Source: Candidatus Synechococcus calcipolaris G9 (GTDB taxonomy: Bacteria > Cyanobacteriota > Cyanobacteriia > Thermosynechococcales > Thermosynechococcaceae). Taken from it: DNA of 64,000 nt. A model generated the notes under the pieces. It saw nothing but the letters and a program-made list of their open reading frames with translations. It did no database searches and was not told the DNA's origin. The DNA lies in contig NZ_JAKKUT010000008.1 in assembly GCF_029582805.1 (NCBI RefSeq), positions 186,001 through 250,000 on the forward strand, in the 5' to 3' direction. A program made the position numbers and the translations under genes. Numbering within the stretch: position 1 is the first letter of the stretch; the number at the start of each line of letters is the position of its first letter. Shown piece after piece: positions 1 through 64,000 of the stretch.

Positions 1-2
1 AT

Positions 3-428
3 AAAATATCTCGCCCCATTTCGGTGCATCGTAGCTCCTATCGCATTGCCCATACGCTCTTCTCTAGTTTTGGTTATGCCTGGTCTGGGGTTCAGTATGC
101 CTTTCAGACTCAACGAAATTTTCGCATTCACACCCTAATGGCTACCGTTGCCCTCTCCTTAGCTGGTTTTTTGCGTCTATCGGGCATAGAGATTGCCCTC
201 ATTGGCGTTACGATCGCTGCGGTCATGGGTCTTGAGCTTCTGAATACGGCGGTGGAAGCCGTGGTAGATCTAACCGTGGGCAATCGGTATCATGACCTAG
301 CACGGGTCGCCAAGGATTGTGCCGCAGGGGCAGTATTATTGGCAGCCTTTGCCTCAGTATTTGTGGCTGCTATTTTAATTTTACCTCCCTTAGTTCAGAT
401 GATTTTCTGGCCATACGTTGGCTACTAA
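3..428 (+). CDS. dgkA: Diacylglycerol kinase, 5' end probably cut by the window edge
   Basis: Small integral-membrane kinase that phosphorylates diacylglycerol or undecaprenol-type lipids at the plasma membrane. The protein has three hydrophobic helices, the start of the family core (FQTQRNFRIHT) and the signature ELLNTAVEAVVDL near the middle, followed by DLARVAKDCAAGAVL. The frame is open back to base 3. A GTG at position 24 could start it, but cyanobacterial homologues have 20-30 more residues before this point, so I treat the gene as 5'-partial. It lies 103 bp upstream of trpG; from family knowledge the usual cyanobacterial order is ybeY-dgkA-trpG. The exact lipid substrate cannot be read from sequence. 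Confidence 0.9.
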   Translation, partial: KISRPISVHRSSYRIAHTLFSSFGYAWSGVQYAFQTQRNFRIHTLMATVALSLAGFLRLSGIEIALIGVTIAAVMGLELLNTAVEAVVDLTVGNRYHDLARVAKDCAAGAVLLAAFASVFVAAILILPPLVQMIFWPYVGY

Positions 429-531
429 TGGGGCTACTAAGGCGACAAACTGAAACGAGGTATTTAGCTTCTAGATTTTAGATTCTGTGATTGCTTTTCT
501 GATTTTATAGATAGAAAGGAATATCTTCCGC

Positions 532-1128
532 TTGATTCTGGTCATTGATAATTACGATAGTTTTACCTATAACCTGGTGCAATACCTGGGGGAGTTAGGT
601 CAGGAATTGCCCGTAGCAGCCGAGATTCAGGTGTATCGCAACGATAAAATTACCCTACGCCAAGTCGAGGCCCTTAATCCTAATGGCATCGTCATTTCAC
701 CGGGCCCCGGCCGCCCCGAGGATGCCGGGATCAGTCAAGCACTGATTCAACAATTTGCACCCACCATCCCTATTTTGGGGGTTTGCCTAGGCCATCAAGC
801 CATTGGTCAGGTCTATGGGGGCGAGGTGGTGCGGGCCCCCGAATTAATGCATGGCAAAACGTCATCAATTTATCACCAGAATAGGGGGATTTTTGCCGGT
901 CTTGACCAGCCCTTTACCGCAACTCGATACCATAGCCTGGTCATCGATCGCCCCAGTTGCCCACCCCTCTTGGAAATTACGGCATGGACAGAGGATGACA
1001 TTATTATGGGAATTCGCCATCGGGACTATCCAACCCTTCAGGGGGTTCAGTTTCACCCTGAAAGTATTCTCACCTCAGCAGGAAAGGCCCTACTGCGAAA
1101 CTTTTTACAAAGTGTCCCCGTCCGGTGA
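532..1128 (+). CDS. trpG: Glutamine amidotransferase subunit of anthranilate / aminodeoxychorismate synthase
   Basis: Hydrolyses glutamine and passes ammonia to the chorismate-binding partner, for tryptophan or p-aminobenzoate synthesis in the cytoplasm. At 198 aa it is a normal-length class I GATase. The N-terminus is [16 protein letters not shown], the oxyanion strand [11 protein letters not shown], the nucleophile Cys is in [11 protein letters not shown], and the catalytic His/Glu are in FHPESI. The start codon is TTG; AAGGA at 516-520 lies 11 nt upstream and the family N-terminus begins exactly here, so no longer start is needed. The partner subunit is not in the window. PabA and TrpG cannot be separated from sequence alone, and in many bacteria one subunit serves both pathways. 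Confidence 0.93.
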
Positions 1129-1221
1129 TCCCGTAGGACAAAACTCCAGTAAACTGGCTGCGGTGGGGCCAGTTATGAATAACCATCCAAAACGTATAGG
1201 ACATATAGGGGCAGGAGGAGC

Positions 1222-1971
1222 ATGAAACGTCGCCAATTTTTCCGCTACGCTCAAGGGGCTGCGATCGCCACATTGGGGATTAACCTAGCCGCCCATGCCC
1301 AAGGCGGAACATTGGGAGTGCAATGGTTGGGCCATACCTGTTTTTTGTTCACGGGGGGTGGCCAGCGCATCCTCGTAAATCCCTTTAAGCCCCTGGGATG
1401 TACCCAGGGATTTCGGCCACCGACTGTTGCCGCCGATATTGTCCTGATCAGTAGCCGCCTCTTAGATGAGGGATTTATTGAGGGGCTACCAGGGCGACCC
1501 AAGCTTCTCTTTGAACCCGGCAACTACGATGTGAATGGATTCAGAATCCAAGGGATTCGTACCAATCATGATCGGGTGGGTGGCTTTCGTTTTGGCGTAA
1601 ATGTCGTATGGCGTTGGCAGCAGGCAGGGGTGAATATCTTGCACTTGGGGGGGATCGCCATGCCCTTGAGTATTGAGCAGAAAATTCTCATGGGTCGCCC
1701 CGATCTCCTGTTAATCCCCGTGGGTGGCAGTGATAAGGCCTATACCGCTGCCGAAGCCAAGGCGGCCATTGAACTGCTTCAACCCCATATTGTTGTACCA
1801 ACCCACTACCGTACCAATGCGGCGGATGCCACCTGTGATTTATCGGGGATTGATGATTTTTTAACCCTGATGGAAGGTACTCCGGTGCGGCGCATCGGTG
1901 GCAGTAGTTTTAGCCTGGGTTCTGGGTCAATTCCCGCCGGCCCGGTGATTAATCTCCTCAGCTACGGTTAG
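1222..1971 (+). CDS. Metallo-beta-lactamase-fold hydrolase with Tat-type signal (UlaG-like)
   Basis: A 249-aa protein of the UlaG-like metallo-beta-lactamase superfamily. The first ~27 residues form a signal with a twin-arginine motif (KRRQFFR), a hydrophobic stretch and AHA-Q, suggesting export of a folded, metal-loaded protein to the periplasm or thylakoid lumen. The body starts with GVQWLGHTCFLF and ILVNPF, has the usual Asp/His-rich loops (LLIPVGG, VVPTHYRTN), and lacks a full HxHxDH, as expected for this branch. A strong GCAGGAGGAG ribosome site precedes the ATG. It sits 93 bp after trpG and may be cotranscribed. The substrate is unknown; the family is common in cyanobacteria as an unassigned hydrolase. 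Confidence 0.75.
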   Translation: MKRRQFFRYAQGAAIATLGINLAAHAQGGTLGVQWLGHTCFLFTGGGQRILVNPFKPLGCTQGFRPPTVAADIVLISSRLLDEGFIEGLPGRPKLLFEPGNYDVNGFRIQGIRTNHDRVGGFRFGVNVVWRWQQAGVNILHLGGIAMPLSIEQKILMGRPDLLLIPVGGSDKAYTAAEAKAAIELLQPHIVVPTHYRTNAADATCDLSGIDDFLTLMEGTPVRRIGGSSFSLGSGSIPAGPVINLLSYG

Positions 1972-2198
1972 ATAAAAGATAAAATAGTTGGCTTTATAAG
2001 CTCAATAACTCTATAAGCTTAATAATATAGTCAACTTTGGCAACCGTCACAGGGCGATCGCCCGATAGAATGAATCTTTGTCACCCTAGTAGGTGAAGAC
2101 CTGACCCACAACTATCCCTTAAAGTTTGATCTAGTAACCCAATGGGTTGGATAGCTGAACTCGTCTAACATTCACTTCGTTTCAGGTAGGGTAATGCG

Positions 2199-2651
2199 GT
2201 GTTTACATCCAAGAATTTTCGACTTGGGGCAGTGACGGTTTTCGGGATAATGGCATCTCTTTTCGGTTCTGTGCCGGTTTCTGCCCAAATGTCCTCCCTC
2301 GTTGCCGCTACGAATCGGCCTCCTGCCCTCAATAATGGCACCTACCTTTATGGCGAATCTTCCCAACCCCAGGAAGTCCAACAGGGCTACGTTCTGTTTG
2401 AGGTAAAAAATAGCCAGGTTACTGGAGCCCTATTTATGCCCCATTCATCCTTTGATTGCTTCCACGGTACCCTCAATCACACCACTCTAGATTTGCTCGT
2501 AGAAGATAGCTACGAAGCGTTCTCCTATCCAGTATCCTTAGACTTGCATCAGTACTATGCCTTACCCCAGGTTGACTCTGCCCAGCAGGAAATGCTGGCG
2601 GTTTGTCAAGATAGTCTAGCTCAAAATCAATTCCAAGCCATTGAACGGTGA
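2199..2651 (+). CDS. Conserved secreted hypothetical protein
   Basis: A 150-aa protein with an N-terminal signal peptide (hydrophobic residues ~8-26 ending in VPVSA-Q), so probably periplasmic or lumenal. The mature part contains GTYLYGESSQPQEVQQGYVLFEV, an antiparallel-strand-like pattern, and two cysteines about 46 residues apart that could form a disulfide. It starts with GTG; the ATG at 2194 is in another frame. I do not recognise a named family. The style (short, secreted, Gly-Thr-Tyr near the start of the mature chain) resembles cyanobacterial conserved unknowns. It stands alone, with a 227-bp AT-rich intergenic region upstream and an IS5 relic immediately downstream. Confidence 0.6.
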   Translation: MFTSKNFRLGAVTVFGIMASLFGSVPVSAQMSSLVAATNRPPALNNGTYLYGESSQPQEVQQGYVLFEVKNSQVTGALFMPHSSFDCFHGTLNHTTLDLLVEDSYEAFSYPVSLDLHQYYALPQVDSAQQEMLAVCQDSLAQNQFQAIER

Positions 2652-2653
2652 CA

Positions 2654-2878
2654 TTAGCTAAACGATACGCGGTCTTTGACTTGGTGTTTCAATTATGCAT
2701 CGCTGATGTTGTAGAGCTTTTGAAGTACCAGCATTTTGAATACTGGAATCACATCTATGAGCTTTTGCCCTGCCTGACTTTTGCGTGGTTTCTTGTGGAG
2801 ACGGGATAAGATGGGGCGAAAAGTCTTCCACGGAACGAGGGTACTTAAGCGGTTTTTGGTAATTGTCTTAGCTAGAGT
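2654..2878 (-). pseudogene. IS5-family transposase N-terminal relic
   Basis: Translating the minus strand from about 2878 to the TAA at 2654-2656 gives one continuous frame with IS5-family transposase N-terminal hallmarks in order: LSTLVPWKTFRPIL, LHKKPRKSQAGQK, LIDVIPVFKMLVLQKLYNISD, then KHQVKDRVSF. The frame is broken by an in-frame TAA after NISDA and ends just after the VSF motif, where a complete transposase would continue to the DDE domain. No catalytic domain or terminal inverted repeat is visible nearby. This is a dead 5' fragment of an insertion sequence, lying directly against the 3' end of the preceding gene. Confidence 0.85.
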
Positions 2879-2889
2879 TTAGCGGCAGA
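2868..2889. repeat. 22-nt dispersed repeat, copy 1 (next to the IS5 relic)
   Basis: The core AGAGTTTAGCGGCAGA plus the six preceding bases TTAGCT matches 28721-28742 with a single mismatch (T/C at the sixth base). A few further matching bases (GTAATT) lie upstream in both copies. Both sit in long gene-poor gaps. The remainder of this gap, 2890-3169, is AT-rich and I see no gene in it. Confidence 0.6.
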
Positions 2890-3169
2890 ATAATTCTCCA
2901 GAACCAACTGTATTGCAGAAAAAATAGATACAATAGATTCAGGGAAAATACGCAAGTCGGAGGCAAAGAAATTAAGTTAAAGTTTATTTGTTCCCAGATT
3001 TACCTGACATAGAGATTTGTTGAGTAAATTAAAGTTTCGTGAAGATTTATTGCCTATTTTTTGGTTAATATAAGTTGTGGGACGTTATTTCTGATACAAC
3101 AGTTGAAAAATAACCCCTGACTCCCTGCCCCTCGCCTACCACTCCATAACCTACAAAAATTAAATTCCT

Positions 3170-3889
3170 ATGACTAGCCATTCCAATAAAATTCTTCTCA
3201 AACAAGGCTCTCTCGTTTTACGCCAGTGTAAAAAAGCCCTAGCGGAACGGGATATGACGGCCCTTCAGCAACAGGCTCGGATGCTTCAGGTGGCGGCGGC
3301 GGCCTCAGAACAAACGTTAATTGAGGCGGAGGCCCGCTTACTGGAACAGGTGGCCCATCAGGGGCAATTGCGTCGGGCAGCAGATATTCTAATGAAAATT
3401 AAAGAACGCCTAGTGGCGATCGCCGGGGAAGGGGCTAATGACGCTTTAATTAGCATTCCCGACGTGCCTGCCAATGCCATTCACAAGCCTGCCGCTCCGG
3501 GTAGTCGGGATAAGACCGCGACAAATAAATCTAGTGCTAAATCAAGTTCCCGGCCCTTTGTCAACAAGCCTGGGGATGAAAGCTATACAAAACGGCTCGG
3601 CAATTACCTCGTGGAAGCAGAACTCCTCAGTCCAGCCCAGATTGAAGTTGCCCTTGCGGATCAGCGCATGACCGGTGCCCGCCTTGGCGATATTTTGGTA
3701 GCCCGGGGCTGGTTACGCCAGGGAACCATTGAATTTATTATGGAGCGGGTGGTGCTGCCCGATCGCCGCTTAGTGACCGCCAATGCCCAACCCCAATCGG
3801 CAAAATCTAGAAGTCGAAGTCCTGAGTCCAATATGCCTGGCGATCGCTCCACCTTAATTGATGTTCATCACCCCACCCACCTGGCCTAG
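3170..3889 (+). CDS. Conserved protein with C-terminal DUF2949 / MshEN-like domain
   Basis: A 239-aa cytoplasmic protein without a signal or membrane segment. Residues ~10-88 are an Ala/Gln-rich helical region, ~95-138 a low-complexity Ser/Lys/Pro linker, and ~142-200 a compact domain (RLGNYLVEAELLSPAQIEV ... RLGDILVARGW ... FIMERVVLPDRR). That domain is typical of cyanobacterial DUF2949 proteins and resembles the N-terminal MshEN/GspE-type domain of secretion and pilus ATPases, which in some cases bind c-di-GMP. Here it is fused behind a helical N-terminus instead of preceding an ATPase. It heads a tight run with the next gene (27 bp), cobQ and cax. Function is unknown. Confidence 0.6.
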   Translation: MTSHSNKILLKQGSLVLRQCKKALAERDMTALQQQARMLQVAAAASEQTLIEAEARLLEQVAHQGQLRRAADILMKIKERLVAIAGEGANDALISIPDVPANAIHKPAAPGSRDKTATNKSSAKSSSRPFVNKPGDESYTKRLGNYLVEAELLSPAQIEVALADQRMTGARLGDILVARGWLRQGTIEFIMERVVLPDRRLVTANAQPQSAKSRSRSPESNMPGDRSTLIDVHHPTHLA

Positions 3890-3916
3890 GCATTGAGGTA
3901 GGGAATTATCTTGGCA

Positions 3917-4300
3917 ATGCAGTATGCTGCAAAAACCCTAGAGCGAGCAGAGCGGGCCCTGCGGTGTAGTCCATTTTTACCCCGTCTCTTTATTCAGATG
4001 GGGCAGCGGAGTGTATCAATTTTAGATATTGCCCAACAGGCGGGGATAGAGCAGCAATTTACCCCGGCCCCATTGTCCCTGCTGGCGGCGGAAAGCTCCC
4101 TGGATTGGCTCCTTCAGGTGGGCCTCCTGCGTCGAGAGGTGGATGGCCAGGGTTTGACCGATCGCTTTCGTCTGACTCCCTTGGGTCAACAAGTGCTGCT
4201 CCGGGTTCAGACAGGAACGGACTCTGATAGCCAAGATACTTGGGCAGGGGTTTCCTGGGGCGATCGCCTCCAAAATACCCTCACCCGTTGGCTCCATTAG
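3917..4300 (+). CDS. Npun_F0494-type conserved cyanobacterial protein
   Basis: A 127-aa protein from the ATG at 3917; an in-frame TTG two codons upstream is a weaker start. It opens with TLERAERALRCSPFL and carries LDWLLQVGLLRREVDGQGLTD-RFRLTPLG, a winged-helix-like end that matches the cyanobacterial family I know as Npun_F0494. No catalytic motif is visible. It is 7 bp upstream of cobQ, so the two are almost certainly cotranscribed. That placement may be fortuitous; nothing in the sequence points to cobalamin. Family assignment is from memory of the conserved motifs. Confidence 0.6.
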   Translation: MQYAAKTLERAERALRCSPFLPRLFIQMGQRSVSILDIAQQAGIEQQFTPAPLSLLAAESSLDWLLQVGLLRREVDGQGLTDRFRLTPLGQQVLLRVQTGTDSDSQDTWAGVSWGDRLQNTLTRWLH

Positions 4301-4307
4301 GTTCCCT

Positions 4308-5789
4308 GTGAATGCCCTCATGGTGGTGGGGACAACCTCCCATGCCGGTAAATCCTTGATTGCGGCCGTCCTGTGTCGCTTATTGGCGCGGCGGGGCCTG
4401 CGAGTCACCCCCTTTAAGGGGCAGAATATGGCACTTAACGCCTACGTGACCGCTTCCGGGGGAGAAATGGGATACGCCCAAGCGGTACAGGCCTGGGCTG
4501 CGGGCATTGAGCCAGAAACTCTGATGAATCCTATCCTGCTCAAACCTCAGGGAGACATGACCTCCCAGGTTATTTTTAATGGTCAGGCGGTGGGTTGCAC
4601 CCAGGCAGCAGACTATTACCGAGACTATTTTGAACCTGGTTGGGCCACCATTCAACGCTCCCTAGAACTGTTAGGGGAACGCTTTGACTGGGTGGTGTGC
4701 GAAGGCGCGGGATCTCCGGCAGAAATTAATCTGAAGCATCGAGATTTGACAAATATGCGACTGGCTCGTCATTTGCAGGCAACGACTCTACTAGTGGCGG
4801 ACATCGATCGCGGTGGGGTTTTTGCCCATATTGTCGGCACCTTAGAACTATTAGAGCCGGAGGAACGGGCCCTGATTAAGGGGATTGTGATTAATAAATT
4901 CCGGGGGCAGCGATCTCTCCTAGAGTCGGGCATCACTTGGCTAGAGGAACGTACCGGCATTCCGGTTTTAGGGGTCATTCCCTGGCTAGAAATTCAACTA
5001 CCCGCCGAGGATTCCCTGGATTTATTTGATCGCCGGCCGCGATCTCAGCGAGCAGATTTAACCATTGCCGTGATTCGCCTACGCCGGATTGCTAACTTTA
5101 CCGACTTCGATCCCCTTGCAGCCGAACCGACGGTTAACCTCCATTATCTATACCCCCACGAGACCCTAGGGGCAGTGGACGCAGTGATTATCCCCGGTAC
5201 AAAAACAACGATTCCGGATTTACTAGAGTTGCAAACCTCGGGCATGGCCGCCCAACTCCAGGCCTATGGGGCCGCCGGTGGCACGATTATGGGCATCTGC
5301 GGCGGGATGCAACTGCTGGGAACCCAAATTTGCGATCGCCAAGGTCTGGAGGGCCAACCGGGAACCTATGCAGGATTGGGCTTACTCCCCCTAGAGACAA
5401 CCATCACCGCAACCAAATTAACCCGCCAACGTCAAGGAATCGCCCAGGCCCCCATCCCCGGCCAACCCATCCAGGGCTACGAAATCCATCAGGGTCAGAC
5501 CCAGTATCACTTTAATGAGGACTTTTGCCCCCTCTTTGTGGAAGAACACCTCGGAATCGTAAATAGCCGTCAAACCCTGTGGGGGAGTTATCTCCATGGT
5601 TTATTTGAAAATGGGACGTGGCGACGACAATGGCTGAATCATCTCCGCCAAAAACGAAACTTGCCCCCCCTAACCTGTGATATTCAAGATTACGAATACC
5701 AACGCCTTGCCCATTTGGATGGTATAACAGATGCCATTGCCCCCCATCTGAACTTGGATCGGCTTCTGGAGAATTGCGTATGCCCCTGA
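4308..5789 (+). CDS. cobQ: Cobyric acid synthase (adenosylcobyrinic acid a,c-diamide amidotransferase)
   Basis: Performs the four glutamine-dependent amidations that give cobyric acid in B12 synthesis. The 493-aa protein has an N-terminal ATP-binding dethiobiotin-synthetase-like domain (P-loop GTTSHAGKS at residues ~8-16, then TPFKGQNMALNAYVT) and a C-terminal class I glutamine amidotransferase domain (nucleophile Cys in GICGGMQLLG, YEIHQGQT, and His in GSYLHGLF). Start is GTG; the nearby ATG at 4312 is out of frame. The last 10 nt overlap the start of the cax gene. No other cobalamin gene and no B12 riboswitch are seen in the window; the 7-bp gap upstream leaves no room for one. Confidence 0.95.
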   Translation: MNALMVVGTTSHAGKSLIAAVLCRLLARRGLRVTPFKGQNMALNAYVTASGGEMGYAQAVQAWAAGIEPETLMNPILLKPQGDMTSQVIFNGQAVGCTQAADYYRDYFEPGWATIQRSLELLGERFDWVVCEGAGSPAEINLKHRDLTNMRLARHLQATTLLVADIDRGGVFAHIVGTLELLEPEERALIKGIVINKFRGQRSLLESGITWLEERTGIPVLGVIPWLEIQLPAEDSLDLFDRRPRSQRADLTIAVIRLRRIANFTDFDPLAAEPTVNLHYLYPHETLGAVDAVIIPGTKTTIPDLLELQTSGMAAQLQAYGAAGGTIMGICGGMQLLGTQICDRQGLEGQPGTYAGLGLLPLETTITATKLTRQRQGIAQAPIPGQPIQGYEIHQGQTQYHFNEDFCPLFVEEHLGIVNSRQTLWGSYLHGLFENGTWRRQWLNHLRQKRNLPPLTCDIQDYEYQRLAHLDGITDAIAPHLNLDRLLENCVCP

Positions 5790-6862
5790 TGCAAAAAGTT
5801 TTACTAGGGATGTTGGTTTTTATTCCCATCGCCTTCATCGCTAAATTTCTTGATGCCCCCCCCCTGATTATTTTCATTTTCAGTGGCCTGGCGATCGTCC
5901 CCCTGGCTGCCCTTATTGCCAATTCCACAGAAGCCATTGCCGAAGTCATTGGCCCCACCCTCGGCGGATTGCTGAATGCCACCTTTGGTAATGCCACGGA
6001 AATGATTATTTCCATTGTTGCCCTACGGCAGGGCCTCGTTGATGTGGTGAAAGCCAGCTTGAGTGGCTCAATTATTGCTAACTTACTGCTTGCCCTTGGT
6101 TTGGCAACTCTGCTGGGGGGGCTGCGGTTTCGTGAGCAAAACTTTCAGCCAGCGGTGGCCCGGATTAATTCATCCTCATTGACCCTCGCCGTCATTGTGA
6201 TGATGACACCCACCGCCATTAAATATACGGCCCCATCGGTCAACCTCCAGGCATTGGATCAATTTTCCTATGCGGCAGCGGTGTTACTTTTGCTGTTTTA
6301 TGGATTAATGTTACTTTTTTCCATGAAAACCCACCGTCATTTGTTCATGATGGAAGACAATGAAGCGGCTGTGGTTGAATCTGAAGAAGAAACTGTTGAT
6401 GTTAACCTCAAACTGCAAATTGGTATCCTTTTAGTGGGCACGATTGTCTTGGTCTTTGTGTCTGAGGTTTTGGTGGATAGCCTCCAGGAAAGTATTACCA
6501 GTGTGGGGTTATCCCAAGTCTTTACGGGCGTGATATTAATTCCCCTCTTTAGTGGTTTTGTCGAGTTTATTACCTGTATCAAGTTTGCCCTAAACAACCG
6601 CATGGAAGGGGCCGTTGCCGTTGCCATTGGTTCCAGCCTTCAGATTATTCTATTTGTTGCTCCGGTCTTAGTCTTAGCAGGCTGGTTCCTGGGTCAACCG
6701 GAAATGAATCTGAGCTTTAATCCCTTTGAGTTGGTCTGCGTGATTGCGGCGGTGATGATTACCAATTCAATTAGTAATGATGGACGCTCTAATTGGTTGG
6801 AAGGGGTACTCTTGCTTATTACTTACGCTGTATTGGCGATCGCCTTCTTTGTTCACCCCTAG
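5780..6862 (+). CDS. cax: Calcium/proton exchanger (CaCA family)
   Basis: Membrane antiporter that exports Ca2+ in exchange for H+. There are about ten hydrophobic segments in 360 aa, with an acidic loop (DNEAAVVESEEETVD) midway. The first alpha-repeat is canonical (GGLLNATFGNATEMIISIVAL). The second has FSGFVEFITCIKFALNN and GSSLQIILFVAPVLVLAG, so the GNAxEH seen in many Cax proteins is replaced although the acidic residue and the GSSLQI helix remain. The ATG at 5780 is preferred over an in-frame TTG at 5774. It overlaps the cobQ 3' end by 10 nt, implying coupled translation. A decayed IS3 fragment follows. Confidence 0.88.
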   Translation: MPLMQKVLLGMLVFIPIAFIAKFLDAPPLIIFIFSGLAIVPLAALIANSTEAIAEVIGPTLGGLLNATFGNATEMIISIVALRQGLVDVVKASLSGSIIANLLLALGLATLLGGLRFREQNFQPAVARINSSSLTLAVIVMMTPTAIKYTAPSVNLQALDQFSYAAAVLLLLFYGLMLLFSMKTHRHLFMMEDNEAAVVESEEETVDVNLKLQIGILLVGTIVLVFVSEVLVDSLQESITSVGLSQVFTGVILIPLFSGFVEFITCIKFALNNRMEGAVAVAIGSSLQIILFVAPVLVLAGWFLGQPEMNLSFNPFELVCVIAAVMITNSISNDGRSNWLEGVLLLITYAVLAIAFFVHP

Positions 6863-6908
6863 GTCACGGCTAATCCCATTGTTCCAGCCCGTTAAGCCAT
6901 AGCCTGGC

Positions 6909-7247
6909 CTTGTCTGGACGACCGAAGGGTGGATCTATCTGGTGGCCTATTTTTGACCTATTCTCTAGCAGGGTTGTGGGATGGTCTATCGCCATCTGCG
7001 TACCGACAGACTGAAGGTCACAATATGCCAGCAACAACTATCAACAGTCACTTGGACAAGCCAATATAGCCTGTAGTATGAGTCGTCGGGGCCACTGCTG
7101 GGATAATACGGTCGCTAAAGCTTTTTCGGGATGATAAAAACCGAGTTGATTCACCCCATTGAATTCCAGACCCGGGCGATTGCCAAGACTACCATTGCTG
7201 AATGGATTGACGTCTTCTACAACCTCATAAAAGATACTAGGCAATGA
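6909..7247 (+). pseudogene. IS3-family transposase (orfB) relic
   Basis: Plus-strand translation in shifting frames gives, in order, the landmarks of an IS3 orfB rve-type DDE domain: TTEGWIYLVAYF (6921-6953), then after a frameshift DLFSSRVVGWSI (from 6955), then RSQYASNNYQQSL and ACSMSRRGHCWDNTVAKAF (7015-7127), then after another frameshift FFGMIKTELIHPIEFQTR and AEWIDVFYNLIK (7122-7235). The segment between VVGW and SQYAS is shorter than in intact enzymes, so there is an internal deletion, and a TGA replaces the Arg of the usual RGSQY. The N-terminal half and the C-terminal tail are absent. This explains most of the gap between cax and the tRNA. The remaining 7248-7392 is AT-rich with short TTCTACC/GGTAGAA motifs. 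Confidence 0.85.
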
Positions 7248-7392
7248 CCTAAAAGCGGGTTAAGCCGTTCTATCCGCTTCTACCAATTTTCTACCGTTTC
7301 TTTATCAAAAGTAGAATCTTCTACCAGAAAAAAAGATATTCAGAAAGTTAGTAGAACCCTTGTAACCCTTTGCTAGACTGCGTTTGACGGGA

Positions 7393-7465
7393 TGGAGCTA
7401 AGCGGACTCGAACCGCTGGCCCCTTCAATGCCATTGAAGTGCTCTACCAACTGAGCTATAGCCCC
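7393..7465 (-). tRNA. tRNA-Ala (anticodon GGC)
   Basis: On the minus strand a 73-nt cloverleaf starts at 7465. The acceptor stem GGGGCTA pairs with TAGCTCC (one G-U pair), the D-arm is GCTC-AGTTGGTA-GAGC, the anticodon stem CTTCA/TGAAG encloses loop ATGGCAT (anticodon GGC), and the T-arm contains GGTTCGAGTCC. The discriminator base is A. CCA is not encoded, since TCC follows, so it must be added post-transcriptionally. It reads GCC/GCU alanine codons. Confidence 0.96.
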
Positions 7466-7548
7466 TAATCACAATCTTCATCATCTTGTAAGGGGGGAAG
7501 TATTGTCAAGGGTTTACCATGGTAGCGTTATTAATTTTGTGATCAACT

Positions 7549-8211
7549 ATGAAGGCATTGGTCGTAGGAGCAACGGGGCGTACCGGTCGACGCATTGTTG
7601 AAGAATTAGTAGAACGGCAGATTCCAGTGGTTGCCGGAGTTCGCGATCGCCAGAAAGCTGAAGACCTGTTGCCCCCTGGTGTGGAAATCAAACTAGCTAA
7701 TGTCTCCCAACCGGAAACCCTGGCGGCGGCGATCGCTGATTGTACTGTTATTCTCTGTGCCACGGGTGCGACTCCTGGACTGAATCCCCTAGAACCCTAC
7801 TGGGTAGACTACGAAGGGACAAAAAACCTGATTGAAGCTGCCAAGTCCGCATCTATTGAGCAGTTTGTGCTTGTATCATCCCTTTGTGTATCCCAACTCT
7901 TCCATCCCTTGAATTTGTTTTGGCTGATTTTGTACTGGAAACAGCAGGCGGAACGTTATCTACAAGACAGTGGTTTAACCTATACCATTGTTCGTCCGGG
8001 TGGACTGAAAGAATCGAGTGAGGAGGAGGTGTTTCCAGTGATCTCAGGCCCCGATACCCTATTTGAAGGGAGTATTCCCCGTAAACAGGTGGCGCAAATT
8101 TGTGTTGAAGCCCTTCACCAGGCCAATGCCCATAATAAAATTCTTGAGGTGGTGGCTCGGCCCCTATCCTCTCCCCCATCCTTGGTTGAGTTGTTTACGG
8201 CACTAAGCTAG
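7549..8211 (+). CDS. NAD(P)-binding NmrA/atypical short-chain dehydrogenase family protein
   Basis: A 220-aa Rossmann-fold protein. The dinucleotide motif is at the very N-terminus (VVGATGRTGRRIVEEL), followed by VAGVRDRQKAEDLL (phosphate-binding Arg), ILCATGATPG, VDYEGTKNLIEAAK and FVLVSS, and a C-terminal YTIVRPGGL. This is the pattern of atypical SDR / NmrA-like proteins of cyanobacteria and plastids (relatives of Tic62 and Ycf39). The classical YxxxK pair is not evident (LILYWKQQAERYL occupies that region). The substrate is unknown. It is followed after 10 bp by a lysozyme-like gene. Confidence 0.8.
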   Translation: MKALVVGATGRTGRRIVEELVERQIPVVAGVRDRQKAEDLLPPGVEIKLANVSQPETLAAAIADCTVILCATGATPGLNPLEPYWVDYEGTKNLIEAAKSASIEQFVLVSSLCVSQLFHPLNLFWLILYWKQQAERYLQDSGLTYTIVRPGGLKESSEEEVFPVISGPDTLFEGSIPRKQVAQICVEALHQANAHNKILEVVARPLSSPPSLVELFTALS

Positions 8212-8221
8212 GCAGGAACGG

Positions 8222-8893
8222 GTGCTTCGTTTTCTTAAAAACTTGATGGTCTTGACCCTCACCGGGGCGATCGCCGGCCATATCTGGTTTCAAAATCGGC
8301 CTGAGGCGCGCCATTGGTTACCTTGGCGGGATGGTGAGGTTGCCCCCCTCGTCATGGATGGTGGAGACCCCTACCTACGGGCCTTAATGCGGACAATCTC
8401 AGCCAGTGAGGCAAATGATGCCAATCCCTACACTATTTTGTACGGTGGTGAGCATATTCAGAATTTGGAGCGCCATCCCGATCGCTGCATCCCCATTCGC
8501 TGGGGCCCCAATGTGGGCCAATGTACCACCGCTGCGGGGCGGTATCAATTTTTAACGACCACCTGGGAAGAAAAAGCCCAGTTCTACCATCCCCAGCCCC
8601 CCCAATGGTTTGGGCAAACCTACAGTTTTCAGCCAGAATACCAAGATCGGGTGGTTTACGCTTGGTTAAAGGATTCCCAGGCATGGGGTGTGGATATTTC
8701 TACCTTACTGCGCCAAGGGGAAATTCAAGCGGTTCTAGAACTACTTTCAGGCACCTGGACCAGTTTGGGCTACGGCATTGAAAATAATCTGATTACACCC
8801 TCCCTAGGGCGCATCTACCAAACCATGCTAGAAGAGGAATTATCCTCAGCCCAATCTAGGCAATCTAGTTTGATCCCTCCCCCCCAACCTTAA
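8222..8893 (+). CDS. Lysozyme-like glycoside hydrolase (GH24/GH104-type muramidase)
   Basis: A 223-aa protein with an N-terminal hydrophobic signal or anchor (residues ~5-22), so it probably acts on peptidoglycan in the periplasm. The catalytic-type motif is [20 protein letters not shown]; Glu63 is the likely general acid. It continues with [17 protein letters not shown], the usual lysozyme-fold substrate-groove segment, as in GH104 and phage-lambda-type endolysins. GTG start with AGGA just upstream, 10 bp after the reductase gene. No holin or other phage gene is nearby, so I read it as a chromosomal wall-turnover enzyme. Bond specificity is not determined. Confidence 0.78.
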
Positions 8894-8898
8894 ATGTT

Positions 8899-9105
8899 AT
8901 GCATCGGCGAAAATCTTCTTCCCTGGCAATAAAAAAACATCTTCCTGCAAAAGTTTGTCCAATCTGCAATCGCCCCTTTGAATGGCGGAAAAAATGGGCC
9001 GATTGTTGGCAAGATGTAAAGTATTGCTCACAGCGGTGTCGGCGACGGCGGCATCTGTTGAATACAGCGGCAGAGGAATTGTCGGCAAACAGATCCAACC
9101 TTTAG
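8899..9105 (+). CDS. DUF2256 zinc-ribbon-like small protein
   Basis: A 68-aa basic protein with the DUF2256 pattern: [20 protein letters not shown] then [12 protein letters not shown]. The CxxC ... CxxxC spacing suggests one structural Zn2+. The role of the family is unknown; in cyanobacteria it is often found beside photolyase or redox genes, but here it follows the lysozyme-like gene by 5 bp. The ATG at 8899 is in frame with the motif; the ATG at 8894 is not. Confidence 0.8.
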
Positions 9106-9162
9106 CCTTCACCAGCGAGTGATGAGCGTTCACCGGAGAGAACGTCACTATAGGAGTTTTCG

Positions 9163-9858
9163 ATGAATTTTTCATCCATCGGTTTATTGCGGAATCTGCG
9201 AAAGCCGGGACAGCAGTTTGCCGTTATTGGCTTGGGCCGGTTTGGTCGGGGAGTCTGTGAAACCTTGCATAATCTCAACTACGAGGTTCTAGGAACAGAT
9301 AACCAGGAGCGGCTTGTGGCCCAAGTCATGCAGGATCAGCTTGTGGATCATGCCATTCAGCTAGATTCAACGGATCCCCAAGCCTTGAAAGAGGCGGGGC
9401 TATTTGAGTTTGAAACGGTGATTGTGGCCATTGGCAACCACATTGAAGCCAGTATTATTACCACTCTAAATCTGAAGGAAGCTGGCGTACCCGTAATTAT
9501 TGCCAAGGCCTCCTCCGAAGTCCATAAAAAACTCTTGGAACGGGTGGGAGCTGATCGGGTAGTTTTTCCTGAGTATGAGGCCGGCTGCGTCCTGGCCCGC
9601 TCCCTCACTCGTCCCGCCATTTTGGATCGATTTGATTTAGACCCAGAAAAAAGTATTGTGGAAGTCAAAGCCCCATCAGAGTTTGATGGTCGGACGGTGG
9701 CGGAAATTGAGCTACGCAGTCGCTATGGGTTAAATCTTTTGGCCCTACGCTGTGATGAAAAATTTGAAATCAATCCCAGCCCCAATCAACGGCTGCATAA
9801 AGGGGATGTCATGGTCGTTATTGGTGCAAATAAAGATATCGATCGCCTACCCTTATAG
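9163..9858 (+). CDS. ktrA: K+ uptake regulatory subunit, TrkA/KtrA type (RCK domain)
   Basis: Cytoplasmic gating ring subunit that binds nucleotide (ATP/NAD) and controls a KtrB/TrkH-type K+ channel. The 231-aa protein has RCK_N (VIGLGRFGRGVCETL at ~22-36, then a GTDNQ acidic end to the second strand) and RCK_C (~148-231: SIVEVKAPSEFDGRTVAEIELRS ... KGDVMVVIGANKDI). Length and architecture match cyanobacterial KtrA. No ktrB or other channel gene is adjacent, so the partner is encoded elsewhere. Downstream is an unrelated GNAT gene. Confidence 0.9.
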   Translation: MNFSSIGLLRNLRKPGQQFAVIGLGRFGRGVCETLHNLNYEVLGTDNQERLVAQVMQDQLVDHAIQLDSTDPQALKEAGLFEFETVIVAIGNHIEASIITTLNLKEAGVPVIIAKASSEVHKKLLERVGADRVVFPEYEAGCVLARSLTRPAILDRFDLDPEKSIVEVKAPSEFDGRTVAEIELRSRYGLNLLALRCDEKFEINPSPNQRLHKGDVMVVIGANKDIDRLPL

Positions 9859-9919
9859 AACGCTTATCGAGCATTGCGGCTAGCCTTACGTCTAATTCAC
9901 ACTTATACAATTTCCCCTA

Positions 9920-10414
9920 ATGCACTGCTATTACGGTGACTATTTAATTCGTTCCTGGGAATCGGGCGATCGCCCAGCCGTCATTTCCCTCCTGCAACAG
10001 ATCCTAAAGGAATTTAATCTCAATTGGGAGCCGGAGGGAGCCGATCGGGATGTGGTTCACGTCGAAGCCTACTACCTAGAGCGGGGGGGTGAATTTTGGG
10101 TGGTTGAAAAAGCGGCCGAAGTGGTGGGCACCGCCGCCTACTATCCCATTGATCGGGGAGACAATGCGGTGGAAATTCGCAAGATGTACCTACACCCCCA
10201 AGTGCGGGGCAAAGGCCTTGGCACTTTTCTCCTTCAATCCTTGGAAAAGCGAATTCAGTCCCAGGGAATCACGACCATTTGGATTGAAACCGCCAGTGTG
10301 ATGAAAACGGCCATTGGGCTTTACGAAAAACAAGGCTATCAGCCAGCCACAGGGATAGAAACCCAACGCTGCGATCGCGTCTATGTCAAACAAATGCTTT
10401 TGCAGGATAATTGA
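9920..10414 (+). CDS. GNAT family N-acetyltransferase
   Basis: A 164-aa acetyl-CoA-dependent acyltransferase. The GNAT core is visible: IRSWESGDRPAVISLLQQIL at the N-terminus, VGTAAYYPI beta-strand 4, and the CoA pyrophosphate loop MYLHPQVRGKGLGTFLLQ (Q/RxxGxG/A type), then IWIETASVMKTAIGLYEKQGY. The substrate cannot be predicted. Its TGA stop shares one base with the ATG of the next gene (TGATG), so the two are translationally coupled; this suggests but does not prove a cell-envelope link. Confidence 0.85.
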   Translation: MHCYYGDYLIRSWESGDRPAVISLLQQILKEFNLNWEPEGADRDVVHVEAYYLERGGEFWVVEKAAEVVGTAAYYPIDRGDNAVEIRKMYLHPQVRGKGLGTFLLQSLEKRIQSQGITTIWIETASVMKTAIGLYEKQGYQPATGIETQRCDRVYVKQMLLQDN

Positions 10415-11946
10415 TGACTGACATAAATGTACCTATGGGTTCCTCTTATTTCTTTCGGACTTGGCGGCGAACGTCCCCTTGCCAATCATCTTCCCCCGCA
10501 AAAATAATTCCAAGGAAATTCAGCGTGAGCCTAGTTTTGGGGAGTTTGCTCCTAGGGCTAGGGATATTTGCGATAAAACCGGCACCGGCCCTAGGGCAAA
10601 ATAATCCGGCCCACCGTTCCTGTGTGGCGAACGTTGCCCAGGATTTATCTCGCCTCATGGATAGGCCAGAATGGCAAAGGGGCCGCTGGGGTGTTCAAGT
10701 GGTGCGGCTAAGGGATGGCCAGGTCATTTATGAGCGGGATAGCGATCGCCTGTTTTTGGGAGCATCCAACATCAAGTTAGTGACAACAGCGGTGGCCCTG
10801 CGCTTTTTAGGTGCGAATACAACCCTTGACACGGTGGTTAGTAGTGACGGTGCCGGGGCGGCTCTGAACCGGGTAAGGGTACAGGGGGGCTATGATCCCA
10901 CCCTCAGTTATACCAATCTTGAGGCGATCGCCCAGGACTTGTATCGCCAAGGTATTCGCTCCATTCAGACCCTTGAACTGGTGGCGGGAGAATCCGTGGA
11001 TATGGGAATCGAACCCACCTGGGCCTGGGAAGATGTGGAATTTGGCTATATTACACCCATTACAAAATTGGGGGTGAATCAAAACTCATTTCATCTCTTA
11101 GCAACGCCCAAGGATGAGGGGGAGCCGTTAACCCTCACATGGCGGCAGACTCCCCCCTCCGGTTGGCAGGTCAAAAATGAAACCATGGCCATTGGCCCCG
11201 AGGACACAGAATGGATTGATACCCGCATTGATCCAGAAAACCGCGTCATTACGATCGTGGGGAAGTTGCGGGCCCATAGTGAACCAGAAAATATTGTCCG
11301 TCCCTTACCGGAAAAGCTAATCCCCGACTACCTAAAAAACCAATTTTCCCAGGCTGCCCGGGCGGCAGGACTATCCGTGGCAGACATCAAGCTGGTGGCG
11401 ACGGATCAACCCCTGAATCGGGTGTTAGTTCGCCATTCCTCCCCAGGCATCACCCGCTTAGTGGATCGAATCAACCAAGACAGTCATAACTATTCGGCGG
11501 AAATGGTCTACCAGGCCATTGGGGCCGGAGATGGCGATCGCCTGGCAACCTACCTAAGGGATTTGGGCCTAGATCCGACAACCATTGTGATGGTGGATGG
11601 TTCGGGCCTCTCCCGCCAAAATTGGATTACCCCCCGGGCCCTAACCCAACTCTTACTGGCGATGGATCGCTCGACTGTAGTCTCAGAATTTCGGCGATCG
11701 CTACCCATTGCCGGCGAAAGTGGTACATTGCGCCATCGCTTTCGAGACACCCCAGCCCAAGGACAACTTCAAGCAAAAACCGGAACCCTACGGGGTGTGA
11801 CCGCCCTCTCTGGGTATATGGATCCCCCGGACTTTGAACCCCTTGCCTTTAGCATTATTCTCAACCAAGGGGGAACGCCGTCTCCGGATCTGCGAAGGGG
11901 CGTGGATCAGGTGGCCTTATTGTTGATGGGACTGCGCCAATGCTAG
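10414..11946 (+). CDS. dacB: D-alanyl-D-alanine carboxypeptidase/endopeptidase (PBP4, peptidase S13)
   Basis: Low-molecular-mass penicillin-binding protein that trims or cleaves peptide cross-links in peptidoglycan. From the ATG at 10414 it is 510 aa, with a signal segment at ~38-62 (SLVLGSLLLGLGIFAIKPAPA-LGQ), which is rather internal; the ATG at 10435 would shorten the leader. Active-site motifs are all present: SxxK as SNIK near residue 118, SxN as SHN, and KTG in QAKTGTLRG. The S13-specific insertion between the first two motifs is present. Coupled to the GNAT gene by a 1-nt overlap. Its 3' end overlaps the convergent merR-type gene by 30 bp. Confidence 0.92.
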   Translation: MTDINVPMGSSYFFRTWRRTSPCQSSSPAKIIPRKFSVSLVLGSLLLGLGIFAIKPAPALGQNNPAHRSCVANVAQDLSRLMDRPEWQRGRWGVQVVRLRDGQVIYERDSDRLFLGASNIKLVTTAVALRFLGANTTLDTVVSSDGAGAALNRVRVQGGYDPTLSYTNLEAIAQDLYRQGIRSIQTLELVAGESVDMGIEPTWAWEDVEFGYITPITKLGVNQNSFHLLATPKDEGEPLTLTWRQTPPSGWQVKNETMAIGPEDTEWIDTRIDPENRVITIVGKLRAHSEPENIVRPLPEKLIPDYLKNQFSQAARAAGLSVADIKLVATDQPLNRVLVRHSSPGITRLVDRINQDSHNYSAEMVYQAIGAGDGDRLATYLRDLGLDPTTIVMVDGSGLSRQNWITPRALTQLLLAMDRSTVVSEFRRSLPIAGESGTLRHRFRDTPAQGQLQAKTGTLRGVTALSGYMDPPDFEPLAFSIILNQGGTPSPDLRRGVDQVALLLMGLRQC

Positions 11947-12351
11947 GGGCTGGGGTTGGAGATTAGGACAAATTTGGTCAGGACTCATCTGTGGGGCTGG
12001 ATTTTCTTGCCAACCTGATAAAATGCCCTCCAGTTGTTGGGCCAGCAGATTAAGGGATACAATTTGCCCTTGAATATCTGCTAGGCGGGACTCTAGCCGC
12101 TCCTTGACATGACCACAGGGAAGAACCCCTTGATCACGGATCTCTAAAATTTCCCGAATTTCCTGGAGTGTCAAACCCAGGCGTTGGGCCGTGCGAATAA
12201 AGTGGAGCCGATAAATAACGCTGGGTTGAAATAGACGGTACCCTGAGGGCGATCGCTGGACGACCGTAGTCAATAAGCCAAGATCATCGTAATAACGAAT
12301 GGTTTTAACGGGGAGCGAGCTTTGGTGGGCAACTTCACCAATTTTGAGCAT
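11917..12351 (-). CDS. MerR-family transcriptional regulator
   Basis: From the ATG at 12351 a 144-aa regulator begins MLKIGEVAHQSSLPVKTIRYYDDLGLL, the standard MerR HTH and wing, followed by the dimerisation helix. An in-frame GTG 13 codons upstream is less likely. A Cys in LPCGHVKERLE and another in the tail (DQICPNL) are placed like the metal-binding cysteines of the ZntR/CadR branch, so a heavy-metal or redox response is possible; this is inference. Convergent with dacB (30-bp overlap). The gene upstream on the same strand encodes a small membrane protein; no obvious metal exporter is adjacent. Confidence 0.85.
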   Translation of the reverse strand: MLKIGEVAHQSSLPVKTIRYYDDLGLLTTVVQRSPSGYRLFQPSVIYRLHFIRTAQRLGLTLQEIREILEIRDQGVLPCGHVKERLESRLADIQGQIVSLNLLAQQLEGILSGWQENPAPQMSPDQICPNLQPQPLALAQSHQQ

Positions 12352-12408
12352 ATTGATCTGATTGATCTTAATGAAACTGCTTAACGGCACTTAGCACTTA
12401 ATAGGCAC

Positions 12409-12699
12409 TTAATGGGGCGGATGTTGCTTCTTGGCCATAGAGAGCATCGGCAGGGGCCGGGAGGATTGGGGCGGCAGGGCATATTCCGCCAGACGTTCTG
12501 GGGCAACGGATTTTTGCCAGCGTTGCCATTGCCACCAACGCAATGCGAAGGCTCCCCCCACCATGAGTAGACCAAGGGCTGCTAAACCACCGTAGCCGCC
12601 AATGCCTCCCATGACCGTATCCACACTGCCCGCCACTAGCAAAAAGGCAGAAATGGGTTCTTTACGATAAGCCGAACGAAAAAAACGAGGCCCAATCAT
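12409..12699 (-). CDS. Conserved small cyanobacterial membrane protein
   Basis: From the ATG at 12699 (96 aa) the sequence reads MIGPRFFRSAYRKEPISAFLL, then a Gly-rich hydrophobic span GGYGGLAALGLLMVGGAFAL and RWWQWQRWQ at the membrane edge. This pattern (short basic N-terminus, one or two membrane spans, WWQ motif) recurs in cyanobacterial proteins of unknown function. A longer in-frame reading up to 12738 is open but starts before the conserved region. 57 bp upstream of the merR-type gene on the same strand. Confidence 0.6.
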   Translation of the reverse strand: MIGPRFFRSAYRKEPISAFLLVAGSVDTVMGGIGGYGGLAALGLLMVGGAFALRWWQWQRWQKSVAPERLAEYALPPQSSRPLPMLSMAKKQHPPH

Positions 12700-12886
12700 A
12701 GACGGTATAAATGTAAATTTACAGTGATCATGACCCACTCAGTATAACGGGCGATCGCCGGTATTTTAAGGTACAGAGTGACAATCTGCATGGGAATTCT
12801 ATTTCTATTCTACTTGTTCTTCTGGTGGTGGGTTGAAGGATAGGGAACCCATGGAGAACGGCCTAGCCTGATGGCCCTGCAAACCC

Positions 12887-12908
12887 TTAGGGCAGGGAGT
12901 ATGTCAAA
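12887..12908. repeat. 22-nt perfect direct repeat, copy 1 (before ccs1)
   Basis: Starts TTAGGGCAGGGAG and ends TATGTCAAA. Identical to 14266-14287, so the two copies bracket ccs1. This copy ends 10 nt before the ccs1 ATG and its first half forms a small hairpin with CCCTGC at 12876-12881. A diverged copy with a 2-nt insertion is at 39128-39147, upstream of infC. Confidence 0.75.
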
Positions 12909-12918
12909 CTATTAAACT

Positions 12919-14307
12919 ATGGATACTCGCAATTTTTTACCCTCTGAACCCCTCTCTATTTGGGCGAAGGTATCCCACTTTTGGCAGAAATCCCTTCTTC
13001 CCCTGCTGGCGAATCTACGGTTAGCCATTGTCTTACTCCTCGTCATCGCCCTGGCCAGTATTGCCGGTACGGTTATTGAGCAGGGCCAGTCCCCCGGATT
13101 TTACCAAGCCAATTATCCTGAGGAACCGGCATTATTTGGATTTTTAACCTGGAAAGTTCTACTTGCCCTCGGGTTGGATCAGGTCTACCAAACCTGGTGG
13201 TATTTAGCCCTACTGGTGTTGTTTGGGGCCAGCCTAATCGCCTGTACCTTTACTCGCCAACTACCGGCCCTGAAAGCGGCCAAGCATTGGAGCTACTACG
13301 ATCAGCCTCGCCAGTTTCAAAAGCTGGCCCTAGGGGTTGAATTGCCCAGTCCTGTCCCCGCCCAGGAGCCTCCCTTTGAATCCCTAAGAACCCTACTGGA
13401 GCAGAAAAATTATCGGGTCTTTCAGGAGGGCGATCGCCTCTACGGCCGCAAAGGCATTGCCGGACGCATTGGCCCGATCATTGTCCATGCCAGCATGATT
13501 TTGATCCTGTTGGGGGGGATTTTAGGGGCCCTAACCGGATTCATTGCCCAGGAATTTATCCCCAGTGGCATGACGTTTCAGGTGCAAAATGTTGTCCAGG
13601 CCGGCCCTTGGGCCCACCCTAGCCAAGATTGGGCCATGAAGGTGAATCGTTTTTGGATTGACTATACCCCAGAGGGAGAGATTGATCAGTTCTATTCGGA
13701 TATGTCCGTGCTGGATCCCCAGGGTGAGGAAGTGAAGCGGCAAACCATCCATGTAAATCAGCCCCTTAAGTATGGCGGTGTCACCTTTTATCAAGCAGAC
13801 TGGACGATCGCCGCGATTCGCTTTCGCTTAAACAATAGTCCGGTTTTGCAACTGCCCATGGCCCAGCTAGATACCGGTGGCAAGGGACGACTCTGGGGAA
13901 CCTGGATTCCAACGACACCGGATCTGAGTGCGGGGATTTCCCTCATTGCCCGAGATCTGCAAGGAACCCTACTGCTCTATAACCCTGAGGGCGAGTTCTT
14001 GGCAACCCTGCGACCGGGAATGGGCTACGAAGTGAATGGGGTGAACCTGGCGATCGCCGAAATTGTTGGCAGCACTGGACTTCAAATTAAATCTGACCCA
14101 GGGATTCCCCTGTTCTATGCCGGGTTTGCCTTCCTCATGGCCGGGGTGATCATGAGCTATGTCTCCCATTCTCAAATTTGGGCCCTCAGGGTAGAGGAGA
14201 CCCTTTACATTGGCGGTCGCACCAATCGTGCCCAGATTGCCTTTGAGAAAGAGGTATTAGAGATTTTAGGGCAGGGAGTATGTCAAAATCTGAGGGAAGA
14301 TAGGTAA
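12919..14307 (+). CDS. ccs1: Cytochrome c biogenesis protein Ccs1/ResB (system II)
   Basis: Thylakoid-membrane half of the system II haem delivery and ligation complex that attaches haem to apocytochromes c (partner CcsA/ResC, not in window). The 462-aa protein has ResB architecture: three N-terminal membrane spans ([24 protein letters not shown], a span near 90-108, and [21 protein letters not shown]), a large lumenal domain (~215-390) with [17 protein letters not shown], and a final span ([22 protein letters not shown]). The His preceding the third span and the His in the final span region are candidate haem-relay residues. Followed after 22 bp by pedR. A 22-nt repeat lies at both ends. Confidence 0.92.
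14266..14287. repeat. 22-nt perfect direct repeat, copy 2 (3' end of ccs1)
   Basis: Identical to 12887-12908. Here it lies inside the last codons of ccs1, encoding LGQGVCQ, and 42 nt before the pedR start codon. Confidence 0.75.
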
Positions 14308-14329
14308 TTATACGGATCGACTTATTTCT

Positions 14330-14617
14330 ATGCCACGTAGTGATAACCAAGGATACCCCCTCCTCTCTGACCGCGAGCTTCAAGTCATTGAATTAGTTGC
14401 TGCGGGGCTGACCAATTATGATATTGCGGACAAGCTAGACATCAGTAAGCGTACTGTTGATAATCATATGACTCATATTCTGACAAAGACTCAATCGGAT
14501 AACCGTGTCGCCTTAGTGCGCTGGGCCTTACAGTGGGGTAAGGTGTGCCTAGAAAATGTCAACTGTTGTACCCTCCCCCTGCCCTCGGAGACCTGTCAAC
14601 TTGAATCCCAAGGTTGA
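14330..14617 (+). CDS. pedR: LuxR-type regulator PedR (photosynthetic electron transport-dependent)
   Basis: A 95-aa stand-alone HTH protein without a receiver domain. [39 protein letters not shown] is a GerE/LuxR helix-turn-helix, and the C-terminus [17 protein letters not shown] carries the cysteines typical of cyanobacterial PedR (Synechocystis Ssl0564). In that organism PedR senses electron transport through a thioredoxin-responsive Cys and controls light-acclimation genes; applying this here is inference by homology. Its placement directly after ccs1 links redox sensing to cytochrome maturation. A 9-bp AT-rich inverted repeat follows the stop. Confidence 0.82.
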   Translation: [95 protein letters not shown]

Positions 14618-14624
14618 AAAACTC

Positions 14625-14648
14625 ATTTTGAAACAATAATTTCAAAAT
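14625..14648 (+). terminator. AT-rich inverted repeat after pedR
   Basis: ATTTTGAAA and TTTCAAAAT form a perfect 9-bp stem with a 6-nt loop, starting 8 bp after the pedR stop. It lacks GC pairs and a clean T-run, so it may be a weak terminator, or an operator for the downstream gene. Confidence 0.35.
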
Positions 14649-14692
14649 AATAAAAGTCACTCTTGAACTCTTACTCTACCCCTTGCCGATCC

Positions 14693-14938
14693 ATGGAACA
14701 GGTTTATCGTCAGCCCGAATTACCCCTTGCCATTTACCGTGAGATTGCCGCCCACCTAGGGCAGATTTCCGGTGTCACCGTTGAATTATTACCCCAGTCT
14801 GCCCCAGAGTTTGACTATCACCTCAGTCAAGTGGAAGCCCTCAAGCTCCAGTACAGCGATGATCTGTCCCCGGCGGATCAGGCCCAAGTACGGGCGATTC
14901 TCACCTATTACGGCGATCGCTACGGCGGTTGGAATTAG
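14693..14938 (+). CDS. Conserved hypothetical cyanobacterial protein
   Basis: An 81-aa soluble protein from the ATG at 14693 (in-frame TTG 10 codons upstream is less likely). The body LPLAIYREIAAHLGQISGVTVELLPQ and the end SPADQAQVRAILTYYGDRYGGW suggest a small alpha/beta fold. I recognise the style of conserved cyanobacterial unknowns but no named family. It lies 75 bp after pedR and 105 bp before the ArsA-like gene. Confidence 0.55.
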   Translation: MEQVYRQPELPLAIYREIAAHLGQISGVTVELLPQSAPEFDYHLSQVEALKLQYSDDLSPADQAQVRAILTYYGDRYGGWN

Positions 14939-15043
14939 GTGGCTGGTGGGTGTTAATCTACGGGGGGATTCCTTTGGTGTTAGGCTTCCTTTGCCATGGC
15001 AATGTCCCAGAGCATCTTATTTTGAGCGAACGTTGAGATTACT

Positions 15044-16159
15044 ATGACCCGGATTGTTACCTTTCTTGGCGCAGGCCCCGAACTTCAAAACCGTTTGGGT
15101 ATGGCGGTGGCACAATGGTTTGCCCAACGGCAGCGGCGGGTTTTACTGGTGGTTCCCAGTCCTGCCATTTCCCTGAGCACCCTCTATGGTGTTGAATTGC
15201 AGCCCCAACCCCAAAACTATGCCCCCAATTTAGATATTGCCGAATTACAGACCACGGACAGCCTCAGTCAAGTATGGGATAACCTCACGGACGTGGTAGA
15301 ACCCTACCTACCCAGTGATTTAATCGGCAAGGTCTATGCCGGAGAGTTAATGATTTTGCCGGGGATGGACACCCTGCTAACCCTCAATGCAATGCGATTA
15401 CATTACACCAGAGATCGCTACGATGTGATTATCTATGCAGGGGCCAATAGCCGAGATACACTGCGGCTGCTGGGATTGCCCAATGCCATTGCCTGGTACT
15501 ATCGTCGCTTTCGTCGGGTCTTGGAGCATCTAGACCTGAGTAAACTGGCCACCGCCATTGGCGGCCCCATTGCCAGCGCAATTATGGCGGCAAATATTGA
15601 TACCCAAAAGATTAATACCAGTATTGCCCAGGCCAAGGACTGGGTAGATAGGGGGGTGGCGGTGGCAGCGGATGCCCAGCAGTTAACTGTGTTACTGGTG
15701 ACAACCCAACAGACTGGGGCGATCGCTGAAACCTCTTGGCTTTGGGGGAGTGCTCAACAGGTGAATTTACCCATTTCCCAATTGCTCTACTGCCCGGAGG
15801 CTAACCAGCCCACCCCTGGAACCAGCGATGACATTGCCGCAACCTTTAGCCCCCTCCAGTTAACAACCCTATCCCCAGAGATCTGCCAGAATGATGCGGA
15901 TCTGGTGCAGGCCCTCCCGGATATGGATCACCTGCCCGTGGCCCCACCCCCCCACAGCATTGACCTGGAAAGTCAACAGGTGCGCGTCTTTTTACCTGGC
16001 TTTAATAAACAGCAAGTGAAGCTGAGCGAGTACAGTGGTGAACTCACCATTGAAGCCGGAGATCAACGGCGACACATTGAATTACCGGCCGCATTGAAGG
16101 GAAAACCCGTCACCAGTGGTAAGTTTGAGGCCCCCTACCTGATTGTTTCCTTTGCCTAG
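15044..16159 (+). CDS. ArsA/Get3-like ATPase family protein with degenerate P-loop
   Basis: A 371-aa member of the ArsA family of cyanobacteria: N-terminal MTRIVTFLGAG, the Rossmann-like strand RVLLVVPSP, a YDVIIYAGANSRDTLRLLGLP segment (counterpart of the switch/ADP region), and a C-terminal ~70-aa HSP20-like domain (QQVRVFLPGFNKQQVKLSEYSGELTIEAG...) typical of cyanobacterial ArsA proteins. The deviant Walker A GKGGxGKT of this family is replaced by GAGPELQNR, with no Lys-Thr pair, so ATP hydrolysis is unlikely. I infer a non-catalytic paralogue, perhaps a regulatory or scaffold protein. No arsenic genes are nearby. Confidence 0.72.
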   Translation: MTRIVTFLGAGPELQNRLGMAVAQWFAQRQRRVLLVVPSPAISLSTLYGVELQPQPQNYAPNLDIAELQTTDSLSQVWDNLTDVVEPYLPSDLIGKVYAGELMILPGMDTLLTLNAMRLHYTRDRYDVIIYAGANSRDTLRLLGLPNAIAWYYRRFRRVLEHLDLSKLATAIGGPIASAIMAANIDTQKINTSIAQAKDWVDRGVAVAADAQQLTVLLVTTQQTGAIAETSWLWGSAQQVNLPISQLLYCPEANQPTPGTSDDIAATFSPLQLTTLSPEICQNDADLVQALPDMDHLPVAPPPHSIDLESQQVRVFLPGFNKQQVKLSEYSGELTIEAGDQRRHIELPAALKGKPVTSGKFEAPYLIVSFA

Positions 16160-16304
16160 GAGCATTGCTGTGAATTGTGAAATTATACCTATAAATGCAG
16201 TAAAAATGGCTATACTTGATCATTTTTGGTGAATTGTTGTTATTCTTATATCAGGAATATGTGATTTTTTCACAAATTAGCTAATTAGGATCAAGAGATC
16301 AGCC

Positions 16305-17591
16305 ATGCTTATCGAGTTTAGTGTTGGTAATTACCGATCGTTTAAGGATCGAGTCACGTTTAGCATGGTGTCATCTAGTCTTGTATCAAAAGATAGAAAA
16401 CTTGACGAAAATAATGTTTTTACAGTGGATGATGAACTCGTTCTGCTTAAAAGTGCTGCAATATATGGTGCAAATGCTAGTGGTAAAAGCAATTTGGCTA
16501 AAGCTTTACACTTCATGAAATGGTTCATGATTAATTCATCCAAAGAAACTCAGAGTACTGAGAAAATAGGAGTTGAACGATTTAAACTCAGCACTGAAAC
16601 TAGTGCCAAACCGACTTTTTTTGAAATTGTGTTTTTGATTAATCAAAAAAAATATCGGTATGGGTTTGAAGCAACTCGTGATGAAGTTGTATCAGAATGG
16701 CTATTCTACGTTCCTAAATTAAGAGAAACTAAGCTTTTTGAGCGAAAATTCGATAGCTTTAGTGTTTCTAAAACATATAAAGCTGACGGACTTCAACAAA
16801 AAACAAGACGAAATGCCCTTTTCTTATCTGTGTCTGCTCAATTTAATGTTGAGATTGCAGAAAGCATTTTAGCCTGGTTAACAGATAAAGTTAAAGTTGT
16901 TTCTGGTTTAAATGACAGAGGATATCGAGGCTACACGGTTAGTTGCTTGATGGGTAATAAAAACAAAGATGAAATTCTTCAATTGTTCAAAAAACTAGAT
17001 TTGGGATTTAGTGATGTCAAAGTAGAAGAGAGTGAAATTACCGCTGACCTTCTGCCCAGTGACCTTCCTGACGAAATTAAAAGTTTCATCCTAAAAGATG
17101 GAGGAGGAAAAGTAGCATCGGTTCAAACTATGCACCGAAGATTTGATGAGAAAGGCAATTCTATATCTACAGAGTTATTTGACTTAGATGATCAAGAATC
17201 TGAGGGAACCCAGAAAGTTTTTGCTCTGGCAGGTCCTCTTGTGGTCACATTAAAAGAGGGCAAAACCCTAATCATTGATGAGTTTGACGCTCGAATTCAT
17301 CCTTTAATTAGTCGTGCAATTGTTGAACTTTTTAATTCAAATGAGACGAATCCGAACAATGCTCAATTAATCTTTATGACCCATGATACTAATCTACTTA
17401 GCAATAGGCTTTTTCGTAGGGATCAAATTTGGTTCACCGAAAAGAATAGGTATGGTGCGACAGATCTATACTCTTTGGCAGAATACAAAGTGCGTAATGA
17501 TGCATCATTTGAGAGTGACTACATCAAAGGAAAGTATGGTGCAATTCCGTACATTGGCAATTTAAACAATCTGATCGATGCCCATGCCTAG
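16305..17591 (+). CDS. AAA-family ATPase, RloA / AbiLi-like
   Basis: First gene of a two-gene module. The 428-aa protein begins with MLIEFSVGNYRSFKD, the N-terminal strand of the OLD/RecF/SMC-like AAA_15/AAA_21 group. Walker A is GANASGKS (55-62), an ABC-signature-like ESEGTQK lies at ~298-304, Walker B is LIIDEFDARIHP (Asp325-Glu326) and the switch His360 is in FMTHD. These features fit RloA and the ATPase AbiLi of abortive-infection AbiL systems. It overlaps the next gene by 14 nt. Base composition is clearly more AT-rich than its neighbours and no HIP1 site occurs between 15727 and 19202, suggesting acquisition. No toxin nuclease domain is inside this protein. Confidence 0.82.
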   Translation: MLIEFSVGNYRSFKDRVTFSMVSSSLVSKDRKLDENNVFTVDDELVLLKSAAIYGANASGKSNLAKALHFMKWFMINSSKETQSTEKIGVERFKLSTETSAKPTFFEIVFLINQKKYRYGFEATRDEVVSEWLFYVPKLRETKLFERKFDSFSVSKTYKADGLQQKTRRNALFLSVSAQFNVEIAESILAWLTDKVKVVSGLNDRGYRGYTVSCLMGNKNKDEILQLFKKLDLGFSDVKVEESEITADLLPSDLPDEIKSFILKDGGGKVASVQTMHRRFDEKGNSISTELFDLDDQESEGTQKVFALAGPLVVTLKEGKTLIIDEFDARIHPLISRAIVELFNSNETNPNNAQLIFMTHDTNLLSNRLFRRDQIWFTEKNRYGATDLYSLAEYKVRNDASFESDYIKGKYGAIPYIGNLNNLIDAHA

Positions 17592-18189
17592 AAAGAAATT
17601 AAACTCTCGTGGATATTCCCCAAGAAAAGTCAACACGAGGGAAGTTAGGCAAAGATTTTTAATTATATGTGAGGGAGAAAAAACGGAACCTAACTACTTT
17701 AGAAGTTTTCGTGTTCCAAGAAACGTTATTGAAGTAGATGTTCAAGGATTGGGAGAAAACCCTAGTAAATTAGTTAATAGTGCCAAAGAGTTGAAAGAGC
17801 AAGAAGAGTATGATCAAGTCTGGTGTGTTTTTGATCGAGACTCTTGGACTCCAGAAGATTTTAATAACGCTATCCAAAGTGCTAACCATCAAGGCTTCCA
17901 TATAGCTTATTCAAACGAGGCATTCGAGTTATGGTATGTCCTTCACTTTGAGTTTCTCAATACTGGTATTCCTCGGTGTGACTATCTTCGGAAACTAAAT
18001 TTTCTCCTTGATCGACAATACACAAAAAATAGTGAGACGATTTATGATGAGATATTAGATAAACAGTCTGTCGCCATTAGAAATGCTACAAATTTACTCA
18101 AGCAATATGATCCTCACATTCCTGGTAAAGACAATCCCTCTACGACAGTACATTTATTAGTGCAAGAACTCAATAAATTTATTCAATAA
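17578..18189 (+). CDS. RloB-like TOPRIM-type protein, AbiLii-like
   Basis: Second gene of the module, 203 aa. A basic N-terminus (PRKKLNSRGYSPRK) precedes the RloB/TOPRIM motifs: FLIICEGEKTEPNYF with Glu32/Glu34, VWCVFDRDSW with Asp86-x-Asp88, SNEAFELWYVLHF (113-125), and a C-terminal NPSTTVHLLV. The acidic Glu and DxD sites fit a metal-dependent nuclease or topoisomerase-primase fold. RloB proteins are repeatedly paired with RloA-type ATPases in restriction-linked loci, and the AbiLii component of AbiL belongs to this family. Start could also be the ATG at 17584. Translation is probably coupled to the ATPase through the overlap. Confidence 0.82.
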   Translation: MPMPRKKLNSRGYSPRKVNTREVRQRFLIICEGEKTEPNYFRSFRVPRNVIEVDVQGLGENPSKLVNSAKELKEQEEYDQVWCVFDRDSWTPEDFNNAIQSANHQGFHIAYSNEAFELWYVLHFEFLNTGIPRCDYLRKLNFLLDRQYTKNSETIYDEILDKQSVAIRNATNLLKQYDPHIPGKDNPSTTVHLLVQELNKFIQ

Positions 18190-18210
18190 AAGCTGAACTA
18201 CGCGCAAAAT

Positions 18211-18810
18211 TTAAATGGAGTTGGGTTTAGCATGTTGAGACAAAATCCAGGCCACAGCGGCGGCTAGATCCGGGGCAATGTAATCCGGTTGGGTGGAGTG
18301 TTGATACTTTCCCCCAAGGACGCGATCTCCATAGCCCGTTTGCACTAAAATTCCCCGACAGCCGACATTGTGGGCCAGATCAATATCCGTGGCTTTGTCC
18401 CCCACCATCACACTTTGACTAATGTCTAGATCATGGTTCCAGGCGGCAGCAATGAGCATTCCCGTATTGGGTTTGCGCCAGGTCGTCCAACCACTATAGT
18501 CGGGAACAATTCCCCCCTCCGGTACGCTCAAATCAGGACAAAAGTAGAGGGCATCCAGGTGACTACCGGCCTCCTGGGCAAGTAAGGATTGGAGGCGATC
18601 GTGGAGGGCGTGAATGTGGGCCACCGTATAGTAGTCCCGGGCGGCCCCGGATTGATTGGAGACTAGGCAGCAAAATAAACCAGCGTCATTGAGTTGGCGA
18701 ATGGCCAGGGCAACCCCTGGAATTAAATTGAGATCCTCAAGCCGACGAATATAGCCCACTTCTTGATTTAAGACCCCATCGCGATCGAGGAAGACCGCAG
18801 CCCTAGCCAT
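18211..18810 (-). CDS. HAD-family phosphatase, GmhB-like (D-glycero-heptose-1,7-bisphosphate type)
   Basis: From the ATG at 18810 (199 aa), MARAAVFLDRDGVLN gives the HAD DxD motif, followed by IPGVALAIRQLNDAG, the motif II SNQSG, a FCPD element (Cys of the partial Zn loop), WRKPNTGML, and VGDKATDIDLA (motif IV). This is the GmhB/HisB-N pattern acting on heptose or related sugar bisphosphates. The start overlaps the stop of the upstream GT9 gene by 8 nt, so both probably serve LPS or other surface-sugar assembly. Cyanobacterial LPS often lacks heptose, so the true substrate is open. Confidence 0.82.
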   Translation of the reverse strand: MARAAVFLDRDGVLNQEVGYIRRLEDLNLIPGVALAIRQLNDAGLFCCLVSNQSGAARDYYTVAHIHALHDRLQSLLAQEAGSHLDALYFCPDLSVPEGGIVPDYSGWTTWRKPNTGMLIAAAWNHDLDISQSVMVGDKATDIDLAHNVGCRGILVQTGYGDRVLGGKYQHSTQPDYIAPDLAAAVAWILSQHAKPNSI

Positions 18811-19768
18811 GGATAGCATCCACAATCTCAACAGCGGAAATATCTGCCATTTGTCCTGTGGCCGACTTGATCGCTATAAATCGGGCATCCGCAGGCAATA
18901 GTTTTGCCGGGTCTGTGGGGCCAAACAGGGCGACTAAACGGGTGCGGGCTGCGACACCAATGTGCATGGGGCCGCTATCGGTGCAGAGCATCCAGCCGGC
19001 GGCGGCAATGAAGGCGGCTAATTTGCCTAGGTCAGGGGGAGATACGACGCTTATGCTTGGGACGATCTGTTTTAGATGACTGACCCACTCCTGATCCTCT
19101 GGGCCTTGGACAACCGCAATAGCCCGTTCAGCGTTACGGGTTTTGAGTTGTTTGATGACCTCTGCCCATGCTGGAACCGGATAAATTTTATTAATTCCTT
19201 TGGCGATCGCCAACTGACTGGAGCCACCATGAATCAATAGGTAATCCCGTCCTAGGCCTAAACGTTCCTGTTCCGCCTGTGCCCAAGCATGATCCGCATC
19301 GGCAATGGTGATCGTTGGTAATGGTGCGGGTGTCGTAATCCCAAATCCCTTCAGTAAATCATGGTACATAGCACCACTGTACTGATCCTTATTCAGGGAA
19401 ACGGGATGGGTGAGTAAACCAAAACTAGAGGAGCCAAACCCGACCCGCTGGGGAATCCCCGTCAACCAGAGGAGGAGGCGCACGGGTAAACTTTTGCCGA
19501 GGGACAGAATTGCTTCGTATTCCCCTTCCCGAATTGTGCCAATCAAATTCGACCAGTCGGCTAGGGCATTTCGATTTTTGAAGTCAAAGGGAATCACCTT
19601 ATCCACGGCGGCATTTAAGCGATAGGCGGCGATCGCCCGTGGTTCTGCCACCACATCCAGGTGAATTTCAGGGTAATGATGTTTTAGATCATCCAACGTC
19701 GGGAAAAAGAGAATTTGATCGCCAATTCCACCGGGCACAAAGGCTATGACATTCTTCATATTTCCCAT
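18803..19768 (-). CDS. Glycosyltransferase family 9 (heptosyltransferase-like)
   Basis: A 321-aa ADP-heptose:LPS-heptosyltransferase-fold enzyme. N-terminal VIAFVPGGIGDQILFFPTLDDLK is the GT9 acceptor-domain start (G-G-I-G-D), the linker contains YLLIHGGSSQ, and the C-terminal donor site has CTDSGPMHIGVAARTRLVALFGPTDP, the GT9 signature. An SD-like AGGGG precedes the ATG at 19768. Overlaps the GmhB-like gene by 8 nt. Likely inner face of the plasma membrane, adding a sugar to a surface glycan; donor and acceptor are not known. Confidence 0.85.
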   Translation of the reverse strand: MGNMKNVIAFVPGGIGDQILFFPTLDDLKHHYPEIHLDVVAEPRAIAAYRLNAAVDKVIPFDFKNRNALADWSNLIGTIREGEYEAILSLGKSLPVRLLLWLTGIPQRVGFGSSSFGLLTHPVSLNKDQYSGAMYHDLLKGFGITTPAPLPTITIADADHAWAQAEQERLGLGRDYLLIHGGSSQLAIAKGINKIYPVPAWAEVIKQLKTRNAERAIAVVQGPEDQEWVSHLKQIVPSISVVSPPDLGKLAAFIAAAGWMLCTDSGPMHIGVAARTRLVALFGPTDPAKLLPADARFIAIKSATGQMADISAVEIVDAIHG

Positions 19769-19790
19769 GGGATACCCCTACAAAACGGCC

Positions 19791-20216
19791 TCATTTTATC
19801 GCTAATTGCCCAATATATTCCCGCAGAAAGTAGCACCATTCCACCGCAAGGGGAATTTCTGTAAAGGGAATGGCATAGCTACTGGATTGATCCTGGGATG
19901 TCAAGACTAGGGTAATGGTTTTACCCCGCTGGGGTGGATCCCCAATATCAATGGCGGTCTGATCCACCTGTACTTCAACGCCATCGATGGTTGCCAGGGA
20001 TAGGGATTTAAGGCCAATGGGCCCGGATCGGGTGGGCGTTCCCCAGGTGAGGGTGGTCTCTCTTTGTCCGAGGACAGCCAAAATATCGTATTTAGATCGC
20101 TCAAAGCCCTGGGCCCACTCTCGATAGGCTTCAATTTTGCGGTATTCATGCCAACCCAAACGGGCTAAAACAATAAACATCGCCAGTAGGGGCAACCAAA
20201 GTAGACCGTGACCCAT
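19791..20216 (-). CDS. Hypothetical membrane-anchored protein
   Basis: A 141-aa protein with one N-terminal membrane span (GLLWLPLLAMFIVLARLGW) followed by a soluble beta-rich domain (TLTWGTPTRSGP, GVEVQVDQTAIDIGDPP, KTITLVLTS). I do not recognise the family. It lies 22 bp upstream of the GT9 gene on the same strand, so it may be cotranscribed with the sugar genes. Confidence 0.55.
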   Translation of the reverse strand: MGHGLLWLPLLAMFIVLARLGWHEYRKIEAYREWAQGFERSKYDILAVLGQRETTLTWGTPTRSGPIGLKSLSLATIDGVEVQVDQTAIDIGDPPQRGKTITLVLTSQDQSSSYAIPFTEIPLAVEWCYFLREYIGQLAIK

Positions 20217-20285
20217 GGGAAATGACTCCTATGTCAGTTCTAAGTTATAGCTGTCGCCTGTTTCCCTAGGACATTTCGGATAAGG

Positions 20286-20333
20286 GGGGTGTGGGGGCTT
20301 CGCCCCCAGCCAGGGGTTCCACCCCTGCACCCC
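20286..20333. repeat. GC-rich three-stem (cloverleaf-like) element
   Basis: Two perfect hairpins, GGGGGC-TTC-GCCCCC (20293-20307) and CAGGGG-TTCCA-CCCCTG (20311-20327), are enclosed by an outer stem GGGGTG/CACCCC (20286-20291 with 20328-20333). It lies in the 173-bp gap between the kinase and membrane-protein genes, both on the minus strand. It resembles the short palindromic repeats dispersed in cyanobacterial genomes and could stop transcription. Confidence 0.65.
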
Positions 20334-20389
20334 GTCCTAAACTAGGTAACGATAGCTATATTGTAGAGAAAAAAATTAGAGAAAAATTT

Positions 20390-22627
20390 TTAGACCGGCG
20401 ATCGCTCCAAGGATTCTTCCTGTGGAAAGGGCTGCCATATCCTTACGGATCCATCAAAGTGACTACTCGCCAAACGATCGCCCTGGGCATTAAAAGCTAA
20501 GTCATAAACGATCGCTCCGGTATTTTCGATTAATTGCCGAAAAGACTGCAATTGGCCCATATCCCACAATTTCATGGATCCAAACCCTCCCCCTGTGACG
20601 ATGGCTGTGCGATCGTGACTCAAGGCTAGGGCCTCTATGGGATCCCGATTATCCCAAAACCACAACTCTTCGCGGAGGGGAATATTCCAGAGTCGCAAGG
20701 TTTTATCCAGACTGCCACTGAATAAAAAGAACTGATCCTGGGTAAAGGCCAAGGATTTTACGGCGGACTTATGGCCCCTAAACGTATGAATGAGACTGAT
20801 CTCTTGAGTTGCCACATCAAATAAATAAATGAGACCTTCCGATGTCGTCACAGCCAGGTAGGTTCCCTTTGGGCTAAAGGCGATCGCCCAAATTTGAGCC
20901 GAAAGGGGATAGGAAAAAATAACCGTGTGATTCGAGGAATGATCAATCTGCCAAAGGCGTAGTACCCGATCGTGGCCTCCCGTTGTCAGTTGTTTGCCAC
21001 AGGGGCTAAAGTCCACCGCATTCACCCAACTGAGATGACCTTTGAGGGGAACCCGTTGATTCGCTGCAATGTCTAATAACTGAGCGGTTCCATTATCCCC
21101 GGCGATGGCCAACCAATCTCCCTGGGGACTATAGGCAAGATCACGAATCGCTCCAGGAATCCCAACCACAGATTGTATTAAATGACCAGTGGTGGGATCC
21201 CAAAATCGCAATGTTCGATCCCATCCCCCTTCGGCCAAGACGTGACCATCGGGGTTAAAAGCCACCGCTAGGGCCGGTAGAGAGCTATAGTTGAGGGTTT
21301 GGACACACTTCCAGTCTTTATTGCTTTGATGTTCTAAAACCAAGCTACGGGCAAGGGGCAAAATAGCTTGACTCAGATAGTCTCGACTCCACCAATAGTT
21401 AGACTGGGGGGAACGAAATCGATCTACATAGTCATAAAATTCCACCATGACATCGTAAAGGATCGTTAAGTCCTCAAGACGGGTTACTATCGGTGCAATT
21501 GCTGCAAGTTCTTGAAAGTTTCTTGCTAAATCTTGAGCCTGATCTACGGTGATGTCATGCTTTTGATACTGACCTAAAACCAGATCATGGAATTCATGGC
21601 TATGGGTAGTTATCTTACTTAGGGTAGCCCGGGTGAGATTCGACAAGGGCGTTTTTGGGGTCTGACCTGAATAATCAGGATTGAGAGTTTTTTGATTCTG
21701 TTGTCTCCGATGAAAGAACTTATCCATGACACGAAAATTTATACTTATGTTTATTTCTCTTTCTTTTTCTTTTTCTTCTGTTGTTATTGTATCTTCGTTC
21801 TGGAAAAATTCTAAAATCTCTTTTGCTGACTCAAATCGATTTCGACAATCATAGCAAATCATTTTATCTAGGATATTGGCTAATTTAGAACTGACTTGAA
21901 CCCACTCTTTCCATGAAATTTCTAGAGTCGTTGGATCCGATATTAATTGATCTGGTGATTTTCCCGTTAGGGCTTGGATAGCAATAATTCCCAAGGCATA
22001 AATATCACTGTTATCACGGGGTTTTCCACATCGCTGTTCGGGCGGCATATAGCCCGGTGTGCCAATAATATCCGTTATTCTTGTTTCACCACTATAAGGC
22101 TCAATTACTTGGGTAATACTGACTTCCTTCACCGCACCAAAGTCAATCACAACAATGCGTTGATCCTCTTGGCGTTGAATTAAATTTTCTGGTTTTAGAT
22201 CGCGGTGAATGACCCCCTTTCCATGAATGAAATTTAGGGTTTCCAAAACATCTTTCAATAATTTAATAACGTCCGCCTCTGACCACACTTGACCGGGGGA
22301 AATTTTCTGACTCAAGACCTGCCCTTCGACAAATTCTTGAATAATATAGAATTTTTCATTAAGATCAAAATTTTCATAAAATCGGGGAATTTGGGGGTGA
22401 GTTCCCAGATTAAATAGGGCTTTGGCTTCCCGTTCAAATATTCCTTTTAGGACTTTGAATTTATTTGGATCCTGATCGTAGGGTGCTAATTCCTTGACAA
22501 CACAACGACTATTGAAGCTATGCTTATCTTCTGCCAAAAAAGTTACACCAAACCCGCCATATCCTAATTTTTTAACAATCCTATAGCGATCCTTCAAAAT
22601 GGTGTTTTCCACGGGAACTCTCCTCAA
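20390..22627 (-). CDS. Serine/threonine protein kinase with C-terminal WD40 propeller
   Basis: A 745-aa Hanks-type kinase. Kinase domain ~10-275: Gly-rich loop LGYGGFGVTF, Lys in CVVKEL, catalytic loop HRDLKPENLI, DFGAVKE and activation segment GTPGYMPPEQ are all intact. A ~150-residue helical linker of unknown function follows. From ~440 there are about seven WD40 repeats (for example FNPDGHVLAEGGWDRTLRFWD, FSPCGKQLTTGGHDRVLRLW), a propeller for protein docking. No membrane span. Its start overlaps the glcF stop by 4 nt, so it is translationally coupled to a glycolate-oxidase-type pair. The target is unknown. The 5' half has few HIP1 sites and is AT-richer. Confidence 0.92.
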   Translation of the reverse strand: MRRVPVENTILKDRYRIVKKLGYGGFGVTFLAEDKHSFNSRCVVKELAPYDQDPNKFKVLKGIFEREAKALFNLGTHPQIPRFYENFDLNEKFYIIQEFVEGQVLSQKISPGQVWSEADVIKLLKDVLETLNFIHGKGVIHRDLKPENLIQRQEDQRIVVIDFGAVKEVSITQVIEPYSGETRITDIIGTPGYMPPEQRCGKPRDNSDIYALGIIAIQALTGKSPDQLISDPTTLEISWKEWVQVSSKLANILDKMICYDCRNRFESAKEILEFFQNEDTITTEEKEKEREINISINFRVMDKFFHRRQQNQKTLNPDYSGQTPKTPLSNLTRATLSKITTHSHEFHDLVLGQYQKHDITVDQAQDLARNFQELAAIAPIVTRLEDLTILYDVMVEFYDYVDRFRSPQSNYWWSRDYLSQAILPLARSLVLEHQSNKDWKCVQTLNYSSLPALAVAFNPDGHVLAEGGWDRTLRFWDPTTGHLIQSVVGIPGAIRDLAYSPQGDWLAIAGDNGTAQLLDIAANQRVPLKGHLSWVNAVDFSPCGKQLTTGGHDRVLRLWQIDHSSNHTVIFSYPLSAQIWAIAFSPKGTYLAVTTSEGLIYLFDVATQEISLIHTFRGHKSAVKSLAFTQDQFFLFSGSLDKTLRLWNIPLREELWFWDNRDPIEALALSHDRTAIVTGGGFGSMKLWDMGQLQSFRQLIENTGAIVYDLAFNAQGDRLASSHFDGSVRIWQPFPQEESLERSPV

Positions 22628-23958
22628 GATTGGGCAGGTAGCCTTTCCCCTTTAATTGATAAATCAAGTAGCTGCATCGGATGATAGATTGGCGTTTTCG
22701 ACGGGCGATCGCCCAGATGACGTTGAATTTGCACCGTGCAACCCACATTTGCCGAGACAATGATTTGCGCCTGGGTCTGTAATAAATTTTTGACCTTTTG
22801 TTTGCCTAATTCCTCTGCCACATCGGGTTGTAAAATATTGTAAATACCGGCACTGCCACAACAGAGGGCCGCGTCAATGGGTTCTCGCAATTGTACCCCA
22901 GGAATTTGTCGCAAGAGACGGCGGGGCTGCACCGTAATTTTTTGGCCATGGATCATGTGACAGGCATCTTGATAGACCAGGCTCAAGGGGGTGTCCTGTA
23001 GGGGAGAAAGGGGCGTGACTAAACCCACGTCATCTAAGAATTCCTGGACATCTTTGACTTTGGCAGCAAAGGCGATCGCCCTGTCTTGATAGTCTGGATC
23101 ATTTTCCAGTAAATGACCATAATCCTTCAGGGTATGACCACAGCCGGAGGCATTAATGATCACCGCATCCACCTCCATATCGGCGTAGATATCGATCATC
23201 TGCCGGGCCAGTTGCCGGGCCTGATCCTCTTCCCCTTGGTGGTGGGGTAAGGCAGCGCAACACCCTTGATTGGTGGGGAGAACAATTTCGCAACCATTGG
23301 CCGCTAAGACCCGAATGGTGGCGGCATTTACTTCGGGCAAAAAGACCCGTTGCACACAACCGAGAATCAAGCCGACCCGATAGCGTTTTTTCCCCTGGGC
23401 TGGAATCAGATTGGGCCAATCCTCCCCTAGAGATCGTTGGCTGAGGGGGGGTAATAATCGCTCCATTGCCCTTAAGGGTTTGGGCAGTAATTGCTCTAAT
23501 TTCGGAAACCGATGCCACAGTTGTTGCAGGCCTATTTTTTGGTAGAGCCACACCGGAAACATCAACGGGCGTAATCGGCGCGGATAGGGCAACGTACTAA
23601 AAAGCAATTTCCGAAATACTGTGTCCAACCAGGGTCGGGGAACTTGGCGATTGACCTGGGGACGCATGGCCGCAATCAGCTTGTCGTACTCGACACCGGA
23701 TGGACAGGTGGTGACACAGGCTAAACAGCCTAGGCAGGAATCAAAGTGACCAGCGATCGCCGGAGACAGTTCCGCTTGTCCCTGGTGAATCCCATCCATT
23801 AAATAAATACGGCCGCGGGGGGAGTCGGTTTCCTTGCCAATAATGCGGTAACTGGGGCAGGTGGCGAGACAGAACCCACAATGGACACAGGCATCAATGA
23901 GCTTGGGTTCCGGTGGAGAGTCCTGATCAAATCCTGGACGTTTCACTATTTCTGTCAT
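22624..23958 (-). CDS. glcF: Glycolate oxidase/dehydrogenase iron-sulfur subunit
   Basis: Electron-transfer subunit of the glycolate dehydrogenase complex, photorespiratory glycolate to glyoxylate. The 444-aa protein has two ferredoxin-type 4Fe-4S motifs (CVHCGFCLATCPSYR and CLGCLACVTTCPSG) in the first ~90 residues and two CCG-type Cys-rich domains (QGCCAALPHHQGEE, and DACHM...ALCCGSAGIYN), the heterodisulfide-reductase-like arrangement of GlcF. Overlaps upstream glcE-like gene by 1 nt and the downstream kinase gene by 4 nt. A lactate-utilisation LutA-type role is less likely given the neighbouring FAD subunit. Confidence 0.88.
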   Translation of the reverse strand: MTEIVKRPGFDQDSPPEPKLIDACVHCGFCLATCPSYRIIGKETDSPRGRIYLMDGIHQGQAELSPAIAGHFDSCLGCLACVTTCPSGVEYDKLIAAMRPQVNRQVPRPWLDTVFRKLLFSTLPYPRRLRPLMFPVWLYQKIGLQQLWHRFPKLEQLLPKPLRAMERLLPPLSQRSLGEDWPNLIPAQGKKRYRVGLILGCVQRVFLPEVNAATIRVLAANGCEIVLPTNQGCCAALPHHQGEEDQARQLARQMIDIYADMEVDAVIINASGCGHTLKDYGHLLENDPDYQDRAIAFAAKVKDVQEFLDDVGLVTPLSPLQDTPLSLVYQDACHMIHGQKITVQPRRLLRQIPGVQLREPIDAALCCGSAGIYNILQPDVAEELGKQKVKNLLQTQAQIIVSANVGCTVQIQRHLGDRPSKTPIYHPMQLLDLSIKGERLPAQS

Positions 23959-25307
23959 TACAGACCCCCAAGAAAGGCACCCGGATTTAAAATTCCGGTT
24001 GGATCAAACTGTTCCTTTATCTTTTTCATGAGTGTAAGGGCATTCCCGCCATATCCCCAGGGTTCAAACTCTTGCCTTAGCGTTAGATTTGCCTGGAGTA
24101 GGGTTAAATAACCGCCGTGACGTTGGCACAGCGATCGCCCCCACTGGAGAAAGGCAATCAACGGGGCCCGATCCGTTTCAAGGCTGAGATCCCTATCCTG
24201 GGGTTGCAAATAGATCACGCCCACCCCTCGCCCTGCCTGCATCCAGGCATGGAGAGAAAACCCCTGTTGGTTAGCTGCGGTGAGCAATTGCTGCACTAAA
24301 TCTGTACTCTGATGGGGTAAACAACCTATTTTTAGGGCGATCGCCCCTGGGGGAAAAGTGGGACTAGGGCTGGTTACTGGGGCATCGGGGATGGCTTCAC
24401 AGGTGAGTTGGGCCTCCTTTGCCAGAAGGTGCAAGCGGCCGGCGATCGTCCCTGGGGATTCTTCCTGGGCATTGAGGATAGGCCCTAGGCCGTGGAACTG
24501 CACCCGTAATCCTAAGGATGCTTCTGAAGCCATGGGTTTGAGATAGTCCCCTGTCAACAGATCCACGATCGCCGGTGTTAACGTACTTTGGTTTAGGGAC
24601 TGTAATCCTTGGGATAATTGGTCGCTATTCCCCGTCAATAGCCAGGTTTTCCGGGCTTCTGGCAAGGGATCCACCCGCAAGGTCAATTCCGTGAGAATGG
24701 CGAGAGTACCAAAGGACCCGATCATCAACTTCATCAAGTCGTAGCCCGCCACATTTTTAACCACCCGACTCCCGGCCTTGACAATTTGGCCATCACTGCG
24801 GACAAACTGAATCCCTAGACAATGATCCCGCAGCGTGCCATAGCCCTGGGCCAGAGAACCACTATCCCGACTGGCGGCAATTCCCCCCAGGGTGCCTTGA
24901 TCTGGGTATTTAGGATCCAGGGCAATAAACTGGCCGGCGGGGGCTAAATGGGCCTGGAGATCATTAAAACAAATGCCTGCCTCTGCGGTAACGGTCAAAT
25001 CAGCGATCGCATGGGCCTTCACCTGATTTAGGGCAGCCGTACTCACCAAAACCTTAATTTTGGGGGAAGGGGTCAACCAAGCTAACTTTGTCCCCTGGCC
25101 GAGGGGTAAGAGGGGCCAGTTTTCACGATGGGCACAGGCCACAACCTCCCCAAGGGCAGCAACGGATGGGGGATAGACAACAATCGGCGGATTGGCAAAA
25201 TAACCATTGGCATAATCTGCCGCCAACGTGGGTAGGGATGCCACAACCTCTGACCAAGGGCGGACAGCCCCGGCCCCAACAATGGCCGCAAGGGTGGATT
25301 CAAGCAC
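23958..25307 (-). CDS. glcE: FAD-binding glycolate oxidase-type subunit (GlcE/GlcD-like)
   Basis: A 449-aa FAD-linked oxidase of the PCMH family. The FAD-binding half (~40-215) has VVYPPSVAALGEVV, LLPLGQGTKLAW, AEAGICFNDLQAHLA, GTLGGIAASRDSGSLAQGYGTLRDHCLGI and VKNVAGYDLMKLMIGSFGTL. The C-terminal half is the GlcE-type cap and ends EQFDPTGILNPGAF. With the adjacent Fe-S subunit it makes a glycolate dehydrogenase; the second FAD subunit (GlcD) is elsewhere if this is a three-subunit enzyme. Cyanobacterial databases sometimes label the same protein GlcD2, so the letter is uncertain. Confidence 0.8.
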   Translation of the reverse strand: MLESTLAAIVGAGAVRPWSEVVASLPTLAADYANGYFANPPIVVYPPSVAALGEVVACAHRENWPLLPLGQGTKLAWLTPSPKIKVLVSTAALNQVKAHAIADLTVTAEAGICFNDLQAHLAPAGQFIALDPKYPDQGTLGGIAASRDSGSLAQGYGTLRDHCLGIQFVRSDGQIVKAGSRVVKNVAGYDLMKLMIGSFGTLAILTELTLRVDPLPEARKTWLLTGNSDQLSQGLQSLNQSTLTPAIVDLLTGDYLKPMASEASLGLRVQFHGLGPILNAQEESPGTIAGRLHLLAKEAQLTCEAIPDAPVTSPSPTFPPGAIALKIGCLPHQSTDLVQQLLTAANQQGFSLHAWMQAGRGVGVIYLQPQDRDLSLETDRAPLIAFLQWGRSLCQRHGGYLTLLQANLTLRQEFEPWGYGGNALTLMKKIKEQFDPTGILNPGAFLGGL

Positions 25308-25407
25308 AGAAATTTAATTGAATCGCAAAAGGGGACTAATCAATAATTTAATTTATACTCAACAAAAATAGCAACTCAGATACATTCACTCAGCACGTTC
25401 AAAGACA

Positions 25408-26277
25408 CTAAGCAAGCTCAAAGACAAAACCTTCATAGTATAGTATCTGGCCATCTTCACTTTTGATGGGCCGGGCACTCTCGCAGATGGTGGCAATGGA
25501 GCCATCGGCTCGGTAGACCTTTGTCGTAAAATTTTTGACCACACCATTTTGGAGCATTTCCGCTTGGTAGGTACTCCAATCCGTCGCGTTGACGTAGGGA
25601 TGCTCAGTGTGATGCTCTAGGTCTGCGAGCCAATCCTCTGCCGTCGCATAGCCGTAGATGCGCGCTAAGGCATTATTGACCTTAAAGTAACGCCCCTCCG
25701 GTGAACTTTGGTAGATGCCCACCACCGCCTCATCAATCATTTGCCGATACTTTTCTTCCGCTGCCTGTAGGGAACCCACTAATTCCCGCCGATCTTCCAC
25801 CACTTCCTGGAGTTGGGCATTTTGCTGCTTCAGTTGGGCATTCCGTTGCCGCAGTTTCCGCTGAAGCTGGGCAATCGTGAGTTGATTTTTGACCCGTGCC
25901 AGAACCTCTGCCTGTTGAAAGGGCTTGGAAACATAGTCGGCCCCACCCGCTTCAAAGGCTTTGACTTTATCAAAGACATCATCGAGGGCACTAATAAAAA
26001 TAACTGGAATGGATTTTGTTTTCGGGTTTTGCTTGAGAATTTGACACACTTCATAGCCATTCATGTCGGGCATCATAATATCTAGCAGAATAATATCTGG
26101 TGGTTCTGCCTCTACGCCCATGAGAGCCATCTGGCCATTAATCGCCATTCGCACCTCGTAGCCCTGGATTTCTAGTAGGGCACTCAGTACCTCTAGGTTT
26201 TCCTGAGTGTCATCCACAATTAATATGTTGCCCGCCGAAGCATCTAATAAGCCAGTTATCATCAGAGGGTCTCCCAA
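25408..26277 (-). CDS. Response regulator with C-terminal PAS domain
   Basis: A 289-aa signalling protein. Receiver domain ~17-130: acidic pair in ILIVDD, phosphoacceptor Asp66 in ILLDIMMPDMNGYE, and Lys118 in YVSKPF. Residues ~133-180 form a Gln/Leu-rich coiled coil. A PAS fold (~180-285) contains VVGIYQSSPEGRYFKVNNALARIYGY and ends YYEGFVFELA. There is no kinase, HTH or GGDEF output, so it probably acts by protein contact or as a shuttle in a multistep relay. A start at the in-frame ATG 26262 is also possible. Neighbours are unrelated metabolic genes. Confidence 0.88.
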   Translation of the reverse strand: MGDPLMITGLLDASAGNILIVDDTQENLEVLSALLEIQGYEVRMAINGQMALMGVEAEPPDIILLDIMMPDMNGYEVCQILKQNPKTKSIPVIFISALDDVFDKVKAFEAGGADYVSKPFQQAEVLARVKNQLTIAQLQRKLRQRNAQLKQQNAQLQEVVEDRRELVGSLQAAEEKYRQMIDEAVVGIYQSSPEGRYFKVNNALARIYGYATAEDWLADLEHHTEHPYVNATDWSTYQAEMLQNGVVKNFTTKVYRADGSIATICESARPIKSEDGQILYYEGFVFELA

Positions 26278-26324
26278 GGTCTTATTGCTTCTACTTTACA
26301 GCGATTTCTTCCATGCGAATCCGG

Positions 26325-27278
26325 TTAATTCGAGCGGGTCTTGAAATCCCGCCAAGGTTGCTTAAAATCAAGCTTATCTAAATCCGATGAAATAATGATA
26401 TGGCCACTGCTAATGGTGATGATCTGATTATGATCTAAACCTAGAGAGTCTAAGCGTAGAAAAAGACGACCCCAGGGATCAATCCCCTGCCCCCAACCTT
26501 GATAGTGGTTTTGCGGTGTGATCACCTGCAACGGGCGATCGCGGAGATAATCACGGTGATTAATTTCAGCTAAAAGCCTCTGGAAACCTGCTGGTGGCTG
26601 CCCCGGGGACAACGTTCTTGTCGATGGTGTTATTGTAGACGGTTGTGTTGTAGATGGCGTGGATAGCTGATTTACCTTGCTTTGTTGCCATTGTATCAAG
26701 GAGATTAGCTCTAGTAAATAGTGACGACATTGGCTGAGCAGGGTTAATTCATCGGGAATCTTGTTGATCACATCACCGAGGCTAATGGCGGTTTTTAGGG
26801 GTATTGGCTCACCATTTACAGAACCAGTATTTGCAGAAACAGGATGCTCTGCTTGGGAAAAATCCACGGAGCAATTACAGCCGATGCCGATTACCAGTCG
26901 GGAGGGACGATCCTCCTGGGCCGCGATCGCCTCAATCAGGAGGCCACAGAGTTTGCGATCCTGAAGCCAAATATCATTGGGCCACTTCAGCCGTAGTCGC
27001 CCCGTCAATTCAGGACATAGATCCTCTAGGGCATAGATGATGGCTAGGGCCGCCCCTAAGCTGATACAACCCAGATAGGGATTGGTGGGTTGATCCACGA
27101 CCAAGCTAGCGGTTAAAACCCCTGGGGGAGAGTACCATTGCCGCCCCCATTGGCCCCGTCCAGCGGTTTGCTGTCGCGTAAAGATCATCCTGCCGTGGGT
27201 GCAGAGCCGTTCCTGCTCGATCGCCCAGGTATTGGTACTGGGGCAGGTGTCCAATGTCCACAGCCAAGGAGGGGTCAT
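26325..27278 (-). CDS. birA: Biotin--[acetyl-CoA carboxylase] ligase (no HTH domain)
   Basis: Activates biotin with ATP and attaches it to the carboxyl carrier protein of acetyl-CoA carboxylase. The 317-aa enzyme has the group I layout without N-terminal HTH: CPSTNTWAIEQ, the biotinyl-AMP loop TAGRGQWGRQWYSPPG, LRLKWPNDIWLQDRKLCGLLIE, and a C-terminal SH3-like cap (GWGQGIDPWGRLFLRLDSLG). Residues ~205-235 are a Ser/Thr/Pro-rich insertion (STTQPSTITPSTRTL) not usual in the family. 47 bp downstream of its stop lies the REC-PAS gene start. Confidence 0.92.
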   Translation of the reverse strand: MTPPWLWTLDTCPSTNTWAIEQERLCTHGRMIFTRQQTAGRGQWGRQWYSPPGVLTASLVVDQPTNPYLGCISLGAALAIIYALEDLCPELTGRLRLKWPNDIWLQDRKLCGLLIEAIAAQEDRPSRLVIGIGCNCSVDFSQAEHPVSANTGSVNGEPIPLKTAISLGDVINKIPDELTLLSQCRHYLLELISLIQWQQSKVNQLSTPSTTQPSTITPSTRTLSPGQPPAGFQRLLAEINHRDYLRDRPLQVITPQNHYQGWGQGIDPWGRLFLRLDSLGLDHNQIITISSGHIIISSDLDKLDFKQPWRDFKTRSN

Positions 27279-27324
27279 GTGATTTTTCCAGGGATATTTC
27301 CAGCCATTCTAGGCGCGAAACCAT

Positions 27325-28146
27325 CTAGAGAATTTTTTCTAGGCCATACACTAGGCGTTGTAATTGAGTGACTTTGCGAATGGCTAGTAAAACTCCAGGC
27401 ATATAACAACTGCGATCGCTGGTGTCGTGGCGTAGGGTATAAATTTGGCCGGGGGCACCAAAAATTACTTCTTGATGGGCAATGAGTCCCGGTAAACGGA
27501 CACTGTGAATGCGAATATTTTCATCGGTGAGGGCCCCCCGCGCCCCAGCTAAATGTTCGGACTCCTTCACCTGAGCAGGGTTGTAGGTTTTGCCCAATTC
27601 TGCCAAAAGCTGGGCGGTTTGGATGGCCGTACCACTGGGAGCATCGGCTTTTTGGTTGTGGTGTAGCTCAATGATTTCCACATGATCAAAATACTGACTG
27701 GCGCGAATGGCCGCCTGTTGCAGCAAAATCATACCAATGGAAAAGTTAGGGGCAATCACACCGCCCATGGTGGCCTTATCGGCAAACTCCGTTAGGTCAT
27801 TGAGTTGGCTCGGACTCAGGCCCGTGGTTCCCACAACCGGGTAAATGCCGTAGGCGATCGCCATCCGCACATTTTCATAGACCGATTCCGGATGGGTAAA
27901 ATCCACCATTACCGCTGTTTTTTTTTCCTGGGCGATCGCAACGCAAATATCCTGAAGCTGGGGATGGATGCCGACCTCGATACTACCGATGCCCGCCACG
28001 TCCCCAATGTCTAACCCTTGCACGGCAGGGTGGCGATCCACAGCACCGTAGAGGGTGAGATCCGCCGCGCCATGGACAGCTTTGACCACTTCCCGGCCCA
28101 TTTTGCCTGCGGCCCCAACAACAATGACAGGTGTGGCTTCACTCAT
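27325..28146 (-). CDS. dapB: 4-hydroxy-tetrahydrodipicolinate reductase
   Basis: NAD(P)H-dependent step of lysine/diaminopimelate synthesis. The 273-aa protein shows the cofactor motif [12 protein letters not shown], then [24 protein letters not shown], and the DapB signature [13 protein letters not shown] (catalytic His and substrate-binding Lys). Length is normal. Lies 46 bp upstream of birA on the same strand; the LRAT-like gene is 19 bp further upstream, also minus. Confidence 0.95.
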
Positions 28147-28165
28147 CCGTGGTCAACTCCTCTTT

Positions 28166-28621
28166 TTAATCGTTTTGTAGAGAACGGGACAAAAGCCTCT
28201 GGGCAGTTTTGTGATCCCCCTCCGGGGTTAGGTTTGCCAGCCACCACAAAAAACGACTTTGATAACAGCGGGGGCGATCGGTGGTAATTAGGCGGCTGTA
28301 ATGCTCACAGTTCCAAGCGATTAAATTATAATCCCAGTCGGCAAATACCGTAAGGGACATTTTTAAGCGGGCGATCGCCTGATCGGGGGCAACAGCAATG
28401 TCATCCACGCCCGTGACGGGTTGGGCCCAAGGATGCTCGACAGGACGGAGTATCCGGCCCGTATCAAAAATATGGGTATCCGATAGGCCGACACCATAGT
28501 GCCACACGGGATTAGGAAAGCTTTGCCAGGAAACTAATCGCCCATAACGGGAACTGGTGGGCTGCCCTAGGCGATCGATTTGGCAAATTAATGGTTCTAT
28601 TTCATTAACGGAAAGGGCCAT
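28166..28621 (-). CDS. LRAT-like (NlpC/P60 superfamily) protein
   Basis: A 151-aa protein with circularly permuted papain-fold hallmarks of the lecithin:retinol acyltransferase group: VWHYGVGLSDTHIFD (His41 near the N-terminus) and NCEHYSRL (Cys105, NCEHF-like). In that group the Cys forms a thioester and the His is the base; bacterial members are poorly characterised acyltransferases or amidases. The C-terminus RFLWWLANL is amphipathic and may touch membrane. It is 19 bp upstream of dapB on the same strand, so cotranscription is likely. Substrate unknown. Confidence 0.75.
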   Translation of the reverse strand: MALSVNEIEPLICQIDRLGQPTSSRYGRLVSWQSFPNPVWHYGVGLSDTHIFDTGRILRPVEHPWAQPVTGVDDIAVAPDQAIARLKMSLTVFADWDYNLIAWNCEHYSRLITTDRPRCYQSRFLWWLANLTPEGDHKTAQRLLSRSLQND

Positions 28622-28679
28622 AGGCGAAGAAATTGGCTACAAGGAGCGGACTAAAATTTTAGCAGTTCACTGACTCGTT

Positions 28680-28772
28680 TTATTTTGTAGAAAAATTTAT
28701 ATCTGCCACCTTGAGTAATTTTAGCCAGAGTTTAGCGGCAGACATCAGACCGTGCGAGTGACGGATTTTCAT
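28680..28772 (-). other. 30-codon ORF overlapping the dispersed 22-nt repeat
   Basis: An ATG-initiated minus-strand frame of 30 codons contains RHSHGLMSAAKLWLK and ADINFSTK before a TAA. The 22-nt repeat shared with 2868-2889 encodes SAAKLWLK in this copy; at the other locus the same frame is interrupted by TAG. It may be a real micro-gene or a mobile-element remnant. No convincing ribosome site was seen. The remainder of the 28622-28976 gap shows no other gene. Confidence 0.3.
28721..28742. repeat. 22-nt dispersed repeat, copy 2
   Basis: One mismatch from 2868-2889 (core AGAGTTTAGCGGCAGA). TCTGCC at 28702-28707 is an inverted match to the final GGCAGA of this copy, giving a possible stem across the repeat. 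Confidence 0.6.
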
Positions 28773-28976
28773 AGCTCTCTTTAGTCGATGGCGTCAACGT
28801 GCATAATCCACTTTCCTTGGCTAACCCTAGCCCGCAACGGAGTATAGATGGGGTATATAGCTAGGGCCTAATGAGCGGAGAAGATTAAAATCTCGTTGAT
28901 GGAATTTCACCTCAGTGTAAGGTAAAGGTTAATCCCCCTTGGGGGTGTCAGATTGCCGTCGCGAAGAGGAATAGGA

Positions 28977-29999
28977 ATGCTGACTGAGTTGCTTGCCTGG
29001 AGTGTTGCGATCGCCAGCTTAGGGCTGTATTTGTCTGCCTTCTTTCTGCCAGAACTCTACCGTAAGTTTGATCTGGTCAGCAGTGGAGCCGGATTATTTT
29101 TTGCCCTAACCCTATGGGTCTATGGCGATCGCATCCGAGGTGGCCTACTTCTGGGGGAAACAGCGGCAGTGGTGTTGTTGCTTTGGTTTGGCTGGCAGAC
29201 CCTGCAATACCGCTGGCAACTCACCCATGAGGGCGATCGCACCGACACTCAAAAAGCTCGAACCCTCTGGAGCAAGCTAAAGTCTGCGTTACCGGGATCA
29301 AAATCCGACAGTGATGGGGATACGCCCAAAGTAGCCGGAAAAATCGCCGAATTCCTAGGCAGTATTGATCTCGAAAAAATTAAGGGTCAGTTCCAAAAAA
29401 GGGATAAGGATAAAAACGTCACCCCAACCCAAAAGGATGACAGCCCTAGTAAAGCTGAACCCGCCCTGGATGTGACTTCTTCCCCTAGCTTAGACGCTGA
29501 TGCGTGGGGAACTGAACCAGAATCCGCCCCAGAATCTTCAACGGTTACAGCCAGCGAACCCAGTCCTGAACCAACACCTGAAACGACATCTGAGATAGCT
29601 ACAGCAAAGCCAGAGCCATTATCAGACCTTGATCCCGTTCCGGCGATCGATGAAGTCACGTCCGTAGGTGAAGCCGAGCAGTCCCCTGAAACTCTAGAAA
29701 CGACGGAATCCCCAGAATCCCTTGAAACTGCTCCTGCCAACCCCTTAGAAGATGGGGGAGAGATGGAACATAAAGCCATTGACTCACCAGAAGAGGTTTT
29801 TAATGCTGCGGATATATTGGATGATATTCCTGAGCAATCCGATGACGAAGGGGAAGGTAAGTTGGAGCCAACAGTTACCAGTGATGACTTCTCAGAACCA
29901 TCTTTCATCGAAAATATACTATCGGAATCACCCCAGGAATCTGTAGAAGAACAAAAGTCCTCTGACCCTGATTGGCCACCACCAGGGACTGCAATGTAA
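28977..29999 (+). CDS. ycf66: Ycf66-family protein with long acidic tail
   Basis: From the ATG at 28977, which has AGAGGAATAGGA upstream, a 340-aa protein. The N-terminal ~85 residues are the Ycf66 membrane domain: three spans with LLAWSVAIASLGLYLSAFF, SGAGLFFALTLWVYGDR and GETAAVVLLLWFGWQTL. A basic middle (KARTLWSKLKSALPG) is followed by ~230 residues rich in Glu, Ser, Pro and Thr, low-complexity and probably disordered, exposed on one face of the membrane. Plastid Ycf66 lacks such a tail. Function is unknown although the family is conserved in phototrophs. An in-frame TTG upstream at 28953 is rejected. Confidence 0.85.
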   Translation: MLTELLAWSVAIASLGLYLSAFFLPELYRKFDLVSSGAGLFFALTLWVYGDRIRGGLLLGETAAVVLLLWFGWQTLQYRWQLTHEGDRTDTQKARTLWSKLKSALPGSKSDSDGDTPKVAGKIAEFLGSIDLEKIKGQFQKRDKDKNVTPTQKDDSPSKAEPALDVTSSPSLDADAWGTEPESAPESSTVTASEPSPEPTPETTSEIATAKPEPLSDLDPVPAIDEVTSVGEAEQSPETLETTESPESLETAPANPLEDGGEMEHKAIDSPEEVFNAADILDDIPEQSDDEGEGKLEPTVTSDDFSEPSFIENILSESPQESVEEQKSSDPDWPPPGTAM

Positions 30000-30014
30000 A
30001 TGAACGGCATATAA

Positions 30015-31319
30015 ATGGTATTGCAGCAGTGGTCTCGATTCCCATTTACCCTGGTTAAATCTTTAGCCTGCATTATTCTCTGCCTATTTTTGGTCAATTG
30101 TTCTGCTAACCAGGATGTCAATCGTATTGAACTCACCCTTTGGCAAGGGGTTAATCCACCGCCCAATCGTCAAGTATTACAGCAATTAGTCGATCGCTTT
30201 AATCAAGAGCATCCCCAGATTCACGTCAATAGCCTCTATGTGGGTCAGCCGGATCAACAACTGCCGAAAATCCTGGCCGCCGTGGTCGGAAATTCTCCCC
30301 CCGACTTGCTCTGGTACAATCCCACCGTGACTGGCCAATTGGTTAATCTGGGTGCTCTGCGATCTCTGGATGATTGGTGGGCAACAACGCCCCGGCGAAC
30401 TGAAATTACCCCGTCCCTCGCGGAAACCATGACCTACGATGACCATATTTGGTCCGTTCCCTTTGCGGCGAATAATTTAGGAATATTCTATCGTCCCAGT
30501 CTATTTGAGGCCGCGGGAGTTACTCAGCTTCCTAATACCTGGCCAGACCTACAAGCTACGGCCCAAGCCTTAACCACGACGGAGCATCAACGGACAAACC
30601 GCCATGGCATTTTGTTGGCCCTAGGGCAGGGGGATTTTGCCGTCTTTACCTGGCTGCCTTTTTTATGGACTGCGGGCGGAAATTTGGGGGCAACAGCGGC
30701 AACAGCCCATTTAGATACACCAGCGGCGATCGCAGCGATGGAATTTTGGCAAAACCTAATTTCCACAGGAGTAGCCATTCGTTCCCTACCGGAGCGGGGC
30801 TATGAACTCGACAATTTTATCAATAGCCGGGTCGCCATGCAGATTACGGGCCCCTGGACTTTAGCTCAGTTAAACCAATCCGGGATTGATTTTGGTGTCA
30901 TGCCCATCCCCCAGGATCCAGCCCAGGGCGATCGCGCTGCCGCTACGGCATTGGGGGGGGAAAATTTATTTATCTTTAAGTCAACTCCAGAAAAGGAAAC
31001 CGCCGCCCTCCTTTTTGCCGATTATGTCCTCAGCGAAACCTTTCAAACGGATTGGGCCCTGGGTACCGGCTATCTTCCTGCCAATATCCATTCCCTGGAA
31101 AATCCTCGGTATCAAGCCTTTTTAACCGAGAATCCGGTCATTCAAGTTTTTTTAGATCAAATGCCCACCGCGCGATCGCGCCCCCTCTTTCCTGGCTATG
31201 CCCGTTTTTCAGAAAACCTTGGCCGCGCCCTAGAATCAGTCTTAATGGAGCAAAACACTCCCCTAGAGGCCCTAAAAATTGCAGAAAAACACTGGCAATT
31301 AATGCGCCCTAGGCAGTAA
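30015..31319 (+). CDS. Carbohydrate ABC transporter substrate-binding lipoprotein
   Basis: A 434-aa periplasmic binding protein (MalE/UgpB-type). Signal with lipobox LFLVNC-SAN anchors it by lipid-modified Cys29. The mature chain begins IELTLWQGVNPPPNRQVLQQLVDRFNQEHP and contains the typical hinge and domain motifs (SPPDLLWYNPT, WSVPFAANNLGIFYRPSLFEAAG, LGGENLFIFKSTPEKETAALLFADYVLS). The cognate permeases are probably the pair at 55.7-57.5 kb; no ATPase gene for it is in the window. Substrate may be a compatible solute or disaccharide, not determinable here. Confidence 0.88.
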   Translation: MVLQQWSRFPFTLVKSLACIILCLFLVNCSANQDVNRIELTLWQGVNPPPNRQVLQQLVDRFNQEHPQIHVNSLYVGQPDQQLPKILAAVVGNSPPDLLWYNPTVTGQLVNLGALRSLDDWWATTPRRTEITPSLAETMTYDDHIWSVPFAANNLGIFYRPSLFEAAGVTQLPNTWPDLQATAQALTTTEHQRTNRHGILLALGQGDFAVFTWLPFLWTAGGNLGATAATAHLDTPAAIAAMEFWQNLISTGVAIRSLPERGYELDNFINSRVAMQITGPWTLAQLNQSGIDFGVMPIPQDPAQGDRAAATALGGENLFIFKSTPEKETAALLFADYVLSETFQTDWALGTGYLPANIHSLENPRYQAFLTENPVIQVFLDQMPTARSRPLFPGYARFSENLGRALESVLMEQNTPLEALKIAEKHWQLMRPRQ

Positions 31320-31443
31320 CGTGATATAGAAATGCGTTTTCATGCATGGAATGGTTGAACCAAGCCATTTATACTTAGTGAAAACTACCGTTCATGTCCC
31401 CTGAAGTTCCAGCCCCTAAGATTGGCCAGTCTACCCTGATACG

Positions 31444-32238
31444 ATGCTGAGGATACAATCATTGACTGTTCAAAACTCACTCACTCCCGCTGTCCCCCAA
31501 CAGGTTTCTATTTGGGGCTTACCCCTCCATCTCCATGGAGATGCACCCAGTTGGCTATTGGCAACCCAAGCGCAACACCAAGGTTGCCACGTCATTACCT
31601 TAAATGCGGAAATGATTATGCTGGCCCAGAACGTACCTGAATTAGCCGGGGTGATTCAAGAGGCGGAACTAGTTATTCCCGATGGGTCGGGGGTGACATT
31701 TTATCTATGGCTCCATGGCATATCCAGTGAGCGGCTACCGGGGATCGAGTTAGCAGAGTCCCTCCTCCATAAAATTGCAACGGACTATCCATCCCTGGGA
31801 GTCTTTTTCTATGGGGGGGGCCCCGGAATTGCCGAGGAAGCGGCCCAATATTGGCAGAAAACCTTAGCCAACCTGAATATATTGGGAACCCATTGCGGCT
31901 ACCATGGCCCCGAGGATGAGGCACAGTTGAAGGCCACCCTAGCGGATTTACAGCCAGCCCTGATATTGGTTGCCCTAGGCGTGCCCCGTCAGGAATATTG
32001 GATTGCTGCCAATCGTCATCTCTGCCCAGAAGCCATTTGGATTGGGGTTGGTGGTAGTTTGGATATTTGGGCCGGGAACAAGAATCGGGCACCCCGTTGG
32101 CTACGGGATAATCATCTAGAGTGGCTCTATCGCCTCTATCAAGAGCCTTGGCGCTGGCGGCGGATGTTGGCATTGCCAAAGTTTGCTTGGCGTGCGGTCA
32201 AAAGTCGATTTTTCTGGGCCCATGAGGTATCGCCATGA
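31444..32238 (+). CDS. WecB/TagA/CpsF-family glycosyltransferase (GT26)
   Basis: A 264-aa enzyme that transfers a sugar (ManNAc-type in known members) to a lipid-linked acceptor at the membrane. GT26 landmarks: VITLNAEMIMLAQ, VIPDGSGVTFYLWL, LPGIELAESLL, GVFFYGGGPGIAEEAA, LILVALGVPRQEYWI, and WIGVGGSLDIWAGNKNRAPRW (conserved catalytic-region Asp/Arg). The basic C-terminal segment WRWRRMLALPKFAWRAVK could bind membrane. It overlaps ftsE by 4 nt (ATGA), coupling surface-glycan synthesis with the divisome genes. Confidence 0.88.
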   Translation: MLRIQSLTVQNSLTPAVPQQVSIWGLPLHLHGDAPSWLLATQAQHQGCHVITLNAEMIMLAQNVPELAGVIQEAELVIPDGSGVTFYLWLHGISSERLPGIELAESLLHKIATDYPSLGVFFYGGGPGIAEEAAQYWQKTLANLNILGTHCGYHGPEDEAQLKATLADLQPALILVALGVPRQEYWIAANRHLCPEAIWIGVGGSLDIWAGNKNRAPRWLRDNHLEWLYRLYQEPWRWRRMLALPKFAWRAVKSRFFWAHEVSP

Positions 32239-32966
32239 GCCAGGTCGCCCCGGAGCCGATCGCCCCCAACAAAGTTGCTTCGCCCCCCTCGAAGCCAATG
32301 ATTGCCCAATTGACCCAGGTATCTAAGGGGTATGCTGGGCAACATCATTGTTTAGATCAGGTAAGCTTCACGCTCCAATCCGGAGATTTTGTTTTTTTGA
32401 CGGGGCCCTCCGGTTCTGGGAAATCCACCCTCCTGAAACTCCTCTATGGGGCTGAGCGGCCCGATTCCGGATCGGTTTCCGTGGTGGGTCAAGACGTTCA
32501 ATCCCTAGGGGGACGGCAGTTAGCCCTATTGCGACGGCGTTTAGGTATTATTTTCCAAGACTATAAGCTCCTGGGCGATCGCACCGTTGCCGAAAATGTT
32601 GCCTTTGTTCTACAGGTACGGGGAGAAGCGCCGTCAGACATTATGTCACGGGTCAAAAGTGCCCTCAAACTGGTTCGTTTAGCGGACAAAACCGATATGC
32701 GTCCCCCTAGTTTATCCGGGGGAGAACAACAGCGGGTGAGCATTGCCCGGGCCATTGTCGGCGGCCCCCTCTTACTATTGGCGGATGAACCCACCGGCAA
32801 TTTAGATCGGCAGAATGCCATTCAGGTCTTGCGTATTTTGCATGAATTGAACCAACGCGGACTAACCGTATTAGTCACTACCCATGATCTGGAATTAACC
32901 CGTTTATTTAAGCATCGAGTTCTGCAATTAGATCAGGGTAAATTACGTCCCTTAGCCACCCACTAG
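32235..32966 (+). CDS. ftsE: Cell division ATP-binding protein FtsE
   Basis: ATPase of the FtsEX complex, which transmits conformational signals through the membrane to periplasmic wall hydrolases during division. The 243-aa ABC protein has Walker A TGPSGSGKSTLLK, Q-loop in IFQDYKLL, signature LSGGEQQRVSIARAI, Walker B LLLADEPTGNLD and switch His in VTTHD. The N-terminus has ~20 extra residues. A second in-frame Met precedes IAQLTQVSKG, so a shorter start is possible. Followed after 6 bp by ftsX. Confidence 0.94.
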   Translation: MSQVAPEPIAPNKVASPPSKPMIAQLTQVSKGYAGQHHCLDQVSFTLQSGDFVFLTGPSGSGKSTLLKLLYGAERPDSGSVSVVGQDVQSLGGRQLALLRRRLGIIFQDYKLLGDRTVAENVAFVLQVRGEAPSDIMSRVKSALKLVRLADKTDMRPPSLSGGEQQRVSIARAIVGGPLLLLADEPTGNLDRQNAIQVLRILHELNQRGLTVLVTTHDLELTRLFKHRVLQLDQGKLRPLATH

Positions 32967-32972
32967 GAACTC

Positions 32973-33908
32973 ATGTCATCCCGATCCCTACCATTCCCCC
33001 ATTTCTCCCTAGCCTGGGGAAGCCTTCTCTATTTAGCCCAAGAAACTCGCATGGGTCTGGTGCGGGGGGGCTGGCTGAATATAGCGGCTATTTTGGCTGT
33101 CACCGTGGCCCTGTTTTTCTTTGGCCTCGGTTTGCATATCTCCCAACGTTTGGATACCTCCCTGGATCAATTGGGAAGTCGCCTAGAGGTCACCGCCTAC
33201 CTTAAACCTGATGCGGATATGGCCCAGGTGGAGCAACAGGCAGCCCAAATTCCGGATATTGCCGAGGTCACGATGATCGGCCGAGATCGCGCCTGGACTG
33301 AGCTTTTAGTGGATTTAGGCATTGATCCTAGTCAAGACCCCCTCCCCGGTGTCCAGGACAATCCCCTGGTGGATGAACTTAAGCTGCGGGCTAAAACCAG
33401 TGAAACTGTTCCTGAGGTGGCCCAGGCGATCGCCCAGCTCCCTGAGGTGGATTCGGTGCATTACTTGGATCGGGCCCTGGCAAGTATGCAGCGGCTGAGC
33501 CGGAGCTTACAGATCTTTGGCTTAGGAATTATCAGTATTTTAGCCCTGACGGCGATCGCCATGATTGCCACCATTTTGCGCCTATTAGTGATGGTGCGCC
33601 GCCCCGAAATTGAAATTATGGAGCTGGTGGGGGCCACACCGCAGTGGATTCATTTGCCCTTTATTCTTCAAGGGGCAATTTTAGGGGGAAGCGGCGGCAT
33701 TTTGGCCTGGGGAACCATTCGCGTCCTAGAGCAGTCGGTGGTGGGTTGGCTACGGTATCAACAACAACTCCCCCAATTATTGCTCGGCATTCTTGGGGAA
33801 CAGTCCCTGGCGGGCCTTGGGTTTCTGCTTGGATTAACCGGAATAGGCATTATCGTCGGACTAGCGGGCAGCAGCCTTAGCCTAGCCACATTTCGCCAAA
33901 AAGGATAA
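32973..33908 (+). CDS. ftsX: Cell division membrane protein FtsX
   Basis: Membrane partner of FtsE, 311 aa. One N-terminal span (GGWLNIAAILAVTVALFFFGLGL), a periplasmic domain (~70-175) with LEVTAYLKPDADMAQVEQ, then three C-terminal spans including the MacB/FtsX signature region with RRPEIEIMELVGATPQWIHLPF. The periplasmic domain normally docks a wall hydrolase or adaptor; no such partner gene is adjacent. Convergent with argC, 6 bp between stops. Confidence 0.93.
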   Translation: MSSRSLPFPHFSLAWGSLLYLAQETRMGLVRGGWLNIAAILAVTVALFFFGLGLHISQRLDTSLDQLGSRLEVTAYLKPDADMAQVEQQAAQIPDIAEVTMIGRDRAWTELLVDLGIDPSQDPLPGVQDNPLVDELKLRAKTSETVPEVAQAIAQLPEVDSVHYLDRALASMQRLSRSLQIFGLGIISILALTAIAMIATILRLLVMVRRPEIEIMELVGATPQWIHLPFILQGAILGGSGGILAWGTIRVLEQSVVGWLRYQQQLPQLLLGILGEQSLAGLGFLLGLTGIGIIVGLAGSSLSLATFRQKG

Positions 33909-33914
33909 CTTACG

Positions 33915-34967
33915 TTACGGGTAGAACGCCAACTGGGGCAAACCCAGGGTTTCCGGCCAACCCATCATTAGGTTCAGGCACTGCACCGCCTGGCCAGCCT
34001 GACCCTTTAGCAAATTATCAATGGCAGACATGACAATGACGCGGCCGGTACGCTCATCCACCTCAATGCCGATGTAGCAGGAATTCGTACCACAGGCCCA
34101 CTTCGTTTGCGGATAAATTCCCGAAGGTAAAATCTTCACCCAGGGGGAATGGCGGTAAAAGGCTTGATAAATGGTAATTAAATCATCCCGCACCAGACCG
34201 GGGTCCCGCAGTGTCGCATAGACCGTGGCTAAAATTCCGCGGGGCATTGGAATCAGATGGGGCGTAAATTGGACTTGGACGGGTTGACCCGCCAGATCAC
34301 TACAAATTTGTTCAATTTCTGGGGTATGACGATGGCGAGCCACATTGTAAGCCCCCAAGGAGCCATCGGCTTCCGCCAAAAGTAGATTCACCTTTGCCTG
34401 CCGCCCCCCCCCAGAGGTTCCCGACTTAGCATCAATAATGGCGGTTTCGGGCACAATTAATCCCTGCTTGAGGAGGGGAGAAAGGGCCAACAGACTGGCG
34501 GTGGGGTAGCAGCCGGGACAGCCCACCAAATCAGCACCCTGGAGGCGATCTCGGTAGAGTTCCGGTAAGCCGTAGACTGCTTTAGCGGCAATATCCTGAT
34601 CCTGACGCTCTTTGTTATACCAGAGGGTATAGGTTTTCAAGTTAGTAAAGCGATAATCCGCAGAGAGATCTAAAACGCGACACCCTCGCTCCAGTAGGGC
34701 GGGGGCTAGATCCATGGCCAACCCATTGGGTAACGAAAGAAAAACCACCTTACTTTTCTGGGCGATCGCCTCAACATCCACTGGCTCCACCACCAAGGAG
34801 ACCCGATCCTGTAAATGGGGATACAGTTCCGTATAGGGACGACCCGCGCTACCCTCTCCCCCCAAATAGGTAATATCCACAGCGGGGTGCTCCAGTAAAA
34901 GGCGCACAAGTTGAATGCCACCATACCCGGATGCGCCAAGAATGGCCACTGAAATTTTTTGATCCAT
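33915..34967 (-). CDS. argC: N-acetyl-gamma-glutamyl-phosphate reductase
   Basis: NADPH-dependent third step of arginine synthesis. The 350-aa enzyme has the cofactor motif [44 protein letters not shown], and the active-site Cys in [24 protein letters not shown] contains the conserved base His. Type 1 ArgC length. Divergent from ribBA with 147 bp between start codons, a region that should hold both promoters. No other arg gene nearby, as usual in cyanobacteria. Confidence 0.95.
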
Positions 34968-35114
34968 TGTCCCCTGCTGCTTGCCATCGAGTTGTTGCCA
35001 ACAGTGTACACTAGCAGAAATCGAAACAGCCCAGGAAACAGCGAATCAAATCCCCAGAAACGCTAAAATTAAATGAGAAAGTGTTAAGAAATTTTACGGG
35101 ATTCGACAAACGCG

Positions 35115-36782
35115 GTGATTTCTTCTCGTAGTAGTGAGTTTACCTTTAATACCATTGAGTCGGCCTTAGAAGCCCTCAAGCAAGGCCAGGTGATTGTGGT
35201 CGTGGATGATGAGAGCCGAGAGAATGAGGGGGATTTAATTGGAGCGGCTCAGTTTACAACCCCACAAATGATTAATTTTATGGCGGTGAATGCCCGCGGC
35301 CTCATTTGTTTGGCCATGGAGGGCGATCGCCTCGATGAATTAGACCTGCCCCTCATGGTAACGAGTAACACCGATAGTAACCAGACCGCCTTTACCGTCA
35401 GTGTCGATGCCGGGCCCCACGTAGGTGTCAGTACCGGAATTTCCGCTGAGGATCGGGCCCGTACCATTCAAGTGGCCCTAGATCCGCAAACCAAGCCCAC
35501 GGATCTGCGTCGCCCCGGCCATATTTTTCCGTTGCGATCGCGGCAAGGGGGAGTCCTCAAGCGAGCCGGTCATACGGAAGCGGCGGTGGATTTAGCTCGG
35601 TTGGCGGGGTTATACCCAGCGGGGGTCATTTGTGAAATTCAAAATGCCGACGGCTCCATGGCGCGGTTACCGGAACTGATTGACTACGCCCAAACCCACC
35701 AACTGAAGATTATAAGTATTGCGGATCTGATTAGCTACCGGCTTCAGCACGAGCGATTTATCTATCGGGAAGCGGTGGCGGCCCTACCCACGGAGTTTGG
35801 CCAGTTTCAAATCTATGGCTACCGAAACCAGCTTGATCAGTCGGAGCACATTGCCATTGTCAAGGGGAACCTAGAGGAGTTTAGTCAACAACCCATATTA
35901 GTGCGAGTGCATTCTGAATGCTTGACGGGGGATGCCCTAGGCTCCCTCCGCTGTGATTGTCGCATGCAACTCCAAGCCGCCCTGAAAATGATTCATAATG
36001 CGGGGCAAGGTGTTGTGGTCTATTTACGCCAGGAGGGCCGCGGCATCGGCCTCGTGAACAAATTACGGGCTTATTCCCTCCAAGACATGGGCATGGATAC
36101 AGTGGAAGCCAACGAGCATTTAGGGTTTCCGGCAGATCTACGGAACTATGGCGTAGGGGCACAAATCTTAAATGATTTGGGGGTGCGCTATATTCGCCTC
36201 ATCACGAATAATCCCCGTAAAATTGCTGGCTTGAAGGGCTATGGTTTAGAAATGGTGGATCGGGTTCCCCTACTCATTGAAGCGACTCCCTACAATTCGG
36301 ACTATTTGGCAACCAAGGCAGAAAAGCTAGGCCATCTGCTCCTACAAACCTATCTAATCACCGTGGCCATTCGCTGGCAATCCACTCCGCTCACAGTCGG
36401 CGATCGCTACGAACGATTAGAAAAACTACGGCATTGGGCCGACATAGAGCATCTGTTACTCCAAGAAGAGGCCCGGCCCGTGGCACAGGCTATTTTTACC
36501 CAGGCAGATTTAATTTTTCACCTGGGGTTGGATCAGCCCAATTTAGCGGCTCCTGATTGGTACCAAGACCCAGAACATCCCTATCTACGGGCGATCGCCC
36601 AGATATTAGCCCAGATTCAACAAAGCCCAGGGGTAGTGGAACTCGAATGCTTGATTGCTCCAGGCACCGATCCAATGATGAGTTTACCCATCACCCTAGA
36701 ACGACACCACGGTCGTCTAAAGTACCTCGAGCATTTGGAAGCCCAACCGTGGCAACCCCATCGTATTTATTCTTGGCAGTAA
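35115..36782 (+). CDS. ribBA: Bifunctional DHBP synthase / GTP cyclohydrolase II with C-terminal extension
   Basis: Makes both precursors of riboflavin. The N-terminal DHBP synthase domain (~1-205) has [18 protein letters not shown] (acidic active-site loop) and [22 protein letters not shown]. The GTP cyclohydrolase II domain (~210-400) has the Zn site [19 protein letters not shown] and [19 protein letters not shown]. The last ~150 residues are an extension also known from cyanobacterial 550-aa RibBA proteins, of unclear role. Start GTG. Followed after 6 bp by the FUSC transporter gene. Confidence 0.95.
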
Positions 36783-36788
36783 ACAGCG

Positions 36789-39095
36789 GTGAAGCTACAG
36801 GAGTATATTAGCCGTCAATGGCCCCTGATTCCCTGGAAACACGCCATTAAAGTGGGACTGGCGGCGGCTCTTTTAGCGACGGTCTTCTGGCAGTCCAATC
36901 TTCAATCCGTCGAGTATCCCGTCATGGGCCTGGTGGCAACGATGCTCTCGACCAATGTGGGGGAAACCCTCAAGGCGGGTTGGGGACGACTGGGGGGGAG
37001 CATATTAGGGGGTATTTTTGCGGCCCTAAGTATTTCCCTGCTAGGCTTAAATCCCATCAGCGGCATGGTTGCTTTTTTAGCCGTAATGATCATATGTCAA
37101 AGCTTAAAACTATCGGCCTTGCAAAATCAGGCGATCGTCGTGGCGGTGCTGATTGCCTCTAGCTCCGAAATAGGCAAAGATCCCTGGAACTATGCCCTAA
37201 ATCGGGTGTTTGATAATGGCATTGGTATCCTCATCGGTATTTTAATCACCCTATTGATTTGGCCCGATCGCCCCCAGCTTACCCTGCGACATCAAGTGAC
37301 AACGGTGTTAGCGGAATTAGGACATACCCTAGAGCGGCTACTGCATCGGTTGTACGTCTCCCCCCCGCCAACCATGGACTCCCGTGCAGGTTCAATCGAT
37401 TCAACAGGTACGGGAATACTAGAGGGGCCTAAAACACTAGAAGATATTGAAGATCGACAATTTCAGGCCATTTCTAATCAACTGCGCCAAGCCGATACCC
37501 TTTTAGATAAATCCATTTATGGGATTGCCGGCTGGCAACTGGCCCAGGAAAACTGGAGTACCCGTTTAACCCTAGTGCGACGACTGCGGCGACACCTGCG
37601 ATCCCTGGCCCGTTTAGTGCCCCTCATTCAGAATAAACCCATCCTTTCTGAATTTATCGCCCCCATGGAAAGATTGGGCCAAGGCCTGATCCCAGAATTT
37701 AACCAACTCACCGAGGCGATCGCCACCTCCGAGCCTCCGGTCCTCGAGACCACCCCAACCCAACAGGCCCTAGAAATTCTCTATCAAGACCTTAACCAGC
37801 GACGAAACCAGCGACGCCGCCAGGGAAAAAACCAAGCCTACGAACTCGAAGATGTGGTTCATACCTACGCAACCCTCAATAGTCTCAGTCGTATCCATCG
37901 AGATTTAACCCTACTTGCCCAAGCCTTTCAGCCCGAACCCCAACTAACCCAACTTAATTTAGCCCCCCAACCCCATTTCAAAGAGATCAGTCTCCCGACC
38001 CCCCTGTATTACAACCGCCTAAAGCATATCCTTAAAGGCATGGTTGCCCTTGGTCTGACTCTTTTTATTATTGAGTCGGCAAATTTACCCTTTGGCTACT
38101 ATGCCACGATCGCCGTGGTGATTTGTCTGCAATCCACCCTGGGGAATAGTCTCCGTTCCGCCTGGCAGCGTACTGTGGGTACCTTTTTAGGGGCAGTTAT
38201 TGCCCACACACTCATTTATACCCTGGGAGCCACGCCCCTCAGTATTGGTCTGGGAGTCACCCTGTTAATTGTGTCCATGAATTTCCTGGGAATGCCCCAG
38301 GGCCATAAACCAGGCGCATTTTTACTCATTCTTGCCCTGATGGTCTATCCTTCCCAGCCAGAGCCGTATATTTGGGGCCGCTTTTTAGAAACGGAATTGG
38401 GGATTGGTATTGCCCTTTTGGTGGGGCTATGTCTTTGGCCTGACACCTCCGCCCGCCATCTGGATCAGGAAATCAAGGCCAATTTTCAGCGACTGGGGCA
38501 ACTCTATGGCCAGGTCGTCCAACAATGCCAAACCCAAGGGGCAAATCCTGACCTAGAAGCCCTCATTAATGCCGTTCGTCAAAGTTATCGCCAGCAACTC
38601 CAACTCAAGACCATGGCTACCCTAGAACCGGTTCAAGCCCTGGGCCTCGCTCAAAAACGGCGGTTTTGGAACATTTATGAGAATTATCAGTTTTCATTTT
38701 TAAGTAGTTTATTCTCTTTTGAGGCCATTCACTGTGAGCTATGGTCAGCCGACGAGTCAGAGCAAAGCAGTCCCCCATCCATTCAGGCCATGTTTCAAGG
38801 GATGGAGCCAGAATTGGGCGCATTAGTTCACCTAGGCAGCCAAAGTTTAGACCAAGCCACTGAAATGCCACCGGATAGCGCGGCCCTGACCCAGGGATTA
38901 CAAGACCTAGAACAAAAATTACAGTTCCTGCGATCGCAACGATTTTTCCGAGCCTATCCCCTAGAGGTCGTCCTCGATGTGTTTAGTATTTTAGGCATTA
39001 TTCAAGAAATCAGCGAAAACCTGATCCAGTTTGGCCAAGAATCGAGCCAACCTGCCGCAAATATGCCCTTCAATCCCAAGGTAGACAAGAATTAA
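36789..39095 (+). CDS. FUSC-family membrane transporter (aromatic-acid exporter-like)
   Basis: A 768-aa inner-membrane protein with two FUSC units. N-terminal block of ~6 spans (IKVGLAAALLATVFW, GGSILGGIFAALSISLLG, AIVVAVLIASSSEIG, NGIGILIGILITLLIW), a soluble helical segment (~160-410), a second block (GMVALGLTLFIIESANLPFGYYATIAVVIC, RTVGTFLGAVIAHTLIY, GIGIALLVGLCLW), then a ~200-aa soluble tail. Architecture fits the YccC/AaeB efflux group. GTG start 6 bp after ribBA. Exported compound unknown; a flavin link is only suggested by position. Confidence 0.82.
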   Translation: MKLQEYISRQWPLIPWKHAIKVGLAAALLATVFWQSNLQSVEYPVMGLVATMLSTNVGETLKAGWGRLGGSILGGIFAALSISLLGLNPISGMVAFLAVMIICQSLKLSALQNQAIVVAVLIASSSEIGKDPWNYALNRVFDNGIGILIGILITLLIWPDRPQLTLRHQVTTVLAELGHTLERLLHRLYVSPPPTMDSRAGSIDSTGTGILEGPKTLEDIEDRQFQAISNQLRQADTLLDKSIYGIAGWQLAQENWSTRLTLVRRLRRHLRSLARLVPLIQNKPILSEFIAPMERLGQGLIPEFNQLTEAIATSEPPVLETTPTQQALEILYQDLNQRRNQRRRQGKNQAYELEDVVHTYATLNSLSRIHRDLTLLAQAFQPEPQLTQLNLAPQPHFKEISLPTPLYYNRLKHILKGMVALGLTLFIIESANLPFGYYATIAVVICLQSTLGNSLRSAWQRTVGTFLGAVIAHTLIYTLGATPLSIGLGVTLLIVSMNFLGMPQGHKPGAFLLILALMVYPSQPEPYIWGRFLETELGIGIALLVGLCLWPDTSARHLDQEIKANFQRLGQLYGQVVQQCQTQGANPDLEALINAVRQSYRQQLQLKTMATLEPVQALGLAQKRRFWNIYENYQFSFLSSLFSFEAIHCELWSADESEQSSPPSIQAMFQGMEPELGALVHLGSQSLDQATEMPPDSAALTQGLQDLEQKLQFLRSQRFFRAYPLEVVLDVFSILGIIQEISENLIQFGQESSQPAANMPFNPKVDKN

Positions 39096-39127
39096 CGTTG
39101 TTCTGGTTGAAATTTTCTGGCTTTACC

Positions 39128-39147
39128 CAGGGAGAGTATGTCAAAAT
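39128..39147. repeat. Diverged copy of the ccs1-flanking repeat
   Basis: CAGGGAG-AG-TATGTCAAA matches the 3' 16 nt of 12887-12908 and 14266-14287 but carries two extra bases. Starts about 150 nt before infC. The shared segment in all three copies ends in TATGTCAAA. Confidence 0.4.
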
Positions 39148-39177
39148 GGCCTCAGGTTAATCATTAGGTGACAAAAT

Positions 39178-39209
39178 TCTTAGCATAGAATTCTCTTAGA
39201 GTAGAATTC
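39178..39209. repeat. Tandem 16-nt repeat upstream of infC
   Basis: TCTTAGCATAGAATTC (39178-39193) is followed directly by TCTTAGAGTAGAATTC (39194-39209), differing at two adjacent bases. Located 68 nt upstream of the infC start, so it could be a regulatory direct repeat in the leader or promoter. Confidence 0.6.
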
Positions 39210-39276
39210 CTACTACCTGCTTGTTGTTTGTCCTATGATTAATCTGTATTTCTTAAACTAAATTGTATCAACACCT

Positions 39277-39807
39277 GTGGCTCTAACGAAAAAAAACCAA
39301 CAAGACCAACCCATGATCAATGAGCGGATTCGGTTTCCCCGCGTCCGTGTTGTCGATACCGATGGTACCCAATTGGGGATTATGCCCCCCGCTGAGGCTT
39401 TGACGATCGCCCGTGACAAGGATCTAGACTTGGTGCTCGTCAGTGACAAGGCGGATCCCCCGGTCTGTCGCATCATTAATTACGGTAAATTTAAATTCGA
39501 GCAGGAAAAGAAGGCGCGAGAGGCCCGCAAGAAGCAGCATACCTCTGACGTAAAAGAGGTGAAGATGCGCTACAAGATCGAAGACCATGACTACAATGTT
39601 CGGGTCAATCAGGCAGAGCGGTTCCTGAAATCCGGCGACAAGGTGAAGGCAACTATTACCTTTCGCGGTCGCGAAATTCAGCATTCCCACTTAGCCGAAG
39701 AACTGCTTAAGCGCATGGCCAATGATTTACAGGCCGTGGCAGAGGTGCAGCAGGCTCCCAAGCACGAGGGCCGGAATATGATTATGTTTTTAGCTCCCAA
39801 GCGATGA
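39277..39807 (+). CDS. infC: Translation initiation factor IF-3
   Basis: Binds the 30S subunit, blocks premature 50S joining and proofreads start codons. The 176-aa protein has the N-terminal domain ([23 protein letters not shown]) and the C-terminal domain ([44 protein letters not shown]), linked by a Lys/Arg-rich helix. Start is GTG; in E. coli infC uses the rare AUU for autoregulation, so a non-AUG start is noteworthy but not proof of autocontrol. An internal ATG (39313) would remove the first 12 residues. rpmI-rplT do not follow; a rhomboid gene does, after 4 bp. Confidence 0.96.
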
Positions 39808-39811
39808 GGCC

Positions 39812-40402
39812 ATGAAGGCGCAGGTTCAAGCGATCGCCAGTGAACTGAAAACCCATGGTCAAATCATGTTTGGCTTGGTGGGATTCATGTGGGTACTGGA
39901 AATTATTAACCAGTTTCTTTTTGGCAATCGACTCAATTACTTTGGTATCGTTCCCCGCTCCATTCCCGGCCTGATGGGAATTGTGTTTTCCCCCTTTCTC
40001 CATGTGGACTTTGCCCATTTAATCGCCAATACCCTGCCGTTTCTTATCCTAGGGTGGTGGGTGCTGCTGCGAGGCATTGCCATGTTTTTGCAGGTAAGTA
40101 TCATTACGATGGTGGTGAGCGGGTTAGGGGTATGGCTCTTTTCTGCCCCAAATACCGTCACGGTCGGGGCCAGTGGCCTGATTTTTGGCTATTTAGGGTT
40201 TTTACTATTGCGAGGATTTTTTGAGCGCAGTTGGTTAGCCTTATTTTTCTCTGTCATTGCCCTGATTGGCTACGGCAGCATTATCTGGGGGGTGCTACCC
40301 ATTGTGCCAGGGGTTTCTTGGCAGGGCCACCTGTTTGGCTTTATTGGCGGTGGCCTTGCGGCCCGCTATATTCCGATTCAAGGTAAATCTTCCCCTAGCT
40401 AA
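39812..40402 (+). CDS. Rhomboid-family intramembrane serine protease
   Basis: A 196-aa membrane protein with about six spans. The catalytic pair is visible: Ser121 in VTVGASGLIFGYLGF and His173 in WQGHLFGFIGG. The oxyanion-side HLIANTLPF (H69xxxN73) in the second span is also kept, so it should be active. It cleaves single-span membrane proteins within the bilayer; the substrate is unknown. The ATG lies 4 bp after the infC stop, implying cotranscription with infC. Confidence 0.88.
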   Translation: MKAQVQAIASELKTHGQIMFGLVGFMWVLEIINQFLFGNRLNYFGIVPRSIPGLMGIVFSPFLHVDFAHLIANTLPFLILGWWVLLRGIAMFLQVSIITMVVSGLGVWLFSAPNTVTVGASGLIFGYLGFLLLRGFFERSWLALFFSVIALIGYGSIIWGVLPIVPGVSWQGHLFGFIGGGLAARYIPIQGKSSPS

Positions 40403-40422
40403 TTTTTTCTCCTCCATCATTC

Positions 40423-41970
40423 ATGCCTGTCTATCCCTCTGATCCTTACCCCTACGACCTGCCTCCCTACATTGTCACCACAGAGGAAATGCGCCAAATT
40501 GAGGGGCGGGTGTTCCGGGCGGGAATGCCGATCGCCGCGCTCATGGAAAAGGTGGGCCAATTACTCAGTCAACGCATCCAAGAGCTATGGCCCCAGAACC
40601 GTTATCCCCAATTGGGTGTGTTGGTGGGGCCAGGCCATAATGGTGGTGATGCCCTCGTCGTTGCCCGGGAATTGATGTTACGGGGCTATGGGGTGATCCT
40701 CTGGCATCCCTTTCGACGAGCCAAACCCCTCACCGCCGATCATTTGCGCTATGCCCAGTCCCTAGGGATTCCTGTCAGCCCAGATATAAACGACCTAGGG
40801 CACTGCCAAGGCATCATTGATGGTTTGTTTGGTTTTGGCCTAGAGCGTCCCCTCACCGGCGAGGTATTGGAATCGGTGAGTCAGTTGAATCGCTGGCAAA
40901 AAGCGGTGATCAGTATTGATATTCCCTCCGGATTGGACAGCGATCGCGGCACGGTTTTAGGTGGTGCCATTAAAGCTGACCATACCCTTTGCCTCGGCCT
41001 GCGGAAATTGGGGTTAATGCAGGATCACGCCCTAGATGTAATTGGCAAGCTGGAATTGATCGATATTGGTTTACCCGCCAAGGATATTACGGCGATTCTG
41101 GGCGATCGCCCCCCTGTGCAATGTTTAACCCCGGCTCTATGGCAAACCTTACCCCTGCGGCGATCCCCATCGACCCATAAATATCGTCAGGGCCACAGTT
41201 TACTTGTGGGTGGCTCCGCAACCTATGGCGGCAGTATTTTATTGGCGGCCCTGGCGGCCCGGGAGACGGGGGTGGGGATGCTGTCGGTGGCCGTGCCCCA
41301 CCATCTCAAACCCCTCATCCTTGGCCAAGTCCCGGATGCCCTAGTGATTGGCTGTCCTGAAACGAAAAATGGAGCCATTGCCCAATTACCTGGGGATTTG
41401 GATCTGGGACGTTTCCAAGGGATTGGCTGTGGGCCGGGCCTGACCACTGAAACCCCTGCGGTGGTGGATCAACTCTTAGATAGTTCCTGCCCCCTTGCCC
41501 TGGATGCCGATGGCTTAAATCTTTTAGCCCAGGGCGATCGCCTCAGCCAATTAGTTCACCGTAAAGCACCCACCCTATTGACCCCCCATGGCGGTGAGTT
41601 TAGCCGCCTCTTCCCTTCCCTGATCCAAGGAGCAAACCGTCCCCTCGCAGCTCGTCAGGCGGCCCAGGAAACCGGAGCAATGATTTTGCTCAAGGGGGCC
41701 CGCACGGCGATCGCCAACCCCACGGGTCAGATCTGGATTAATCCTGAAAGTACGCCAGCCCTAGCCAGGGGAGGCAGTGGGGATGTACTCACGGGTTTAC
41801 TGGCCGGGTTATGGAGCCAAATGGAGCCTCTGTCGGCAACCCTAGCGGCAACCTGGTGGCACTCCCAGGCGGGATGTTTAGCAGCCCAAGAAAATACCGT
41901 CCTGGGGGTCAATGCTTGGCGGTTAACAAATTATTTGATTCCGGCCCTGCGATCGCACCCCATTGACTGA
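40423..41970 (+). CDS. nnr: Bifunctional NAD(P)H-hydrate epimerase / ADP-dependent dehydratase
   Basis: Repairs hydrated NAD(P)H. The 515-aa fusion has the N-terminal YjeF_N epimerase (~15-225: EMRQIEGRVFRAG, LVGPGHNGGDALVVARELMLRGY, DIPSGLDSDRG) and the C-terminal ribokinase-like dehydratase (~235-510: GHSLLVGGSATYGGSILLAALAA, LDADGLNLLA, LTPHGGEFSRLFP, ARGGSGDVLTGLLAG). 20 bp downstream of the rhomboid gene. Confidence 0.95.
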   Translation: MPVYPSDPYPYDLPPYIVTTEEMRQIEGRVFRAGMPIAALMEKVGQLLSQRIQELWPQNRYPQLGVLVGPGHNGGDALVVARELMLRGYGVILWHPFRRAKPLTADHLRYAQSLGIPVSPDINDLGHCQGIIDGLFGFGLERPLTGEVLESVSQLNRWQKAVISIDIPSGLDSDRGTVLGGAIKADHTLCLGLRKLGLMQDHALDVIGKLELIDIGLPAKDITAILGDRPPVQCLTPALWQTLPLRRSPSTHKYRQGHSLLVGGSATYGGSILLAALAARETGVGMLSVAVPHHLKPLILGQVPDALVIGCPETKNGAIAQLPGDLDLGRFQGIGCGPGLTTETPAVVDQLLDSSCPLALDADGLNLLAQGDRLSQLVHRKAPTLLTPHGGEFSRLFPSLIQGANRPLAARQAAQETGAMILLKGARTAIANPTGQIWINPESTPALARGGSGDVLTGLLAGLWSQMEPLSATLAATWWHSQAGCLAAQENTVLGVNAWRLTNYLIPALRSHPID

Positions 41971-42046
41971 GGGTATCCATTAACCCTAATTTTTTATCAC
42001 TTTAATTATTAATAAATTATCAATCATCACTCCTTTTATCACTCCC

Positions 42047-43162
42047 ATGCCTGTTCAGTCCTCTCCCCTTGCCTCCCTCACCCAAAAATCCTGGTTCAAG
42101 TTGATTACGGGGGCCAGTTTCCAGGATTTGCCACAGGTATATAATCTGGCCCTGGCCTACACCCTGGCCGGAGCGGACTGTATTGATGTGGCCGCAGATC
42201 CAGCGGTGATTCAGGCAGCCCAAGAGGGTATGGATCGGGCGATCGCCCTGTGTCCGTCTCAGCCGCGGCCATTGTTGATGGTGAGTATCAATGATGGCGA
42301 AGACCCCCATTTTCGCAAAGCCTGGTTTAACCCTGAGAACTGTCCCCCCGACTGTCCCCGGCCCTGTGTGTCGATTTGTCCGGCCGCCGCCATTGAATTT
42401 AAGGAACCGATTGAATTTGAGGCTCCGAGCCAAGGTGTGCTTGATTACCGTTGCTATGGCTGTGGCCGCTGTTTACCCATCTGTCCGATTCAACAGATTC
42501 AGACCTATGCCCAACCGGCGAGTTTAGAACGATTGGCACCCTTGATCCATTCCGGTCAGGTGCAGGCCCTAGAGATCCACACCCGCCCCGATCGCCAGCG
42601 TGAATTTTCCACCCTTTGGCAACAGGTTGCCCCCTGGCAAAGTCATTTACAGGTCTTAGCCATTAGCTGTCCCGATGGCGAATATCTTCTGGATTATTTA
42701 CATTGGATTGCGGATTTGATTGGGCCCCTCCAGGGCGCTCTAATTTGGCAAACCGATGGCCGGCCCATGAGTGGGGATATTGGCGATGGCACGACCCGGG
42801 CCGCCATTCAACTGGGGCAAAAGGTTCTCCAGGGAAATTTACCAGGATTTGTGCAGTTGGCGGGGGGGACAAATGGCCATACGGTTGCTAAACTCAGGGC
42901 AATGGGGTTATTGATCTCCCCTGCGGATCAGGGACTAGTCCAACCGGCGATCGCTGGAGTTGCCTACGGTAGTTATGCCCGCACTCTCCTTGCTCCATTC
43001 CATGCCCAAAGCTCCCAGTGGCATCAATCACCGTCGCTCCTGCGCCAAGCCGTGTCCCAAGCTGCCACCCTCGTTAGCCAAATTAAAGCATTACCCCCCT
43101 CTCTATGGTTGAACTCACTGCCGGACAACGCCAAGTTACAGACAATCTCTACCAACTCCTAG
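42047..43162 (+). CDS. ldpA: LdpA, light-dependent period iron-sulfur protein
   Basis: Redox-active Fe-S protein that feeds light and quinone status into the cyanobacterial circadian clock (known in Synechococcus elongatus). The 371-aa protein has two 4Fe-4S motifs, Cys99/103/107/111 (CPPDCPRPCVSICP) and Cys136/139/142/146 (CYGCGRCLPICP), and the LdpA-specific C-terminal region (WQTDGRPMSGDIG, FVQLAGGTNGHTV, GVAYGSYARTLL). Its last 58 bp overlap the ycf45-type gene in another frame, so the two are tightly linked. Kai genes are not in the window. Confidence 0.9.
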   Translation: MPVQSSPLASLTQKSWFKLITGASFQDLPQVYNLALAYTLAGADCIDVAADPAVIQAAQEGMDRAIALCPSQPRPLLMVSINDGEDPHFRKAWFNPENCPPDCPRPCVSICPAAAIEFKEPIEFEAPSQGVLDYRCYGCGRCLPICPIQQIQTYAQPASLERLAPLIHSGQVQALEIHTRPDRQREFSTLWQQVAPWQSHLQVLAISCPDGEYLLDYLHWIADLIGPLQGALIWQTDGRPMSGDIGDGTTRAAIQLGQKVLQGNLPGFVQLAGGTNGHTVAKLRAMGLLISPADQGLVQPAIAGVAYGSYARTLLAPFHAQSSQWHQSPSLLRQAVSQAATLVSQIKALPPSLWLNSLPDNAKLQTISTNS

Positions 43163-44838
43163 CGATGCTGCCCCCCAATCTTGGGCAATCCCTCACCCAT
43201 CATCCCCAGCGGGAAGAACTACTGGAAATTGTTTTAGACCTGGGGCGATCGCCGGAAGCACGATTTATTCATAGCACCGAGTATTTATCGGAACTGCCAG
43301 TCACCCGAGAAATGATCCATTATTGTGTGCAGCGGGTGGGCCAGTTTAGTGGCGACAATCGGGCGGGCATAGAACGCACCCTGCACCGGATTAGTGCCAT
43401 TCGCAATCGCCAGGGGGATATTATTGGCCTCACCTGCCGGGTGGGGCGAGCGGTCTTTGGCACCATTGGCCTGATTCGGGATTTAGTGGAGAGTGGTCAA
43501 TCCATTTTGCTCTTGGGTCGCCCAGGAGTCGGTAAAACCACGGCTCTGCGGGAAATTGCCCGGGTTCTAGCGGATGATTTTGGTAAACGGGTAGTCATTA
43601 TTGATACCTCTAACGAAATTGCCGGTGATGGGGATATTCCCCACCCAGCGATCGGTCGAGCGCGGCGGATGCAGGTGGCCCATCCGGAAAACCAACACCA
43701 AGTGATGATTGAGGCGGTGGAAAACCATATGCCCCAGGTGATTGTCATTGATGAAATTGGCACAGAACTAGAGGCCTTGGCGGCCCGCACCATTGCCGAA
43801 CGGGGCGTACAGTTAATTGGCACCGCCCATGGCAACCAAATTGATAACTTAATTAAAAATCCCACCCTCGCGGATTTAGTGGGGGGTATTCAATCCGTCA
43901 CCTTGGGGGATGATGAGGCGCGGCGGCGGGGAACCCAAAAAAGTGTCCTAGAGCGGAAAGCCCCACCCACGTTTGATATTGCTGTGGAAATGTTGGAGCG
44001 GCAACGCTGGGTGATCCATGATCAGGTGGCGGAAAGTGTGGATATGCTATTGCGGGGCCGGGCTCCCACCCCCCAAACTCGCTCCGTCGATGAAAATGGA
44101 GCCGTGATCATCACCCATTCGGAACCCATTACCCCCCATCCCCTTCCCTCGGAGTTTAAGCCTGCCCCCTTTAGGAACAATTGGCGGGATTCGGGGCGGA
44201 TGTTACCTACAATATCCCCAGCGGCGATGTCCCCAACGGCGATCGCCCCACCTCCTAGTCCCGATCGGGCGGATTTCCAAAATCTCTTAGATATGGCCAT
44301 GCCCAACCTAGACATGGGCCCCAATGGCGAAGAACTGCCCCTGCATATTTATCCCTATGCGGTCAGTCGGCATCATTTGGAACAGGCGATTCACACCTTG
44401 AAATTACCCGTCGTGATTACCAAGGACATTGATCATGCGGATGTGATTTTAGCCCTGCGATCGCACCTGAAAAGTCAATCCAAACTGCGGCATTTGGCCC
44501 ATATTCACCATTTACCCATCCATGCCATTAAAACCAATAGCATGGCCCAGATTGTGCGGGGGTTACGGCATCTTTTAGGTATCGAAGAACCCAGTCCGGC
44601 AGAGAGTGCGGATCTCTCCCTATTTGCGCCCACGGGTCAGGATGATGAACTCGAAGCCCTAGAGGAGGCCCGTTTGGCCGTAGAGCAAATTGTCATTCCC
44701 AAACGCCAGGCCGTGGAACTCTTGCCCCGATCTGCCAATATTCGGCGGATGCAGCATGAATTGATTGAGCATTATCAACTGAACTCCTCTAGCTTTGGCG
44801 AAGAACCCAACCGACGGTTGCGGATCTATCCAGGGTGA
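43105..44838 (+). CDS. ycf45: Ycf45-type AAA ATPase with R3H domain
   Basis: A 577-aa protein. The N-terminal ~125 residues form a helical region, then an AAA-type P-loop domain: Walker A GRPGVGKTTALREIA (138-152), IIDTSNEIAGDGDIPHPAIGRARRMQV, Walker B VIVIDEIGTELEA, and TAHGNQIDNLIKNPTL. A Pro-rich linker (~315-385) precedes a PilT-like helical part and a C-terminal R3H motif (RRMQHELIEHYQLNSSSFG), which binds single-stranded nucleic acid. Homologous to plastid Ycf45; the domain resembles SpoIIIAA. Starts inside ldpA. Exact role unknown, perhaps RNA- or DNA-remodelling. Confidence 0.88.
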   Translation: MVELTAGQRQVTDNLYQLLAMLPPNLGQSLTHHPQREELLEIVLDLGRSPEARFIHSTEYLSELPVTREMIHYCVQRVGQFSGDNRAGIERTLHRISAIRNRQGDIIGLTCRVGRAVFGTIGLIRDLVESGQSILLLGRPGVGKTTALREIARVLADDFGKRVVIIDTSNEIAGDGDIPHPAIGRARRMQVAHPENQHQVMIEAVENHMPQVIVIDEIGTELEALAARTIAERGVQLIGTAHGNQIDNLIKNPTLADLVGGIQSVTLGDDEARRRGTQKSVLERKAPPTFDIAVEMLERQRWVIHDQVAESVDMLLRGRAPTPQTRSVDENGAVIITHSEPITPHPLPSEFKPAPFRNNWRDSGRMLPTISPAAMSPTAIAPPPSPDRADFQNLLDMAMPNLDMGPNGEELPLHIYPYAVSRHHLEQAIHTLKLPVVITKDIDHADVILALRSHLKSQSKLRHLAHIHHLPIHAIKTNSMAQIVRGLRHLLGIEEPSPAESADLSLFAPTGQDDELEALEEARLAVEQIVIPKRQAVELLPRSANIRRMQHELIEHYQLNSSSFGEEPNRRLRIYPG

Positions 44839-45689
44839 TTACGCTGCTGACGGACTTTGGTCTGACGGATGTGTATGTCGGTGTGATGAAGGGCGTGATT
44901 GCCCAGATTGCTCCCCAGGAACAGATCATAGATTTAAGCCATGGGATTCCGCCCCAGGATTGCCGTCAAGCCAGTTTTCAGCTTTTGCAGGCCCTGCCCC
45001 ATTTTCCCGCCGGAACAATTCATGTAGTCGTGGTGGATCCAGGAGTGGGGGGCGATCGCCGCGCCATTGCCCTAGAGTATCAGAGGGTCAAGCCCCAGAA
45101 AAATCCTGCCCCGACCCAGTTAGGTCAACCGTCAAGTTATCTGGTGGGCCCGGATAATGGGGTATTTACGTCGGTTTTGAGCATCATTGATCCGGTGAGT
45201 GCCGTTGAATTAACCTGCCGGGATTATTGGTACGGAGATACTATTAGTGGAACGTTCCACGGCCGGGATATTTTTGCGCCGATGGCGGCCCATCTGGCTC
45301 GAGAGTGCGCCCTTCACAGGTTAGGGCCGGCGATCGCCCCATCGAGTCTGATTCAACTGCCCTACCTGGACTATGAATCGCTGCCCAGGGGATGGCGGGG
45401 GTGGCTGCAAGGGGTGGATCACTTTGGCAATTTAATCACGACAATTCCTGGAGACTGTGTCGAAAATGTCCGCCAATGGCAGATTCAGATCACGGATCAG
45501 AGCAATGGTCAGAGTAATAAACCGACGATTCCCGGTGGTCACAGATCCTACAGTACTGTCCCCGTGGGAGAATTACTGAGTTTAGTGGGCAGCCACGGCT
45601 TCATTGAAATTGCCGTCAACGGTGGCCACGCCCAAGGGGTTTTAGGCCTCAGCCTAGAGCCACCCCAAGAGGTTCTCCTTCTCCTTTAG
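44835..45689 (+). CDS. SAM hydrolase / SAM hydroxide adenosyltransferase (DUF62 family)
   Basis: A 284-aa enzyme that splits S-adenosylmethionine to adenosine and methionine using water. Hallmarks: ITLLTDFGLTDVYVGVMKG, IIDLSHGIPPQDCRQASF, VVVDPGVGGDRRA, YLVGPDNGVF, and a C-terminal SHGFIEIAVNGGHA, matching the DUF62/fluorinase family. The ~20-residue loop specific to fluorinases is not evident, so halogenation is unlikely. GTG start overlaps the ycf45 stop by 4 nt. Completes a cluster ldpA-ycf45-SAM hydrolase. Confidence 0.88.
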   Translation: MITLLTDFGLTDVYVGVMKGVIAQIAPQEQIIDLSHGIPPQDCRQASFQLLQALPHFPAGTIHVVVVDPGVGGDRRAIALEYQRVKPQKNPAPTQLGQPSSYLVGPDNGVFTSVLSIIDPVSAVELTCRDYWYGDTISGTFHGRDIFAPMAAHLARECALHRLGPAIAPSSLIQLPYLDYESLPRGWRGWLQGVDHFGNLITTIPGDCVENVRQWQIQITDQSNGQSNKPTIPGGHRSYSTVPVGELLSLVGSHGFIEIAVNGGHAQGVLGLSLEPPQEVLLLL

Positions 45690-45706
45690 TCATTTAGTCA
45701 ATCTTT

Positions 45707-46183
45707 TTAGTCGTCGGATTGAGGTGCCTGGGTTTCCGCTGGGTCGCCTAGCCAGTCTTGGAACAATGGCGGGAGGGGGGTTCGCTGGCGTTCCGGCATT
45801 TTGAGACAAATATGACGGGTTTCGGCGATCGCCACGGGACTAGGGTGATCGGGTTCTGTTCCCTGGGGAGGCTCAACCTGTTGTGGGGTTATCCGGTAAT
45901 GGAGTTGAAAACAGGAGGCATCAATGGCCGTGGCACGGATTGAGATGATCAGGCGATCGCCGCAGTAGAGGGGACGGAAAAATTTAACCTGAGCTTCCAC
46001 AATCGGCATAGCGATCGCCCCATCCCGGAAAAACTCCCTGAGATCAACTCCTATATCTTCCAGGAGCTTTTCATAGGCTTCATGGCAAAAATTCAACAGA
46101 TTGGCAAAATACACCACGCCCGCGGCATCCGTATCCGCAAAATGAACTTGGCGGTGGTAGGGGGCAACAATCGGTTGGGTCAT
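45707..46183 (-). CDS. 1,4-dihydroxy-2-naphthoyl-CoA thioesterase-like (hotdog fold)
   Basis: A 158-aa hotdog-fold thioesterase. HFADTDAAGVVYFANLLNFCHEAYEKLL is the 4HBT-type active-site segment, with Asp18 as the expected catalytic acid, followed by VKFFRPLYCGDRL. In cyanobacteria this family releases DHNA from DHNA-CoA in phylloquinone synthesis (Slr0204 in Synechocystis); assignment here is by family. The C-terminal ~40 residues are variable. On the same strand as the SRPBCC-zds pair, 57 bp downstream. Confidence 0.82.
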   Translation of the reverse strand: MTQPIVAPYHRQVHFADTDAAGVVYFANLLNFCHEAYEKLLEDIGVDLREFFRDGAIAMPIVEAQVKFFRPLYCGDRLIISIRATAIDASCFQLHYRITPQQVEPPQGTEPDHPSPVAIAETRHICLKMPERQRTPLPPLFQDWLGDPAETQAPQSDD

Positions 46184-46240
46184 GTTGGCAGGATGTTCCA
46201 GATCAATGCTTCAATGCTCCAGTATTTTAAGGGAAGTATT

Positions 46241-46693
46241 TTACGGCAGCGTTGCCAGTTGTACCTGTTGGGCGTAGTCCCGGAAGCGTTCTAGATCCGC
46301 CTTCAAAGTATTTTCCACCATGCGACCCAGGAATAACTGATCAAATAGTTGCCCTAAAAATCCAGGAATGGCGTAGGACACCGAGAGTTTGACAATACTG
46401 GAACCATGGCGATCGTAAAACCGAATTGCCCCCTGATTGGGTAAGCCGTCCACGGATTCCCATTGAATAATCTGGTGGCGAATTTGTTTGCGAATGCGGG
46501 AGAGCCAACTCAAGTGAATGTTGCCGGAAGCAAGGGTCCATCGCGATAATTCCGGATCCTGATCTTGCAGAGTGACCGATTCAATCCATTTCATCCACTG
46601 GGGCATTTTCTCTAGGTCTGACCAGAGGTTCCAGACGAGATCAATGGGCGCGTCCACTTCAATTTGCACCGTATGCTCTAACCATTTACCCAT
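46241..46693 (-). CDS. SRPBCC-fold (START/polyketide-cyclase-like) protein
   Basis: A 150-aa lipid-binding-fold protein: [36 protein letters not shown] is the usual SRPBCC opening, with a beta-rich core and a long C-terminal helix ([18 protein letters not shown]). It overlaps zds by 8 nt, so it is coupled to carotene desaturation; homologues adjoin zds in many cyanobacteria. It may carry or shield a hydrophobic carotenoid or quinone, which is inference. Confidence 0.8.
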
Positions 46694-48131
46694 GGGACTG
46701 TCCTTTTAGAATGGCTTGGGCGGCTTGACGACCGGACATGGTGGCCCCTTCCATGCTGTCAATGTAATCCTGTTGAGTATAACTGCCCGCTAAGAAAAAG
46801 TTATCAATGGGGGTTTGTTGGGGAGGGCGGTAGGGATCCATCCCCGGAGCTTCGCGGTAGAGGGACTGGGCCAGTTTGACGACACTATACCAGGTCATAT
46901 TTAGGTCGCGGGAGGAGGGAAATAAATCATGGACCTGTTCCAGTACCCTGTGGGCGATCGCCTCGTTGCTTTGCTTGATGTAGGGATCTCCGGGGGTAAG
47001 TACCGCTTGCAATAGGGAACCCTGACCCTCTCGATAGTAGTCGGCGGGACTGGTCAAGGCCAGATCGGCAAAACAGGAGAAATCCGCATCCGCCGTATAA
47101 AGTAGGTTATCTAAGCCAGTGGCTTGGCCCAGTTGATGACGTTTCTGGTCGTCCTGGAGTTCAGTCACCCAGCCATCAAACCGCAGTTGAACCGTGGCTA
47201 CCGGCACCGCATCCAGTTTGAAAATATTATCAAATACCGATAAATGTCGCCATCCCTCAGGAATGAGTCGCTGAATTCCTGGCACATCACAGGCACAGAG
47301 ATAGGCATCACCCTGAATGGTTTCAACTTGGTCGTCTTGGGCGATCGCCAGGCCCGTGACCGTTAATTTTTGTTCCTGATCACTGGTGTAAAGAATCTCT
47401 CGCACCCGCCGCCGCGTAAATATTTTCGCTCCCCTGGCTTGAATGTAATCCACCATGGGCTTGAGCAGGTATTCCGCTGGGGAACCCTTGAGCATATTTA
47501 GGCGAGAGGCTTCGGTTTTGGCGGCAAACATCATAAAAATCGTCAACATACAACGGGCTGACATTTCCTCGGTATCAATAAAACCCAAGGCATAGGCAAT
47601 GGGATTCCACAGACGTTTTAAGCTACCGTCAGAACCACCATGGCGACGAAACCAATCCGCAAAACTAAGGCGATCGAGGCTACGAATATGTCTCATTGCC
47701 CCCGGATAGTCAACCAAGCCGCGAACAATGGGACTGGTTCCCAGGGCGATCGCATTTTTCAGCTTATCGAAGCTCGTCAGTTGTCCCGTCGTAAAAAAGG
47801 CCTTGAGACCATTAAAGGGAGCCCCTAGGGGAAAGCGAAAGTCTAGCTGACCGATCTGGCCACCCCGATTAATGAACGTGTGGGTATGCTCCTTGGGCAA
47901 TAAATGGGCGATCGCCCCCACCTTGTCCATCAAAGCAAAGAGATTGGCGTAGTTGTAGAAAAAAACATGTAGCCCCATCTCAATGTGATTACCATCGACA
48001 TCCAACCAACTACTGACCTTGCCACCGACAAAGGGACGAGACTCGTAAATATCAACCTGATGACCCGCATCCACTAAATCAATGGCAGCAGCTAACCCTG
48101 CCAAACCGGCCCCAACAATCACAACCCGCAT
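46686..48131 (-). CDS. zds: Zeta-carotene desaturase
   Basis: FAD-dependent CrtQ/ZDS that converts zeta-carotene to lycopene through neurosporene at the thylakoid membrane. From the ATG at 48131 (481 aa), the dinucleotide fold is [36 protein letters not shown], followed by [16 protein letters not shown] and the family C-terminus [34 protein letters not shown]-type, not the bacterial CrtI type. An in-frame start at 48143 adds four residues. Uses plastoquinone as electron acceptor in known systems. Confidence 0.94.
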
Positions 48132-48289
48132 GGATAGACTCAAAAACTTAACATATTTTAACAGATCAGGGGTTTGCCCTGGTACTCAGCCACCCAAAAA
48201 TAGCTAAAATGGCGGGGGAATTCAGCCGTTGGGTATTCTATGCCGGACAAATGGGATTTCCCCTTATTTCGTGAACAAGGATAAAACCC

Positions 48290-49558
48290 ATGTCATATGT
48301 TGTTCAGGCAAAAGATGGCTCTGAGTTAAATAGATTTTATGAAGATGACCTATTAATTCACAACTGGTATCGTTTTGTATTATCCTATCCGCCCCACCTT
48401 GTTAAGCACTATCTTCAAAAATTCAATATTAATAACGGACATTGGGTACTGGATCCGTTTTGCGGTACGGGAACAACCCTCGTCGAGTGCAAGAAACAGG
48501 AAATTTCATCTGTTGGGATTGAAGCTAATCCTGTAGTGCAGTTAATGGCTGAAACAAAAACAAAATGGGATGTTGATACTGCCGCCCTTATTAAACATGC
48601 AGAAGCGATCGCAAAGGAATTCCAAGCACGAATCATTCAATATGGAGACAACCTAAAAACCCTCAGCAACGAGCAGGGGAAACTCATTATCAAGGATTCA
48701 ATCAGCCCAATTCCCCTCCATAAAGCCCTGGTCTTGCTAGAAGTAATGAATGAATATTATGATCCGGATTTCATTAATTATGAGAAAACTGCCTTTGCCA
48801 AACAGCTTGTGTATGCTTATAGCAACTTAAAATTTGGCCCTGAAGTTGGCGTAAGCAGAAAGAAAAAGCTAGATGCCGACGTGATTGGGCTATGGCTGAA
48901 TCAAGTGAATGAGATTGCAAAGAGTATTGAATTTTATGACAAACAGAAAAATGTAATATCAGTGGTTCATTTAGCGGATTCTAGAAATCCTGGCATGAAA
49001 CTACTGACTAACGACATAGATGCAGTCATCACTTCCCCGCCCTATCCAAATGAAAAAGACTATTCCAGAACCACACGGCTTGAGTCAGTTTTGTTGGGCT
49101 TTATTACCAGTAAAGAAGACCTGAGAAGACACAAGGAAGGACTACTGCGTTCAAATACCAGAAATATTTACGTCAATGACACCGATGAGCAATGGATTGC
49201 ACACAATGGGCGCATTCTTGAACTGGCAGATTCAATAGAAAAAAGACGGATAGAGCTAGAAAAAGATTCTGGATTTGAGAAACTATACCATAAGGTTATT
49301 AAGCACTATTTTGGTGGAATGGCTCGCCATTTGGAAGAATTGAAACCAAAACTACGTCCCGGTGCAAAGCTGGCCTACGTCGTGGGAGATCAAGCCTCCT
49401 ATTTTAGGATACTCATCCAGACTGGAGAAATACTAGCGGATATTGCCCGCGATGCTGGCTATAACGTAATGAATATCGATTTATTTAGGACTCGCCTATC
49501 AACTGCCACAAAAGAGCAACTTCGTGAAGAAGTGGTACTTTTGCAATGGAACGGCTAA
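48290..49558 (+). CDS. Orphan DNA methyltransferase (N4/N6 type)
   Basis: A 422-aa SAM-dependent methylase. Motif I is DPFCGTGTTLVE (55-66), and motif IV is TSPPYPNEKDYSR (248-260), the SPPY form typical of N4-cytosine enzymes and some N6-adenine enzymes. Motif order I then IV fits the beta/gamma groups. No restriction endonuclease, specificity subunit or helicase gene is beside it, so it is an orphan here. Base composition is AT-richer than flanks but one HIP1 site occurs at ~48605. Recognition sequence unknown. Convergent with secA. Confidence 0.85.
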   Translation: MSYVVQAKDGSELNRFYEDDLLIHNWYRFVLSYPPHLVKHYLQKFNINNGHWVLDPFCGTGTTLVECKKQEISSVGIEANPVVQLMAETKTKWDVDTAALIKHAEAIAKEFQARIIQYGDNLKTLSNEQGKLIIKDSISPIPLHKALVLLEVMNEYYDPDFINYEKTAFAKQLVYAYSNLKFGPEVGVSRKKKLDADVIGLWLNQVNEIAKSIEFYDKQKNVISVVHLADSRNPGMKLLTNDIDAVITSPPYPNEKDYSRTTRLESVLLGFITSKEDLRRHKEGLLRSNTRNIYVNDTDEQWIAHNGRILELADSIEKRRIELEKDSGFEKLYHKVIKHYFGGMARHLEELKPKLRPGAKLAYVVGDQASYFRILIQTGEILADIARDAGYNVMNIDLFRTRLSTATKEQLREEVVLLQWNG

Positions 49559-49581
49559 GGAACTAAACCAGGGGGCTAGGA

Positions 49582-52368
49582 TCACACTGACTCCGCCGAT
49601 ACTTCCGCTGCTTGGGGCATCTGGGGCTGGAATTGGAACAGGGCATAGACCACATTCCGGCGGATCATAATCATCATATCCAGGAAAATTTCATAGCCTT
49701 CCCGTTTATATTCCACCAGAGGATCCTCTTGACCATAGCCCCGTAACCCCACCGATTCCCGTAGGGCATCCATTTGTTGTAGGTGTTCCCGCCACAGGGT
49801 ATCAATTTGCTGCAAAATAAAGAACCGCTCGGCTTGTCGCATTAAGCCCGCTTGAATGGCATCAATTTGTGCCTCTTTTTGCTCGTAGGCCGTTCGCACC
49901 TGCTCATGCAAAAATAACTGCATCTCTGGCACACTCAATTGCTCAATATGCTGGGGTTCTAAATCCGCTAGAAGGTAAACAAATTCCTGGGCCTTGCTCA
50001 CTAATCCCCCTAAATCCCACTCCTCTGGAGGTAACTCAGGATTGACAAAGGCGGCAATAATATCATCCATGGTTTTTTCGGCATATTCTAAAACCCGATC
50101 CTTCAGGTCTTCCCCTTCAAGAACTCGTCGCCGCTCCGCATAAATGGCCCGCCGCTGATTATTCATCACCTCGTCATACTCAAACACCTGTTTACGGATG
50201 TCGTAGTAGTAGGTCTCCACTTTCTTCTGGGCATTTTCCAGACTACCCGTGAGCAAACGGGATTCAATCGGCATATCTTCTTCTACCCGGAAGGCACTCA
50301 TGAGGGCAGAAACGCGATCGCCGCCAAAAATACGCAAAAGATTATCTTCAAGACTCAAAAAGAACCGTGTAGACCCGGGATCTCCCTGACGACCCGCCCG
50401 TCCTCGTAATTGATTATCAATCCGGCGAGATTCATGGCGTTCAGTGCCAATCACATGCAAGCCACCTAGTTCCACAACTTCTTGGTGTTCTGCGCCCGTG
50501 ACGGTTTCATACTCGCGCCGCACGGCATTATAGGCTGCCCGCAGCTTTTGAATCACTTCATCGTCCGTGGGTGCTTTTTCCGAGGCGATCGCCAGCATAT
50601 CTTCAGCCTGGAGTTCGGGGATACTGCGTTCTCCGTAGGTCTTCACCGCAAATTCCACCGCCGTCCGTAACAACTGCTCCGTATCGTTACTGATTTGACA
50701 GGGGAATAAACCCGCCGAGGGAGTCCAGTTTTTGGGAGCCGCCTCTTGGCCAAACCCTTTCCCCTTTTTAGATTGATTTCCCATCAAGGAGAGTAATGAC
50801 ATCGGATCATCGGATTCCGGCATGACAATTCGCGGCATGAAATATTCCCGCACCTTTAACCGGGCCATGTAATCCGCATTTCCCCCCAGGATAATATCCG
50901 TACCCCGCCCCGCCATATTGGTGGAAATCGTAAGCGAGCCTTTCCGCCCTGCCTGGGCAATAATTTCTGACTCCCGCTCTACGTTCTCCGGCTTGGCATT
51001 GAGGAGATTATGGGGAATTCCCTGCTGCTGTAATAATTGGGCTAAAATTTCTGATTTTTCAACACTGGTCGTTCCCACCAGAACCGGCCGGCCCTCTTGG
51101 TGCATCTCCGTACATTCTTCGGCAACGGCGATCCATTTGGCTGCTTCCGTCTTGTACACCACATCGGACACATCCTGGCGGTTGCGGGGACGATTGGTGG
51201 GCACAACGGTAACTTCTAGCTTATAGATTTTTTCAAATTCCGCTTCTTCGGTTTTCGCAGTTCCCGTCATCCCCGACAGCTTGGGATAGAGCAAAAACAG
51301 GTTTTGATAGGTAATCGTGGCCAGGGTTTGGGATTCATTTTGAATCTCTTGCCGCTCCTTGGCCTCGATCGCCTGGTGCAAACCATCACTCCAACGCCGA
51401 CCGGGCATCACCCGCCCCGTAAACTCATCCACAATGACCACTTCACCATTGCGGAGAATGTAGTTCACATCCTTAATGAAGAGTTCCTTGGCCTTAATAG
51501 CATTAAAAATATAATGGGCCCAAGGATCCTGGGGATCGTATAGATCCTCAACCCCCAAAAGGTTTTCCGCCTCAATAAACCCTTCATCGGTCATCAAGAC
51601 ATTACGGGCTTTTTCGTCTACTTCGTAATGTTCTTCGGTTTTCAGTTGGCGGGCAATGTCAGCGGCTTTCAGATATTTCTCCGTGGGCCGCTCCACTTGC
51701 CCAGAAATAATCAGGGGAGTCCGGGCTTCGTCAATGAGTACCGAATCCACTTCATCAATGACACAGTAGCGAAAGGGCCGCTGCACAACCTCTGCCATGG
51801 AAGTGGCCATATTGTCCCGCAGATAGTCAAAGCCAATTTCGCTGTTGGTGGCGTAGGTAATATCGCAGGCATAGCTCTTTTGTCGCTCCTGGGGAGCCAT
51901 TTGCTGCTGAATCAGTCCCACGCTTAGGCCTAAGAAGCGATGCACCTGCCCCATCCATTCCGCATCCCGCCGGGCCAGGTAGTCATTGACGGTAATGATA
52001 TGAACCCCTTTACCTTCTAGGGCATTCAAGTAGGCCGGCAGCGTAGACACCAGGGTTTTACCTTCCCCGGTTTTCATCTCGGCAATCTGACCATCGTGGA
52101 GAATCATCCCCCCCAACAGTTGCACATCAAAGTGACGCATCCCCAAGACCCGCTTGGAGGCTTCCCGCACCACCGCAAAGGCTTCCGGGAGCAGATCATC
52201 TAGGAACTCACCATTGTCGAGCCGTTGCTTAAACTCAACGGTTTTATGCTGAAGCTCACTATCGCTGAGAACTTGAATCTCGTCTTCAAGTAAGTTGATA
52301 TCCACCACAAGGGGTTGATATTTCTTGAGTTTGCGTTGATTGGGATCGCCAAATAGGGCTTTCAGCAT
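49582..52368 (-). CDS. secA: Preprotein translocase ATPase SecA
   Basis: Motor of Sec export across plasma and thylakoid membranes, 928 aa. Visible: DEAD-type nucleotide domain ([42 protein letters not shown]), preprotein cross-linking domain, second nucleotide domain ([26 protein letters not shown]), scaffold and wing domains ending at [13 protein letters not shown]. The C-terminal Zn-binding tail of E. coli SecA is absent, as in cyanobacteria. An insertion near residue ~525-560 ([16 protein letters not shown]) is lineage-type. Start lies 66 bp downstream of ycf54 on the same strand. Confidence 0.96.
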
Positions 52369-52434
52369 TGCTGGATCACCGCAAAGATCACTACTTTCAT
52401 CATCCTAGCTAATTTCTCTCCTTTATTTTTGTCC

Positions 52435-52764
52435 CTAGGAACTGCTCACTAGGGAGGCCAAGGGTTCGGGAATGGTCTCTGAGGGGGCCGTAAACTCACC
52501 GGTCAAGACGTATTCAAGACGCAGCTTCAGCCATTGGATAAACGTTTTATTGGTGGAAATAATGGCCGCCGCTGGCTGGGGACATTTTGCTTTTTGCTCT
52601 TGAAACGCTGGCGTATTCAAAAAGGCTGGCTCAAGGACAAGCCAAAAATCGACCTCCTTACCCTGCTCTTGGTAATTGCGATGCCGCTCCCGCAGAACTT
52701 CTTCTAGGGGTTCGACCTCCGTGAGAAAGGTCTGACTCGCCAAGACGTAGTAGTAGGTACTCAT
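52435..52764 (-). CDS. ycf54: Ycf54, Mg-protoporphyrin IX monomethyl ester cyclase accessory protein
   Basis: A 109-aa protein from the ATG at 52764 (in-frame GTG at 52770 rejected). Matches Ycf54: TYYYVLASQTFLTEVEPLEEVLRER, EQGKEVDFWLVLEPAFLN, and IISTNKTFIQWLKLRLEYVLTGEF. Needed for assembly or activity of the oxidative cyclase in chlorophyll synthesis. 66 bp upstream of secA; divergent from the carbonic anhydrase gene with 87 bp between starts. Confidence 0.92.
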   Translation of the reverse strand: MSTYYYVLASQTFLTEVEPLEEVLRERHRNYQEQGKEVDFWLVLEPAFLNTPAFQEQKAKCPQPAAAIISTNKTFIQWLKLRLEYVLTGEFTAPSETIPEPLASLVSSS

Positions 52765-52851
52765 TGACACCTAACGTTTTATTCCATGTATTTACTCCAT
52801 CCTAGATTCTATCCTAGGATTGCTAGGGCAAGGATTTTTGCAGGAATATCT

Positions 52852-53388
52852 ATGGTGATACCGACTCCCGCCTACTGGCCTCCGGTGGATATGGAACAGG
52901 CTGCCTTTGTGGCGGCAAATGCGACGGTGATTGGCCATGTCAGCATCGGGGATGGGGCAAGTGTTTGGTATGGGGCGGTGCTGCGGGGAGATGTGGAGCG
53001 GATTGCCATTGGTGCAAGTACTAATATTCAGGATGGGGCAATTCTCCATGGGGATCCAGGGCAACCGACGATTTTGGAAGATTTTGTGACGGTGGGCCAT
53101 CGGGCGGTGATTCACAGTGCCTACATTGAACGGGGGAGTTTAATTGGCATTGGCGCAGTGATTCTCAATGGAGTACGGGTGGGCCAGGGCAGTATTGTCG
53201 GGGCGGGGGCGGTGGTGAGTAAGGATGTGCCGCCACGATCGCTGGTGGTGGGGATTCCAGCAAAGGTGGTTCGCCCAGTGAGTGAGACAGAGGCCCAGGA
53301 GTTACTGGAGCATGCCCGTAAATATCAGGCTTTGGCGCGGGTGCATGGGAATCGGGGAACGGATTTAGGATTTTTAGATCCGGCGTAA
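52852..53388 (+). CDS. Gamma-type carbonic anhydrase family protein
   Basis: From the ATG at 52852, preceded by CAGGAAT, a 178-aa left-handed beta-helix protein. Hexapeptide repeats run through VIGHVSIGDGASVWYGAVLRGDVERIAIGASTNIQDGAILH; the Zn-type His residues are in ILHGD and VGHRAVIH. The longer reading from 52786 adds a basic segment without family support. It may be an active gamma carbonic anhydrase or a structural YrdA/PaaY-type paralogue; the proton-shuttle Glu of Cam cannot be placed with certainty. Confidence 0.85.
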   Translation: MVIPTPAYWPPVDMEQAAFVAANATVIGHVSIGDGASVWYGAVLRGDVERIAIGASTNIQDGAILHGDPGQPTILEDFVTVGHRAVIHSAYIERGSLIGIGAVILNGVRVGQGSIVGAGAVVSKDVPPRSLVVGIPAKVVRPVSETEAQELLEHARKYQALARVHGNRGTDLGFLDPA

Positions 53389-53434
53389 GAATACTACAGA
53401 GAAATCCTACGGGGCCACGGCTCCGGGAGCTTCT

Positions 53435-55720
53435 TTGCTAGGATCAGAATTAACCTCTGCCCCCAACAAAACCCCCAATAAAATCGTGGTCAATTTTCTG
53501 CCCCGCTCCTGGACTTTACCAAAACTATCTCCGTTGCCTGCGGCGGCGATCGAAGATTCTCGACTCCTGCGCCTAGGGGTTCTGCTCATGGTGTGCGTGG
53601 GCTTGGTAGCAACGGATGTGGCCGCAGAGGAGACCTGGATGAGTGTGTGGGCGATTCCCGCGACAGTGGTGGGCTTTGGCTGGAGTTACCGGGCGCGGCG
53701 AGATCGCAATCTTGTGGCTAAGTTTTTGATTGCCCTGGGAATGATCGTTGCCCTCGTGATTTTTCTGTCCCAATTGGCCAGTTTTGCCCAGGATTCCCGA
53801 CTGTTGTTAACGAAATTATTAATTCAACTCCAAGTTCTCCATAGTTTTGATTTGCCTCGCCGCAAGGATCTGGGCTATTCAATGGTGATTGGTTTGATTT
53901 TAATTAGTGTGGCCGCCACCCTGAGTCAAACCATGACCTTTGGTCTGTTCCTATTTATTTTTTTGGCGATCGCCCTGCCGGTATTAGTCCTGGATTATCG
54001 ATCCCGCCTAGGATTGCTTCAGGTGAGGTTAAAGGGCATCGGCCTATCTCCCCGCCAATGGCTGGCCACCCTGGCCCTGGTGCTGGGTTTGGGAATGCTG
54101 ACGTTTCTATTGTTGCCCCGTCTACCCGGCTATCAAATTCGCACCTTGCCGGTGAGTGCGGATATTCAAGTGCAGGAGCAGTTTGACCAAACCCGTGTGG
54201 TGAATCCCGGCTATGTGGGCCGGGGCGGGCGATCGGGCCAGGGGGGAGACGACCTAGAAAATATTCAATTTGATTCTACGTTTTATTACGGTTTTGATAG
54301 TGAAATCAACCAGACCCTTGGGGGAGAACTGGAACCCGAGGTATTAATGCGGGTGCGTTCCCAAGCCCCAGGATTTTGGCGGATGATTGCCTTTGATGAA
54401 TATACGGGCCGGGGATGGCGACTGAGCCGGAATGAAGATGCCGAGATACTGCAACGATCGCCCTGGAGTTATCGATTTTCGATACCCAGTGAAATTGCCC
54501 TCGGCCCCACCAGAGAAGTGGTACAAACCTACTCGATTTTGCGGGAGTTTAGTAACCTAATTCCCCACTTGAACCATCCCAGGGATGTATTTTTCCCCAC
54601 CCAGGAAATTGCCCTAGATGCCGCCGGCGGATTGCGGGCCCCCCTCACCTTGCCCGATGGACTCACCTATTCGGTCATTTCCCAGGTTCCCCTCCGCGAT
54701 CGCTCCCAGTTGCGCCAGGCCCCCAGGGAGTATCAGCCAGAGATACGTCGGCTCTATTTGGCCATTCCCCCAGAGATTGCCCCCGCCGTTCGCCAACAAA
54801 CGGAGGCCTTACTCCAACGCAGCGATCGCCCGATTAGCGAACCCTACGAGCAGGCCCTTTATTTAGCCCAAGCCCTCAAGCAAAACTATTTTATTCAGCC
54901 CAACCTTCCCCCCCTAGACAGGGATCAGGATCTGGTGGAAGCCTTTCTCTTTCAAAATGAGGGGGGCTACCCGGATCAATTTTCCACAGTGTTAACGATC
55001 ATGCTCCGCAGTATCGGCATTCCCGCCCGCTTGGTGACGGGCCTGGGAACGGGGGAATTTAATCCCTTTACGGGCCTCTATGTGGTCAAAAATACCGATG
55101 CCTACGCCCTGACGGAGGTCTTTTTTCCCAATTATGGCTGGTTCACCTTTGATCCGATTCCCGGCCATGATCTCTACCCAGCATCCCTGGAAGTAGACCA
55201 AACCTTTACGGCATTACAACAATTCTGGAATTGGATCGCCCAGTGGTTGCCCACACCCGTGACTGGTGCCCTCGGCAACCTTTTTGCCCTAGTGGATACA
55301 GCGATTCAGAAATTCCTGGGTTTATTTTCCCAAGGCATTGGCGGCATTCTGCGGGGGGTGATCATTTTGTTTGGAGCCGGGGCGATCGCCTGGTTTAGCT
55401 TGCAACTGCTCGGACAATGGCGATATCGGAAACGGTTAGGTCGCCTGGCAAAAATGGAGCGGCTCTACCAGGAAATGTTAGATTGGCTGGCCCAGCAGGG
55501 ATACCCCAAACCCCTGAGTCAAACCCCCCTGGAATATGGGTTCAATCTGGGCGATCGCCTAGAGGCTCCCCAGCAAAATATTGTTCTTGCCATTACCGAT
55601 GCCTACGTGGCCTGGCGGTATGGACAAACTACGCCTGAGATCACCACCTTAGAAAAGCAGTGGCAAGACTTACGGCGACGGGGCATCAAAAAGACTAAGG
55701 CAACCTCAACCAGCCGTTAG
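53435..55720 (+). CDS. TgpA-like transglutaminase-domain membrane protein, apparent pseudoenzyme
   Basis: A ~760-aa DUF3488/transglutaminase-like protein: about six N-terminal spans (residues ~45-215), an extracytoplasmic transglutaminase-like domain (~260-610), one further span (GVIILFGAGAIAWFSLQLLG) and a C-terminal DUF4129-like helical domain. In the core, the position of the catalytic GYCEHF reads GYPDQFS and that of DAHAW reads DAYAL, so Cys and His are both replaced; Asp in FDPIPGH remains. Start is uncertain: TTG at 53435 or GTG at 53486. Followed after 33 bp by sugar permease genes. Confidence 0.85.
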   Translation: MLGSELTSAPNKTPNKIVVNFLPRSWTLPKLSPLPAAAIEDSRLLRLGVLLMVCVGLVATDVAAEETWMSVWAIPATVVGFGWSYRARRDRNLVAKFLIALGMIVALVIFLSQLASFAQDSRLLLTKLLIQLQVLHSFDLPRRKDLGYSMVIGLILISVAATLSQTMTFGLFLFIFLAIALPVLVLDYRSRLGLLQVRLKGIGLSPRQWLATLALVLGLGMLTFLLLPRLPGYQIRTLPVSADIQVQEQFDQTRVVNPGYVGRGGRSGQGGDDLENIQFDSTFYYGFDSEINQTLGGELEPEVLMRVRSQAPGFWRMIAFDEYTGRGWRLSRNEDAEILQRSPWSYRFSIPSEIALGPTREVVQTYSILREFSNLIPHLNHPRDVFFPTQEIALDAAGGLRAPLTLPDGLTYSVISQVPLRDRSQLRQAPREYQPEIRRLYLAIPPEIAPAVRQQTEALLQRSDRPISEPYEQALYLAQALKQNYFIQPNLPPLDRDQDLVEAFLFQNEGGYPDQFSTVLTIMLRSIGIPARLVTGLGTGEFNPFTGLYVVKNTDAYALTEVFFPNYGWFTFDPIPGHDLYPASLEVDQTFTALQQFWNWIAQWLPTPVTGALGNLFALVDTAIQKFLGLFSQGIGGILRGVIILFGAGAIAWFSLQLLGQWRYRKRLGRLAKMERLYQEMLDWLAQQGYPKPLSQTPLEYGFNLGDRLEAPQQNIVLAITDAYVAWRYGQTTPEITTLEKQWQDLRRRGIKKTKATSTSR

Positions 55721-55753
55721 TAGGCATCTTTTTCACATCATCTTTCAGGGGCC

Positions 55754-56665
55754 ATGGACTTAAAAACCCTATCTCAAAAGGAACGATCTATTGGTTGGCT
55801 ATTTTTAGCCCCATCCCTGGTTATTTTGGCGATCGTCTATGGCTATCCCATTTTCCGGGCCCTGTGGTTAAGTCTATTCAGGGAAAATCTAGGAACAAAT
55901 CTGAACCCGGTGTTTAACGGCCTGGGGAATTACGATCGCCTGATTCAGGATGGTCGCTTTTGGCTGAGTCTTTGGCATACATCGATTTTTTCCCTGGTCT
56001 CCTTGGCCGTGGAATTGATTCTGGGTCTGGCGATCGCTCTGTTATTGGATCAAACCTTTCGGGGGCGGGGGCTGGTGCGAACCATTGCCATTTTGCCCTG
56101 GGCCTTACCCACAGCCTTGATTGCCCTGGCCTGGCGGTGGATATTTAGTGGCGAATTTGGTGTCTGGAACGATATTTTGATCAACTGGCTCCATCTGATT
56201 GACACTCCGATTAATTGGCTGGGGAATCCCACCTGGGCCATGGTCTGTCTGATTGCAGCGGATGCCTGGAAAACCACACCCTTTGTCAGTATTTTGTTAC
56301 TAGCCGGTCTCCAGGCCATTCCCCAAGACCTTTACGAAGCCCATCGCATGGATGGGGCAACATCCTGGCAAAGTTTCTGGCAAATTACCCTACCCCTGCT
56401 CCTGCCTCAAATTTTGATTGCCCTACTATTTCGCTTTGCCCAGGCGGTGGGGGTTTTTGATCTGGTTGCGGTGATGACTGGAGGTGGGCCGGGGGGAGCA
56501 ACGGAAATGGTGGCCCTCTACATCTATGCCACGGTGATGCGCTATCTAGATTTTGGCTATGGAGCGGCCCTCGTGGTGATCACGTTTCTTATCTTAATCA
56601 GTGTGGTGGCCATGGTTCGGGGCCTATTGATACGAGTACAGCGGCTAACGGGGGTGGAACCATGA
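55754..56665 (+). CDS. Carbohydrate ABC transporter permease, MalF type
   Basis: A 303-aa inner-membrane permease. Six spans, with the N-terminal IGWLFLAPSLVILAIVYGYP typical of the MalF/UgpA branch and the ATPase-contact EAA loop EAHRMDGATSWQSFWQITLPLL. Overlaps the MalG-type gene by 4 nt. Its probable binding protein is the lipoprotein at 30.0 kb and the ATPase lies outside the window. Substrate unknown; cyanobacterial homologues include glucosylglycerol and other compatible-solute systems. Confidence 0.9.
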   Translation: MDLKTLSQKERSIGWLFLAPSLVILAIVYGYPIFRALWLSLFRENLGTNLNPVFNGLGNYDRLIQDGRFWLSLWHTSIFSLVSLAVELILGLAIALLLDQTFRGRGLVRTIAILPWALPTALIALAWRWIFSGEFGVWNDILINWLHLIDTPINWLGNPTWAMVCLIAADAWKTTPFVSILLLAGLQAIPQDLYEAHRMDGATSWQSFWQITLPLLLPQILIALLFRFAQAVGVFDLVAVMTGGGPGGATEMVALYIYATVMRYLDFGYGAALVVITFLILISVVAMVRGLLIRVQRLTGVEP

Positions 56666-57519
56666 GTCATAGCCAACCGGGACCATTTCGGGCAGATTTA
56701 ATCCTGCGTTGGGGGGCGATCGCCCTAGTGGTGCTGTTTAGTCTAGCTCCCCTCCTGTGGCAATTGCTAACGTCCCTTAAGACCAATGGAGCAATTACGG
56801 CGGATCCCCTCATTTATTTTCCCCGTTTGGATCAACTCACCCTCAGCCATTATGGTGATTTATTTTTTAAGGATCAGTTTTATCTTTATATTTTTAATAG
56901 TGCCTTTGTCGCCATTATCTCTACGTTGTTGTGCCTAGCCCTTGGCTCTCCAGCGGCCTATACCCTCGCCCGTCTTAAGCTGCCTGGGGAAAATCTAATT
57001 CTGGCGGTGGTATTGGTAATTACCCTATTTCCCTACATTCTCTTATTTTTGGGACTATTAGATATTGTCCGAGCCCTAGGCTGGGCCAATAATTATTTGG
57101 CTTTGATTTTTCCCTATACGGCGATAAATCTGCCCCTCACCATCCTCGTTATGCGGAGTTTTTTCCAGCAACTTCCCCGCGAGATTGAAGATTCTGCCAA
57201 GATGGATGGCTACTCCCCGGTGCAAATGCTCTGGCAAATTATTTTACCCCTGACCTGGCCAGCCCTAGTGACAACGGGAATTTTAGCCTTTATATTTTCC
57301 TGGAATGAATATATTTTTGCCTTGACGTTTATTACCCAGGAATCGATGAAAACTATCCCCGTGGCCGCCGCCCAATTAGGGGGAACGACCCTCTTTGAAA
57401 TTCCCTACGGCCCCTTAGCCGCCGCAACGATGGTGGGAACCTTTCCCCTAGTGGTATTGGTGCTATTTTTCCAGCGCAAGATTATCCAGGGACTCACCGC
57501 TGGCTCCGTGAAGGGATAG
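56662..57519 (+). CDS. Carbohydrate ABC transporter permease, MalG type
   Basis: A 285-aa permease with six spans. N-terminal LRWGAIALVVLFSLAPLLWQLLTSLK, family motif SPAAYTLARLKLPG, and the EAA-like loop EIEDSAKMDGYSPVQMLWQIILPLTWPALVTTG, followed by FSWNEYIFALTF. Coupled to the MalF-type gene by ATGA overlap and ends 38 bp from the convergent DUF92 gene. Forms the membrane channel with its partner. Confidence 0.9.
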   Translation: MSHSQPGPFRADLILRWGAIALVVLFSLAPLLWQLLTSLKTNGAITADPLIYFPRLDQLTLSHYGDLFFKDQFYLYIFNSAFVAIISTLLCLALGSPAAYTLARLKLPGENLILAVVLVITLFPYILLFLGLLDIVRALGWANNYLALIFPYTAINLPLTILVMRSFFQQLPREIEDSAKMDGYSPVQMLWQIILPLTWPALVTTGILAFIFSWNEYIFALTFITQESMKTIPVAAAQLGGTTLFEIPYGPLAAATMVGTFPLVVLVLFFQRKIIQGLTAGSVKG

Positions 57520-57557
57520 GCCGAACGATCTAAAAAACAATCTAAATAAAAATCTAT

Positions 57558-58322
57558 CTAAAATAGTCCGGTCAGGGCGATCGCCATGGCTAAAGCAGCC
57601 CCCGCCGTCGTATTAATGCCATTGACCACCTCATTGGTCAGCCAGGGATAGGTGTCCTGGAACGTGGCTCCGATCCAGCTTTCCAAAAGGTTAGCTAGAA
57701 ATGCGGCCCCAATACAAACCAAAATAGCCCAAGGGGAAATTAATCCGACCCACCACCCCACAAGACCAATGATCGCCGCCCCACCAAAGCCCGCCAGGGT
57801 TCCCTCCACACTCATGGCCCCCTCCGTTCCCGGTGGCACAGGGCGCAAGGTGGTAATTAAAAACGTGCGTTTGCCGTAGGCCTTACCCACTTCACTGGCG
57901 CAGGTATCCGAGAGTTTGGTACTAAAGCTGGCCACATACCCCAACCAAAGAAGGGGATGCCAGGATGGCGGCAGCGCAAGGGTCAACAACCCACACAGGG
58001 CCCCGGTTAATGCTGAACCCCAAACATTTTCTGGCCCCCTCGCACCATCTCGCTTTTCGGCAATCCCCGCCGCTTTTTTCTGTGCCAGGCCCAGTCGGGT
58101 CACGCCAGAGCCAAATAGGAAATAAACCATAACCACAATGTAGCCAGGGGGCCCCAGGGTTGCCCAAACCAAAACCCCCAACCCCCAGGCATGGACTAAT
58201 CCGGCAGGGGTTAATAGTTTTTTGGGGACAACGATCGCGATCGCCATGAGCAGCGTATTTAGCCAGAGGGCGATCGCCCAGGGTTGGAGAAAGGCTTGAA
58301 GAATGGGGTTAGAGTCGGTCAT
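57558..58322 (-). CDS. DUF92/TMEM19 membrane protein (phytyl-phosphate kinase homologue)
   Basis: A 254-aa protein with six to seven spans. Family residues: VHAWGLGVLVWATLGPPGYIVVMVYFLFGSGVTRLGLAQKKAAGIAEKRDGARG, AYGKRTFLITTLRPVPPGTEGAMSVEGTLAG, and NEVVNGINTTAGA. In Synechocystis and plants, the related VTE6 protein phosphorylates phytyl-phosphate to supply phytyl-PP for tocopherol and phylloquinone. I infer the same here. Divergent from the VOC gene with 109 bp between starts. Confidence 0.85.
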   Translation of the reverse strand: MTDSNPILQAFLQPWAIALWLNTLLMAIAIVVPKKLLTPAGLVHAWGLGVLVWATLGPPGYIVVMVYFLFGSGVTRLGLAQKKAAGIAEKRDGARGPENVWGSALTGALCGLLTLALPPSWHPLLWLGYVASFSTKLSDTCASEVGKAYGKRTFLITTLRPVPPGTEGAMSVEGTLAGFGGAAIIGLVGWWVGLISPWAILVCIGAAFLANLLESWIGATFQDTYPWLTNEVVNGINTTAGAALAMAIALTGLF

Positions 58323-58431
58323 TATGTTTCGGTCATTAATGCTGTCAACGTGGATATTAATTCCCTATTTTGAGGGCTTTTCGCTAAGATCAGCAAGGGG
58401 TAACAAAAATTTAATTTTAAGGGATATTTTT

Positions 58432-58899
58432 ATGACCCAGAGTGCGATCGCGCCCGTCCTTTTTCACCTTGCCTTTCCGGTGGGGAATATTAAAGACACA
58501 AAATCCTACTATGTGGATGGTCTCGGCTGTGAACCGGGTCGGCAGAATGATCACTGTCTAATTATGAAACTCTATGGGCATCAATTAGTCGCCCACGTCA
58601 CCCAAGACCCCCTAGTGCCTCAGAAAAGTATCTATCCCCGCCATTTTGGTTTAGTTTTTCTTGCAGAAACGGATTGGCAAAACCTGTGCGATCGCATTGA
58701 GGAGAAGCAAATCTCGTTTTATCAACGACCACGAATCCGATTTGAAGGTAGTCCCCTAGAGCATAAAACCTTTTTCCTAGAAGATCCCTTCCATAACTTA
58801 ATTGAGCTAAAATTTTACCGCCATACAGAAGCAATTTTTGGAGCGCAGGAACATCAAACTATTGGTGACTTACCCCTAGCTACTGCCCCCTCAGTGTAA
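58432..58899 (+). CDS. VOC-family (glyoxalase/dioxygenase-like) protein
   Basis: From the ATG at 58432, 155 aa. VOC-fold pattern: LFHLAFPVGNIKDTKSYYVDGLGCEPGR with first metal-type His, HFGLVFLAETDWQNLCDRI with second His, and FFLEDPFHNLIELKFY with the Glu ligand, a single betaalphabetabetabeta pair. The upstream in-frame segment overlaps the divergent gene and looks like a leader. Substrate unknown. Followed after 7 bp by a glutaredoxin-like gene. Confidence 0.82.
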   Translation: MTQSAIAPVLFHLAFPVGNIKDTKSYYVDGLGCEPGRQNDHCLIMKLYGHQLVAHVTQDPLVPQKSIYPRHFGLVFLAETDWQNLCDRIEEKQISFYQRPRIRFEGSPLEHKTFFLEDPFHNLIELKFYRHTEAIFGAQEHQTIGDLPLATAPSV

Positions 58900-58906
58900 A
58901 TTTGCC

Positions 58907-59176
58907 ATGAGTCATTATCAACTAATTCTTTACAGTAAACCAGATTGTCATTTGTGCGAGGGTTTACTCGAAAAGCTCCAAGCTCTGACCCATCCTAAAT
59001 TTAGTTTAGAGATTCGGGATATTACAACTCGTTCTGAATGGTTTGAGGCCTACCAACTTGAAGTACCGATCTTAGTTCAGGTTTTTGATGGTCAACAAAT
59101 TGTTTTACCAAGGTTTTCGCCGCGAGCATCCCTACGTCAGCTAGAGCAACGGCTCGATCTTTATCTACAACGTTAA
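58907..59176 (+). CDS. Glutaredoxin-family protein
   Basis: An 89-aa thioredoxin-fold protein. LILYSKPDCHLCEGLLEKL gives a CHLC redox site (Cys-x-x-Cys), then DITTRSEWFEAYQLEVPIL with cis-Pro, typical of the small DUF836/glutaredoxin-like group of cyanobacteria. 7 bp after the VOC gene, so the two are likely cotranscribed. A 190-bp AT-rich gap with no gene follows before miaB. Confidence 0.85.
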   Translation: MSHYQLILYSKPDCHLCEGLLEKLQALTHPKFSLEIRDITTRSEWFEAYQLEVPILVQVFDGQQIVLPRFSPRASLRQLEQRLDLYLQR

Positions 59177-59366
59177 GATTTTCAAGGATTTTAAAACTCT
59201 AAAATCTAACTGTAATTAATCACTCAGTAAGTGTTCTACGATATTTAGATATTAAATTATTTACTAAAAACACTGAGAACTTTAATAAAAAAATTTATGT
59301 CTTGAGAGTAAATTATATCTGGCCGTAATCAAGTATGCAGCTTATATTTCTTCCCAGTCTTTTCCC

Positions 59367-60722
59367 CTAGGCGATATGGCTCATTCTTGTTTGTTCACCA
59401 CTTAAGCTAAAGGGGCGTACCTCCGTGATCTTGACTGCTACGATGTGTCCCATTAATTCATCAATGTTACCCGGCAAAAAGGTGAGGCGGTTTCCCTCTG
59501 TACGCCCCATAACTTGGGCGGGATCCTTTGGATTAGTATCTTCTACAAGGACTTTTTCAATTCGACCCAGATACCGCTGGGAGCGTTCTGCGGCCTTGAT
59601 TCCCACCAGATGGTTGATTCGTTGCAGGCGATCGCCCTTAATCGAGCCACTCAATTGATTGGGCCATTGGGCTGCGGGTGTATTGGGGCGGGGGGAATAG
59701 GCGGCGGTATTCAGTTGGTCAAAACCCACCTGCTCTACCAAGTCTAGGGTTCGCTCAAACTGCTCCTCCGTCTCTCCCGGAAAGCCGACAATGGCATCGG
59801 CACTTAAAGACGCATCGGGCATATAGTGGCGAATGGTATCAATAATCTTCAGGTAGCGTTCCCGGGTATAACCCCGCGCCATCGCCTTGAGTATGTCGTT
59901 ATCGCCGGACTGAAAGGGAATATGAAAATGCTTACAGACCTTAGGCAGTTCGCCACAGGCGCGAATTAATCGCTCCGTAAAATAGCGGGGGTGACTGGTG
60001 GCAAAGCGGATCCGCTCGATGCCCTCGACATCGTGAATGTAGTAAAGCAAATCCGTGAAGGTATGCTGGCGACGTCCCGAGGGGCTAATCCCCGGTAAAT
60101 CTCGACCATAGGCATCAATATTTTGACCCAGGAGTGTAATTTCTTTATACCCCTGGCTCCCCAACTCCTCAATTTCCTGGCGAATGGCCTGGGGCGATCG
60201 TGACTGCTCCACACCCCGCACCGACGGCACAACGCAATAGGTACACCGTTCATTACAGCCATAGATCACATTCACCCAAGCCGAAACCTGGCTATCCCGT
60301 CGCGGCTTCGTAATATCCTCAATAATCTCAATGGGTTCGGTCGCCACCACCTGGGAACCGGCCACCACCTGCTCCAATAACTCCCCTAGACGGTTAGCGT
60401 ACTGGGGACCCATGACTAAATCTAATTCCGGCACCCGCCGTAATAATTGCTCTCCCTCCTGTTGGGCCACACAACCGGCCACCACCAGGGTTAAATTCGG
60501 TTCGGTTTGTTTACGCTTAGCCTGTCGTCCCAGATAGGAATACACCTTTTGCTCGGCATTATCCCGAATTGTGCAGGTGTTATAAAGCAGCAAGTCAGCT
60601 TGTTCCGGCTCCTCAACCGCTTCTAGGCCCATCTGATCCAGAATTCCAGCCATGCGCTCCGAGTCTGCCTTGTTCATTTGGCAGCCAAAGGTGGTGATGT
60701 AGTAGCGACGGGGAGGGGTCAT
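59367..60722 (-). CDS. miaB: tRNA-2-methylthio-N6-dimethylallyladenosine synthase
   Basis: Radical-SAM methylthiotransferase acting on i6A37 of tRNAs. The 451-aa protein has the N-terminal UPF0004 Fe-S domain (Cys14, Cys50, Cys84), the radical-SAM cluster CNERCTYC (Cys156/160/163), and a C-terminal TRAM domain (~385-445) that binds tRNA. The linker [25 protein letters not shown] is diagnostic for the MiaB/RimO group and the TRAM end plus tRNA context of paralogues favours MiaB. Start overlaps the GH57 stop by 4 nt. Confidence 0.95.
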
Positions 60723-62308
60723 AGGGGACGGTAAACGCGGTAATTGATATTGGGGAAGATATTATCGATCGCCTCGACTTTTTCAAGCCAACCCGCATCG
60801 ATTTTTCGAGCCTTAATATCATCATAGAGTTTATGGAAGCGAGTCAAGTGGCTACGGGTGCGGCGCACAGCATAGGGCACCATCGTCCCCGTCCGCATAA
60901 TAAAGGCCCAGTCAGAGGATTGCGCCAAGAGAATTTCCCGCGCTGCCTGATTCAGGGCCCGCCAACTCAATTCATCCCAGGGTTCTTCCTTCCCTAAGTC
61001 GATCATCCGCTCGGCGGCCTTATGCAGGTGGGGATAGACCCAGGCATTGGTATCATTGAGCCAATACTCATGGAAGCCCTTGAAACCCCAACTAGATTGG
61101 GAAGGACGACAGACCTGCTGGGTGGGATGGGCCCGCAAATAATCCGCCAGGTGGGTCATAGCGTAGGTATCTTGATCAAACCAGGTTTTGCGGAAGAGAT
61201 AGTCTAAGAACCAGGGGCCCTCATACCACCAGTGACCATAAAGCTCGGCATCGTAGGGCGCAACGACAATGGGGGGACGCTGCATTAAGTGGTGCAGATA
61301 GCGCACCTGGCTCTCGCGATTAAACATAAAATTGGTGGCGTGTTCGGCCGCTTTTTCCCGGGCCCAATAGGGATCGTAGAGTTGTTTATCCCCTAGACCT
61401 AAGCCCCGACCCGTAATTTTGTGGTACTTAATCCCGGTATTTTTCCGTTGGCCATTGGGCATAATGTAGGGCTTGATGTACTCGTACTCTGCTTCCCAGC
61501 CCAAATCTTTGTAAAATTCCCGATATTCGGCGGCCCCTGGGTAGCCCACTTCCGAAGACCACACCTGCTGAGAGGATTCATGATCCCGGCCAAAGGCAGC
61601 CACGCCAGTTTCTGTGAAAATAGGCGCATAGGAGCCAAAGCGGGGTCGGGGTCGGCCGTAGAGAATTCCATGGCCATCGGTAATGAAGTAGCGCAGTCCA
61701 GCATCCGCCAGCATCCGCTCTAGACCTTCGTAGTAGGCACATTCCGGCAACCAGATACCCTTGGGCGGCCGGCCAAAGTTTTCTTCGTAATGCTCACAGG
61801 CGACCTGTATCTGGGCCCACACTGCCTGGGGATACATCTTCATTAGGGGCAGATAACCGTGGGTGGCCCCGCAGGTAATAATTTCTAGATTATTACTGTC
61901 TTGAAATTGCTTAAAGGCCTTAATCAGATCACGATCGTAGTTTTCCCACGTTTGGCGAACACGGTTAAACTCTTCGGCATAATGCTCGGCTAAGTAACGA
62001 ATATGGCCGTTATAGACATTTCGTTCAACTTCCAGTTCTGTTAATTCTTCCAGTTGGGCAAGATGGGCATCAAACCGATCCTGTAACAGTTCATCCCGCA
62101 ACATTGAAACGAGGGGCGGCGTAAGACTCATGGTAATTTTGAAGTCAATACCATCCTTTTTTAGCCCCTCAAACATCCATAACAGAGGGACATAGGTTTC
62201 CGTAATTGCTTCAAAGAGCCATTCTTCTTCGAGAACGTAATCACTTCCAGGGTGACGGACAAAGGGGAGATGGGCGTGTAAGACGAGGGCCAGATAACCA
62301 ATAGCCAT
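60719..62308 (-). CDS. GH57 1,4-alpha-glucan branching enzyme
   Basis: A 529-aa glycogen branching enzyme of GH57. The N-terminal [13 protein letters not shown] (motif 1), nucleophile Glu189 in [12 protein letters not shown], and acid/base Asp353 in [22 protein letters not shown] match the positions in characterised Thermus GH57 enzymes, and the C-terminal DUF1957 helical domain ([24 protein letters not shown]-type segment) is present. Different from the GH13 GlgB. Involved in glycogen structure. Coupled to miaB by a 4-nt overlap; yvcK lies 124 bp upstream. Confidence 0.9.
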
Positions 62309-62432
62309 AGAAATGTGCCTAACCTTTCAATTTAACAAGGGCGGGATCAGGGGATTCCTCCCATCTTAGGCTATTGCCTGGCCCCCCACGCAGGCCATTT
62401 TATCTTTTCAAGGAAGTAGATTTCGTAGCGTT

Positions 62433-63779
62433 CTAGAGGGAACGAATTCGACTGTACCAGCGCAATAGAATATGGGCAAGCTTCTGGGAATCATGGCGGA
62501 TACTTTGGGTCTGGGGATTTTCATCCATAATATCGGCGAGAATGACGCGACATTTGAGTTCTGATAGATTGTCGCGATCGACAATAACGGGTTGACTGCC
62601 ATGTTGGGCATAGCGGGCCAAGCTGGCTAGGGATGGGGGTTGTTTTTGAACAAGAACGGCATCAAAGAGGCGAATGCCATAGACATCATCCAGGGCACGG
62701 ACGTGGTCACTCACGGTATAGCCATTGGTTTCTCCGGGTTGGGTCATAATGTTACAGACATAAATGCAGGGGCAGGTGCGGTGGGCGATCGCCGTGGCAA
62801 TATCGGGCACCAGTAAGTTGGGAATAATACTGGTAAAGAGACTGCCAGGCCCCAAAATAATATAGTCAGCAGCTTCAATGGCTTCAAGGGCACGGGGTAG
62901 GGCCACGGGGTTGGGGGGAATACAGCCAATATCGACAATTTCTCCCCCCGCTTCTGTAATTTGGGATTCACCAATAATGCGACGGCCATCGGCAAGCTCG
63001 GCCCAGAGGGTGACATCCGTGAGGGTGGCCGGTAAAACTTGACCCCGAATCGCCAGCACATGGGAACTGGCGGCGATCGCCCGCTCGAGATCTCCCGTCA
63101 CTTCACTCATAGCCGTGAGAAATAAATTGCCAAAGCTATGGCCCACCAAGCCATCCCCTGCCTGGAACCGATACTGAAAGAGTTCGGTAATCAGTTTTTC
63201 CTCATCTGCAAGGGCAGCTAAACAATTGCGAATATCTCCAGGGGGTAAGACACCAATTTCTCGCCGCAGTCGTCCCGACGAGCCACCATCATCGGCCATG
63301 GTGACCACCGCGGTAATATTTGAGCTATAGGACTTCAACCCCCGCAGTAAGGTGGAAAGGCCCGTCCCCCCCCCTACGGTGACAATCTTCGGGCCCCGAC
63401 CCAAACGGCGATGGGTGAGGAGGCGATCCAAGAGTTCCTTATCACCATCGGGAAGGAGAACTTCCGTAATCGAGCCAAGGGTACGGGCCTGGCCCCACCA
63501 GAGGAGCCACAGGCCAATGCCTAGAACCAACGGGCCACTAATATAACTAGGGATAAACCGGGCAAGTTGCTGAATTAATTGCTCAACCAGTTGCAGGGTG
63601 AAAAAGACTGGCGTGAGATTAATACTAATGGCAATCCCAAGGCTGGCGAGCAATACGCCCACCATGCTGAGTACCATCCATCGCTTCACCAAAAGTCCTG
63701 GCAATAGCCACTTAGACCACTGACGCAACTGACGGGGTGATGATTTTAGTTTGGAGCGATCGCGCGGCCGCTTAGTCAC
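62433..63779 (-). CDS. yvcK: YvcK/CofD-like gluconeogenesis factor with N-terminal membrane anchor
   Basis: A 448-aa protein. The C-terminal ~320 residues are the CofD/YvcK fold: [73 protein letters not shown]. In Bacillus YvcK binds UDP-GlcNAc and is needed on gluconeogenic carbon and for wall synthesis. Residues ~25-110 contain two membrane spans ([20 protein letters not shown] and [17 protein letters not shown]), which many homologues lack. Role here by homology; neighbouring glycogen enzyme gene is on the same strand. Confidence 0.9.
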
Positions 63780-63896
63780 TAACCTAATCCCCGGAGGATA
63801 TCCCAGACCCTAGGTACTATCCTGAATCCTGATTCTGGGCATAACATTAACCCATATCATAATCGTCCGGGGCAGCGATTGAGAATTTATAGGAAT

Positions 63897-64000
63897 TTAC
63901 TCGTCTTCTGCGTCTTTATCGATACCCAGGTAGGTTTTGCCCAGGTAACGGCTAAGACGTTTGAGGGGATTGGCGACCTTGGTGGTGTGCTGTGCCCCAT
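63897..64000 (-). CDS. 3' end of an unrecognised gene
   Basis: Minus-strand frame open from the window edge to the TAA at 63897-63899. The last 33 codons encode TTKVANPLKRLSRYLGK then TYLGIDKDAEDE. The basic-then-acidic tail is not diagnostic, and I do not recognise the family. The rest of the gene lies beyond 64000. 117 bp upstream of yvcK on the same strand. Confidence 0.6.
   Translation of the reverse strand, partial: GAQHTTKVANPLKRLSRYLGKTYLGIDKDAEDE

Follow-up and report, generated by a model that had tools for sequence, protein, structure and literature searches.

The window, the whole 64,000-nucleotide stretch of DNA analysed here, carries an unbroken open reading frame of 761 codons for a TgpA-type protein, as seen in the ORF listing and the translation (Table 1). 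The first-pass annotation had reported no frame damage, and its coordinates, strand and intact frame are all correct; a frameshift or pseudogene is ruled out by the open frame together with dN/dS values well below 1 in relatives. Pfam finds three domains in the protein, TgpA_N (81.2 bits against a cut-off of 30, residues 50–421), Transglut_core (70.2 against 23), and a DUF4129 tail (43.5 against 24.8), and the remaining match, to Cas1_AcylT, lies below its cut-off (E up to 1). The directly adjoining ORFs encode a hexapeptide protein and what we take to be an ABC permease pair, and the neighbourhood also includes Ycf54 and a presumably SecA-like ORF. These neighbours do not form a conserved cluster: one search gave no match, and another gave a single weak ABC match in 28 loci.

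Table 1. Position of the pseudo-TgpA gene and its parts, in window coordinates
Feature	Position	Strand	Details and source
Pseudo-TgpA gene	53435..55720	+	761 aa; listed start TTG, other start possible; ORF listing, translation, Pfam
Membrane part (residues 43-229) with seven predicted helices	53561..54121	+	AlphaFold helices 43-63 to 206-229; TgpA_N match
Extracytoplasmic transglutaminase-fold region, residues 282-585	54278..55189	+	pLDDT; Z vs 6g49
Pro513 codon, catalytic Cys position, first residue of helix 513-526	54971..54973	+	6g49 alignment, residue table, DSSP
Gln515 codon	54977..54979	+	His here in 153/166 counted relatives
Tyr557 codon, catalytic His position	55103..55105	+	6g49 alignment, residue table
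Asp573 codon, retained triad Asp	55151..55153	+	6g49 alignment, residue table
Long helix 635-670, probably containing the last membrane span	55337..55444	+	AlphaFold model
DUF4129 domain, residues 677-746	55463..55672	+	Pfam

The AlphaFold model of the window protein, built from 49 aligned sequences, has a mean pLDDT of 78.1, with 76–97 per ten-residue block across residues 281–580. It lays out seven N-terminal helices, the transglutaminase region, a long helix, and then the tail. The PDB has a single strong sequence relative (E 4e-12), the structure 6g49 of the periplasmic domain of TgpA from Pseudomonas, which is also the top structural match (3.3 Å over 262 residues; Foldseek E 1.7e-14). 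The next family in the fold list is far lower (3isr, Z 13.0), and protein 4.2 is listed as well, at Z 9.9. The model therefore retains the TgpA fold (Z 24.3 to 6g49); modelling of the fold had been proposed in the first-pass annotation.

The Cys-His-Asp triad of a catalytic transglutaminase is incomplete in this protein. Its core motifs read GGYPDQFST (510–518), NTDAYAL (553–559), and FDPIPGH (572–578), and in the HMMER alignment SGFCAHY of 6g49 pairs with GGYPDQF, DAHAW with DAYAL, and VDP with FDP. The catalytic Cys is thereby replaced by Pro513 and the His by Tyr557, and Asp573 is retained, just as had been claimed from the letters of the sequence. In the model, DSSP places Pro513 at the opening of helix 513–526, and it is at this position that transglutaminases carry their nucleophile. 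It had been allowed that other residues of the protein might fill the triad; for Cys this fails, since the only one present is residue 54 (ORF position 73 minus 19), within the predicted membrane helix 43–63, which leaves the triad without a substitute Cys. A misalignment or a hidden triad is ruled out by this single membrane Cys and by the well-aligned flanking columns. Gln515 of GGYPDQF is itself unusual among the relatives (Table 1).

The gene is widespread. A strong match (E under 1e-100) is present in 46 of the 58 nearest genomes, the figure for the window's own family being 26 of 29, and a profile search of whole genomes gave any match in 142 of 291 genomes of the phylum, with a profile built from Cys-less rows and sequence taken for part of its matches. 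The genome scan covers the best 80 of 501 confirmed loci, and one of the two patterns it uses, FNPFTG[LYF]Y, could be biased towards Cys-less proteins; the 291-genome search uses no pattern of this kind. We aligned 228 loci, corresponding to 207 distinct proteins, and counted as full-length relatives 167 of these, namely those that score at least 590 and L048, the 167 being distinct proteins that are not species-balanced. Among them the Cys site is P in 153, A in 9, E in 2, and G, V, and I in one each, and Cys occurs in none, so its absence from the window protein reflects neither chance nor an isolated mutation. The tabulation that the first-pass annotation had called for thus bears out the loss of Cys (167 of 167) more fully than that of His, which is less uniform: the His site is Y in 134, F in 11, and Q in 4, and His is kept in 18. 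The Asp site is D in 155 and N in 11, and is cut off in one protein. Ten loci without an ORF across the motif do not enter the residue table (L001, L003, L004, L064, L066, L067, L068, L191, L198, and L230); L064 nonetheless reads GGYPDHF. Judged from sequence, loss of catalysis in the window protein and its relatives is well supported.

Homologues from the other classes of the phylum, which we take to be non-photosynthetic sister groups of Cyanobacteriia, resemble these proteins in being full-length relatives and form their sister group in the trees. They differ in keeping the C-H-D triad intact (GYCEHF-like, AH, and FDPTPG-like) in 17 of 17 cases, an 18th (L191) being interrupted by stops and left uncounted. 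A Photo_RC match was found in none of 18 other-class genomes, against 10 of 10 same-class genomes tested. The idea that Cys is not tolerated at this position in photosynthetic cells was rejected, as Cys is kept in all 23 other transglutaminase proteins examined, a set that mixes same-class and other-class genomes and has His in 23 and Asp in 20, with Glu in 3. The pseudo-TgpA gene is absent or broken in several lineages and is therefore not essential everywhere. One decayed copy (L198; G168:C1:2402500-2404700) lies in pieces in a one-contig genome, with none of the pieces over the transglutaminase core.

The trees point to the same division. In a 92-row tree the Cys-less proteins fall on one side of a branch with an SH-aLRT of 100, the Cys-bearing full-length homologues have 91, and the Cys state changes once. 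A quick 69-row tree built without the motif columns keeps the grouping and the single Cys change, with a support of 8 for the Cys-less group; a careful 50-row tree, also without these columns, gives 94/76 for the Cys-less group and 100/95 for its Cys-bearing sister group. Within the Cys-less group of the 50-row tree the deepest branch, a long one, consists of L046 and L199, and we suspect that these two are the weak point of its support. As every outgroup row carries Cys, one loss is the simplest reading, and there was apparently a single ancient loss of Cys, with uneven branch support. The proposal that the change is shared across cyanobacteria is thus upheld by the absence of Cys in all 167 relatives, the intact sister classes, and trees on which a single change suffices. 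Within the Cys-less group of the 69-row tree the His state has switched 10 times or more, and repeated changes are expected at this site because the nucleophile is already gone.

MoxR and DUF58 are the usual partners of TgpA, in a MoxR-DUF58-TgpA gene cluster. No such cluster lies at the window locus, and the genome's MoxR-DUF58 pair is elsewhere; a row of MoxR, DUF58, and DUF4350 genes in the window's genome (L257; G000:C2:1502000-1513500) is without a full-length TgpA relative. A MoxR ATPase gene lies directly upstream of the Cys-bearing other-class homologue at three loci (L252, L253, and L255), and the upstream ORFs of several other tested loci of this kind are not MoxR. TgpA itself (P. 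aeruginosa PA2873; PDB 6g49, 6g4h) shares with the window protein TgpA_N and Transglut_core, membrane binding, an extracytoplasmic domain, and the fold. Unlike the window protein, it keeps the triad; its purified domain has been assayed for transglutaminase activity, and it is described as important for the viability of Pseudomonas aeruginosa (PMC3507681, in the portion available).

Inactive membrane transglutaminases are already known. RloB of Pseudomonas is reported to combine an inactive transglutaminase, predicted to be periplasmic, with seven membrane helices, and its mutants to have cell-morphology and ampicillin phenotypes (PMC12239564, in the text accessible). RloB differs from the window protein in being, according to the same text, mostly proteobacterial, and in having an operon that also encodes a retropepsin and an ATP-grasp protein. 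The window protein, unlike RloB, matches TgpA_N and DUF4129; Pfam names no other transglutaminase family for it, and it is adjoined by the hexapeptide and ABC permease ORFs rather than by the RloB partners. Loss of catalytic residues from the transglutaminase fold, with use of the fold in binding or as a scaffold, has been described for EPB42/protein 4.2, Rad4, FBXO21, and menin (PMC10318531, in part), which differ in being eukaryotic and in having other domain layouts.

Selection gives the main argument on function. Median dN/dS (NG86; non-independent pairs with 0.1 < dS < 1.2) over residues 505–580 is 0.039 in one genus of the window's family (37 of 55 pairs used) and 0.031 in Nostoc-type relatives (163 of 190 pairs used), compared with 0.089 and 0.116 for the membrane part and 0.111 and 0.115 for the C-terminal part. 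The altered catalytic region thus has the lowest dN/dS of the protein in both groups. Of the 167 relatives, 99% have Asp at position 514, where the sisters carry Glu or Gln; at position 542 the relatives nearly always have Phe and the sisters mostly Tyr. This tight constraint on the altered site in its new form is the chief reason we give for a binding role. Of the "selected non-catalytic binding domain" put forward in the first-pass annotation, the selection is borne out by these values, and the binding part is plausible. Our preferred reading is that the protein serves in the envelope as a binding partner or scaffold without catalysis, probably binding rather than catalysing. We give about an even chance to the full reading, that of an ancient, selectively maintained TgpA-family pseudoenzyme with a non-catalytic binding role, acting in the cell envelope.

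The strongest competitor is that the transglutaminase fold is a structural remnant, needed for folding or assembly, and that function resides in the membrane part or in DUF4129. The membrane-part loops (FDLPRRKDLGYS) are conserved as strongly as the core, as this account would have it, but a bare scaffold is not expected to be tightest in the altered catalytic region, where dN/dS is lowest, and we regard the account as possible though doubtful.

For a pseudoenzyme with a binding role, the mechanism may be pictured as follows. The seven-helix membrane part would anchor the domain on the periplasmic or thylakoid-lumen side. The old acyl-substrate groove, lined by Pro and Asp instead of Cys and Glu, could bind a peptide ligand without reacting with it, and the last helix might relay binding to membrane partners or the DUF4129 tail, in signalling or scaffolding. 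The most likely site of action would be the cell envelope, in wall growth or at the septum, because the gene adjoins hetZ-patU, murI, and a cell-wall amidase gene in many lineages.

In filamentous lineages the pseudo-TgpA gene immediately follows hetZ-patU, and murI and the cell-wall amidase gene are often close by. In 58 of 80 named loci the gene is directly preceded, on its own strand, by HetZ-like and patU-like ORFs. Genes for solanesyl diphosphate synthase (43 loci), glutamate racemase (38), and a cell-wall amidase with an Amidase_3 domain (36) are often present upstream. Single representatives were tested: the first upstream ORF passes the NCBIfam cut-off for HetZ (652.7 against 550), MurI and Sds pass theirs, and the amidase passes Pfam's. 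The second upstream ORF is called PatU by position, since hetZ and patU3 adjoin in Anabaena according to the available parts of PMC2821919 and PMC12288457. Among 62 genomes, drawn from 73 with any HetZ match (the other 11 being weak and partial, E ~1e-17 to 1e-25), hetZ lies 1.1–4.6 kb upstream on the same strand in 47 and does not in 12, and 3 are without a full-length pseudo-TgpA gene. Several loci depart from this arrangement. At L218 (G077:C1:3382000-3385200) the HetZ-like and pseudo-TgpA matches share one 943-aa open frame, as though patU and some of the membrane region had been deleted and the two genes joined. The genomes G103, G276, and G137 have a full HetZ match and no full-length pseudo-TgpA. 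At L097 and L139 the gene adjoins the solanesyl synthase gene (sds) with no hetZ-patU between, and L139 also has murI and the amidase gene. A conserved ORF of ~167 aa lies just upstream of hetZ on the opposite strand (L110, 4809-5309, minus strand, and 57 other loci), and where hetZ-patU is missing it directly precedes the pseudo-TgpA gene; a representative has no Pfam or NCBIfam match.

One could take this synteny to mean that the protein is a heterocyst or pattern-formation factor acting with HetZ-PatU. The synteny is tight in 11 family codes of one sample, and PatU3 is reported to restrict septal peptidoglycan (wall) synthesis (PMC12288457, as far as its text is available). The protein is nevertheless present in lineages that lack hetZ, and L097 and L139 keep it beside sds without hetZ-patU. 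The window's own family is among these lineages, with hetZ in 0 of its 29 genomes, so the pseudo-TgpA does not depend on hetZ, and we think this role improbable. As the window's family lacks hetZ and the window neighbours are not conserved, the link to the envelope is borrowed from relatives.

A third account holds that the protein is still an enzyme, with other chemistry carried out, for example, by Asp514, His515, or a Ser or Thr of the same helix. The near-invariance of Asp514, where the sisters have Glu or Gln, and the high conservation of GG-x-x-D-H-F would fit such a change. Residue 513 varies, however (P, A, G, V, I, or E), His515 gives way to Q or Y in 13 of the 166 counted relatives, the window protein included, and the window protein's domain is without any Cys; we rate new chemistry as quite improbable. 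Pseudoenzymes often act as regulators, yet control of an active transglutaminase by the pseudo-TgpA of its own cell is in our view very improbable: Cys-bearing transglutaminase proteins are present in many of the same genomes, but many relatives have a single match only, and in the window's genome nothing else matches the protein and the three other Transglut_core proteins all have other layouts, so that no catalytic twin of the same family is needed there and regulation of an active twin in that genome is unlikely.

Extending the favoured binding role back in time, one may imagine that when the core oxygen-evolving cyanobacteria arose, or close to that point, a wall-associated transglutaminase turned into a non-reactive peptide-binding receptor, that this receptor was later fixed as a partner in wall growth, and that in filamentous lineages it was also fixed as a partner of the HetZ-PatU system, which couples septal wall synthesis to differentiation. 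We offer this scenario as a long shot.

In the literature, proteins of this kind match transglutaminase models and have been treated as working enzymes. The available portion of PMC9284123 describes the "transglutaminase" beside patU in Mastigocladus as a stop-codon pseudogene, calls its counterpart in Nostoc PCC 7120 functional, and discusses photoprotection for the gene beside patU there. We found in that portion no mention of the missing triad, and we found no description of a lineage-wide triad loss in cyanobacteria in the parts of the open-licence literature available. Should the loss of the catalytic residue date to the base of the group, inferences that assume a working enzyme would be wrong, and a conserved, putative envelope protein encoded next to hetZ-patU would become directly testable. 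The family would also be an example of an enzyme that became a non-enzyme while both forms persist in a single phylum.
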